In this document: positions 1 to 42,470 of the stretch, in pieces | How the letters are laid out: each line of letters opens with the position of its first letter | Numbering within the stretch: the first letter of the stretch is position 1 | NCBI GenBank assembly: GCA_023228925.1 | Contig: JALOAF010000006.1 | Location: forward strand, 1-42,470 | From: Candidatus Absconditabacterales bacterium | GTDB lineage: Bacteria; Patescibacteriota; Gracilibacteria; Absconditabacterales; Absconditicoccaceae | Reading direction: 5' to 3' | DNA: 42,470 nucleotides | Notes under the pieces: model-generated | What the model saw: only the letters and a program-made list of their open reading frames with translations | What the model was told of the DNA's origin: nothing | The model's database searches: none | Made by a program: the position numbers and the translations under genes

Positions 1-44
1 TTAACCTTCTTTTCTCAACATTTTTTACAAATTTTATATTGCAT
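1..44 (-). CDS. Zinc-ribbon protein, N-terminus only (runs off window)
   Basis: The minus strand from 44 opens a frame that begins MQYKICKKCGEKKV and leaves the window at base 1. The CxxC pair in the first ten residues, with one glycine from TGA, resembles the N-terminal zinc knuckle of many HNH endonucleases and small zinc-ribbon proteins. Only 14 codons are visible, so the family cannot be named. It lies downstream of the truncated hsdR gene on the same strand, separated from it by a hairpin terminator. Confidence 0.4.
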
Positions 45-47
45 TTA

Positions 48-86
48 TAAAAAAACAGTAGATAAAACAATTACCTTCTACTGTTT
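48..86 (-). terminator. Rho-independent terminator after truncated hsdR
   Basis: A perfect 10-bp inverted repeat (53-62 AAACAGTAGA, 77-86 TCTACTGTTT) is followed on the minus strand by a run of T (A run at 48-55). It begins two bases after the hsdR stop codon. Confidence 0.75.
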
Positions 87-87
87 C

Positions 88-1104
88 CTATTGTTTTAGC
101 CACACATTTTTTTTAATTATGCCAGTATGTCGAATAATTCCTCTTTTGTCTCCATTGCTAATATAATTTTTCATGGCCTTAAGAGCAAAAAATTGTGGAT
201 ATCTGACAACATGTTTTTGAAGAACAGTATTTCAAGCATCGTCCACTTCCTCTACATAGGTCAATCAATAATACAAAATACTAAGGAATCTATCAGGAGA
301 AAGTAGTGATGAAAGTATTCTATTGGTAGGAGTATTATGATCTTTATTAATTTTAAATTCTGGCGAATGCTTTAGAGTAATGTAGTTTGTATCTTTGAGA
401 ATCATATCTTCATCTGTTTCTTCAATTTTTTTCATCATATCGATAAAATCAGATTGATGCTCTTCACGAAAATTATTAAATTTGACTTTAGAATCTTTGG
501 AGATAGTTGCATAAAATGCACCTTGAAGTTGATCTTCTCAGCTATCATCATATTCCATATTATTAGAAAAAATCAAAAGCTGAGTAATATTGATAAATCT
601 TCTAAAAGCAGTGTTTTGAAATCTCATGGCTATTCTGTCTCTTTCAGCTTTAATTCATTCTGGATTATTTGGTTTTTTAACTTCTATAAAACTTAGTGGA
701 AGTCCATTTACAAACACAGTAATATCTGGGCGAAACTCATTTTCTCAATTTTTACAAGTGAGTTCTGTACAGACATGAAAACTGTTGTTTTTGAAGTTCT
801 TCCGATCAATCAGTTGATATGATGATTCTCATTTTCCTATCAAGCGGTTGAAAAATTCTCTTCACAAATCATCTTGATTGAGTTCTAAAGATATTTCTTG
901 AAGTATTTTATCAATTATTTCTTCATTTCCTTTATTGGAAATAAGATTGTTAATTTTCAAAAATTGTTGACGAAATACATTGTTGATGATGTTGCTTGTT
1001 CTATCAATCTCAAAACTTTTATCTTTTAGCGAAAAATACTTGTAACCAAATCTTGTAAGATGCAATATTGCAGGGATTTTTACTCTTGTGTCTTCATTGT
1101 GCAT
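88..1104 (-). pseudogene. hsdR: Type I restriction enzyme R subunit, N-terminal nuclease fragment
   Basis: A 338-aa frame carries the HsdR N-terminal nuclease domain. The PD-(D/E)xK residues are visible as D127 and E141-V-K143, in the typical context RPDI...NGLPLSFIEVKK. HsdR proteins are normally about 1000 aa and continue into a superfamily 2 helicase whose Walker A follows a G-I-I-x-H-T-Q motif. Here the reading gives GIIRHTG, then unrelated residues and a stop, so the gene ends exactly where the ATPase should begin. The fragment could still fold as a nuclease but could not translocate DNA. No hsdM or hsdS is in the window. The break could be a deletion or an insertion-excision scar. Alternatively it is a small stand-alone HSDR_N protein, but the retained helicase-entry motif argues for truncation. 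Confidence 0.8.
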
Positions 1105-1261
1105 GTAAACAAATTAGTAAACTATAAAATTTTATTTAAGCATATACTTTCTCCAAACAAAATCCAGACATTTTCTTTCCAAACAAAGCAAAATCTTGGC
1201 TTGAAATCTTTTTCCAAATCTTTAGATATATGAAATATATTTCATTACTTCAAAAAAACAA

Positions 1262-1693
1262 ATGAAAAAACTTTTACAAAAACTAAAAACTACTCCTTGT
1301 GCGATAGTCTTTCTTATATCATTAATCATCGGATTTTTGCTAACATACAAAATATTGTTTGTGGGCTATTATACAATATTGGGAATCGTTTTTATATTAG
1401 TGTTCGCCACCACCATAGCTTGCATGACAAGAAGCACAAAAGAAAAGGTAATTCAAGCCAGAGAATACAAAAAATCTTTTTTGGGAATTCTGGGGGTAGT
1501 TTTGTGAGTTGGAGCACTACAAGTATGTGGAGTAAATGCCGTAATGTGTGGTTCGACCATAGGACTGAGCGTACTTGGAGCGATATTGCCCATGTCTGCT
1601 GTCAACTTTATGAGCACATACTCTATACATTTGATTGTGCTATCTATATTGACACAAATAGTCGGACTATTTTATATGAAATGCTTTAAATAA
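1262..1693 (+). CDS. Small polytopic membrane protein, unknown function
   Basis: The 143-aa product starts MKKLLQKLKTT and has about four hydrophobic helices (roughly residues 13-35, 36-55, 74-105 and 112-138) with a basic loop (TRSTKEKVIQAREYKK) between the second and third. Two cysteines sit close together in the third helix (QVCGVNAVMCGS), which could bind metal or form a disulfide. I do not recognise the family. It is a single gene between the hsdR remnant and the DUF134 regulator. One internal glycine is TGA. Confidence 0.75.
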
Positions 1694-1805
1694 CCAGTTT
1701 TGATCAACAAAAAATAAGTCTTAAAAAACTAAAATAAATCCATATATTAGATAGAATAGCGTTTATAAAGCTAGTTCAAACTTTTAAATCATCACATTTA
1801 AATCA

Positions 1806-2084
1806 ATGCCTAGACCAAAAAAAGAAAGAATTGTTTGTTTGGATCCAAATATTAAATGCTTTTGACCACAATGATCAAAACAAAAACATGAAGTTGTTGA
1901 AATTTTTTGTGATGAATTAGAGGCCATCAAGCTGATTAATATAGAATGACTCAGTATGTTGGAATGATGAAAAAAAATGGGAGTTTCTGCATCAACATTC
2001 AATAGAATTTTGAAATCTGCATATAAAAAAATTACAGACGCAATTATCAACGAAAAAAATTTAGCGATAAAAAAATGTAAATAA
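1806..2084 (+). CDS. DUF134 family predicted DNA-binding protein
   Basis: The 92-aa product begins MPRPKKERIVC and keeps the family pattern: the MPRPKK start, a central DELEAIKL helix, then GLSMLEGGKKMGVSASTFNRIL, which is a sigma-like helix-turn-helix. DUF134 proteins are small putative regulators, often encoded near metal or Fe-S genes; no such partner is visible here. Length matches the family (about 90-110 aa). Glycines at several loop positions are TGA. The adjacent upstream membrane protein carries a cysteine pair, so a metal link is conceivable but only inferred. Confidence 0.85.
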
Positions 2085-2141
2085 AGCAAAAAAAATTCTT
2101 GTTTTCTGTTTTTTGAATATATTTTTATTTTCAATAAAAAA

Positions 2142-2168
2142 ACTACTAGCAAAGCTAGTAGTCTTTTA
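2142..2168. terminator. Bidirectional terminator between DUF134 gene and thrS
   Basis: A perfect 9-bp stem, ACTACTAGC (2142-2150) and GCTAGTAGT (2154-2162), with an AAA loop has T-rich sequence on its right and an A run on its left. It can end transcription of the DUF134 gene and of the convergent thrS. Confidence 0.8.
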
Positions 2169-2176
2169 TTTTATAA

Positions 2177-4072
2177 TTAAATTATTTTTATAAACTCTTC
2201 CAAACTTCAAGTTCCTTGCTCCTTAGTTTTGTAAGATCTCCAAGAAACAGAATTTTCAGACTCCTCTTTTTCTCACACTATAAACAAATATGGAATCTTT
2301 TCTATCTCTCAATTTCTAATTTTCTTGGAAAAAGAATCATTTGAATAATCTATACTAGCTCTATATCATAAAGAATTAAGCTCTTCTTTTACCTTTTGAG
2401 CATAATTTTCAAACTTATCTGCTACAGCTATAATTCTAATCTGCTCTGGGGCTAACCACATAGGAAAAGCTCCAGCATAATTTTCAATCAAAACCCCCAT
2501 AAATCTTTCCAAAGACCCAAGTAATGCTCTATGTATCATAAACGGTCTTTCTTGTTCTCATTGCGGATTTGTAAAAGTCATATCAAATCTCTCTGGTAAA
2601 TTGAAGTCAAATTGAACAGTGGAAAGTTGTCGATACCTACCAATTACATCTTTAACTTTAAAGTCTATTTTTGGCCCATAAAAAGCTGCTTCTCAAAGCT
2701 CCTCTTCGTGTTCTATTTGTTTTTCTTTCAAAATTTCTCTAATCGTATCTTCAGCTTGTTTTCGCATCGCCTTATCTCACACATATTTATCTGAATTAGG
2801 GTCTGAAAACGAAGCAAAAACCTTAATGTCTTGAAAATCAAAGTGATGTAACACTTTGAACGCAAAATCAACCACCTTACCAAACTCTTCCTTCAATCAA
2901 TCTTTGGAAACTATAATATGAGCATCATCCTGAGTGAATCCTCTCACACGAGTCAATCAACCCAATTCTCATTGTTTTTCATATCTATAAACTGTTCCAA
3001 ACTCATAATATCTAAGCGGAAGTTCTCTATAAGAATGAATATCATCTTTATAAACTTTCACATGAGCAGGACAGTTCATTGGTTTGAGAAGATATATTTC
3101 CGATTCTTTAGGTTTTCTATTGTCTTGTCGTTCTCCCAAAGAGTGTCATAGTTCGATAGGAGGGAACATTCACTCATTATAAAATCATCGATGTCCTGAC
3201 TGTTCTCGGAGTTTTTTCTTTCCAATATGTGGAGTAATTACAGGCACATATCCTGCTTTCAATTGCTCATCTTCAAACCACCTCTTAATTTGATTTACAA
3301 TAAAAGCTCATTTTGGTTTTCGAAGCACTAGTCACGAACCAACATCTTGATCAATATTATAAAGTCATAATTTTTTTCACAACACTCTATGATCTCTTTT
3401 TTTGGCTTCTTCCATCATATCAGAATATTCTCTCAATTTATCTTTTGAATCAAAAGCTCGTGCATATATTCTAGTCATCATTACATTATTTTCGTCTCAT
3501 CTCCAATAAGCTCCAGCTAGCTTTTCTAATTTGAAAGATTTTGGATCAATTTCTTTTGTGGATTCGACATGAGGTCATTCACACATATCCAAAAAAGTTA
3601 CAAAACTATTTTCAAATTTATCTGGATATTTTTTTTGTAAATAATCAGTAATTTCTTCATAATATTTTATATAATTTTCATTTACTCATCTCAAAAGATT
3701 ATCTTTTGCTGCAGAAACTATTGTATTTACATAAAATGTGATATTTTCTCACAATTGAACAAACTCTGCTCTCATCTCTTCTTTGTACTTTTGTTTCATA
3801 ACTTGTGTGACCAACTCTTTTGATTCTTGGTCTGTCATCTCCAAAAGAACAAAATTTTGTCCTTCTTTCACAATTTTTTCCATCTGATTTTGAATCTTTG
3901 TCAGATCTTCCTCTTTTATTTGATTTTTAGCATCAAACAAAAAATCATAGTATAGACCATTATCAATAGCTGGTCATATACCAACTTCCACATCTCGTTG
4001 TTGCTCTCTCTGCACAGCTTGCGCCAAAATATGTGCAAGTGAATGTCTTTTTTTTAGCAAACTATCTCCCAT
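2177..4072 (-). CDS. thrS: Threonyl-tRNA synthetase, lacking TGS domain
   Basis: A 631-aa class II synthetase that charges tRNA-Thr. The N2 editing domain starts almost at residue 1, with the HxxxH pair H10/H14 ([10 protein letters not shown]) and the CEGPHV motif. The catalytic core follows, with the zinc ligands in [15 protein letters not shown] and MIHRALLG, class II motif 2 around YRYEKQGELGGLTRVRGF, motif 3 near [16 protein letters not shown], and the C-terminal anticodon domain ([10 protein letters not shown]...). The usual N-terminal ubiquitin-like TGS domain of about 60 residues is missing; no frame upstream supplies it because the leader region lies there. Expression is probably controlled by attenuation through the leader peptide and alternate hairpins at 4087-4202. 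Confidence 0.96.
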
Positions 4073-4086
4073 TTTTATTAGTTTAA

Positions 4087-4154
4087 TGAATAAATAAAAA
4101 GCTCCTATCAGCCTTAGGAGTTTTTTGACAATTGAAACAAACAAAAAACTCCTA
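4087..4154 (-). promoter_or_regulatory. thrS transcription attenuator (antiterminator/terminator switch)
   Basis: Two mutually exclusive hairpins lie between the leader peptide and thrS. The antiterminator is a perfect 13-bp pairing of 4142-4154 with 4115-4127 (TAGGAGTTTTTTG with CAAAAAACTCCTA on the transcript). The terminator pairs 4115-4120 with 4102-4107 (CTCCTA/TAGGAG, 7-nt loop) and is followed by TTTTTATTT. Segment 4115-4120 is used by both. The leader stop codon (4152-4154) sits at the first bases of the antiterminator arm, so a ribosome finishing the leader would cover that arm and favour termination, while a ribosome stalled at the threonine codons would leave it free. This is the classical layout of ribosome-mediated attenuation. 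Confidence 0.85.
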
Positions 4155-4202
4155 CCATGATATGGTGTTTGTGGTGTTTGTAGTTATTGCTTCAAGATGC
4201 AT
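4152..4202 (-). CDS. thrS leader peptide (16 aa, five threonines)
   Basis: The frame encodes MHLEAITTNTTNTISW and a TAG stop. Five of 16 codons are threonine (ACT, ACA, ACC, ACA, ACC) clustered within seven codons just before the stop. It begins 130 bases upstream of thrS on the same strand and ends at the antiterminator arm. Its likely role is as a sensor of charged tRNA-Thr rather than a functional peptide, by analogy with the E. coli thr operon leader. A candidate promoter lies just upstream. Too short for routine gene calling. Confidence 0.82.
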   Translation of the reverse strand: MHLEAITTNTTNTISW

Positions 4203-4235
4203 ATTTTTGATAGTAATTAGTTAAATACTAAACAA

Positions 4236-4263
4236 TTTTTAATCTATTCTTTTAAAAAATCAA
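4236..4263 (-). promoter_or_regulatory. Candidate promoter for the thrS leader
   Basis: On the minus strand TTGATT (4263-4258), a 16-base spacer and TAAAAA (4241-4236) precede the leader ATG by about 33 bases. The 16-base spacing matches other promoters in this window. The hexamers are imperfect, so this is tentative. Confidence 0.4.
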
Positions 4264-4317
4264 GAGAAACTGATTGCTGGTTAATTGTCATCCAAAAATC
4301 ACCTTTTCCAAAACTTG

Positions 4318-4345
4318 TTGACTTTCAAACTCATTTTACTATTTT
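4318..4345 (+). promoter_or_regulatory. Candidate promoter for the 85-aa membrane protein
   Basis: TTGACT (4318-4323), 16 bases, TATTTT (4340-4345), about 40 bases before the ATG at 4387. Confidence 0.4.
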
Positions 4346-4386
4346 TATGAAAGCATAAACAAAATAATAATCAAAAATTTATATTT

Positions 4387-4644
4387 ATGGAAACAAAATT
4401 TTACATTTTTATCATTACAACAACACTTTGTGTGTTTTTGTTTTTATTAAGTTTAAAATTTAGTAAAAATAGAAACATCGATATTTTGTTGTTTCTTCTG
4501 GCTTCTGCTTTTTTAGTTTTTTCCACATACTATCCCTTGTTTTTATCAGGATGGTGGTATAAACTTTTATTTTTTTTAGGACCTATTCTCTTCTGGTTCT
4601 ATTGTATAAAAGAGGAAAAAATAAAAGAAATATTAGGCCAATAA
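4387..4644 (+). CDS. Small three-helix membrane protein
   Basis: An 85-aa product without internal TGA: METKFYIFIITTT start, then three hydrophobic helices (about residues 5-23, 32-52, 56-75) and a short basic/acidic tail (KEEKIKEILGQ). Family not recognised. It is monocistronic, with its own candidate promoter and a strong terminator five bases after the stop. Confidence 0.7.
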   Translation: METKFYIFIITTTLCVFLFLLSLKFSKNRNIDILLFLLASAFLVFSTYYPLFLSGWWYKLLFFLGPILFWFYCIKEEKIKEILGQ

Positions 4645-4648
4645 ATAG

Positions 4649-4676
4649 AAAGCTGGATTTTTATCCAGCTTTATTT
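4649..4676 (+). terminator. Terminator after the 85-aa membrane protein
   Basis: A perfect 10-bp stem, AAAGCTGGAT (4649-4658) and ATCCAGCTTT (4663-4672), with TTTT loop and T-rich tail. Confidence 0.8.
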
Positions 4677-4736
4677 GATTGTAAAAAACAAAAAAATCTT
4701 TATAAAAAATCATTTAACTATATTTAATACTATATA

Positions 4737-5447
4737 ATGTACAAACATATTGAAAATGAACTTCTAAAACTAAAAAATCCTAATAAGGCGAAAATCCTAC
4801 AAAGTTTTTTCAAAACTTGAAAATGAGAGTACGGAGAATGAGATATTTTTTTATGAATTACAGTTCCACAACAAAGAAATTTAGTAAAAAAATATTGGGA
4901 AGATATAAATTTGGAAGATATACAAAAATTATTAAAAAATCAATATCACGAATTTCGTATGACTTGATTATTGTTTTTAGTCCAAAAATATGAAAAATCT
5001 AATAGTACAGAAAAAAATAAGATCTTTAATTTTTATCTTAATAATATCAAGTATGTAAACAGTCGAGATCTAGTAGATTTGTCCTGTCCCAAAATCATAT
5101 GAGATTATTTGTTAACAAAAAATAGAAAAATTTTATATGATTTCACAAAAAGCGAAAATCTACGAACACAAAGAATTGCAATTGTTAGTACCTATACTTT
5201 TATAAAAAGTTGAGATTTCCAAGATACTATAAAAATTTCTAAACTACTTTTAAGCCACAAACATGACTTAATTCACAAAGCTGTTTGACGAATGCTTAGA
5301 GAAATCGGTAAAAAAGATGAAAATATTCTAATAAATTTTTTAGAAAACAATGCTTCAAAGATGTCAAGGACTACACTTCGTTATGCCATTGAGAAATTTA
5401 ACAAAGAACAAAGAAAACATTTTTTATCAATAAAAAAAACTATCTAA
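4737..5447 (+). CDS. DNA alkylation repair protein (AlkD-like)
   Basis: A 236-aa HEAT-repeat DNA glycosylase of the AlkC/AlkD superfamily, which removes N3- and N7-alkylated purines without base flipping. The family N-terminal signature is clear: FFKTGKGEYGEGD, then FLGITVPQQRNLVKKY. The remainder is helical, with the conserved ...VNSRDLVDLSCPKIIG and TQRIAIVST segments and a C-terminal RTTLRYAIEKF helix. Length matches the family (about 230 aa). Several signature glycines are TGA, so the gene is invisible under the standard code. It stands alone; a weak 7-bp hairpin (CTATCTA/TAGATAG) covers the stop codon. Confidence 0.9.
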
Positions 5448-5486
5448 ACAATCGTGTAGATAGCTCTCTTTTAGTAAAATATTTTT

Positions 5487-6077
5487 TTATCTATCAAATA
5501 ATCATTTTTTGATATTGTCCTTTATTGTATCAGTTTTTTTATGTTCATCATCTACCATATTGATTATTTTTGTCTTTTTTCAAGTCTCTTGTGCCGTTTT
5601 CACCACAGAAATAAGACTAAATATCAATCATAGTAACAATCGTATTTGAATAAATTTTCCAGCACCAGACACTATTACTCTAGAAGTAACTCAAGATGAA
5701 ACATGAATTGTATCTGTAATAGCAAAAAAAGATGTTGTAATTATAAATAAAAACAAAAAATTAATTAAGGAATCGTTTTCTCTTGCACCAAAATATGATA
5801 AAAACAGGTTTTTGAACTTAAAGCTCAGATTTCGTCACAACAAAACAAACATAGATATCAAGACTATAAGCATAGTTTTAAACATCTCTGGTTTTCGAAT
5901 CCATATCCCATATCCATCAGTTCATCTCAAGGAGGTAACTTTTAATATCGGAAAAAATAATAACAAAAACAACAACACAAATAAATATCATACAAAAACC
6001 TTTTCATGTTTGTTGTACCTATTAAATTTATGAAGTAATTTCATCAATTTTTTAGATGATAGGATGTCTTTTACCAT
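5487..6077 (-). CDS. Four-helix membrane protein, unknown
   Basis: A 196-aa product starting MVKDILSSKKLMK. It has four hydrophobic helices (about residues 28-48, 70-92, 112-130, 150-168) and a charged cytoplasmic tail (KKTKIINMVDDEHKKTD...). No catalytic motif is visible and I do not recognise the family. It is convergent with the AlkD gene and precedes, on the same strand, no close partner; the next upstream gene (6148-6573) ends 70 bases away, so the two may be co-transcribed. Five or more TGA glycines interrupt the standard reading. Confidence 0.7.
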
Positions 6078-6147
6078 AATATTTTGATAAAAATATAAAT
6101 TTATATTTTTACTTTAACTTTTATAGAAAGCTTGTCAATAAAAAAAA

Positions 6148-6573
6148 CTATAAGCTATAATCTTCTACATATCTTTCTGAAAAATTATCTTCATAATACA
6201 GATTACCTTCATATTGATTCTTTTTTTGACTATCTTTTATAATATCTTTTAGATGAAAAGTTTTGTTTATTAATTCTCATGCTTTATTAAATATGTTTTT
6301 TGCTGTATATTCTTCATGATTATCCAACCCAACTCGCTTAAATATTAGTGGAAACATAAACAATAAAAGAACTGACAAAAAAATCCCCACAATCATATAT
6401 CTTATACTATTCCAAGCTTTTTTAATTTTTTCTTCTTTTCATTGAGAAAAAATAAACAAAAAAATAGCACGCACAAAAGCATATATACTTCATACTGCAA
6501 TTATTATAATAACAATAGCCAAAATTATCAAGATCAAATTTTGAATAGAATTTGTGCTGGCTGACACAGGCAT
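6148..6573 (-). CDS. Two-helix membrane protein, pilin-like (Mbov_0395/TrbC-type) architecture
   Basis: A 141-aa product, MPVSASTNSIQNLI start. A long first helix (about residues 10-42) is followed by a short basic turn, SQGKEEKIKKAWNSIRYMIV, leading directly into the second helix (about residues 58-76) and a polar acidic tail. The helix-GKEEKIKKA-helix layout resembles the small VirB2/TrbC-like pilin family (Mbov_0395 type) common in candidate phyla, but the long C-terminal tail is unusual, so the link is only suggestive. It lies between rpsP and another membrane protein on the same strand. Confidence 0.6.
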
Positions 6574-6613
6574 CGAAGTAAAATTAAAAATTAAAAACTT
6601 TTATCCATCTTGA

Positions 6614-7135
6614 TTATTCTCCCTTTTCTTCTGATTCTTTTGGTTCTTCTTCTGAAATTTCTTTATTTTTTTCTTCAACAAGATCTTCCTTGTTTTCTAC
6701 AATAGCATCTGCTGGTGTTTCTACAACATCAGTAGCTTCTGGTTTGGTTTCTTCTGTCTTAGCAGCTTCTTCTGCTGCAGCTTTAGCAGCCTCTTGTTTT
6801 TCTCTTAATTCTTGTGCTTTAGCCTCAGCTTCTGCCTTTTTTTGAGCCTCTATTTCTTTTCCTTTTGTGCTTTCTCTTTCTACAAAATATTTTTTGAAAA
6901 AATCATCTTTTGTGTCTGCAAAAAGTAGTTTAGCAACCCTTTCTGTAGGTTGAGCTCATTTAGAAATCCATTCTTTTATAGCAGATACATCTGCTTCCAT
7001 AGTATGAGCTAATGGATTAAACCATCCTAAAACTAATTTATATCCAGCCTTAGCTGGTTTTGTGTGCTCTGTAAGCACAATACGATAAAATGGTAATTTT
7101 TTTCTACCATGCCTAGCTAATCTTATCTTCAACAT
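6614..7135 (-). CDS. rpsP: 30S ribosomal protein S16 with long acidic/alanine-rich tail
   Basis: Residues 1 to about 85 are a canonical S16: MLKIRLARHGRKKLPFYRIV, then GYKLVLGWFNP and GAQPTERVAKLL. S16 binds 16S rRNA and helps 30S assembly. The remaining 85 or so residues are low complexity, rich in E, A and K (KAEAEAKAQELREKQEAAKAAAEEAA then an acidic end), so the protein is 173 aa, twice the usual 80-90. Such tails occur in candidate phyla S16 proteins. It follows rpmG on the same strand. Confidence 0.95.
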
Positions 7136-7177
7136 TTAGTTTAAATTTTATAAATTTAAAAAAATAATTTTAGAGAT

Positions 7178-7351
7178 TTATTTTAATTTTTCTCTAGAGT
7201 TGTGTAAGGTATGTGCTTTACATTGCTTACAATACTTGTTTTGTTCTAATTTTGGGGTAATTGCCTTGTTTATGCTTGTGTAATAATTTACTTTTTTACA
7301 CACAGAACATTGCATAGCTACAGTAATTCTTCCTCCTTTCTTTTTTGCCAT
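7178..7351 (-). CDS. rpmG: 50S ribosomal protein L33
   Basis: A 57-aa product, MAKKKGGRITVAMQCSVCKK. It has two CxxC pairs (CSVC and CKQC), the zinc-binding form of L33, and the family C-terminal pattern HNSREKLK. It is a structural protein of the large subunit. Located 42 bases upstream of rpsP on the same strand, probably in the same transcript. No internal TGA. Confidence 0.95.
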   Translation of the reverse strand: MAKKKGGRITVAMQCSVCKKVNYYTSINKAITPKLEQNKYCKQCKAHTLHNSREKLK

Positions 7352-7465
7352 AATTAAGCTTACTGAATAATTTAAAATATATTTTTACGAATGACGCTCT
7401 TTAATTAAAAGTTTGTGAAGTTTTCAATTTACTCTATCTAAGTTTACAAACCTCTAATTTAGATT

Positions 7466-7539
7466 TGGCTTTGGACAGACTTGAACTGTCGACCTTCCCG
7501 ATTTATCGGGACGCTCTAAGACAAGTGAACAACAAAACC
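7466..7539 (-). pseudogene. Degenerate tRNA (CAT-tRNA derived), 6-base anticodon loop
   Basis: On the minus strand 74 bases resemble the tRNA at 7876-7949. The 3' half (T arm GACAG-TTCAAGT-CTGTC and acceptor CAAAGCC) is identical, and the 5' acceptor GGTTTTG still pairs. The D loop lacks the GG pair, and the anticodon arm is replaced by the palindrome TCCCGATAAATCGGGA with no T33 and a loop one base short. It is unlikely to decode. A possible non-decoding RNA role cannot be excluded. Confidence 0.6.
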
Positions 7540-7592
7540 ATAAACTTCTCGATTTTTACAGGATTTGACCAAAATTAAAGAACAATCTTATT

Positions 7593-7847
7593 TTAATCAA
7601 CTCAAGCTGCTATAAAATTATCAACAGTTTTCTTACTTTTTTGCTTTTTCAAATACAATTCTGTTTTCAATGCTAAATTATAATTTTCAAACTCTTTTTT
7701 ATATAGTAGTAATAGTGGTCTATTGTTTCTAGTCGATTTACATAATCATCTACAATGTTCATCAAACCTTCTATCAACATCAATACTACTTCAAATATAA
7801 TATCTTCAATTTCTCATTTTAAGTATATACACATATCATTTTTGCAT
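7593..7847 (-). CDS. GIY-YIG domain protein (UPF0213-like)
   Basis: An 84-aa single-domain nuclease fold. MQKGYVYILKMRN provides the first strand (the GIY-like YVY), then GRYYIGSS is the YIG motif, with DVDRR and the H of FDEHCRG as the catalytic R and H region. The C-terminus (LALKTELYLKKQKSKKTVDNFI) matches the E-containing helix of small UPF0213-type proteins. Members are putative nucleases found singly in many genomes. It is lodged between tRNA and pseudo-tRNA copies. Two signature glycines are TGA. Confidence 0.85.
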
Positions 7848-7875
7848 GATATTAATGAGTGAAGATAAATTTATT

Positions 7876-7949
7876 TGGCTTTGGACAGACTTGAACTGTC
7901 GACCTCGTCCTTATGAGAGACGCGCTCTAACCAGCTGAGCTACAAAGCC
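7876..7949 (-). tRNA. tRNA with CAT anticodon (elongator Met or Ile2)
   Basis: A complete cloverleaf on the minus strand: acceptor GGCTTTG/CAAAGCC, D stem GCTC/GAGC with GG in the loop, anticodon stem CGTCT/GGACG with loop CTCATAA (anticodon CAT), T arm GACAG-TTCAAGT-CTGTC, discriminator A, no encoded CCA. A paired first base rules out an initiator. Whether C34 is modified to lysidine (tRNA-Ile2) cannot be judged by eye. Confidence 0.88.
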
Positions 7950-7971
7950 TTATTTTCTTGTACATAACTTT

Positions 7972-8035
7972 TACAGACTCAACTGTCGACCTTCCCGACC
8001 TGTCGGGACGCTCTAACCAGCTGAGCTACAAAGCC
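7972..8035 (-). pseudogene. Truncated tandem copy of the CAT tRNA
   Basis: The first 27 bases equal the tRNA at 7876-7949. Its anticodon arm is a palindrome, TCCCGACAGGTCGGGA, without T33, and the T arm has lost bases and the 3' acceptor strand. It sits 22 bases upstream of the intact gene on the same strand, so it probably arose by tandem duplication. Confidence 0.65.
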
Positions 8036-8136
8036 TTATTTTTTTGAACATAATTCAACCGTTGATACTTAAAAACCAACTTATTCTTTATAGTCCAAGT
8101 ATCTTAAAAAACCTAGTTTAATATTTTTTATAGCAA

Positions 8137-8226
8137 TGGCGGAGAGGGCGGGATTTGAACCCGCGAGCCGATTTCTCGGCTGACTCGTTAGCAGTGAGCT
8201 GACTTCGACCACTCATCCACCTCTCC
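8137..8226 (-). tRNA. tRNA-Ser(GCT)
   Basis: Minus strand, 90 bases including an encoded CCA. Acceptor GGAGAGG/CCTCTCC, anticodon loop CTGCTAA (GCT), long variable arm AGCCGA-GAAA-TCGGCT and T arm GCGGG-TTCAAAT-CCCGC. The long variable arm is the class II signature of tRNA-Ser. One mismatch is seen next to the anticodon loop. Confidence 0.93.
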
Positions 8227-8365
8227 TTATACAAAAAAAATAGGCCTCAAAAATTTGTGGTGATATGTATATAAATAAATTCAATTGAAATTCAAGTATA
8301 AAAAGATAGAAAAATCATAACAATTTAAAACAAAAAAACACTAAACTTTAAGATCTCCTTTAAAC

Positions 8366-9004
8366 ATGTTTGAAAAAATAAAAGAAAAAGTAAAGTCTAT
8401 ATTATGAAAAAATGGTTCTCATGATTTAGATCATGTTGATAGGGTTTATGATATGTGCATACATATATGAAAATTAGAGTGAGCAGATTTAGAGATTTTA
8501 AAGATTTCAGCATTATTACACGATATATGAAGACCAAAACAACATGAAACAAAATGAAAAATTTGTCATGCTCAACATTGAGCAAAATTAGCAAAAAAAA
8601 TATTAGAAGAATTATGATACAAACAAGCTACAATCAACAATGTTGTTCACTGCATATCAACACATAGATTTAGAAAATGAAAAAGTCCAGAAACACTTGA
8701 GGCAAAGATACTCTTTGATGCAGACAAATTAGACAGTATCGGTGCTGTCTGAATCTGAAGAGCTTTTATGTATGCTAATGAAGTTTGAGCTAAACTACAT
8801 AACGACCAAAACACAAACATAAAAGAAAGTGCAGAACATTGACCAGACGACACAGCATATAGAGAATATTTAGTAAAATTAAGCAAAGTAAAAAATAAGT
8901 TATTTACCAAGTCTGCAAAAAAAATCGCAGAAAAAAGAGACAAAATTATGCTAGATTTTTTTAACAACTTAAATGAAGAGGTTTGGTGAACAAAAGATCT
9001 ATAA
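8366..9004 (+). CDS. HD-domain phosphohydrolase (YedJ-like)
   Basis: A 212-aa metal-dependent hydrolase. The HD motif set is visible: H in SHDLDHVDRVYDM, HD in ALLHDIGRP, H in NNVVHCISTHRF, and D in LFDADKLDSIGAVGIGRAF. The last segment is typical of the YedJ-type subfamily, whose members act on phosphate esters; substrate unknown. Length is normal (about 200-220 aa). At least nine glycines are TGA, including several in these motifs. The gene is followed after 100 bases by an unrelated frame on the same strand. Confidence 0.9.
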
Positions 9005-9105
9005 ACACAAAAACAATCTTACAAATTACGAATTTACTTTAATAAATATTTAGTTTTAAAAATTTTATAAACATCAACAAATCTTTTAACCCATAAATCC
9101 TTAAC

Positions 9106-9696
9106 ATGATAAATGAGATATACAGTCCATGAGAATGAATAGATGCCTGAGAGTCTGTAAGACAAGACGTCAGCAAAGTAAGTGAACAAGACGTCAAGCG
9201 TGCACAGTGAGATTCTGCAAAGGCAAAACAAGTACAAGATCAAATCAAAAAATCTAAAGCAACAAACAACAATATTGCTAAATTTTTGTCATTTCTATTA
9301 AAAAACATAAAAAATGAAGAATTAATTTCTGCAGTATATAGCACTTTTTTTAAGGTTGTAGATCCAAGAACACAAGTCGTTTATCTAAGGAAATCTGTAA
9401 ACGACATCATAATAATTGGTTTTTTTGCTCCATTTTTTATAAATGAAATAGAAAAGTTTTGATTAAACACATATTTTACAGAAATGCTTAATAATAAATC
9501 TGGAAGCAATATGACAGAATATATAGAATATATTAAAAAATTATCTAGAAAATATCATGATAATATACCAATCAACAAAGACGTATTGTTAAATTTATTA
9601 GCATTAATAATCTGAGAGTTTTGAATTAGTAAAGAAGCTTTAAGTGAATCATGAAAAGAAAAAATTAAAAAAGAAATAGAGAAAAAATTAAAATAA
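9106..9696 (+). CDS. Uncharacterised 196-aa protein
   Basis: Starts MINEIYSPGEGIDAGESVRQ. A polar N-terminal third rich in Q, K and D (VSEQDVKRAQ...KAKQVQDQIKK) may form a coiled coil; a mixed helical domain follows, with a moderately hydrophobic stretch NDIIIIGFFAPFFI (about residues 98-112), and a basic helical end. No known motif recognised. It shares strand with the preceding HD gene and ends in a strong terminator, so it may be the last gene of that unit. Confidence 0.65.
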
Positions 9697-9720
9697 ACAA
9701 CAACCACACAACATATTTCA

Positions 9721-9764
9721 AAAATGCCAAGCCCATTGTGTTAATTCTTTGGCATTTTTTTAAC
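9721..9764 (+). terminator. Terminator after the 196-aa protein gene
   Basis: AAAATGCCAA (9721-9730) pairs perfectly with TTGGCATTTT (9749-9758), followed by T residues. The T run overlaps the -35 box of the next gene's promoter. Confidence 0.8.
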
Positions 9765-9787
9765 AAAAAAAAAATAATAGTTATAAT
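9760..9787 (+). promoter_or_regulatory. Promoter of the 772-aa protein gene
   Basis: TTAACA (9760-9765), a 16-base spacer and a consensus TATAAT (9782-9787) lie about 48 bases before the ATG at 9835. Confidence 0.6.
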
Positions 9788-9834
9788 AGAATATAAAGAA
9801 ATTATAAATTTTAACTATTTCTAAATAGTAAAAA

Positions 9835-12153
9835 ATGAACTTTGAAAACATAAAGATAGAACAACTTCCAGGAAACAGCAATGAAACAGGAATACACCAA
9901 AATCAATTAAAAGATTATTTTAATGATAGATTTTTTGATGATTTGGTAAACAATAATATAAAAATAAAACAACAATGAAAAATGTATATTTTTGAACAAA
10001 AAGATATAAATTCTAGTCAAATATCTGATGACAACGAATTTATCAAAAAATTTTATGTAAATAAAAAAGTTTTTCAAGAATACTTAAAAGAACAACAAAA
10101 AAAAGCAGAAATAAATCTTGAGTCAGACTTGTTGTTAAAGGAATTTTTTAATGAAATGGATACTCAAAACAGACTAGAAGAAACACAAAAAGAAATAATA
10201 AATGAGCAAATACAAAAATTAGATACAGATGTAGAACAGTTAACAAAAATTGACGATATAAGAGACAACCCAGAATTGTTAAAAGCAGAGATTGATGTAC
10301 TGTTGGATTGGTTCGAAAAAAACAAAACTCGACCAAAAGCACCAAGAACAGCAGAAAACAGATATAGTAAACATAGGTTTGAACAAGTAATAAGAGATGA
10401 TATTAGATCATTAAAAAGTATAAAAAGAGAGTTGAAAAGATATAGTTACACCACTAATATGGATTATTTCGCCAATTATATAAATACGATGAAATCACAT
10501 CAAAAACAATTAGAAACAGTTCGCCAAATGGTTTCAACATGAAACAATACTGCAGAAATACCAGCAATGTTAGACTCTATTAAAGATGTAAAAAAAGAAG
10601 CATTGTTTCAAGATATAGCAGCATCCTATAATATAGAATATAATAAAATATTAAAAGATGCTACTTTGGCAAAACTTCTAAACAAAGATCTAGAATGACT
10701 TCAAGAATATTTAATATGAGTTTGGTCTGGAGACATAGAGCACCCAGAACAAGATAAATTTTATGAAAAACATAAAAAAGATTTCAAAGAAATACAATCA
10801 ATCAATCCATGACTTTATAGAGAAATAACTACAAAAAGACAAAAAAACAATAATCCAAAAAAAGAAAATGTATCTCCAGAATATCGAAATTCTCAAATAG
10901 AAAGAAACAACAGATACTGTTCAAAATCTTGAGTATGAGCTTTCGATCAAATATGAAATATGTTTTCAGAACTTGTATATAAATGAAATGATCCAAAAAA
11001 ACAAGAAGCACGAGCACAGGCTTGAAAAATTTGAGCACTAATTTGATGAGTAGTGTTGTGATTTAAGTTTATACAAAGTTTATTTTCAAAAAAATGAACG
11101 GAATGAAAACGAAAAAATGTGGCACTATATTGATGAGGACTTTTTGCATTATTAAATATGCCAAAATTAGTTGATCGATGAAAAACTGCATTTGGTAAAA
11201 GTTATGAACAACAAGCAAAATGACATAATATAGAAAATACAGAAATAGAACAAAAATATATAAAACCTCCTATTATAGCAATGGAAGCCCTATGATGAAT
11301 TCCAATACAAACTCTTATAGATGAAGGGGTGGTAATAGAAAAGTACGGAAAGCTAAAATTAGATTATGAAAGATATGAAAATCTTACTGGATTCTTACAT
11401 ACAAATGGAAAAATTTCTGAAACAGAAAAAAAATCTATGTTAAGAGCTATGAATAAAATAAAATCTGATGAATCTCTACTTAGTGAATGATTAGCTTTGT
11501 TGTGAATTGACTCAATAAAGTCTCTAGAAAATGAGGCTTGAAATAATTCAACAAAAACACTTTTAGATTCTCCAAAAATGGCTGAACATTTCAACAACAT
11601 CTCAGAATCTCCTATGAACGCAATATTAGCAAACGAATGACTTGAACCTAAAAATGCTCAAGCTCGATATGAAATGACAAAAGATTATGATCCAGACAAT
11701 TTTGGAAATAATAAAACAATAGAGTGGATGAAAAGCTGATTAGTAAAACTCAAAGAGAATAACAAAAATTATACTTTAGACAAAATGCTAGAACATCCAG
11801 AGCTTAATTTAGAAACAAAAACTATAAATAAACTGAAAAACAATTCTTGAAATTCTATACAATTTCAAAATTATGAAGAAATGTTTAATGCAATACAATT
11901 AACTGACTTTATAAAAGAAAACTTTAAAGGGAAAAGTGCTAAATCAGACAATCCATTTCATACAAACCTATTATGAAATATAGAATTTGATAATACCAAT
12001 CGATATGAATTATGGAAAAATGAAACAAATGTAGTAAATGCAAATTTTTACAAAAACACTCTTGAAAACCTATCATCAACACTATCTAAGCACAAAAATG
12101 ATTATATAAAATATTTAAATGAACGATGGAAAACTGAGTGAAAAAGCCAATAA
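9835..12153 (+). CDS. Large coiled-coil membrane protein, unknown
   Basis: A 772-aa product. Residues 1-390 are highly charged and mostly helical (KEQQKKAEINLE, ...RFEQVIRDDIRSLKSIKRELKRYSY...), probably coiled coil. Two glycine-rich hydrophobic segments follow (about 397-418, IGALIGGVVLGFKFI; and 426-446, NVALYGGGLFALLNMP), separated by a basic stretch, then a polar C-terminal half without visible motifs. No signal peptide. The same plan (charged N-half, GG-rich hydrophobic hairpin after a basic KKGTEGKRK stretch) recurs in the 1250-aa protein at 30892-34644, so the two may serve a related function. Monocistronic, with its own promoter and terminator. Confidence 0.7.
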
Positions 12154-12178
12154 AATATAAAATTTGATTTTAATACAT

Positions 12179-12207
12179 AAATCGCTATAAAAATATGGCG
12201 ATTTTTT
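12179..12207 (+). terminator. Terminator after the 772-aa protein gene
   Basis: AAATCGC (12179-12185) pairs with GCGATTT (12198-12204), followed by T residues. Confidence 0.7.
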
Positions 12208-12223
12208 ATATTTATCAAAAATA

Positions 12224-13225
12224 ATGGATTTAAATAAACAGCTAAAAATCGAAGGAAAAAAGGTGTTGATAGTAGGGAATCGATCACACAAAAACCTATG
12301 AGACGAACTGATACTTCTTGGCACTATAAAATTATTGCAAGAGCAATGAAAAAAAATCTATATTTCAGCTTACAACATAGCTTGGTTAAAATCTTTTTTC
12401 AAACAATTTATAAATATAGAAGAGCTTACTTTTTTGAGAGAAATACCAAAATGATTTAGGTCTTTCTGAAAATTTATAAAAGATTGAGGAAAAAAAACAA
12501 TAAAAAAATACAGAGAAATGGATAGTATTATTATTTGAGGAGGTGAAATCCTAACAGAAGAGCTTCCAAACAATTATCGATACTGGCTAGTTTCCATACT
12601 ACCCTGCATAAAAAAACAAAAAAACATATACTTAATGGGTGGAGTACAAATACCTAAAAAACGATATAACAAAAAACTTTTTTCTTTTTTATTAAAAAAA
12701 ACAAAATATATTTATGCTAGAGACTTAGATAGTGTTTATGGTTTAAAAAAATATTGATTTGAAAACACAGAATTTTTTATGGATACAAGTTTTTTTGCTT
12801 ATGATTGGAATGCTATAAAAAACAATAATCACAAAAAACAAAAACAGATTATAGTTAATATCAATAAAAATTGAGAAAATTTTTTAGAAAATATTAGCAA
12901 TGATATAAAAGATTATTTATCAAATTGATATAAAATATTATATGTACCAGTTGCTAAATGAAGAAATAACCAATACAATGATATGCAATATTATAAACAA
13001 ATCAAAGAAAAGCATAAAAAGTACAACAACAGTTTTGAAATATTAGATTGGGAAAACAATTTTGATGATTTTATAAAAGAAATAGCTAAATCTGAACTTG
13101 TAATAAGCACAAGATTACATTTATTTTTGATAAGTAGCTTTATATCTACAAAAACCAAGGTTTATCCTTATCAAAAAAAGATACTTAAAATGCAAGAAGT
13201 GTTAAAAAATTTAAATATAGATTAA
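12224..13225 (+). CDS. Polysaccharide pyruvyl transferase family protein
   Basis: A 333-aa GT-B-like enzyme of the CsaB/WcaK family, which transfers pyruvate ketals to cell-wall or capsule sugars. Signatures: N-terminal VLIVGNRSHKNLGDELIL followed by GTIKLL, the IIIGGGEILTEE loop, the MGGVQIP turn, and C-terminal VISTRLHLFLISSF, where the RLH segment is strongly conserved. It sits beside a glycosyltransferase and an O-antigen ligase-like protein, in keeping with surface polysaccharide synthesis. Its stop codon overlaps the stop of the convergent glycosyltransferase gene by three bases. Confidence 0.85.
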
Positions 13226-14157
13226 GATTTTATACCATCTAAAGTTCACTTTATTATTGCTCAAATAATTTGAAATTTTTCTTTTCTTTTGGCATAAAGC
13301 AAAACTTTAGCGCTTAGCCATAAAGGTTGAGCTCGAAATCACAACAAATAAAATTTAAGTTTTTCTAATTTTGTTCAGTTTTTTTTGATAAAAATCATTC
13401 TGTGTTTTGCTTTTCTATATGCTGCAAAAGTACTTCAAACTCGAGCATGTTCAAGAATATTTTTGTCCCTCTCCATGTGATATAACAATAAGTCGCTTGA
13501 TACAAAAATTGGATATCATGCTTTGTAAATTCTATAAGTAAATTCCAAATCTTCATATACAAAATCCAATCTCTCATCAAACAAAATTTCTTGAAAGATT
13601 TTTGTAGGTCCAAAAAGAGAATTTCCAGAATACATTTGAATAGATGCTATTGTTTCATTTTTTTTGAATTGAAAAGAATGTGGTCTAGATGTCCAAAAGT
13701 TGTAATAATCAAATCACAAACTTTGTATTTGACCTGTTTTTCTAAACATCAATGTGGGAGTTAGTATGAAATTTTTTTGTATTTGTTTTTTATGTTTATT
13801 TCGAATATCAAAAGTCTTCTGAAGATAGTCTGAATCAAATAATTCATCATCATCAAAAAGATTAATAAATTCTGTATCTGCTAATTTTATTCAATAATTT
13901 CTAACATAACTTACTCCTTGTTGTGGAACAAAATCAGTATTTATATTGGAAACAAAAACAATTTTATTTGAAATGTTTTTTAATCATTTTAATGATAGTG
14001 TTTTCAAATCTTCAAACTCCTCTTTTGTAAGAACTTTATCTATCATCAAAACAACTTTGAAATCTTGGAAGGTTTGGACATCCAAAGATCAAAATATTCA
14101 ATTAATGTTTTCAAGATTTGGTCTTGTAGGAATTACTACTGTTAGTTTATTTTTCAT
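13222..14157 (-). CDS. Family 2 glycosyltransferase
   Basis: A 311-aa GT-A glycosyltransferase. N-terminal KLTVVIPTRPNLEN and the metal/nucleotide-binding FINLFDDDE (DxD-type) are classical, and the acceptor-side motif FVYEDLEFTYRIYKAG corresponds to the ED loop of GT2 enzymes. It probably transfers a sugar to a lipid-linked or surface glycan; donor unknown. No membrane helix. The start ATG (14157) is 66 bases from the divergent O-antigen ligase-like gene, so the two may share a promoter region. Many TGA glycines. Confidence 0.9.
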
Positions 14158-14223
14158 TGTTTTTTAGCTTGGAAATAATATATATTGTGTATATTTAAAT
14201 TTTATCTTTTTTCAACTAGTTTA

Positions 14224-15564
14224 ATGAAAAGGTTTGTTCAAGTGTTTTTTGTAATAATAGCATTATACCACATCATTATAACAATTTTAGGATACTGAAT
14301 ATTTTGAGAAGGATCTCAAAGTATCATATCAATTTCCAGGGACGCTCTACGGATTTGATTTTTTTTGTTCATGTTTTTCACAAATACAAAACAAATAAAA
14401 GAGTATCTATTAAAACGAAAAAAAGTTCGAATACGATTTATTGTTTTGATTGTTTTTTCAATATGAGTTTCTTTTTTAAATGGAAAGTTTCTTAAAGATA
14501 TTATGGTCGGACTAAAATATGGCTTATATTATTTACTTATATTTTTGACAGCAAGTTTTATTTGATTTTCAGGAATAAAGAATTTCAAATTAAAAGATAT
14601 GCATTGGTATCAATGGTTTTTGTTGTGAATTGTCTTCTTTTGATTTTTGCGACAAAGCATCAAAATGGCTAGACCCGAAGTGTTTATGAATTTATGATAC
14701 TGAGGATTTGATGATTTTTATTTTTGAACCAATCCTCCACTATATTATTTAACTTGATATGAATGAACTACAAGATGGCAATGAATTTTTTCTGGACCAA
14801 ATAATTACGCATATTTTCTAATAGCATTTTTTCCATTAGTTTTATTGCGACGAGGAAATTGACTCAAAAAAATAAAAAATCTTTTTCAAAATCCAATTTG
14901 AAATCTAGACCTTTTATATGTATTATTGCGAATACTTGCTATCATTATGACTCTTTCTAGATCTGCAATAATATGAATTGCATTAATAATTGCCTTACTT
15001 GCAAAAAATTGGATCAAAAAAAATAAAAAAATCACTATTGGAATTTTAGGAATCTTTATTTTATGAATAATTGGATTGAGTTTTTTGAAAAAAAATTCTA
15101 CTATAAATCATATAAACGCAAAATTTTCTTATATCAAAGAAGTTGTAGACAAACCATTTTGACACTGACTTGGAAGCTCTGGACCAGCAATACACCACAA
15201 TGGGAATATGTTACCAGAAAACTATTTCATGCAATTGATGTTGGACATATGAACTGTCTGATTTATTATTTGGTGTGTAGTGATACTACAAATACTTTTG
15301 ATATTTAAGTGAATTAAAAATATAAAACCAAACGACAGAGAAAAAACAAAATCATGAGAAATTAACAATGAATTAATTTATTTACATCGAAACAGACTCT
15401 ATCTCTGACGAAGCGTATTGTTGGTAATCTGATTATTTTTACATGTTTTTGAGGACAGCATGGTTAATTATTTATTTTTTGTAAGCTTTTGAATTTTAAG
15501 CTGATATCTAAGCAAATTTATCAAAAAAGAAAAAACAAATTTTAAAAACTTAATTATGAGATAA
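14224..15564 (+). CDS. O-antigen ligase/polymerase-like membrane protein
   Basis: A 446-aa protein with about ten to twelve transmembrane helices and a large polar loop near residues 300-345. The loop carries the WaaL/Wzy-type pattern FGHGLGSSGPAIHHNG, then PENYFMQLMLDIGTVGF, which is the conserved end of the ligase loop running into the next helix. Members polymerise O-antigen or ligate glycans to lipid A or proteins. The neighbouring pyruvyl transferase and glycosyltransferase support a role in surface glycan export. Acceptor unknown; a protein O-oligosaccharyltransferase is an alternative. Confidence 0.85.
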
Positions 15565-15734
15565 TAATCAAAAAAGTAAAAACAACTTTGTTAAGAATAA
15601 CAAACCTTACAATGTCTATTTTATTTGTCAAACCTAAATCTCAAAATATAGAGAAATCCTATTGCTTTAAACTTTAAATTTAATAAAAATAATTTCATTA
15701 TCATTAAATTTTTTATATTTTTTTGTATGTAATA

Positions 15735-16169
15735 ATGCCTGTTAAAAAAACTGTTTCTACTAAAAAGTCTGTTGCAAAAAAACCAGCAACAAAGACTGTT
15801 GCAAAAAAAACTACTTCTACTAAAAAACCTATTGCAAAAAAACCAATAGTAAAAGCCACTGCAACAAAAGCAACAAAACCTTCAGTAAGGGTAGAAGTTA
15901 AAAAAACTACTCCTACCAATGCCTGTTGTTCTACCAATGCCTGTTGTTTTACTAGTTGTAGCCAGAAAATCATTTTTTTACTTTTGATTGTATTAAATTT
16001 ACTATTTGCTTTATTCTTTTTTTTCAAAAAAGATCCAGCATTAAAATTAGAAGAGCTAAAGGTTGGAGGTGCTGAAAACATGAAAAAAGTTGAACAACTT
16101 TACAATTCTGATTTATACAAAGATCAGCAAACTTCGGCTATAGATCAATTTCTAGAGTGACAACAATAA
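15735..16169 (+). CDS. Anchor-module protein 1 with lysine/alanine-rich N-terminus
   Basis: A 144-aa product. Residues 1-65 are a histone-H1-like run of K, A, T, P repeats (KKSVAKKPATKTVAKK...). A cysteine-rich stretch (NACCSTNACCFTSCS), one hydrophobic helix (about residues 77-96) and a short domain follow: FKKDPALKLEELKVGGAENM, KKVEQLYNSDLY, QQTSAIDQ. This post-helix domain is shared with the next two genes. The basic tail should be cytoplasmic and may bind nucleic acid or membrane phosphate; the domain should face outside. The ATG at 15723 in the same frame is an alternative start. Confidence 0.75.
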
Positions 16170-16199
16170 AAAACATTTTATTATCTAATTAATTAAAAA

Positions 16200-16523
16200 A
16201 TGGAAAGGAAAAACAATTATTTAGTTTTAGTTATTTTATTATGAGTTATTTTAATATTACAAATATTATCGTTATTCAAAAAAGATGCCTGGAAATTAGA
16301 AACATTAAAGGTTGGTTGAGCTGATAATATGAAAAAGGTTGAACAACTTTATTCTTCTCCAGATTATATTTATCAGCAAACTGTGGCTATAGACCAAGCA
16401 TTATCTCAAATGAATATGTTATGAAATCTTAGTGAAGAGGAGTTATATGAAATGATGATGGAACAATGAGAAGAAATGGAATTTGATATGGAAGATGAAA
16501 ACGTTGTATTTGACATAGAATAA
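16200..16523 (+). CDS. Anchor-module protein 2
   Basis: A 107-aa product: MERKNNYLVLVILLG, one helix (about 7-25), then the shared module FKKDAWKLETLKVGGADNM, KKVEQLYSSPDY, QQTVAIDQALSQMN, ending in a very acidic tail (MMMEQGEEMEFDMEDENVVFDIE). It equals the N-terminal part of the DsbA-like gene downstream and has no thioredoxin domain. It lies 30 bases after gene 1 and 49 bases before gene 3, all on one strand, so an operon is likely. Family not recognised. Confidence 0.75.
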
Positions 16524-16572
16524 TACTCTTAGTACCCAATATAAAAAATTTATTCTTTTAAATTAAACAAAC

Positions 16573-17400
16573 ATGTCAAAGAAATGCAATCTTTGAGCAA
16601 TTATAGCAATTGTTATATTGTGATTAATTTTATTATTAAATATAGCAAATCTATTCAAAAAAGATGCTCGAACGCTAGAAACATTAAAAGTTGGTTGAAG
16701 CAGTAATATGAAAAAAATCGAACAACTGTATTCTTCTCCAGAATACATTTCACAACAAACTATGAGCATAGACCAAGCATTGTCTCAAATGAATATTGAT
16801 GAAAATTTAAACAACAATTGATTGGATGACGCACTAGTTTCAGAAACAATAATAAACAAATTGGAAGAAATAAAATCTTCTGGTGTTGATTATGGTGCAG
16901 AATCTGCAAGATTTACTATTTTAGAATATTCAGAACTTTTGTGTCCATACTGTAAAAGGCACTCAGAACAATGAACTATCGAAGAAGTAATAAAAAAATA
17001 TCCTGATGAAGTAAACACAATATTTAGAAACTTTATAGTACATAGTCAAGCTGCAAAATTATGAGAAGTTGTAGAGTGTGTTTGAGAGTTAAAAAGGGAA
17101 GTTAAACATGATTTTATAAAAAAAGCTTTTACTATTGATGAATGAATAGATTTAGACGCATTAATTAATGTTGCTTGACAATTCTGAATAAACAAAAACA
17201 CACTTATGGAGTGTGTTGACTCTAATAGGTATACTCAAGAAGTAAACAATCAAACAAGTGAATGAAGAAATCTGTTTGGTATAAATGGTACTCCAGGAAA
17301 TGTAATTATAGATAGAGAAACAGGGAAAATTGTTGTAATACCAGGAGCTTATCCTGTAGAAAAATTTATTGAAGAAATCGAAAACCTAAAAAACAACTAA
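16573..17400 (+). CDS. Membrane-anchored DsbA-like thiol oxidoreductase
   Basis: A 275-aa protein. N-terminal helix (about 8-26) and the shared module (FKKDARTLETLKVGG, KKIEQLYSSPEY, QQTMSIDQALSQMN), then a DsbA-fold domain from about residue 100: strand FTILEYSELLCPYCKRH with the active-site CPYC, an inserted helical part, and the cis-proline loop FGINGTPGNVIID. It probably forms or exchanges disulfides in exported proteins outside the membrane. Third of three tandem genes; the only one with a catalytic domain. Several glycines are TGA. No DsbB partner is in the window. Confidence 0.9.
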
Positions 17401-17414
17401 AAAAATATAATAAT

Positions 17415-17455
17415 AAAAATGTACTTCTAATAAACAAAGAAGTACATTTTTTGTA
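17415..17455 (+). terminator. Terminator after the DsbA-like gene
   Basis: A 14-bp perfect stem, AAAAATGTACTTCT (17415-17428) and AGAAGTACATTTTT (17438-17451), followed by T. Confidence 0.85.
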
Positions 17456-17641
17456 TAAAAAACTTTTCAATAACAAAGATGTTTTGTTAATATTTCTGCT
17501 ATGTTGCTAGAAGAAACATATTTCACTACCAACAAAACCTTACAAGCTAAAGTCTTATGATTATATTTTTTAGATAAAATAGTTGGTAAAAACTACAAAT
17601 AACACAATCAGCTCTATAAAAATATTACAAGTTTAGCTGAC

Positions 17642-20518
17642 TTATCTTATTTTCATCTTGTTAATATTTAAATCTAATTCTTCAATTTCTTGTTGTAGAT
17701 TTTTTATGTCCTCTTTCTTTTTTTCTATAAGTTCTGATGAAGCTGTTCATATAATAGAAGCCACCAATGATTTCATGTGTTGCAAATATTCTTGTTTATT
17801 TTTTAAATCTTCTTCCATATCTTCTAATGCACTTTTAGTTGATCATATTTGTTTCAACACATTTTTAGCTCAAATATTTATATCAATCACACTATCTATC
17901 TCATAACCCAATGGCATTTTTTCATGATCCTTTATATAATCTATATTTTCAATATTTAATAAAACCTTTAATAAATCCTCTCTATCTGATACAAATTTTA
18001 TAAATTCTAAATTAGCCTGAACAAACACATCTATTGTTTCATGTTTTTTAACTCATAATTTTTGTTTAATTTTTTTTAGTTTATCTACAATATCCATAAA
18101 AATATTCATTCTATAATTTTTTTCTTTTAAGTTAAAGTTTGATATTGTAGATAAATCAATCTTAGGTATTTTTAATTTGTTAGAAAATATTGTTTCTATT
18201 TCCTGTACAAACAAAGGCATTAATGGTTTTAAAATTTCCAAAGAAACTATAAAAGAAAACAAAATCACATCTGAAGTACTTTTATAGTTGTAAATTTTAG
18301 TAGATTCTAAATAGTTTTCGCAAAGGTCTTCTTTAATAAATTTTAAAACTTTAGTTTCAAAACCTAAATTGTTTTGTTTTTTTAGTGTTTCTAATAAAGA
18401 CTTTAGTCAATGTAATATCCAATTATCATAATCGCTTATGTCTTGTTCTATTAAAGTAAAAAGCTCATTTATATCTATTTTTGAAGCTCAGTTAGCATAA
18501 TTGTTATAAACATATCTATATGCATTTCGCACTTTATTTAACATAATATTTATATCTTCAACATTATCTGTGTCTAAAATATTTTTATTATTTTCTTTTT
18601 GTCATGACAACAAAAGTAATCTCAACAAATCTGGATTAAAAGAATTAAGTATCTCAGAAAGTTCTGTTGTCAAAAATTTAGAATTATAATTATTAATAAT
18701 TTTTAAATTTTTATTAAACAAATATGGAATAAATAATAGTTTTGAAAATAACAGCTTTTTTGAATAATCAAGTCACAACAACAATAGATTAACAATAAAC
18801 TCAAGATCCTCTTCTACTCAAACAAACATATTTCATAAGTCTTTTATATTAGAATACTGATCTAAACTTTTTCAAAAGTTATTTTTGAACAAAAAGTATA
18901 TAGAGTCTAAAAAGTCCTTATTAAAGCTATCTGTTTTTTGTAAACTTAATATACCCTGATATCAAAAAATAGCAGAAAAGTCTAAACTAAAATTTTCTCA
19001 ATCAGAAACAATCGCAAAACTATCTCACAAAAGCTCTAAAAGAATTTCTATTTTTTCGGAGTTTTTTTCTATTTTTCACAAAAGTTTTTTAAGATTTTTT
19101 AATCAGTTTTTTAAACTAGAAACTTCTACATTTTCATAAATTTCTATATATTTTGAAAGTTTATTTGCTTTATTAGAAAAATCAAAAGAAAACAAAACAT
19201 CCACAAGCTCTTCTATATTAAAACTATCATTTAACTGATTATCCAAAATCAAATTTAATATTATTGCTGTTAATGTAAGATCTTTTCTAGATTTTAAAAT
19301 TTTATATTGATCTGCTAGTATATTATCATTTATACAATATTTTTGTCCATCTTCGGAATACAAAACAGGAATCAAAATTCCTTTTGTAGATTTATTAGAA
19401 ATATTAATAAAATCTAAATTTTCAAGATAATTTAAAATATAATTTTCCATATCAACTCATATTATTTCAATGTTTTGTTCTTTAAATTTTTGTAATAAGA
19501 AATCTAAAGAATAGTCATATTTAATCCCTCGTTGATTCATTGTAATTTCATACAACTCTTCTTCTGACTTAGCACAAAACAAAACATCGCCATCAACTTC
19601 ATTAAGGTATTCTAAATTTCATATATTTTCTATATGGGTTTCTATATTTTCAAAAAACACATCTACTGGTTTTCAAGAAAGGTGGCCAGCATGCTTGGTA
19701 AAATTTCCATCAATATCTATAGCAAATATGTTTGTTGCTAAATTATGTTTTTGTGCAATCTCAAGACCATATTGATCATGTCATGGAGTTATTCTAACTA
19801 CTCAAGTTCAATTAAATGAATCTATGCTATCATCTCATATAATTGGAATAGCCTTGTTTACAATTGGAATTATCACATTTTGTCATATTAGTTTCTTATA
19901 TCTTTTATCTTGTGGGTTTACTGCTAAAGCAACATCTGCAAAAATAGTTTTTATATTTTTTGTAGAAACACTAATAGAAATTCATTTGGCTTCTATAAAA
20001 TATTTGATTACAAATTCTTTGATTTTTCTTTTTTTGGCTAATGTATTTATTTTTGGAATATTAGTCTGCAAATCTTTACTTCGTGCTAACAATCTTTTTT
20101 CAAAAAAAACTTTTCAGTCTCTATATAAATTAACAAACACTTTTCTCAAAAAAATATGAAAATTTTCATCTACAATAAAATTATTTTTTTTTATAAACAA
20201 AGAAAAACCTAATTTTTCCAAAAATTTTATGTTTTGTTTAAGTTGTTTTTTAAAATCTAACTGTAATTGTTTTAAGTTTATTTTATCACTATTTAACTTT
20301 GAATACCGCCTTGATGATAATCAAAAATCTATATCAAAATCAACAGAATCTCAAATTGTTTTGGAGATATAATCTTTTAAAAAAACTAAGGATAAAGCAC
20401 CAGGATGAACTTTTTGATCAGCAGAAAGTATTCTTGAATATATAATTTTTGATGTATTAGATGATGATTTTTGTATGTTTTTATTTTTATTTATATATTT
20501 TTTAGGAAATATAGACAT
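17642..20518 (-). CDS. Valyl-tRNA synthetase-like protein without catalytic signatures
   Basis: A 958-aa class I synthetase relative. ValRS hallmarks remain: MSIFPKKY start, the editing (CP1) signature GTGVVRITPGHD (237-248) followed by AQKHNL and DIDGNFTKHAG, the helical NPDLLRLLLLSG and MLNKVRNAYRYVYN (about 628-690), the anticodon-domain LEILKPLMPLFVQEI, and the ValRS-type C-terminal coiled coil (EDMEEDLKNKQEYLQ...). The active site is gone: HIGH reads VHPGAL (37-42); the SRQxWWGHxIPxWY block reads NISNKSTKGILIPVLY (about 372-387); and no KMSKS occurs between residues 590 and 628. It probably cannot make Val-AMP but could still deacylate mischarged tRNA or bind tRNA. Start at 20539 is an alternative. 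Located directly downstream of surface-protein genes. Confidence 0.85.
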
Positions 20519-20575
20519 AATTGTAAAAGATTGAAACAATAAAATAGAGAAAAATAGTATCTAGCACAATAAATT

Positions 20576-22207
20576 TTAATATTTTTGAGTTCTATATAAT
20601 TTATATACTGCATACAAAAATAAAGTAATTATAATAATCAAAATTGTATTTTCAAATGGTCAAACTTGAACCTTTTGAGCTTTATCAACAGTAACATTGG
20701 TTCCATCAGAGCAAATAGCTTGCACTTGGTAATATGCGTATTGATCTTTTTCAGCATATTTATCGAAAAAATACTCAAACTTAGTTTCTGTAGTTTCTCA
20801 AACCAATTTTTTATCTGACATATCTTCCCAATCTGATCTATATATTTCATATTTAGTTGCATTTTCTACTTCATCTCGTAACAAAAAATACTTATCTCAT
20901 ATTTTTTCTGATTTTACAGTTATTCATTGAACTACACAAGAATGCTTAGTTTCTTGTGGATTATATTCCACAATACTAGATGGTTCTCATGAAGAATGAG
21001 ACTCATCATCTAAAGGAGAAATTTGAAAATAGTAAGTTGTATTGATCTGTAAATTTTCTATTAAAACTTCTGTAGAATTTATATCCACTGTTTTTTGCAA
21101 ACTATTTTTGTCTGTACCATAAGAAACTCTATATTTAGGAGAATTTCATATAGAATCCCAAGAAACAATCACCGAACTGCCATCTACTCAAGTAGTAACA
21201 AACTTTACATTTCCAACACCCTTATTTTCTTTTATAGAGATACTTGCAACATCATCATAATTTTTTGCTAATCATTGATACATCAAAGAAACAGAAACAT
21301 CTATATCTCCAACAACATCTGTCATTATCATATCTTTTTTGAAAATACCAGGTGAAAGAAGGTCCAAAGGATAGCTAGAACCGTCACTAAACAACATTTG
21401 AGCAGAACTCACATCGTCTACAGTAGAAACAGTAAAGGTAACCTTATCTCATTCCTTTAAAGTTCAAGAAGGCAGTATTTCTATAGAATTGAATACTCAA
21501 TCAAATGGTGGCTGATAATTGACTACCACAACGCTAGATTCTCATAACAATATATTGTCTATATCTAAAATTTTTGCTTGAATAGTATTTTGACCAGAGT
21601 TTAAGTTAGAAATATAAACATTGAAATTTCACATAGAGTCAGTGTTGGAGCTAGCAACCAGCATATCATTTAAATAAACATCTATCGGAGAATTTCTTAA
21701 ATCAAAGCTAGATCAAATAACATTTATTGTAGATTTTTTTTCTGTAGAAGAGTTTATAGGGGAAGTTATATTTATTTGTTTTAAATTTTGATTTGAACTT
21801 GTGTTTCAAACTATAACTGATGCAAATCAAGCAAACTCTTCGTTTACATCTGTAATATCATACACTTTTACTTGATATGTACCAGGTTTTTTAATTTCCA
21901 ATCATTTTGAAAAGGTTTTTGTTCATTGATCTTGAATAAGAAAAGAATAAAATCCCATACTAGGAACAACATAATCATCTGGCATCAATCATTTTATTTC
22001 AAAAAAAACATCTCAAATATAATCCTGTAACACTACACCATTTTTTAATGCCGTCACAGTAATGTCCACTGCTTGTCAAACTCAGAAGGTATCTGGATCC
22101 ACTTTTACCAAAAAAGAATCTGGATCTTCTGCCAAAGACACTAATGGCACTAAAGCCGAAAAAAATATAAATATTCAAAATACTAATTTTTTATAAAATT
22201 TATTCAT
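20576..22207 (-). CDS. Secreted/anchored surface protein with Ig-like and fibronectin III domains
   Basis: A 543-aa protein. Signal peptide MNKFYKKLVFGIFIFFSALV...SLA (about 1-26), several beta-sandwich domains (about 30-130; a bacterial Ig/glucodextranase-like unit with ITSPINSSTEKKSTINVIG near 145; others to 330), then a fibronectin III domain (about 345-435, VIVSWDSIGNSPKYRVSYGT and TTYYFQISPLD) and a second Fn3-like unit, ending in a C-terminal helix (FENTILIIIITLFLYAVYKLY) and short basic tail. This is a typical surface adhesin/scaffold layout. It is 18 bases downstream of the beta-domain protein gene and 57 bases upstream of the ValRS-like gene, all on one strand. Confidence 0.85.
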
Positions 22208-22225
22208 CTGTGTTTTAAATTTTAA

Positions 22226-22741
22226 TTAAAATCCATGATGTAAATCTTTGTTTTGATTTAAACATCATACCGACATGCTTTTATTTTCTCAATTTAACAA
22301 CAAAACAGTAGATTCACTCAACAAAATTGATGGCTCTTTAGCCACAAAGGCTAACTCAAACAAACTTTGTCCATAATCAAAATTTCCATTAAAATTTTTA
22401 AATTTCAATACCAGTGTTCCATTTGTCTGTGATAATAATTTGTAATCAGTTTGTGTTTTGATTTTATCTAAATCTACTTCTACATTTTCTTCATCATAAA
22501 CAATTGAAACAGAAAGCTCATTTATGTCTTTTATGGTTTCTGAAAGATACACATCTAAAATGTTTTTTTCATTTTTGTATGCCAAATCTCGATGATTTGC
22601 TATCATAGTTTGAGCATCTTGTAATGATAAAATACTAGCAGAAAAAAAAACAGGACTTTCTATAACATAAAACAAAACAACAGAAAATAATATAGCTATT
22701 AAAAATATCATAGTATTTGTACGAAACCTTTTCATTTTCAT
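22226..22741 (-). CDS. Membrane-anchored beta-sandwich protein (cohesin-like)
   Basis: A 171-aa product with a basic start (MKMKRFRTN) and an N-terminal helix (TMIFLIAILFSVVLFYVI) as uncleaved anchor or signal. The rest alternates strands: LSVSIVYDEENVEVDLDKI, NGTLVLKFKNF, GQSLFELAFVA, SILLSESTVLLLN. This resembles cohesin-type domains, in which a partner binds an exposed face, but no conserved residue proves it. An 11-residue extension after a TGA at the end of the standard frame is included. It leads the unit with the Fn3 protein and the ValRS-like gene. Confidence 0.7.
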
Positions 22742-23213
22742 ATTTTTTTAACTTACAAGTCAATTAAAATATTCCATATATTTTATATAGTAATGTAAAG
22801 CAAAAAAGCAAACAAAAAAACAAAAAATCTAGCTTATTTTCACAAAGCAATAAAGCAATTAAAAAAAACTCCAATAATTAAAGAAAAAAACACTCATTTT
22901 AAGTTTTTTTATATGTAATTTTAAGCAATTTAGATTTATTTTTTTCTAAAGCTTACAAACTTTTTTACCAACACAAATGACTGCACATTTTCATCCTATA
23001 AAACTTCTAAACTATATGTTAACATTGTTTTCGAATCTTTTTAATAAAAAATTATTTTATAACAATTTTAAAAATTGTATTTAATGATTTTGTTAATTTA
23101 TTTACTTGCATATAAATGTTGAATTATAACAAAATTTTTTGCTTGTTTTATTAGAGAATATTGTTATAAGAAATATTCAGAGGAATTTTTTATTTTGATA
23201 AAATTTATCAATC
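22742..23213. other. AT-rich intergenic region between divergent genes
   Basis: 472 bases between the cohesin-like gene (minus) and secA (plus). I see no open frame with gene-like composition, no tRNA and no convincing hairpin. Promoters for both divergent genes should be here. AGAGGAAT (23179-23186) is purine rich but too far from the secA ATG to act as its ribosome-binding site. Confidence 0.6.
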
Positions 23214-26200
23214 ATGTTGGAATGGATCAAAAAAGTTTTTGGAATGGATTATACTGAAAAAGAAATCAGCAAACTAAGGATTGTTGTTAGGGAAATAAAC
23301 GAACACTTTCAAGAGTATGAAAAACTAAGTGATGAACAAATAAAAGCAAAAACTGAAGAATTCAAAAAAAGAATCCAAGAAAAATGAGAAAGTTTAGATA
23401 GTATTTTACCAGAAGCTTTTGCTGTGGTAAAACAAGCTGCAAAAAGAATGTGTGAACAAACATTTGATGTAAAAGGAGAAAAAATTTTACGAAATATGAT
23501 ACCATATGATGTTCAACTTATTGGATGAATAATCTTACATCAAGGTAAAATTGCTGAAATGAAAACTTGAGAATGAAAAACACTAGTTGCTACTTTACCT
23601 GTTTACTTAAACGCTTTAGAATGAAAATGAGTACATGTAGTGACAGTAAACGATTATCTTGCTTCTCGTGATGCTGAATGGATGTGACATCTCTACCAAC
23701 GATTAGGGTTGAGTGTTGGTTGTGTGGTAAAAGGAGTTCCCGTTCAAGATAGAAAGTGAGAATATGAAAAAGACATTACTTATGTAGAAAATAGTGAACT
23801 TGGTTTTGATTATTTAAGAGATAATTTAGTAAAATCTATAAATCAAAGAGTTTTGACCCGAAGACCTTTAAACTATGCTATAATAGACGAAATTGATTCG
23901 ATTTTAATTGATGAAGCTAGGACTCCTTTGATTATTTCTGAAGCTAGAGAAGAGGCAACAGAAAAATACCAATATTATGCAAAAATTGTACAAACACTCA
24001 CCGCTTGTAGTGGAAAGAAAAAAGTAAGTAAATGACTTTTATATGAATTGATGAATGAGGATGCAAAAAAAGAGTCTGTAGAAGACGGAGATTATTATAT
24101 AGATGAAAAAACAAAAACAGTTTCTTTAAGTGGAGAATGAATACAGAAATTAGAGAAAATGCTTGGAGTAGAAAATTTATACAAAGATGTGTGATATGAA
24201 GAAATTCATCATATAGAAAATGCATTAAGGGCAAAAGCAGTCTACGAAAGAGATAAAGAGTATATTGTAAAAAGCTGAGAGGTTTTAATAGTAGATGAAC
24301 ATACAGGTAGGACAATGCCTGGTAGAAGATTTAGTGAATGACTACACCAAGCAATTGAGGCTAAAGAAATGGTAGAAATAAAAAGAGAGTCTCAAACTAT
24401 GGCAACTATTACATATCAAAATTTTTTCAAACAATTTAATAAATTGTCTGGTATGACTGGTACTGCGGTTACTGAATGAGAAGAATTCAATAAAATATAT
24501 GATTTAGATGTATTAGAAATTCCTACAAATAAAGAAACTATCAGAGTAGATTGGCATGACAAAGTATATTTCAATCAAAATGCTAAACGAAAATTTGTAA
24601 AAGAAGATATAAAATTTTATCATGAGATGTGACAGCCAATGTTGATTGGTACTGCCAACATTGCTACTTCTGAATATTTGAGTAAAGTTTTAGAAAAAGA
24701 ATGAATAAATCATTATGTTTTAAATGCTAAATTTTTTGAACAAGAAGCTCATATTGTAAGCAATGGATGAAAATTCAAGTCTGTAGTTGTTGCCACAAAT
24801 ATGGCAGGAAGATGAACAGATATTAAATTAGAAAAGTGATTAAATACAAAATTAGCAACAAACTATATCAAACGAGCAGAAAAAAATGTTAAAAATTGGG
24901 ATATAGAATACAACATTTATTCAAGCAAAGAACTAGAGTTAACATTAGATGCCATAAAAGAGGTTTTTTGAATAAATGATGATGCTATTAGACAAGCATG
25001 AAATGGTTGAATAGAAACAAATAAAATTAAAATTAACACAAAATTTAATACCAATAGAAAAAGAAAAACTGAAGTTTTTGCAAAAATATATTTTACACTG
25101 GTATGATGACCAAGTCTACCAAGCATTACAAAAGATCTCCAATATGGTTTGTTTGTTTTAGGTACAGAAAAACACGAATCTAGAAGAATAGATAATCAAT
25201 TAAGATGAAGATCTTGAAGGCAGTGAGATCCTGGAAAGTCGGTGTTTTATGTGGCACTAGACGATTTAATTATGAGAAAGATGTGATGAGAAAAAATTAT
25301 GGGAATTGCAAATATGTTAATGAAAAAAGAAGAATTGGAAAATTTAGAACTAACTCAAAAACAATTTACTAGTTCCATCGAAAGAGCTCAAAAACAAATA
25401 GAGGCTTGGCATTTTAGCATTAGAAAACATCTTTTTGATTATGACAGTGTTATAGACAAACAAAGACAAAGAATTTATAAAAAAAGAGATGAAATAATTG
25501 CTAGTGAAGTGGATGAAAATCTAAAGAAAGAGTTTGTCCAAAACACCAAAAAAGATCTTAGAGATAATGTTGATTTGATAATCAATGTGAAAATCAATGA
25601 AGCAAAAAACCTAAAACAAACCAATATTGAATTTTTGGAAACACTGATCAAAGAGTTTAATATCAAATTAGATAAAAAAACTGCTGACAAACGAGAAAGT
25701 ATGGGGTTTAATGATTTAGAATTGGAAATTATCAAAACTCTTTGAAAGCATTTAGAGGAAAATTTCAAGAAACTTGATGATGATAAATTATATGATATTT
25801 TTAGAGACGTTTTACTCCACCATCTGGATAAATTGCGAGTAGATCATATTGATGAAATGCAATATCTAAGAGACAAAGTAGGCTTTATGTGATATGCTCA
25901 ACAAGACCCTCTAATAGTTTACAAAAAAGAATCTTTTGAAAAATTTCAAAATCTGATATATGTATTCAAAAGCACAACTACCAGTTATATTTTAAATCTA
26001 GATTTTGAGGCAATACAAAAACAAGACGAAATAGCAAAATTAATTTTAGAAAAACAAAAATCATGAGATAAAGAGTTTTTGTCCAAATTATCCAAAGCTA
26101 GTTGAAACTTAAAAGAGTTAATTAAATTAGCAGAACAAGAAGAGGCCAGAAAGTCTGAGAACAAAAAAAGAGAAATGATCTTTGAAGATGAGGATGGTTT

Positions 26201-26402
26201 TGAGGTTTTTGAAATAGGAGAAGAAAAATGAGATATAAAAAGTGAAGGACAAGAAATAAATAAAAACACAAAAATTAGACCAAACGATAAGGTTACAGTA
26301 AAATATAGGGATGGAAAAATGGAATATTGAGTAAAATATAAAAAAATAAAAGACGATGTTTTGGATGGGAAATGCGAAGTTATAAAAATTCATTTAGAGT
26401 AA
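23214..26402 (+). CDS. secA: Protein translocase ATPase SecA
   Basis: A 1062-aa motor of the Sec pathway. Visible motifs: Walker A MKTGEGKT (116-123), DEID Walker B (225-228), preprotein cross-linking domain, TGTA ([16 protein letters not shown]), GRGTD (532-536), [21 protein letters not shown] (motif VI, about 655-673) and the HWD-domain [15 protein letters not shown]. It is longer than the usual 800-900 aa because of about 100 inserted residues between GRGTDIKL and [11 protein letters not shown], and a C-terminal extension ending in a small beta-rich domain instead of a zinc-binding SEC-C motif. Walker A glycines are encoded by TGA. Monocistronic; terminator at 26595. Confidence 0.97.
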
Positions 26403-26594
26403 AATGTTTTTTACTAAACATTTACAAGTACACAACACACTTGATAATAAAATCATTATTAATCTTATTTTTTCAAACACATATTATTGTTTTTAAAACC
26501 TATTTAAAATACTTTTATTAATATGTTTTAAATTTAACTTTAAACAAATAGTTTTTTAAAATTTTTTTATGATTAAAACAAGTTTCTATATATA

Positions 26595-26627
26595 AAAAAT
26601 CACAAACTATGGTGTTTGTGATTTTTC
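26595..26627 (+). terminator. Terminator between secA and the sigma-like gene
   Basis: AAAATCACAAAC (26596-26607) pairs perfectly with GTTTGTGATTTT (26614-26625), followed by T. The A run on the left also gives a T tract in the minus direction, so it could serve both convergent genes. Confidence 0.8.
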
Positions 26628-26659
26628 TGTCTAGGGCAATATTTTAGATTATAATTTTT

Positions 26660-27748
26660 TTATTTTTTTAACTGATAAACTCATTTTTCTACTCTAGTAA
26701 ACAAATCCTTGTGTTTTTGTAGATTTAACATTACTGTGTTTGGGCTTACCATTTTTTCTTTTAACATTTCTTTACATAATTCTTTTACATTCATTGCTCT
26801 ATCGTTTCTTTCAAAGATTCTAACTAATATATCTTTTACTTGACCTCACTCATATCATCGTTCTTTTAGTCCATATATTCATAATCATAAATTAACAAAT
26901 ATATCATTATTTTTTACTAATTCATTGTGAACTGTATTTAATTTTATTGGTTTTTGTGGGAATCGTTCAACAATTTTTGAAGGTAGCTCTTGATAATGAA
27001 GTGGTTTACCAGCCCTTCTCATCGTATAAAGAATTTTCAATTTTATAGTCTTTGGATTTACATCTTCAAATACAGGTAATCATATTTTTCAATCAAATAC
27101 TGACAAATCTCTCACAGATTCAAAGAAGTTTATATAAAACAAATCATTTTTTAAGTATGATACTTCTCTAAAATCTTTTGCAAAATCTTCTTTTAGAACT
27201 CCTATAAATTCATACAAATCTTGACTATTGTTTCTCGCAACAAAATAATCTTTTATAAACAAAGTCATTTTGGTTAGAAGGTCTTCATACAAAGGTTCTA
27301 AATAAAATGATCTATTTATGTGTTTGTTTCTCTTTAAAAAAGACACATCAAAATCTGATACCAATATAAGTTTTAATTCCTGTTTTGTAAATTTAAAGAT
27401 ATTTTTGTTTACAAGTTTAGATACTAACACATCTTCAGGCAAGAAACCTCCATGAGAATCTAATGTTTTTTTTGCTTCTTGCAACACTTCCATATACTTT
27501 TGATTTCCAACTATCAATCTTCTAAATCTCATTAAAGCTTGAGTTTCAATTTGTCTAATCCTTTCTCTAGTCAAATTGTATTCTTTTCATATTCTTTGTA
27601 GTGGTATTCATTTTTCTCCATTTAAACCAAATTTTTTGGTCAAAACCAATCTTTCTTTTGGCTTACAATATATTAAAATGTCTTTTAGGTTTGTAGATTC
27701 TATATCTACTTTTAATTTTTTGTCATCCATTTTTACATTAAAATTCAT
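26660..27748 (-). CDS. Sigma-70 region 4 protein fused to HARE-HTH-type domain
   Basis: A 362-aa protein. Residues 25-80 hold a sigma region 4 helix-turn-helix (LKDILIYCKPKERLVLTKKFG, then YNLTRERIRQIETQALMRFR), which normally contacts the -35 element. Regions 2 and 3, needed to melt the promoter, are missing. The C-terminal 130 residues (about 230-362) contain two winged-helix repeats of the HARE/RNAP delta type (LKILYTMRRAGKPLHYQEL; VKDILVRIFERNDRAMNVKEL), as in candidate-phyla homologues. It is probably a transcription regulator rather than a full sigma factor. Located 99 bases downstream of ychF on the same strand. Confidence 0.85.
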
Positions 27749-27846
27749 TGTATTAGAACTTTATGTTATAAAATTTAATCATACAACCACATATATAGTC
27801 AATAGAAATTCAATGTCAAGTAATTTTATAAAAAACAAACTCTTTT

Positions 27847-28953
27847 TTAGACATTAAACTTAAAAACAATAATATCTCAATCTTGAACGACATAATCTTT
27901 TCATTCTAGTCTAAGTTTTCAATTTTCTTTAACTTTATTCCATCAATTATATTTAATAAAATCATCATAAGAAACTACTTCAGCTTTAATAAATCATCTC
28001 TCGAAGTCTGTATGTATTACTCCAGCAGCTTGCGGTGCTGTAAATCATTTTTTGATAGTCCATGCTCTAGTTTCTTTTTCTCCTGTAGTAAAGTAATACA
28101 TAAGTCCAACCGTATCAAAAGCAAGTGTAATCAAGTCATCTAAAGTAGGGATATGGTCAATATTTTCTATCTCTAATAATTCAGATATAAATTGTATTTT
28201 TTCGTTTTTTTGCATCCCCATCATTTCTGATTCTAATTTTGCACACACAATCACAACAGGAGATTTTACTTTTTCTTGAAATTCCTTTTGGATTTGCTCT
28301 TTGTTTGGGATATCCTCTTGTCAAACATTTATAGCATACACAAAAGGTTTTATTGTCAAAAATCAATAAGATTTAATCAGTTTCATGTCTTGCTCATCTA
28401 GCTGATCTAAAACATAATTTGCTAGCTTGTTTTCTTCTAATGTCTTTTGTATTAACTCCAATATTTCTACTTCTCTTTTTAAAAATTTATCTCATGTAAC
28501 CTGAGCTTTCTTTTTTATTCCAGACAAAATCCTATCTATTTTTTCTAAATCAGAAAAAATCAATTCACTATTTATAATGTCTACGTCTCTCATCAAATCT
28601 ACTTCTCATTCCACATGTACAACATCTACATCTTTGAAGTAACGGAGAACTTGTACAATCGCATCTACTTCACGAATATTAGATAAAAACTTATTTCCCA
28701 ATCATTCTCACTTCCCTGCTCCACGAACTAATCCAGCTATATCTACAAATTCAATATTGGCATGTATAGTTTTTTTTGTTTGAGATATTTCTGATAATTT
28801 TTCTATTCTTGGATCTTTTACATCCACAACACCCACATTTGGTTCTATCGTACAAAAAGGAAAATTTTCTGCAGATGCAGAATAGGAATCCGTCAAAGCA
28901 TTAAATAATGTTGATTTTCAAACATTTGGTAATCAAACAATCCCAATTTTCAT
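27847..28953 (-). CDS. ychF: Redox-regulated ATPase/GTPase YchF
   Basis: A 368-aa Obg-family NTPase. Start [20 protein letters not shown], where both glycines after IV and NV are TGA, then switch I/II ([15 protein letters not shown] and [21 protein letters not shown]) and the coiled-coil insert. A typical TGS domain ends the protein ([36 protein letters not shown] and [15 protein letters not shown]). YchF binds the ribosome and hydrolyses ATP preferentially. Length matches the family (about 363 aa). It is upstream of the sigma-like gene. Confidence 0.97.
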
Positions 28954-29249
28954 AATTAATGTTATTTTATTTAGTTAAATATTATTTATATTTGTATATA
29001 TCAAGTAAGTTTTTTTGTGTTTTTTAACAACGAATATTTTAGTTATTTTTATTACAAGATATAATTCTTATCATCACACTTATATTGTAAGCTTTGCAAA
29101 ACAAAAAAACGAATCTACTGCAATAAAATTTCAAGTTAACAATTTTTTTCACGACGAATTATAACTTTAAATATTATTAACACCAAAAGCGTGAAACATA
29201 AAGTAATAAAATACTTTGCTAACTACTTTTGTTGAATAATAATAAAAAA

Positions 29250-29861
29250 CTAATTTATCTTAACGATGTAGGTTTCTTTTGAAATACTACGACTAGCCTT
29301 TGGTTTAAATATTTTAATATTTTTTCATCCAAACTCCTTTTTCAAACCAGCAACAAACTCATCAAAACCAGGTCACATAAAGATTTTTATAGCGAATTTT
29401 CAATTTTTATTGAGATATTTTTTGTATATCCACAATGTTTCCTCTAGTAATCATATAGAACGAATTGCATCCACAGATTTGTTTCAGACCGTATTGGGTG
29501 CCATATCAGATTGAATAAAATCTACAGTTCCAGGCAAAATTCAATGTGATTCCAATATTTTATCTATTTTTTCAATATCAGTAACATCTTGTAAATGTGT
29601 GTGAACATTGGGCAAATTAACAGTACTTTCTTGTATATCAAATCAAACAATTTTAAAATTTTTTATATTAAATTTACGCAACAATGTATATGAATATTGC
29701 ATCCAACTTCAAGGTGCACATCCAATATCTAGAATAAATTTAGTATTTTTATCAATCAATTTAAATTTATTTTGTATTTCTTCCAACTTGAATGCACTAC
29801 GAGCCTTATATCACTCTTGTTTAGCCTTATTAAAATAATAATCGTAAGGATTGTAAATCAT
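29250..29861 (-). CDS. rlmE: 23S rRNA (uridine-2'-O)-methyltransferase RlmE/FtsJ
   Basis: A 203-aa SAM-dependent 2'-O-methyltransferase of the RrmJ family, acting on the A-loop uridine of 23S rRNA. Features: GYKARSAFKLEEI with the first catalytic lysine, SAM motif FILDIGCAPGSWMQY, DMAPN (catalytic D) and KIF... with the second lysine, and E in RSISKETYIV, giving the K-D-K-E tetrad. Length is normal for RrmJ. Several TGA glycines, including the motif I one. Separated from ychF by 296 bases with no visible gene. Confidence 0.93.
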
Positions 29862-30011
29862 GAGAAATAATTTAATAAATTAGAAAAACATAAAACCAAC
29901 ACTATATTGTTAATGATTTAATTAAAAAAATCCACTCAGATTTTTGGGAAAAAATTGTAAAAATTAAAATTTATCATAAATTCATAAATCACATTAAAAA
30001 AATATTTATAT

Positions 30012-30542
30012 TTAATCTTTTATGATATTTAAAAAACTTTTTATTTTGTTCCAAAGTCTTCTTTTTTTTGCCATATTGCTTTGTTTTTTTTCCTCCTTAG
30101 CTCTAGATTTTTCTTCTCTCTTCTCTTGTTTCTTTTTAGCATCTAATCTTTCTTTTTCTTCTTTCTCTTCTAATTCTTGCCTCTTCTTTTCAGCATCTAA
30201 TCTTTCTTTTTCTTCTGCATTTCTCTTATTTTCAGCTTCCTCTTCTTCTTTCTTTCTTCTTTCCTCCTCTTCTCTTATTTTTCTTTCTTCATTAAAAAGC
30301 ATTAGATGATCTGTTAATCTAGCATCTAAGACTCATTTAATTAAATTTTGATTAAAAGAATTTTGAAATTTATTGTTACTTATAGACTCTAAAATATAAT
30401 TATGAATTTCTGTGAGCTCTTCTTGGTTTAGTCATTTTAAGGTATTACTTAATTCCTTAACAATAAAATCTAATTCTGGCTTACTAGAATTAATAATACT
30501 ATTTATTTCAAATATGGCTTTATTTAAATTTTCCATTTTCAT
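30012..30542 (-). CDS. Coiled-coil protein with charged repeats, unknown
   Basis: A 176-aa product, MKMENLNKAIFEINS start. Residues 1-80 form a small helical domain; residues 83-160 are an almost uninterrupted run of E, K and R (EERKIREEEERRKKEEEEAE and similar), predicted as a long charged helix or coiled coil, ending in a basic KKRRLWNKIKSFLNIIKD. I do not recognise a family. Three bases after the upstream gene's stop codon, so co-transcribed with it. Last gene of the minus-strand cluster that starts near 38.6 kb. Confidence 0.75.
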
Positions 30543-30545
30543 TAT

Positions 30546-30866
30546 TTATTTATATAAAAATCTTTTATATTCTAATTTATATGTTTTTTTAAATTTATCA
30601 TATAACCCATCTACAAAAGCATCAAAATTATTAATTGAGTTATTAAAAAAAGAGTATATTTCTTGATCACTTGGATTTTTTATAATAAATTTATCAAACT
30701 CTTCTATTTTAGAGTCAGATAGAGATGATAATATCTCTGTTTGAATCCAGTCATCAAAAACTTTCAATGTTTGCTCTATAAGAAGTGGTAGTGCATTGTC
30801 TTCTTTAAATCACATTTCCAAAAGCATATTTTTTATAAATCTTGCATTTGAGTTAATAAAGGTCAT
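30546..30866 (-). CDS. Small helical protein, DUF5663-like
   Basis: A 106-aa product, MTFINSNARFIKNMLLEMGF. The pattern of an N-terminal LxxMGF helix, then LPLLIEQTLKVFDDWIQ, LSDSKIEEFDKFI, and a C-terminal NSINNFDAFVDGLYDKFKKTY suggests small helical proteins of the DUF5663 type seen in candidate phyla, but this is a pattern memory, not a search result. It starts 25 bases after the stop of the 1250-aa gene and ends three bases before the coiled-coil gene. Confidence 0.65.
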
Positions 30867-30891
30867 TTTTATTTTTTATTAATTAAAACAT

Positions 30892-33800
30892 TTAAATATT
30901 GTCCTGTCATTTGTGTGTATTATCCTCCGTGTATAGCCCCTGTCATGCCCACCAATGGCCATCTCATGAGCTAGGATAGTCAGGATCATTTGGAATATTT
31001 GGAGTGTTTTCTGAAATTGCATTCAACTTCACTCAGCTAAACCTATCAGCACTTACATAATTTTCTTGTCATATAATAGATTTTCATCAATCAAAATTAA
31101 ACTGAAAATCAATGTCTGTTTTACCATTCGTTTCTTTCAAAAATTCTTCAATATTTTCTAAATTTCTCAAAACAAATAGATTTTGATTTCACACATCAGC
31201 TCAAGCATTTTCCGCAAAACTGATCAAATCATTAACATTGCTACTAGAGGTTGCTTGTCTTATACTATCAGTAGTTGCTTGAGAAAAGGAACCTCTATCT
31301 AATATATTTTCTATAGAAGATATTTTTTCTTCAATCATATCCACAGTAAAGGAAGATGCGTCTGCAGGAGTACCATCCACTCCAGCAAAGTAGTCAGCCT
31401 TTACAACACTTGTGTCAATTGGCATAGATGACAGTTGATCTGCTATATCTTGAGAAAAATTAGATCATGATTCAAATTTTCATAAAGAATAAAATATTTC
31501 TGATGTTCACAAATCGTTAATAGATGTTGTTGATGTTATATTAGTAGCAATATCAGAAACTTCACCAATATCTACATCTCCATGATCAACATTTCCTCAT
31601 CATATCCAATCCAAGAAATGACTTAATCATAGAGTAATTCATCATATAGCTCAATATATTGCAGCAGTTCTTCATCATGTTTTCCACATTTCTTTTCTTC
31701 TTTCTTTTTTAAACAATTTTAAGAATTTTTTAAAATCTCCATTATATCATGCTGAGTAGTGATCGTACTGTGTCTCATTTCTAATATCATCTTCAGTTGT
31801 AATAGTACTGTCCCACAATTGAAGTCTTTTTAAAGAAAGTTCTTTAAGCTTATATAAATCACTCATTGCTTCATTATAGTTTGTCTCTCTATGAAGTTCA
31901 TCAACTTCTGGTCTAGAAGTATTAACTCTTTTTTTCAAAGAAAAAGCATTGTGTCATGTTTTCTTTTGATAATCCAATCAAGCAATTATTCTAGAAAGAA
32001 GTCACACCAAATCATCTCTATCTTTGTTTGAAAATTGAGGTTTAGATAAAATTTTTTCTATTTCTGTTTTTATTTCATTATAATTTCAGATATTATCTAA
32101 ATATTTCAATTCTATCAAATCTTTTTGATTAAGCATATTAGTTTTATTGTCTCTATCTTTTATATATTCTTTTTCTATAGAGTGTTTTTTTCTTTTAGTT
32201 TGGGCAGATTTTTTACCTGCAGCTAAAGATCATGCAACAATAGAACCAGATATTATAGCTCACAACGGTCAAAACAAAACACCTCACAAAGCGGCAGTTC
32301 ATCATGTAGCCAATACTTTTGTTGGGAATCTTCGCCACCTATATCATTTTCCATACATTGTGTTTCATAATTTAGCAACCGGGTTCCACCAAGATTGGTT
32401 CTCTCATTTTTTAGACTCTATATGATCTACAGAACGTCATTTGGCTAAAAACCTAATGTTTAAGTTCACTCTATTTATCATAGATTGTCCAGCAATCATA
32501 GTAAGTGTTCCTATATGTGCCACCAATTTTTTTGAAATATTTTCATATGAGTCTTTTAAATCAAGCTGATCAGCACTAGAAACCAGTTTGTTGTAGTGAG
32601 AAAACAATAATGGGACCAAATTATTTGTTCTTGTAAAATTTTCAAATAGTTTTTTAAGGTCATCAGCTAATTTGTCTGATTCTGATGAATTAAGAACGCC
32701 TCCACTTGCTCCTGTAAGCGCTGCTGTAACTGCTTTAGTAACCTGATAAGTTAATTCATTTTGTGTTTTTTGTATTTTCAACGATTGTAATATATCCGAT
32801 CCAGATTTTTCTATAGATACTCACTGTGATTCTAAACCATCAACAAATCACCTATGAGAAGAAAAAATTATTTTTAATTTTTGTTCAAATTCAAGATCTG
32901 ACATAACAGACCCGCCTTCATAATACGATAATGCTAAATTTGATATATCAGTATATATAGGATGTGTCGAGGTTTCATCTAGTTCCATAATACTTTTGAC
33001 TCATTGTCATCCATGTACTTTAGCAATATTTGCCCAATTTCATCTAATGTTTAATCATGTTTTTTTACTATCCATATCTTTTAATTCCTTTTTATACTTT
33101 CTCATCCTAAAAAAATCTCACAACATTGCCTGTTTCATAGCTACCAGCATTCTACCAAATTTAGTGTCTTTGTTTGTTAACGCATCTACATATTCTCTAG
33201 AGTCTTCATTGTAAGTTCTTTCGTCTGATATATCTTTCATTGTTTGCCTCATATCTGAAAAATTAACATCTAGCTTATCATCTAAAGATCAATAAGTTAG
33301 TGTTGGCGTTGGTGTTGGCGTTGATGATGAATCAACATCTAACTTAATTTTTATATTTTTAGTTAAAGCAACTTTTCATTTTGCTGGATTCTTAACATTT
33401 TTAATTCATTTTATAGGTATATCCAAATCTAAAGGGAAAGTTGCAGAAATTTCTGTAGCTGTCATTTGCGACTGAATAGATGATAGATTTTCTAGTTTAA
33501 GATTAAAATTAGCCTCCAACAAACCACCTTGCTTATTATTGATTCAAATTTCCCCCAACTTAACCTTTTTTCAACCTATATCTATAAACAAATCTACATC
33601 AGAAAAATCATCCTTTTGTACATCAAATTCCAAAACATCTCAAGAAACATTTTCTAAACTTACTACATAAGCAGGATTTGTTTTGATTGTGTTAGCCTCT
33701 AACCTATATGTTTCTATATCATTAGCTGATCAATTTTCAAACTCTGTTGTTAGATTTTGATTTTTTATTATATTTGTTGTTCAATATTTTTCTACTCACA

Positions 33801-34644
33801 AATCTATATCTCATTTTTTTGTATTGATATCCTTTAAAGTTTCATATTCTGGATCTACATTTTCCAACTCTTTTTTTACATTATAAATTCATTTTATTTT
33901 AGGAATTTCTAACTTAATTAATTGTCCTTCAATAGTGTCTTTAAATTGTTTATACAAGGTGTCTGTCATTTTTCCATCTTCAATTATTTTATTCACACAA
34001 TAAAGGTATAAAACAATACGGATTGACACCTCTCTTTGTATATCATTTGGTTTTGTATATAACTTACTGTGTTGTATATGAAAAGTGTTTTTGGTTGTTT
34101 TAACTCCTTTAACAAATTTATCTATATTTGCAGCCAAATCAGTTATATCTTTAGCATTCAATATTTGTGTTATTCCTGGCAAAGAGGTGTTTTTTGCTAT
34201 ATCTCTTATATCAAATGTTTTTCAACCAAACAAAGTCCAACTTTTATTTTGCTCATCTAGGTGTTGAATTTTATCTAAAGCGTCTTTTACTAAATTTTTT
34301 ATTTCAGTATTTTTTGCAGCATCATTTAAAAGTTTACCAGGTAATTTTGAATTAATTTTATTTGTCCAAAAGTCTACAATATCATCATTTTTACTTAAAT
34401 CAATTTCTTTGCTAGAGTTTCATAAATTTTTCTCAAATTCATTTTTTTTATTATTTAAGGCTATTTGTAGATGTTTTAAAATATTTTCATCATCTGTTTC
34501 TTCTGCAATATTGTCTTTTAAAATAGAAAAAATATCTGCTTTATGTTTTGCAACAATATTGGCCATGTCTTCAAGATTTGAAGAAACAGTTTGTATTGAA
34601 TTTTCTATTTGTTCTAAATGTGGGCTACCCTTTCATTTTAACAT
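30892..34644 (-). CDS. Giant 1250-aa membrane protein, unknown
   Basis: The protein begins MLKGKGSPHLEQIENSIQ and shows, in order: a helical N-terminal third; a beta-rich part (about 250-435, e.g. LIKLEIPKIKG, SLENVSGDVLEFDVQ, ATFPLDLDIPIKG); a Pro-Thr linker (TPTPTPTLT, about 445); a helical middle; a Gly-rich hydrophobic hairpin (about 780-815, TGGTAALGGVLFGPLGAI); another helical stretch; a second hydrophobic segment (about 985-1012, GGRTAAIYGAIGGITLGL) and a polar C-terminus. No signal peptide and no enzymatic motif. Dozens of TGA glycines. Its plan resembles the 772-aa protein at 9835. Read continuously in one frame of 1251 codons. Confidence 0.75.
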
Positions 34645-34773
34645 TTTATTAAAATAATTAAATAAAAGCTTTTGTTTATTACTTAATTATAACCAGAACT
34701 TCTTTTTTTGTCAAATTTTTAGGGACTTTTTTAGATCAAAAAACAGTAGAGTAGAACTATATTTTCAAAAAAA

Positions 34774-34799
34774 CAAAAAAATCCAAACAAAATTTTGGA
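34774..34799 (-). terminator. Terminator after the 796-aa gene
   Basis: On the minus strand TCCAAA (34799-34794) pairs with TTTGGA (34787-34782), followed by eight T (A run 34774-34781). It lies 29 bases past the stop of the 796-aa gene and separates it from the 1250-aa gene, which therefore needs its own promoter or read-through. Confidence 0.7.
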
Positions 34800-34827
34800 C
34801 TTTTTTGATATTTTAGTACTAAAAAAC

Positions 34828-37218
34828 CTAAGTTCTTATTCACATTCTCCTATATCTTCTCAATCATCTTATTATAGCTGATGCTATTGCTGGATTTGAC
34901 AAGACAATATTTTCATTTATAGCCAAATACGCTCATCATGTAATAATTCATCTATTTCTATTGATATTTCACACAGGAAATCAAACTGGAATCATTCCAA
35001 AACGCAACTGTCATCACTGAGTAGAAACAACATAATCTTGTCCAGAGACAGTTACTATAAATCATATTCATCATCTTCTGTTTAATAATGCTTGTGCCTT
35101 AGGATCTTCCGCTTCTTTTCTTATCAATTCTTTATAAACAGTTTTCATTATTTGTATCTGCTTTCATTCTAGTATTTTATAAGATAATATTGTTTCTAAA
35201 TTGTTTGCTACAATTTCTTCTCAATTATAATTCACAATAAATTTTTTATTTTCATAAGAAATTCTTACTCACTCTACTTCTGTATCAAAAGTAAATTCCT
35301 CGTTTCTTCTTTTTCGCAAAACTCTCCCTACCCTTTCGCCTCATATTTTAAATTTATTCTGACTTTTTCTAGTCATTCAGTTAATATAATTCCTATTTTG
35401 ACAAGTCATTATTGTATTAAAATGTTCTGCTAAAGTGCGAAGATAGTCTTCTAAATCGTCAATACTTTCTAAATTTCTAAAATTTTCTTCATTAAAAACA
35501 TCATGCCCATTTTCTCTAATTAGAAGGTTTGGTTGAGAAACAATGTTGTATGTATTTCATCATGCTATCAAATCATGATTACCAAAAACACTTTGCATTT
35601 TTTGCACAAACTGTTTATAAATATTAAATATCAAATATACTTTTGTAGTTGCTCAAATTTGGTTATTTCACAACATTAAAGTAATTAGTTCATATATAGA
35701 ATTAGCTCCAGTAAATTCAAAATTAGCTTGTTCGTCTCAAGTTATATTTATAGTTGCAGATATATTGTTCCAAGAATTCATATTTAATCTAATATTTTGA
35801 TTTATAGACCTACCAGCTACATTTATATTGTCTGAAATATTATAATCACTTCAAGCAAAAAAACTAAAATAATTGTTTGTAGATATGTCTGTAATTTTTC
35901 TTCTTGTTTTTCATTTAAATAATCAAGTTAATTTTTTCCATCCCCTAAACCCGCCTGAATGTCTGTTTTGATGTCTAACAGCCAAATTATGTCTAGCAGA
36001 AAATGTTGTAAACAGTCATGGAAGCAGACCATTTGTAATATTTCCTACACTATTCAACGCTTGTTCTTGTATAAATTCATTCACCTGTTGATTAATTAAA
36101 TCATCTCTAATACAAAATCAAATATTTGTTCTTTGAGCTCTCAATCTATCTAAAAAAACATCTCTAGTTTTTGTATTAAATTGTGTTGGATTTATCAAAA
36201 CATTTCTAAGTGCACTTCTATATCAATTATCTCAACCAACAGATTCATCTGCTATTTGATTTGGAAAAAAAGCCTGTAAATTTGCTAACGAATAAGCATT
36301 AGCAGGATTTCATCAAAGAAATCAAACATCATTATAAATATGATCTACTAATATATTTTTTTGAAAATCTGACAATCATCATCCAGCATTATTTATTCTC
36401 TCTAAAATATATTCTCTTAAAATATTTTCTGAATTAAGTGTATAAAAATTATTTAATCTGTTGTTTATTGCATTTTCATAACTTTCTGTAACTGTAAATG
36501 GTTCAGCAAGAATAGTAGCAACAGAAGTTTGTTGTTTTATATTAAATTTAACTTTTGATTTTGTTTGTGCTTGAGCTCTACCAGCTCATCAACTAACATA
36601 AAATTCTAATTCTATTGTTAAAGGCTGATCTGCCGTTGTAAGTCCAGCAAATAAAGTAGGAGGCACATTTATTTCTAAATTATTTCAATTTATATTTAAA
36701 TTATTTCCTAGTCAAATAGTCCAAGTTCTTCTTATGACTCTACCATTGGCTGTAGTAATACTAACTTGTTTGTTGGTCTCTCATGGTTTCTCTAACCTAA
36801 AATTTCATCCTCACACAAGACTCCCATCAAAATAATTGGTAAGATTTATTGTAGTAGGCACTCAAGCATACACATTAGGTGTATTTGTAGGATCTATAAC
36901 ACTATCTGTCTGGTTTTTAACGTTTTCTATATGACTTATCAAGTTGTTAACTATTCATAATAATGTTGCAACTTCTGCACTAACTCCAGCATGATTTATA
37001 GTTTGTAAAGATGATAGTAGATCTTGCAATAATTGTAAATTATTGTCAGAATATTCTAAAAAATTAGCATTATCTCAGAGGGTGGTTGATAAGTTAGTTA
37101 ATATTGCCCTCATAGATGCTTCCTTGGTAGCTATTTGAGCAGGAGTACCAACAGAAAAATCTATAGTATTTATTTGATTTAAATTGTTTCTTATTGCATT
37201 ATCACGAATTATTGCCAT
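34828..37218 (-). CDS. Large 796-aa protein with Ig-like region, unknown
   Basis: Starts MAIIRDNAIRNNLNQINTID. Residues 1-105 are helical; 110-225 a beta-rich, Ig-like part (YAGVPTTINLTNYFDG, RRTWTIGLGNNLNING, QPLTIELEFYVSGGAG); 240-430 helical with a segment REYILERINNAGGGLSDFQ; then a basic patch (GGFRGWKKLTGLFKGKTRRK, about 430) and a second beta-rich part; the C-terminus is rich in G and R (GLRRYRRMGIRT). No signal peptide, no transmembrane helix of typical strength and no recognised motif. The single cysteines (FCIRDD, MTCQNR) are isolated. It is 21 bases downstream of the 93-aa gene, so probably translated from one message with it. Confidence 0.72.
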
Positions 37219-37239
37219 TTAAATAATAATTAAATAAAA

Positions 37240-37521
37240 CTACTCTTCCAAAATATACTCATTCAAAATATCGTTTTTAATACTTTCCAAAAGTCCAGGA
37301 TAATCTTCAAGTCTTTCATTCAGCAATTTATCCAAAAATGTGTCATCCTTACTATTTATCCAATTTTTCATATCTTCCTCTGTCAAAACTCACTCTACCA
37401 CATCCAAAAGCTCTTCTTCTATCATATCATACAATACATCCTTTTCTATCACATCTCACCCTTTTTCATATTCTACAATATAATTGTGAATATAATCTAC
37501 TGTCTCTTTTAAAGTTTTCAT
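37240..37521 (-). CDS. Small acidic protein, unknown
   Basis: A 93-aa acidic helical product, MKTLKETVDYIHNYIVEYEKG, with D/E-rich helices (VLYDMIEEELLDVVEG, VLTEEDMKNWIN) and an acidic end (NEYILEE). No cysteine, no membrane helix. It is placed between the coiled-coil gene (ending 28 bases upstream) and the 796-aa gene, so it may be a chaperone-like or adaptor partner of one of them; this is inference from position and charge only. Confidence 0.7.
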
Positions 37522-37549
37522 TTGTTATTAATTTTAATAAATAAATTTT

Positions 37550-38593
37550 TTATACTACAATAAATTGTCTTTTATAAGCTTTATGATAATAATCCAATCT
37601 AGTTTTTATAGCTGAAATAGTTTTTTTATCTGCATCACTCATACTATTTTTATCCATTTTAGATTCTAAATCATTTATAAATTTTTGTTTTTGTTCACTA
37701 AAAATTTTATCAAATGTGTTTACATCTCTAACCTTAAAAAATTGATTTAAATTTTTCATTCCTGCCCTTATTTTTCATCATTCCACAAAACTTGATTTTG
37801 TCATAATATACTTAACTCATTTTTTAGGATCATTTCATATTTTATTTAAAGCCTTCACTGTTTTGTTCATAATATTACGAGAACGGATATTTCTTCTAAA
37901 TAATAATTGAGGTCAAGTCAACATGGTTTGTCCATCTATATTTATCTTTCCAGCCAGCTTAAATCCAATCCATCTTGTCTTCAATTTAGCTATTTCTTGA
38001 GAGTCGTATTTTGGTAATTCTCCAGCATATTTGTCTCTAAGAGCTTTTTTTTCTAAAGCTAATTTTTTTATAACTCACTGAAGCTTTTCTATGGTTTCTT
38101 TATCTCAAGAATTTTTTGCTTTTTTAATATCTTCCAAAAGTTTAGAATTTTCTTTTGTAAGAGTCGCTTCTTTTTTTTCCAACTCACTAATCAAATCCTC
38201 ATAAAACTCCTTATCGCTTTCATAGTCTGCCAATTGTCTTTTCAGATCTTTGATTGTCTCCTCTTTTTCTTTAGCATTTTCCTCCCTTTCTTTTTCAATC
38301 TCTTCTTTAGTTTTTTCTGTAGAATCTGTTTCATCTTCTACAAGAGATTCTTCTTCATTTTCTTTTTCTTCATCAAGTTTGATATTCTTTTTTTCTTTTA
38401 AAATATCTCTAATTTTTGCTGAAATTTCATATTCTTCTTTTGTTTTTGATTCTTCCAATAAAGAATTTAAATCTTCATCAGAAAGGTTTGATAATTCTTG
38501 TTCTACATCCTTTTCATCATTTAAAAGAGAAATAATGTCCTCCAACGACATTTTTTTATTATCTTCAGCGGAAGCAACTACATTTCTATTCAT
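37550..38593 (-). CDS. Acidic coiled-coil protein with basic C-terminal domain, unknown
   Basis: A 347-aa product. Residues 1-165 are very acidic and helical (SLEDIISLLNDEKDVEQEL, ...EEKENEEESLVEDETDSTEK..., EDLISELEKKEATLTKENS), a predicted coiled coil. The C-terminal 150 residues are basic and more globular (AKLKTRWIGFKLAGKINIDG, PQLLFRRNIRSRNIMNKTV) and end KRQFIVV. MNRNVVASAEDNKK at 38593 is preferred; a longer in-frame start at 38659 would add a hydrophobic 22-residue N-terminus that overlaps the promoter region of the divergent gene. First gene of the minus-strand cluster. Confidence 0.75.
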
Positions 38594-38687
38594 TTTTATA
38601 AACCTAAGAAATAAAATTTTTATCAACTCTATTATATAGTAAAAACAGTTTTTTATCAAATTTTCCTAAAAATTTACACATTAAGAT

Positions 38688-38715
38688 TTGACAAACGCAA
38701 AAAAATACCTATAAT
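38688..38715 (+). promoter_or_regulatory. Consensus promoter for the 189-aa protein gene
   Basis: TTGACA (38688-38693), a 16-base spacer and TATAAT (38710-38715), both perfect hexamers, about 35 bases before the ATG at 38751. It is the best promoter in the window and implies strong constitutive transcription. Confidence 0.8.
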
Positions 38716-38750
38716 AGTTTGTGTTAATTTTATCAACAAAGTATTTAAAA

Positions 38751-39320
38751 ATGTCAAAACCAAATTATGCATGACAAGCTGTTGGATGAGTAACTCATAT
38801 TGGGCTCACTCCTGTACAAGGAGGGATAACTGTAGCTGATGCCGTATGAGCAAGTGTACACACGGTTTTAAATACAGGGAAAAATCTATTAAAAACTCTT
38901 GCTTATCCTTTTTCAACTAAAACATACAAACCACAACGAAATGAATTGTGATGAATCTGGAAAAATTTTTCTAATAGACAAAAAGATCATCGAAATAAAT
39001 ATATTGCTCCATTCAAGTGAAATCCAAATGAAGCCCCTTTATTGGCTAAAGCTACTTGATGACTAACTCATTTTGCTACAGCGATACCAACTACCGCAGT
39101 AATGACAACATTAGATGCCTCTTATTCTGCAGTAAAAACACCACGATCAATTTTAAAAAACATATGAAAAAGTATCCTATATCCATTTAGCACAAAAAGC
39201 TGGAAACCTAAATTTAAACAAGATCTAAAAGATATTTGGTGAAAAGAAAAATGATTTGCTGCTAGAACAAAAAATAGCTGGCATGAAGTATTTGATGTAA
39301 TACCAAAAAAAGAAAAATAA
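38751..39320 (+). CDS. Protein with internal duplication (YPFSTK repeats), unknown
   Basis: A 189-aa product. Two copies of about 65 residues can be aligned: GGVTHIGLTP...NTGKNLLKTLAYPFSTKTYKPQRNELGGIWKN and GGLTHFATAI...KNIGKSILYPFSTKSWKPKFKQDLKDIWGK, each with a mildly hydrophobic helix followed by YPFSTKxxKP. The hydrophobic parts (ITVADAVGASVHTVL; TTAVMTTLDASYSAV) could lie in or on a membrane. Family not recognised. Divergent from the coiled-coil gene and upstream of the protease, it has the strongest promoter here. Confidence 0.75.
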
Positions 39321-39380
39321 ACAATATTTATTCAAAAACATTAAAATAATAATCTAACAAACAAAAAATAATCCTTTTAA

Positions 39381-39411
39381 AAAACTCACAAAACCAGTGT
39401 GAGTTTTTTTC
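39381..39411 (+). terminator. Terminator after the duplicated-repeat protein gene
   Basis: AAAACTCACA (39381-39390) pairs perfectly with TGTGAGTTTT (39398-39407), followed by T. Confidence 0.8.
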
Positions 39412-39433
39412 TAATAAAAAAGTCTTCCATTTT

Positions 39434-39461
39434 TTGACAAATAAAAAAAAATGATTAAAAT
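39434..39461 (+). promoter_or_regulatory. Promoter of the HExxH protease gene
   Basis: TTGACA (39434-39439), 16 bases, TAAAAT (39456-39461), 28 bases before the ATG at 39490. Confidence 0.6.
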
Positions 39462-39489
39462 AGTAATACTTTATATTATTTTCAATAAC

Positions 39490-40830
39490 ATGAACAACGC
39501 TTTAAATAGAGTAAAAAATACTGTTGCCATTCCAGTTAGAATGTGAGGAACTGCTGTTGTAACATCTGCCGACCTATTTACGACTTTAAATACATATTTC
39601 AAAGATTCATATGAACTTATTGCTAATACAAGTCAAGAAGTCAAAAATGTATTGTTATGAGCTTGGAATCATGGAAAACGGTATCATAAAGCATTAAATA
39701 TCCCACTAAGTCCGATAATTGCTACATGAACTGCCATTGAATGAATAGTTAGAAGTGCTGTTCAACCTGCAATATCTTGAATTATAAATGCTTGGAACAC
39801 AGGAATCAATACAATTAAAAATGCACGAAAAGGTTCTTTTGGAAGGATTTTTTCCAAAAGACCTCTTTCTGATTTTTCCTATAATCATATAAAAACTAAA
39901 CCAGTAACTTTAAATAATTGGTTTGCAAAAGCACAATTTGCTAGAGGAAAGAGTGAATGAACTAATGTGGCAATTCCTGTTCCAGTTAAAACTAAAGAAA
40001 AAAAAGATGAAAACAAAAAGGAAGAAAAAGATAGTAATAAAGAGAAAAAAGATAAAGACAATAAAAATACAAAAGAAGAAGAAAAAAATAATGATTGAAC
40101 AAAAAACGAAAACAACAAGGGAAGTGAGGAAAAAAAAGATAGTAAAAAAGAGAAGAAAAATGAAGACAATAAAAATACAAAAGAAGAAGAAAAAAATAAT
40201 GATTGAACAAAAAACGAAAACAACAAAGAAAATAAAGAAAAAGAAAAATGATATACACAAGCAGAGGAACTATTGAAGGATACTAAATATTGAAAAACAA
40301 TTTATGATAAAAGACGTAAAAGTCTCCCTGAACTAATCTTTATTTTTGATGACAGTTCAAGTACTTGAGAAATAAAGGGGAATGAAAACAAAGTAATTGT
40401 TTGAACTAAAATACCTTCTGATGAAAAACAAATTGCACCATTAAATAACAAAAAAGATGCCAAAGAGCAAAGTAGACACGTTTTGTTACACGAATTATGA
40501 CACATAGTAATTCACAACAATCTATCAAATAAAAAAGTAGAAAAAGCCATTAAACTATCCAAAAATATCTTTGAAAAAGACAAAAAAACAATTAGTCCAT
40601 TAGCTCAATTAAGTGTATACAAAAACTCAGAGAGTAAAGCAAATGAAGACTTAACAGAAATGTTAGCACTATATGCAAATAAGCCTGAAAACCTAGATCA
40701 GTATTTATCAAAATTGACCTCTGACAAAAAAGAGGATGAAGAATATAGAGATAAATTTAAATTAGCAAAAATTTCTAATGATGATGTAAATACTATAAAA
40801 GATGCTGTAAAAGAATTAGTAGATAAGTAA
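39490..40830 (+). CDS. HExxH zinc metalloprotease with lysine/glutamate repeat linker
   Basis: A 446-aa protein. Residues 1-165 form an amphipathic/hydrophobic helical part (NNALNRVKNTVAIPVRMGG, GTAIEGIVRSAVQPAISGI) that recalls the neighbouring 189-aa protein. Residues about 170-260 are a K/E/N-rich linker with a 36-aa unit (KDNKNTKEEEKNNDGTKNEN) repeated twice. The catalytic part follows: LLHELGHIVIHN gives the zinc-binding HELGH (334-338) with its glycine coded by TGA, and NEDLTEMLALYAN (about 385-397) supplies an acidic third ligand, as in gluzincin-type proteases. No signal peptide. Substrate unknown; possibly a processing or toxin-like enzyme of the adjacent cluster. Confidence 0.82.
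40030..40240 (+). repeat. 108-bp tandem repeat inside the protease gene
   Basis: GACAATAAAAATAC followed by AAAAGAAGAAGAAAAAAATAATG occurs at 40057 and again at 40165, a 108-base (36-codon) period with near-identical flanks through AACAACAA. It lengthens the linker in frame. Confidence 0.85.
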
Positions 40831-40912
40831 TAATTATTTAGAAATATACAATTATAAAATTTAAGGATTTTTTAGATCTCTTGCAACAATATTCACTTTA
40901 AATGACAACATT

Positions 40913-40946
40913 GTCTTCTGAGCATAGCGAAGAATCCATTGGCAGA
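40913..40946. repeat. Dispersed repeat, copy 1 (GTC-TTCTGAGCATAGCGAAG)
   Basis: 34 bases, one base shorter than copy 2; the core AGCGAAGAATCCATTGGCAG is identical. Similar GTCATTCTGAGC...GCGAAGAATC repeats are scattered in many bacterial genomes. Confidence 0.85.
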
Positions 40947-40952
40947 TCCTCC

Positions 40953-40986
40953 GTCATTCTGAGCGTAGCGAAGAATCCATTGGCAG
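40953..40986. repeat. Dispersed repeat, copy 2
   Basis: GTCATTCTGAGCGTAGCGAA followed by GAATCCATTGGCAG, direct orientation relative to copy 1 and six bases after it. Confidence 0.85.
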
Positions 40987-41055
40987 TATTCTTGTAGTAA
41001 CCCTCTTTCTGTTAATGGATATTTCGCCCTATGAGCTCAATATGACCCCAGTGTC

Positions 41056-41090
41056 GTCATTCTGAGCAAAGCGAAGATTCCATTTGCAGA
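41056..41090. repeat. Dispersed repeat, copy 3, left of the IS110 element
   Basis: GTCATTCTGAGCAAAGCGAA then GATTCCATTTGCAGA; direct orientation. A fourth copy begins at 42458, right of the element, with the same GTCATTCTGAGCA. Confidence 0.85.
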
Positions 41091-41126
41091 ATCCATTACA
41101 CACAACCCTCTACTATAGGAAATATA

Positions 41127-41155
41127 TTGAAAAATATATACTTATTGGTTATAAT
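41127..41155 (+). promoter_or_regulatory. Promoter for the IS110 leader RNA
   Basis: TTGAAA (41127-41132), a 17-base spacer and perfect TATAAT (41150-41155). Transcription should begin near 41162, just before the structured leader. Confidence 0.65.
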
Positions 41156-41161
41156 TTATAG

Positions 41162-41340
41162 GGAATATCAAGTGGAATAGAGGATTTAGCCCCTCTAAAG
41201 CTTTTAGCTTTTGTCAAAGTCTATCCCTATTCCACTCAATCTATTCAAGAATTTATAATAGGTTAAGCTTCGAGCTTTGATAACCAAGTAGACTATTCTG
41301 TAAATAGATTTTGAATTCCCTTTTTACTTTTTACCCACTT
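41162..41340 (+). ncRNA. Candidate IS110 bridge RNA (structured leader)
   Basis: About 180 bases between the promoter and the transposase start fold into a long-range stem GTGGAATAG (41172-41180) with CTATTCCAC (41227-41235), enclosing hairpins AGAGG/CCTCT and AAAGCTTTTAGCTTT. A second hairpin follows, GGTTA (41261-41265) with TAACC (41281-41285), inner AGCT-TCG-AGCT. IS110-group elements carry a bridge RNA of about this length upstream of the recombinase, with target- and donor-binding loops. Position, length, promoter and structure agree; guide loops were not assigned. Confidence 0.65.
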
Positions 41341-41344
41341 CATC

Positions 41345-42376
41345 ATGACACTAAAAGTATCATTTAAATGAGTTAATCCTCAAGACATTAATGTCCTGGG
41401 ATTGGATGTGGCAAAAGCTAAGATTGATATTTGTTTTCTCGGCTCTAACCATTCCCAATTTTATCAAATTGCTAACAATTCTCAAGCTATTTCTCAATTT
41501 TCACAAGAATTAAAAACTTTAGGGTTGAATGCAACAATTCCCTTCGTTTTAGAATCTACAGGAAGTTTTCATCTCCTATTAGCAACATTACTTAAAAATG
41601 ATGGTTGGAATGTTAAAGAGATTAATCCTATCATAACCCATCAGTACATCAAACACACCGTAAGAGGAACTAAAACTGATACTACAGACGCTCAATTGCT
41701 TGCAAAAATTGGGCTCATTGAAGGAGATAATCTTAAGTCATTTGATAGAGATTTGAATATCATTAAGCTAAGAATGTTTATCTCTTTCCTTGCTCATCTA
41801 GAAACACTTATCCAACAATCAAAAGCGAGTTTTAATGCACTTGAAAAAGGATTAACCACTTTAGGATTATGAAAAAGCCAAGAACTAGAAAAAATGAAAG
41901 AAGCAATAAAAATTTTAGAGCAAAGAGCTAAAGGGTTAGAAAAAGAAATCCTTAATATCCAGCTTAGTCCAGAAGCACAAAAACAAGTTGACTGCTTAGA
42001 TTCTATTGTAGGAATTTCTCCCTTCACTGCAAAAGTTGCTTATGCACTTTTTGCTCATAATACTTTTAGTTCTAAAAGAGAGATGTTAGCTTATGTAGGC
42101 TTAGATCCTAAACTTAAACAAAGTGGGACCAAAACTTGAGCATTAAGGATCTCTAAAAGAGGTCATCCTTATATGAGAAAAAGATTATTCCAATCTGCAT
42201 TCTGTTCTTTACAACATTCTCCTTATTTCAAATCAATTTATGATAAACACATCCAAAAATGAAAACATCATTTTATTGCTGTATTAGCTGTAGCTAAGAA
42301 AATGATCTATATTATGCGAGCTTTATTGAAAAATAATACACAATTTGACCATAATTATCATCTTTTAACTACCTAA
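41345..42376 (+). mobile_element. IS110 family transposase (DEDD recombinase), intact
   Basis: A 343-aa protein. N-terminal DEDD catalytic residues: D in VLGLDVAKAKID, E in FVLESTGSFH, and D/D in KTDTTDAQLLAKIGL. The C-terminal half carries the transposase_20 domain with DSIVGISPFTAKV, MLAYVGLDPKLKQSG and the serine-containing KRGHPYMRKRLFQSAF. The frame is uninterrupted when TGA is glycine, including glycines at GTKTGALR; it is thus adapted to this host code. It probably moves via the upstream bridge RNA. The MTLKVSFKGVNPQD start is chosen because it begins right after the RNA; the first conserved motif would also allow an internal start. Confidence 0.93.
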
Positions 42377-42457
42377 AATTCTTTATTACTCTTGATTTTC
42401 CTTATAATAGGACTTTGATGTAAAGAGGGGGTCGGGGGGAGATTTTCACACAGCATT

Positions 42458-42470
42458 GTCATTCTGAGCA
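42458..42470. repeat. Dispersed repeat, copy 4 (cut by window end)
   Basis: GTCATTCTGAGCA, identical to the first 13 bases of copy 3 and in direct orientation; the rest lies outside the window. Confidence 0.7.

What the first reader, a model, noticed from the sequence alone, without database searches (positions are those of the whole stretch)
4087..4202. Complete ribosome-mediated attenuator controlling thrS in a code-25 bacterium
A 16-aa leader (MHLEAITTNTTNTISW) has five Thr codons packed within seven codons. Its stop codon lies on the first arm of a perfect 13-bp antiterminator, and the second arm shares CTCCTA/TAGGAG with a terminator followed by TTTTTATTT and then thrS. All parts of classical attenuation are present at the right spacing. 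thrS in Firmicutes uses T-box RNA and in E. coli uses translational autoregulation, so leader-peptide attenuation of a thrS gene in candidate phyla would be a new example.
Basis: partly seen in the sequence, partly recalled or inferred. Interest (0 to 1): 0.9.

Follow-up and report, generated by a model that had tools for sequence, protein, structure and literature searches.

The report
Threonine-sensing RNA switch before thrS
In a little-known bacterium that apparently reads UGA as glycine, the gene for the enzyme that loads threonine onto tRNA is preceded by a short threonine-rich reading frame and two mutually exclusive predicted RNA hairpins, which likely keep the gene on when ribosomes run short of charged threonine tRNA; the same layout precedes this gene in dozens of related genomes.

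Summary
Upstream of thrS (4072-2177, minus strand, code 25) lie the 16-codon leader MHLEAITTNTTNTISW, a perfect 13-bp antiterminator whose first arm starts with the leader stop codon, a competing terminator and a T tract. Of 111 thrS upstream regions (the window plus 110 genomes of the class), 42 have a short ORF with at least 5 Thr codons in 8 within 700 nt, against 1 of 555 shuffles; before 120 other synthetase genes there is 1. Of 44 leader loci, 35 pass an automated antiterminator/terminator scan, against 26 of 220 shuffles. Modelled terminator probability averages 0.32 with a ribosome on the first Thr codon and 0.96 with one at the stop; the window gives 0.00 and 0.98. A covariance model run on 353 genomes gave 34 hits at E<=1e-5: 26 before thrS, 2 before a thrA-like gene. 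This is most likely classical ribosome-mediated transcription attenuation of thrS, in a phylum where our paper searches found none described. A weak thrS leader was predicted earlier in Streptomyces. There is no experimental evidence.

The parts
4152..4202 (-). leader ORF, MHLEAITTNTTNTISW plus stop TAG (4154-4152)
   Evidence: read directly; Thr-rich leader within 700 nt of 42 of 111 thrS genes
4164..4184 (-). regulatory Thr codons: 5 of 7 codons
   Evidence: read directly; best 8-codon window counted
4170..4196 (-). region 1: leader codons able to pair with region 2 and its 3' flank
   Evidence: duplex -12.8 kcal/mol, z -1.2 in the window; mean z -1.48 over 44 loci, 31 of 44 below -1; 29 of 42 without two loci whose ORF overlaps region 2
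4142..4154 (-). region 2: antiterminator 5' arm TAGGAGTTTTTTG, starting at the leader stop codon
   Evidence: fold
4115..4127 (-). region 3: antiterminator 3' arm CAAAAAACTCCTA; its last six bases are also the terminator 5' arm
4102..4107 (-). region 4: terminator 3' arm TAGGAG
4092..4100 (-). T tract TTTTTATTT of the intrinsic terminator
2177..4072 (-). thrS, threonine--tRNA ligase, 631 aa, 22 in-frame TGA codons
   Evidence: 54 of 88 cells aligned to the TGA positions are Gly in four relatives
4235..4267 (-). upstream block shared with relative L013 (TCTCTTGATTTTTTA...GAATAGATTAAAAAT), possible promoter region, untested
   Evidence: print of the two upstream sequences

Best explanation
The 130-base leader of thrS is most likely a ribosome-mediated transcription attenuator that senses charged tRNA-Thr: a Thr-rich leader ORF is followed by a terminator and by a predicted antiterminator that shares an arm with it, and a ribosome stalled on the Thr codons is predicted to leave region 2 free to pair with region 3, so that RNA polymerase would read on into thrS. 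When charged tRNA-Thr is plentiful, the ribosome is predicted to run to the stop codon, which lies at the start of region 2, and to cover it. Region 3 would then pair with region 4, and transcription would end at the T tract near 4092-4100. Shown by sequence: the ORF, the Thr codons, the overlapping complementary arms, the T tract, and their recurrence in relatives. Inferred: transcription start, translation of the leader, stalling, termination, and the link to Thr supply.
For: Thr-run leaders (>=5 Thr in 8 codons) within 330 nt of 39 of 111 thrS genes against 0 of 1110 shuffles; within 700 nt 42 of 111 against 1 of 555. In a 1.18-Mb contig of a relative, 1 of 772 genes (>=150 aa) has such a leader, and it is thrS. 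Upstream of 120 PheS, HisS, Tyr/TrpS and Asp/AsnS hits of the order: 1 Thr run >=5 and 1 cognate run >=5 (Phe, without a hairpin). Antiterminator plus terminator plus stop-codon placement in 35 of 44 leader loci against 26 of 220 shuffles. Modelled P(terminator), mean of 35 loci: 0.32 at the first Thr codon of the run, 0.47 two codons on, 0.96 at the stop; higher at the stop than at the first Thr codon in 32 of 35. Naked RNA 0.82, terminator over antiterminator in 30 of 35, which fits region 1:2 pairing. Cognate antiterminator arms pair at -15.5 against -8.5 kcal/mol for arms swapped between loci. Model search of 353 genomes: the top 20 hits (E<1e-9; 15 are training sequences) lie before thrS; of 34 hits at E<=1e-5, 26 thrS, 2 thrA-like, 6 other or unresolved. 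More than one Thr codon type in each of 39 leaders. No Rfam match at the leader in the window, and none of a regulatory-RNA family before thrS in 12 further leader loci.
Against: No RNA data. 69 of 111 thrS regions lack such a leader, so it is not universal even in the class; the 111 were chosen mainly by ThrS similarity, not at random. In the window itself naked RNA is predicted to favour the antiterminator (P anti 0.85, P term 0.09), unlike 30 of the 35 loci modelled. 9 of 44 leader loci fail the architecture scan and were not modelled; only 20 of the 35 modelled show a clear switch (above 0.5 at the stop and below 0.3 at the first Thr codon), 3 show no gain at the stop, and the scan is permissive (26 of 220 shuffles pass). 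A locus's own 3' arm is its best partner in only 12 of 35, because groups share arm sequences. Covariation inside the closest group is uninformative: antiterminator cells 97.6% paired but 190 of 500 shuffles reach it, terminator 88.3%, 22 of 500. SD-like 4-mers precede 5 of 44 leaders, though a relative's genes hardly show them either (10 of 473).
Confidence: 0.88

Rival explanations
1. The Thr run is a chance short tandem repeat or a decayed coding stretch, and the hairpin is an ordinary terminator of some other transcript.
For: In the window the run contains ACAAACACC twice. Thr-rich ORFs do occur elsewhere: 3 of 30 gatA loci have one in the 1500 nt upstream, coding sequence included, and some model hits are not at threonine genes.
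Against: Recurrence before thrS in 42 of 111 regions with varied Thr codons, the stop codon placed at or near region 2, and the model's best hits concentrated on thrS.
Confidence: 0.03
2. thrS is controlled by a T-box RNA that binds uncharged tRNA-Thr directly, and the Thr codons are incidental.
For: T-boxes control many synthetase genes in Firmicutes (PMC2965389 passages).
Against: No T-box reaches Rfam's threshold in the window or in 20 further loci, 12 of them Thr-leader loci of the class. The Thr-codon content would be unexplained.
Confidence: 0.02
3. Protein autoregulation, as recalled for E. coli thrS: ThrRS binds a tRNA-like operator near the start codon and blocks translation.
For: Autoregulation of E. 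coli threonyl-tRNA synthetase is mentioned in PMC2965389 (passage); details recalled.
Against: It needs neither a Thr-codon leader nor a T-tract terminator, both present; it could coexist. No operator comparison was made.
Confidence: 0.03
4. The leader ORF acts by ribosome arrest on the nascent peptide or by coupling translation, not by Thr-tRNA level.
For: Non-Thr residues are also shared within groups (MHLG/E, LAQLV).
Against: Those codons can pair with region 2, which could explain their conservation at RNA level; the feature shared across groups is the Thr run.
Confidence: 0.04

Closest known systems
Ribosome-mediated attenuators of amino-acid operons (trp, his, thr leaders of enterobacteria)
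   Same: Leader ORF with clustered cognate codons, regions 1-4 with 1:2, 2:3 and 3:4 pairings, intrinsic terminator, stop codon where a ribosome covers region 2 (scheme as in PMC1183508, passages, and recalled).
   Different: Here the target is a tRNA synthetase gene, in Gracilibacteria-type candidate-phylum genomes; no Rfam leader family reached threshold (that the library holds an enterobacterial Thr leader is recalled).
Leader-peptide attenuators of other synthetase genes: trpS and leuS of Streptomyces (PMC1262725), His leaders of hisS*/hisZ in bacilli (PMC2965389), pheST of E. coli (recalled)
   Same: Cognate-codon leader before a synthetase gene (passages).
   Different: Different amino acid and phylum; here backed by dozens of loci of one class.
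Candidate thrL before thrS of Streptomyces lividans (PMC8079986)
   Same: Short ORF with Thr codons before thrS (passage).
   Different: That ORF has two Thr and no U-rich terminator according to its authors; here 5 Thr in 7 codons, full alternative hairpins and comparative support.
T-box control of synthetase genes
   Same: Senses tRNA charging at transcription level.
   Different: No T-box match; sensing would be by the translating ribosome.

Membership tests
Ribosome-mediated transcription attenuator | Short ORF ahead of the gene with clustered cognate codons | tested here: met
   promoter itself not mapped
Ribosome-mediated transcription attenuator | Intrinsic terminator before the structural gene | tested here: met
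   by sequence and fold:
Ribosome-mediated transcription attenuator | Antiterminator sharing an arm with the terminator, first arm at the leader stop codon | tested here: met
   window 13 bp; 35 of 44 loci, shuffles 26 of 220
Ribosome-mediated transcription attenuator | Ribosome position decides between the two folds | tested here: met
   in silico only: window 0.00 stalled, 0.98 at the stop; 32 of 35 loci in the expected direction, 20 of 35 a clear switch
Ribosome-mediated transcription attenuator | Protector pairing 1:2 | tested here: inconclusive
   supported over 44 loci (mean z -1.48; 42 loci -1.44); weak in the window (z -1.2), whose naked RNA prefers the antiterminator
Ribosome-mediated transcription attenuator | Expression responds to supply of the cognate amino acid | not testable with these tools
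   no RNA or culture data
Rfam threonine operon leader (enterobacterial thr leader; presence in the library recalled) | Match to a covariance model at gathering score | tested here: not met
   no leader-family hit in the window or in 20 loci
T-box | Match to the T-box covariance model | tested here: not met

The most novel reading that the evidence does not exclude
Threonine attenuation is an old, class-wide regulon of these host-dependent bacteria: one leader type sits before thrA and asd where threonine can still be made and before thrS where it probably cannot, so tRNA charging has replaced biosynthesis as the controlled output, and it works across the UGA-to-glycine recoding.
Probability: 0.35. 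Interest if true: 0.75.

Novelty: new member of a known kind. Interest (0 to 1): 0.6.

Why it matters
How Patescibacteria regulate their life cycle is described as virtually unknown (PMC11665869, passages), and one Gracilibacteria genome is inferred to take its amino acids from outside (PMC6851277, passages). An attenuator at thrS would give a concrete amino-acid sensor in such cells, imply that transcription and translation are coupled there, and offer a ready readout of threonine supply. It would also show that leader-peptide attenuation persists in genomes with a changed code.

Tried and rejected
T-box or other known RNA family: none found at the leader. General use of leaders for synthetases: PheS, HisS, Tyr/TrpS and Asp/AsnS family hits, 30 loci each, gave one cognate run of 5 (Phe, no hairpin) and none with a hairpin, so a general synthetase regulon by leaders is not supported. 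Limits of that control: its hairpin test is strict, some loci have short upstream flanks, and weak PF13393 hits may not be HisS. Unbiased architecture scan of the relative G044: 197 candidate pairs, far too noisy, and neither the thrS nor the gatC leader stood out in the part of the output shown. Follow-up of the Asn leader of G044: a first look used a T-run or perfect-stem test; the latter missed the known leader itself. Repeated without it, 1 of 30 gatA loci has an Asn run of 5, G044's own, and 0 of 19 GatC loci. Covariation within the close group: uninformative; the MAFFT alignment of the LAQLV group was out of register for the stems, so no pair counts are claimed from it. Outside the class: of 28 phylum loci and 8 Firmicutes/Chloroflexi loci scanned, 1 reached >=5 (L270) and 1 more reached 4; one of the 29 new loci, L266, was left out as already in the set (L108). 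Literature: 9 searches; the library lacks most subscription journals, so absence in print is not established.

Full report
What is in the window. thrS runs from 4072 to 2177 on the minus strand. It is open only if TGA is read as a residue (22 in-frame TGA) and matches NCBIfam thrS with 598 bits against a cut-off of 384. At the TGA positions, 54 of 88 cells aligned to four relatives are glycine, which fits code 25. The neighbours are a DUF134 gene (1806-2084, plus strand, convergent) and a small ORF at 4387-4644 (plus strand, divergent), so thrS is probably transcribed alone.

Is it more than chance? I took ThrS upstream regions from genomes of the same class as the closest relative found (G001, 71% identical ThrS; 341 of 353 class genomes have a match at E<=0.001, some weak). 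The set is the window plus 110 regions, chosen mainly by ThrS similarity, with 20 more distant no-TGA genomes added; it is not a random sample. Within 330 nt, 39 of 111 have an 8-45 aa ORF with at least 5 Thr in 8 codons, against 0 of 1110 dinucleotide shuffles; at >=4 it is 44 of 111 against 14 of 1110. With 700 nt it is 42 of 111 against 1 of 555, and at >=4 50 of 111 against 14 of 555. At 330 nt, 35 of 87 thrS matches with in-frame TGA and 4 of 24 without have one. No other residue shows this on the sense strand: at >=5 the most is 4 of 111, for Leu; antisense Val reaches 24, the complement of the Thr codons read in another frame. In the long contig of relative G044 (1.18 Mb), 1 of 772 genes of at least 150 aa has such a leader, and it is thrS. 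Upstream of 120 hits of other synthetase families in the order, 1 has a Thr run of 5 (a 42-aa ORF near a HisS-family hit, with a hairpin) and 1 a cognate run of 5 (Phe, without a hairpin). In the 1500 nt before gatA, coding sequence included, 3 of 30 have a Thr run of 5, so a Thr run alone, in a wide window, is weak evidence.

Anatomy across relatives. Peptides fall into groups: MHLG/ETTTT..., MNxITTTTTTT..HIW, MSYSTTTTTTTT., LAQLVTTTT..., MLALLVTTTT.... No leader of the 39 uses only one Thr codon (ACA 100, ACT 83, ACC 64, ACG 23). Stops of the 44 leaders at >=4: TAG 28, TAA 13, TGA 3; the three TGA come from also allowing code 11 and would be read through in code 25. In many, the stop TAG is part of the GGTAGGAG of region 2; in others it lies just upstream. 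An automated scan asks for a hairpin before a T tract, an upstream partner for its 5' arm of -8 kcal/mol or better, and a leader stop near that partner. It passes 35 of 44 leader loci; the same loci with the sequence after the stop shuffled pass 26 of 220, so the scan is permissive but enriched about sevenfold. Of the 9 that failed, L015, L016 and L044 show stems by eye, and L079 is probably read in the wrong frame (output). Arms differ between groups (GGTAGGAG with CTCCTACC; AGAGGGATTTTG with CAAATCTCTCT; CACGGAG with CTCCGTG) while pairing holds: cognate arms average -15.5 kcal/mol, arms swapped between loci -8.5 (35 loci); the own arm ranks first in 12 of 35 because close relatives share arms.

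How it would work. With a ribosome on the first Thr codon of the run (15-nt footprint assumed) the modelled terminator probability averages 0.32, two codons further 0.47, at the stop 0.96, and for naked RNA 0.82, all over the 35 loci that passed the scan. It is higher at the stop than at the first Thr codon in 32 of 35; 20 of 35 go from below 0.3 to above 0.5. The window gives 0.00, 0.00, 0.98 and, naked, 0.09. The last value is an exception: here naked RNA prefers the antiterminator (0.85), whereas 30 of 35 prefer the terminator. That general preference fits a pairing of leader codons (region 1) with region 2 and its 3' flank, stronger than in shuffled leaders (mean z -1.48, 31 of 44 below -1). 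In two of the 44 (L078, L080) the ORF itself runs over region 2, so the match there is 2:3; without them 29 of 42 are below -1, mean -1.44. The pairing may explain why codons other than Thr are conserved. The steps 'ribosome stalls', 'polymerase terminates' and 'Thr supply is the signal' are inferred from this anatomy and from the established mechanism of trp and his leaders (PMC1183508, passages).

Spread and targets. A covariance model built from 16 close leaders was searched over the 353 class genomes with strict filters and at most 10 scored candidates a genome: 78 have a match at E<=0.01. Of 34 hits at E<=1e-5, 26 lie before thrS, 2 before a gene whose product resembles aspartate kinase/homoserine dehydrogenase (ThrA; G259, G260; it starts inside the kinase domain), and 6 are other or unresolved, one of them at a contig edge. 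Fifteen of the 26 are training sequences; of the 19 non-training hits, 11 are thrS and 2 thrA-like. Of the weaker hits I read 15: 8 lie before thrS (G118, G069, G089, G066, G210, G214, G236, G330), 1 before an aspartate-semialdehyde-dehydrogenase-like ORF (G052), 6 are unresolved or unrelated (G006, G228, G024, G346, G230, G301) (genes named by my reading of the sequence). In a few genomes another ORF lies between leader and thrS (G066, G089).

What argues against. 69 of 111 regions lack the leader; I did not determine what controls those genes. Nothing was measured. Within the closest group the stems hardly vary, so covariation there is no support.

Known or new. Leader-peptide control has been predicted for trpS and leuS in Streptomyces and for hisS paralogues in bacilli (PMC1262725, PMC2965389; passages) and, from memory, is known for pheST of E. 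coli. A candidate thrL before thrS was listed for Streptomyces lividans with two Thr and no U tract (PMC8079986, passages). Nine paper searches found no attenuator described in Gracilibacteria, Absconditabacteria or Patescibacteria, within an open-access library only and judged from listings and the passages cited. I file it as a new member of a known kind: mechanism classical, target and phylum new as far as these searches go, evidence comparative.

Noticed in passing
L162 (G044:C1 about 789800-790050, minus strand): Asn-run leader MKIVLTQVNNNNNNLPPRGFF with an 11-bp antiterminator (GATTTTTCTAG/CTAGAAAAATC, read by eye) ending at its stop codon and a terminator, before gatC-gatA, with an AspS/AsnS-family gene further downstream: possibly an Asn version of the same switch on a transamidation operon. 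No Asn run of 5 at the other 29 gatA loci or at 19 GatC loci of the order.
   Followed up: partly
L311 and L317 (G259, G260): Thr-run leader (L311: MNAAKIIITTTTTTTIM) with hairpins before a ThrA-like gene that starts inside the aspartate kinase domain.
   Followed up: partly
L327 (G052:C39:12665-12770): MQINLTTKTKTAHLLRG leader and terminator before an aspartate-semialdehyde-dehydrogenase-like ORF (named by eye).
   Followed up: no
L324 (G006:C1:867336-867445): Leader MILYSHSHFVLNTTNNNRLTR with hairpins, then an ORF of 318 aa, then an AsnS-like gene (named by eye).
   Followed up: no
L335 (G238:C28:67334-67443): Thr-run peptide with a terminator directly before a short transposase-like ORF (named by eye), which does not fit a threonine gene.
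   Followed up: no
G044 genome: Only 10 of 473 genes of at least 200 aa have a Shine-Dalgarno-like 4-mer upstream (shuffled 5), with crude start calls: initiation may not rely on Shine-Dalgarno pairing.
   Followed up: no
window 88-1104: Type I restriction R-protein N-terminal domain (HSDR_N) gene.
   Followed up: no
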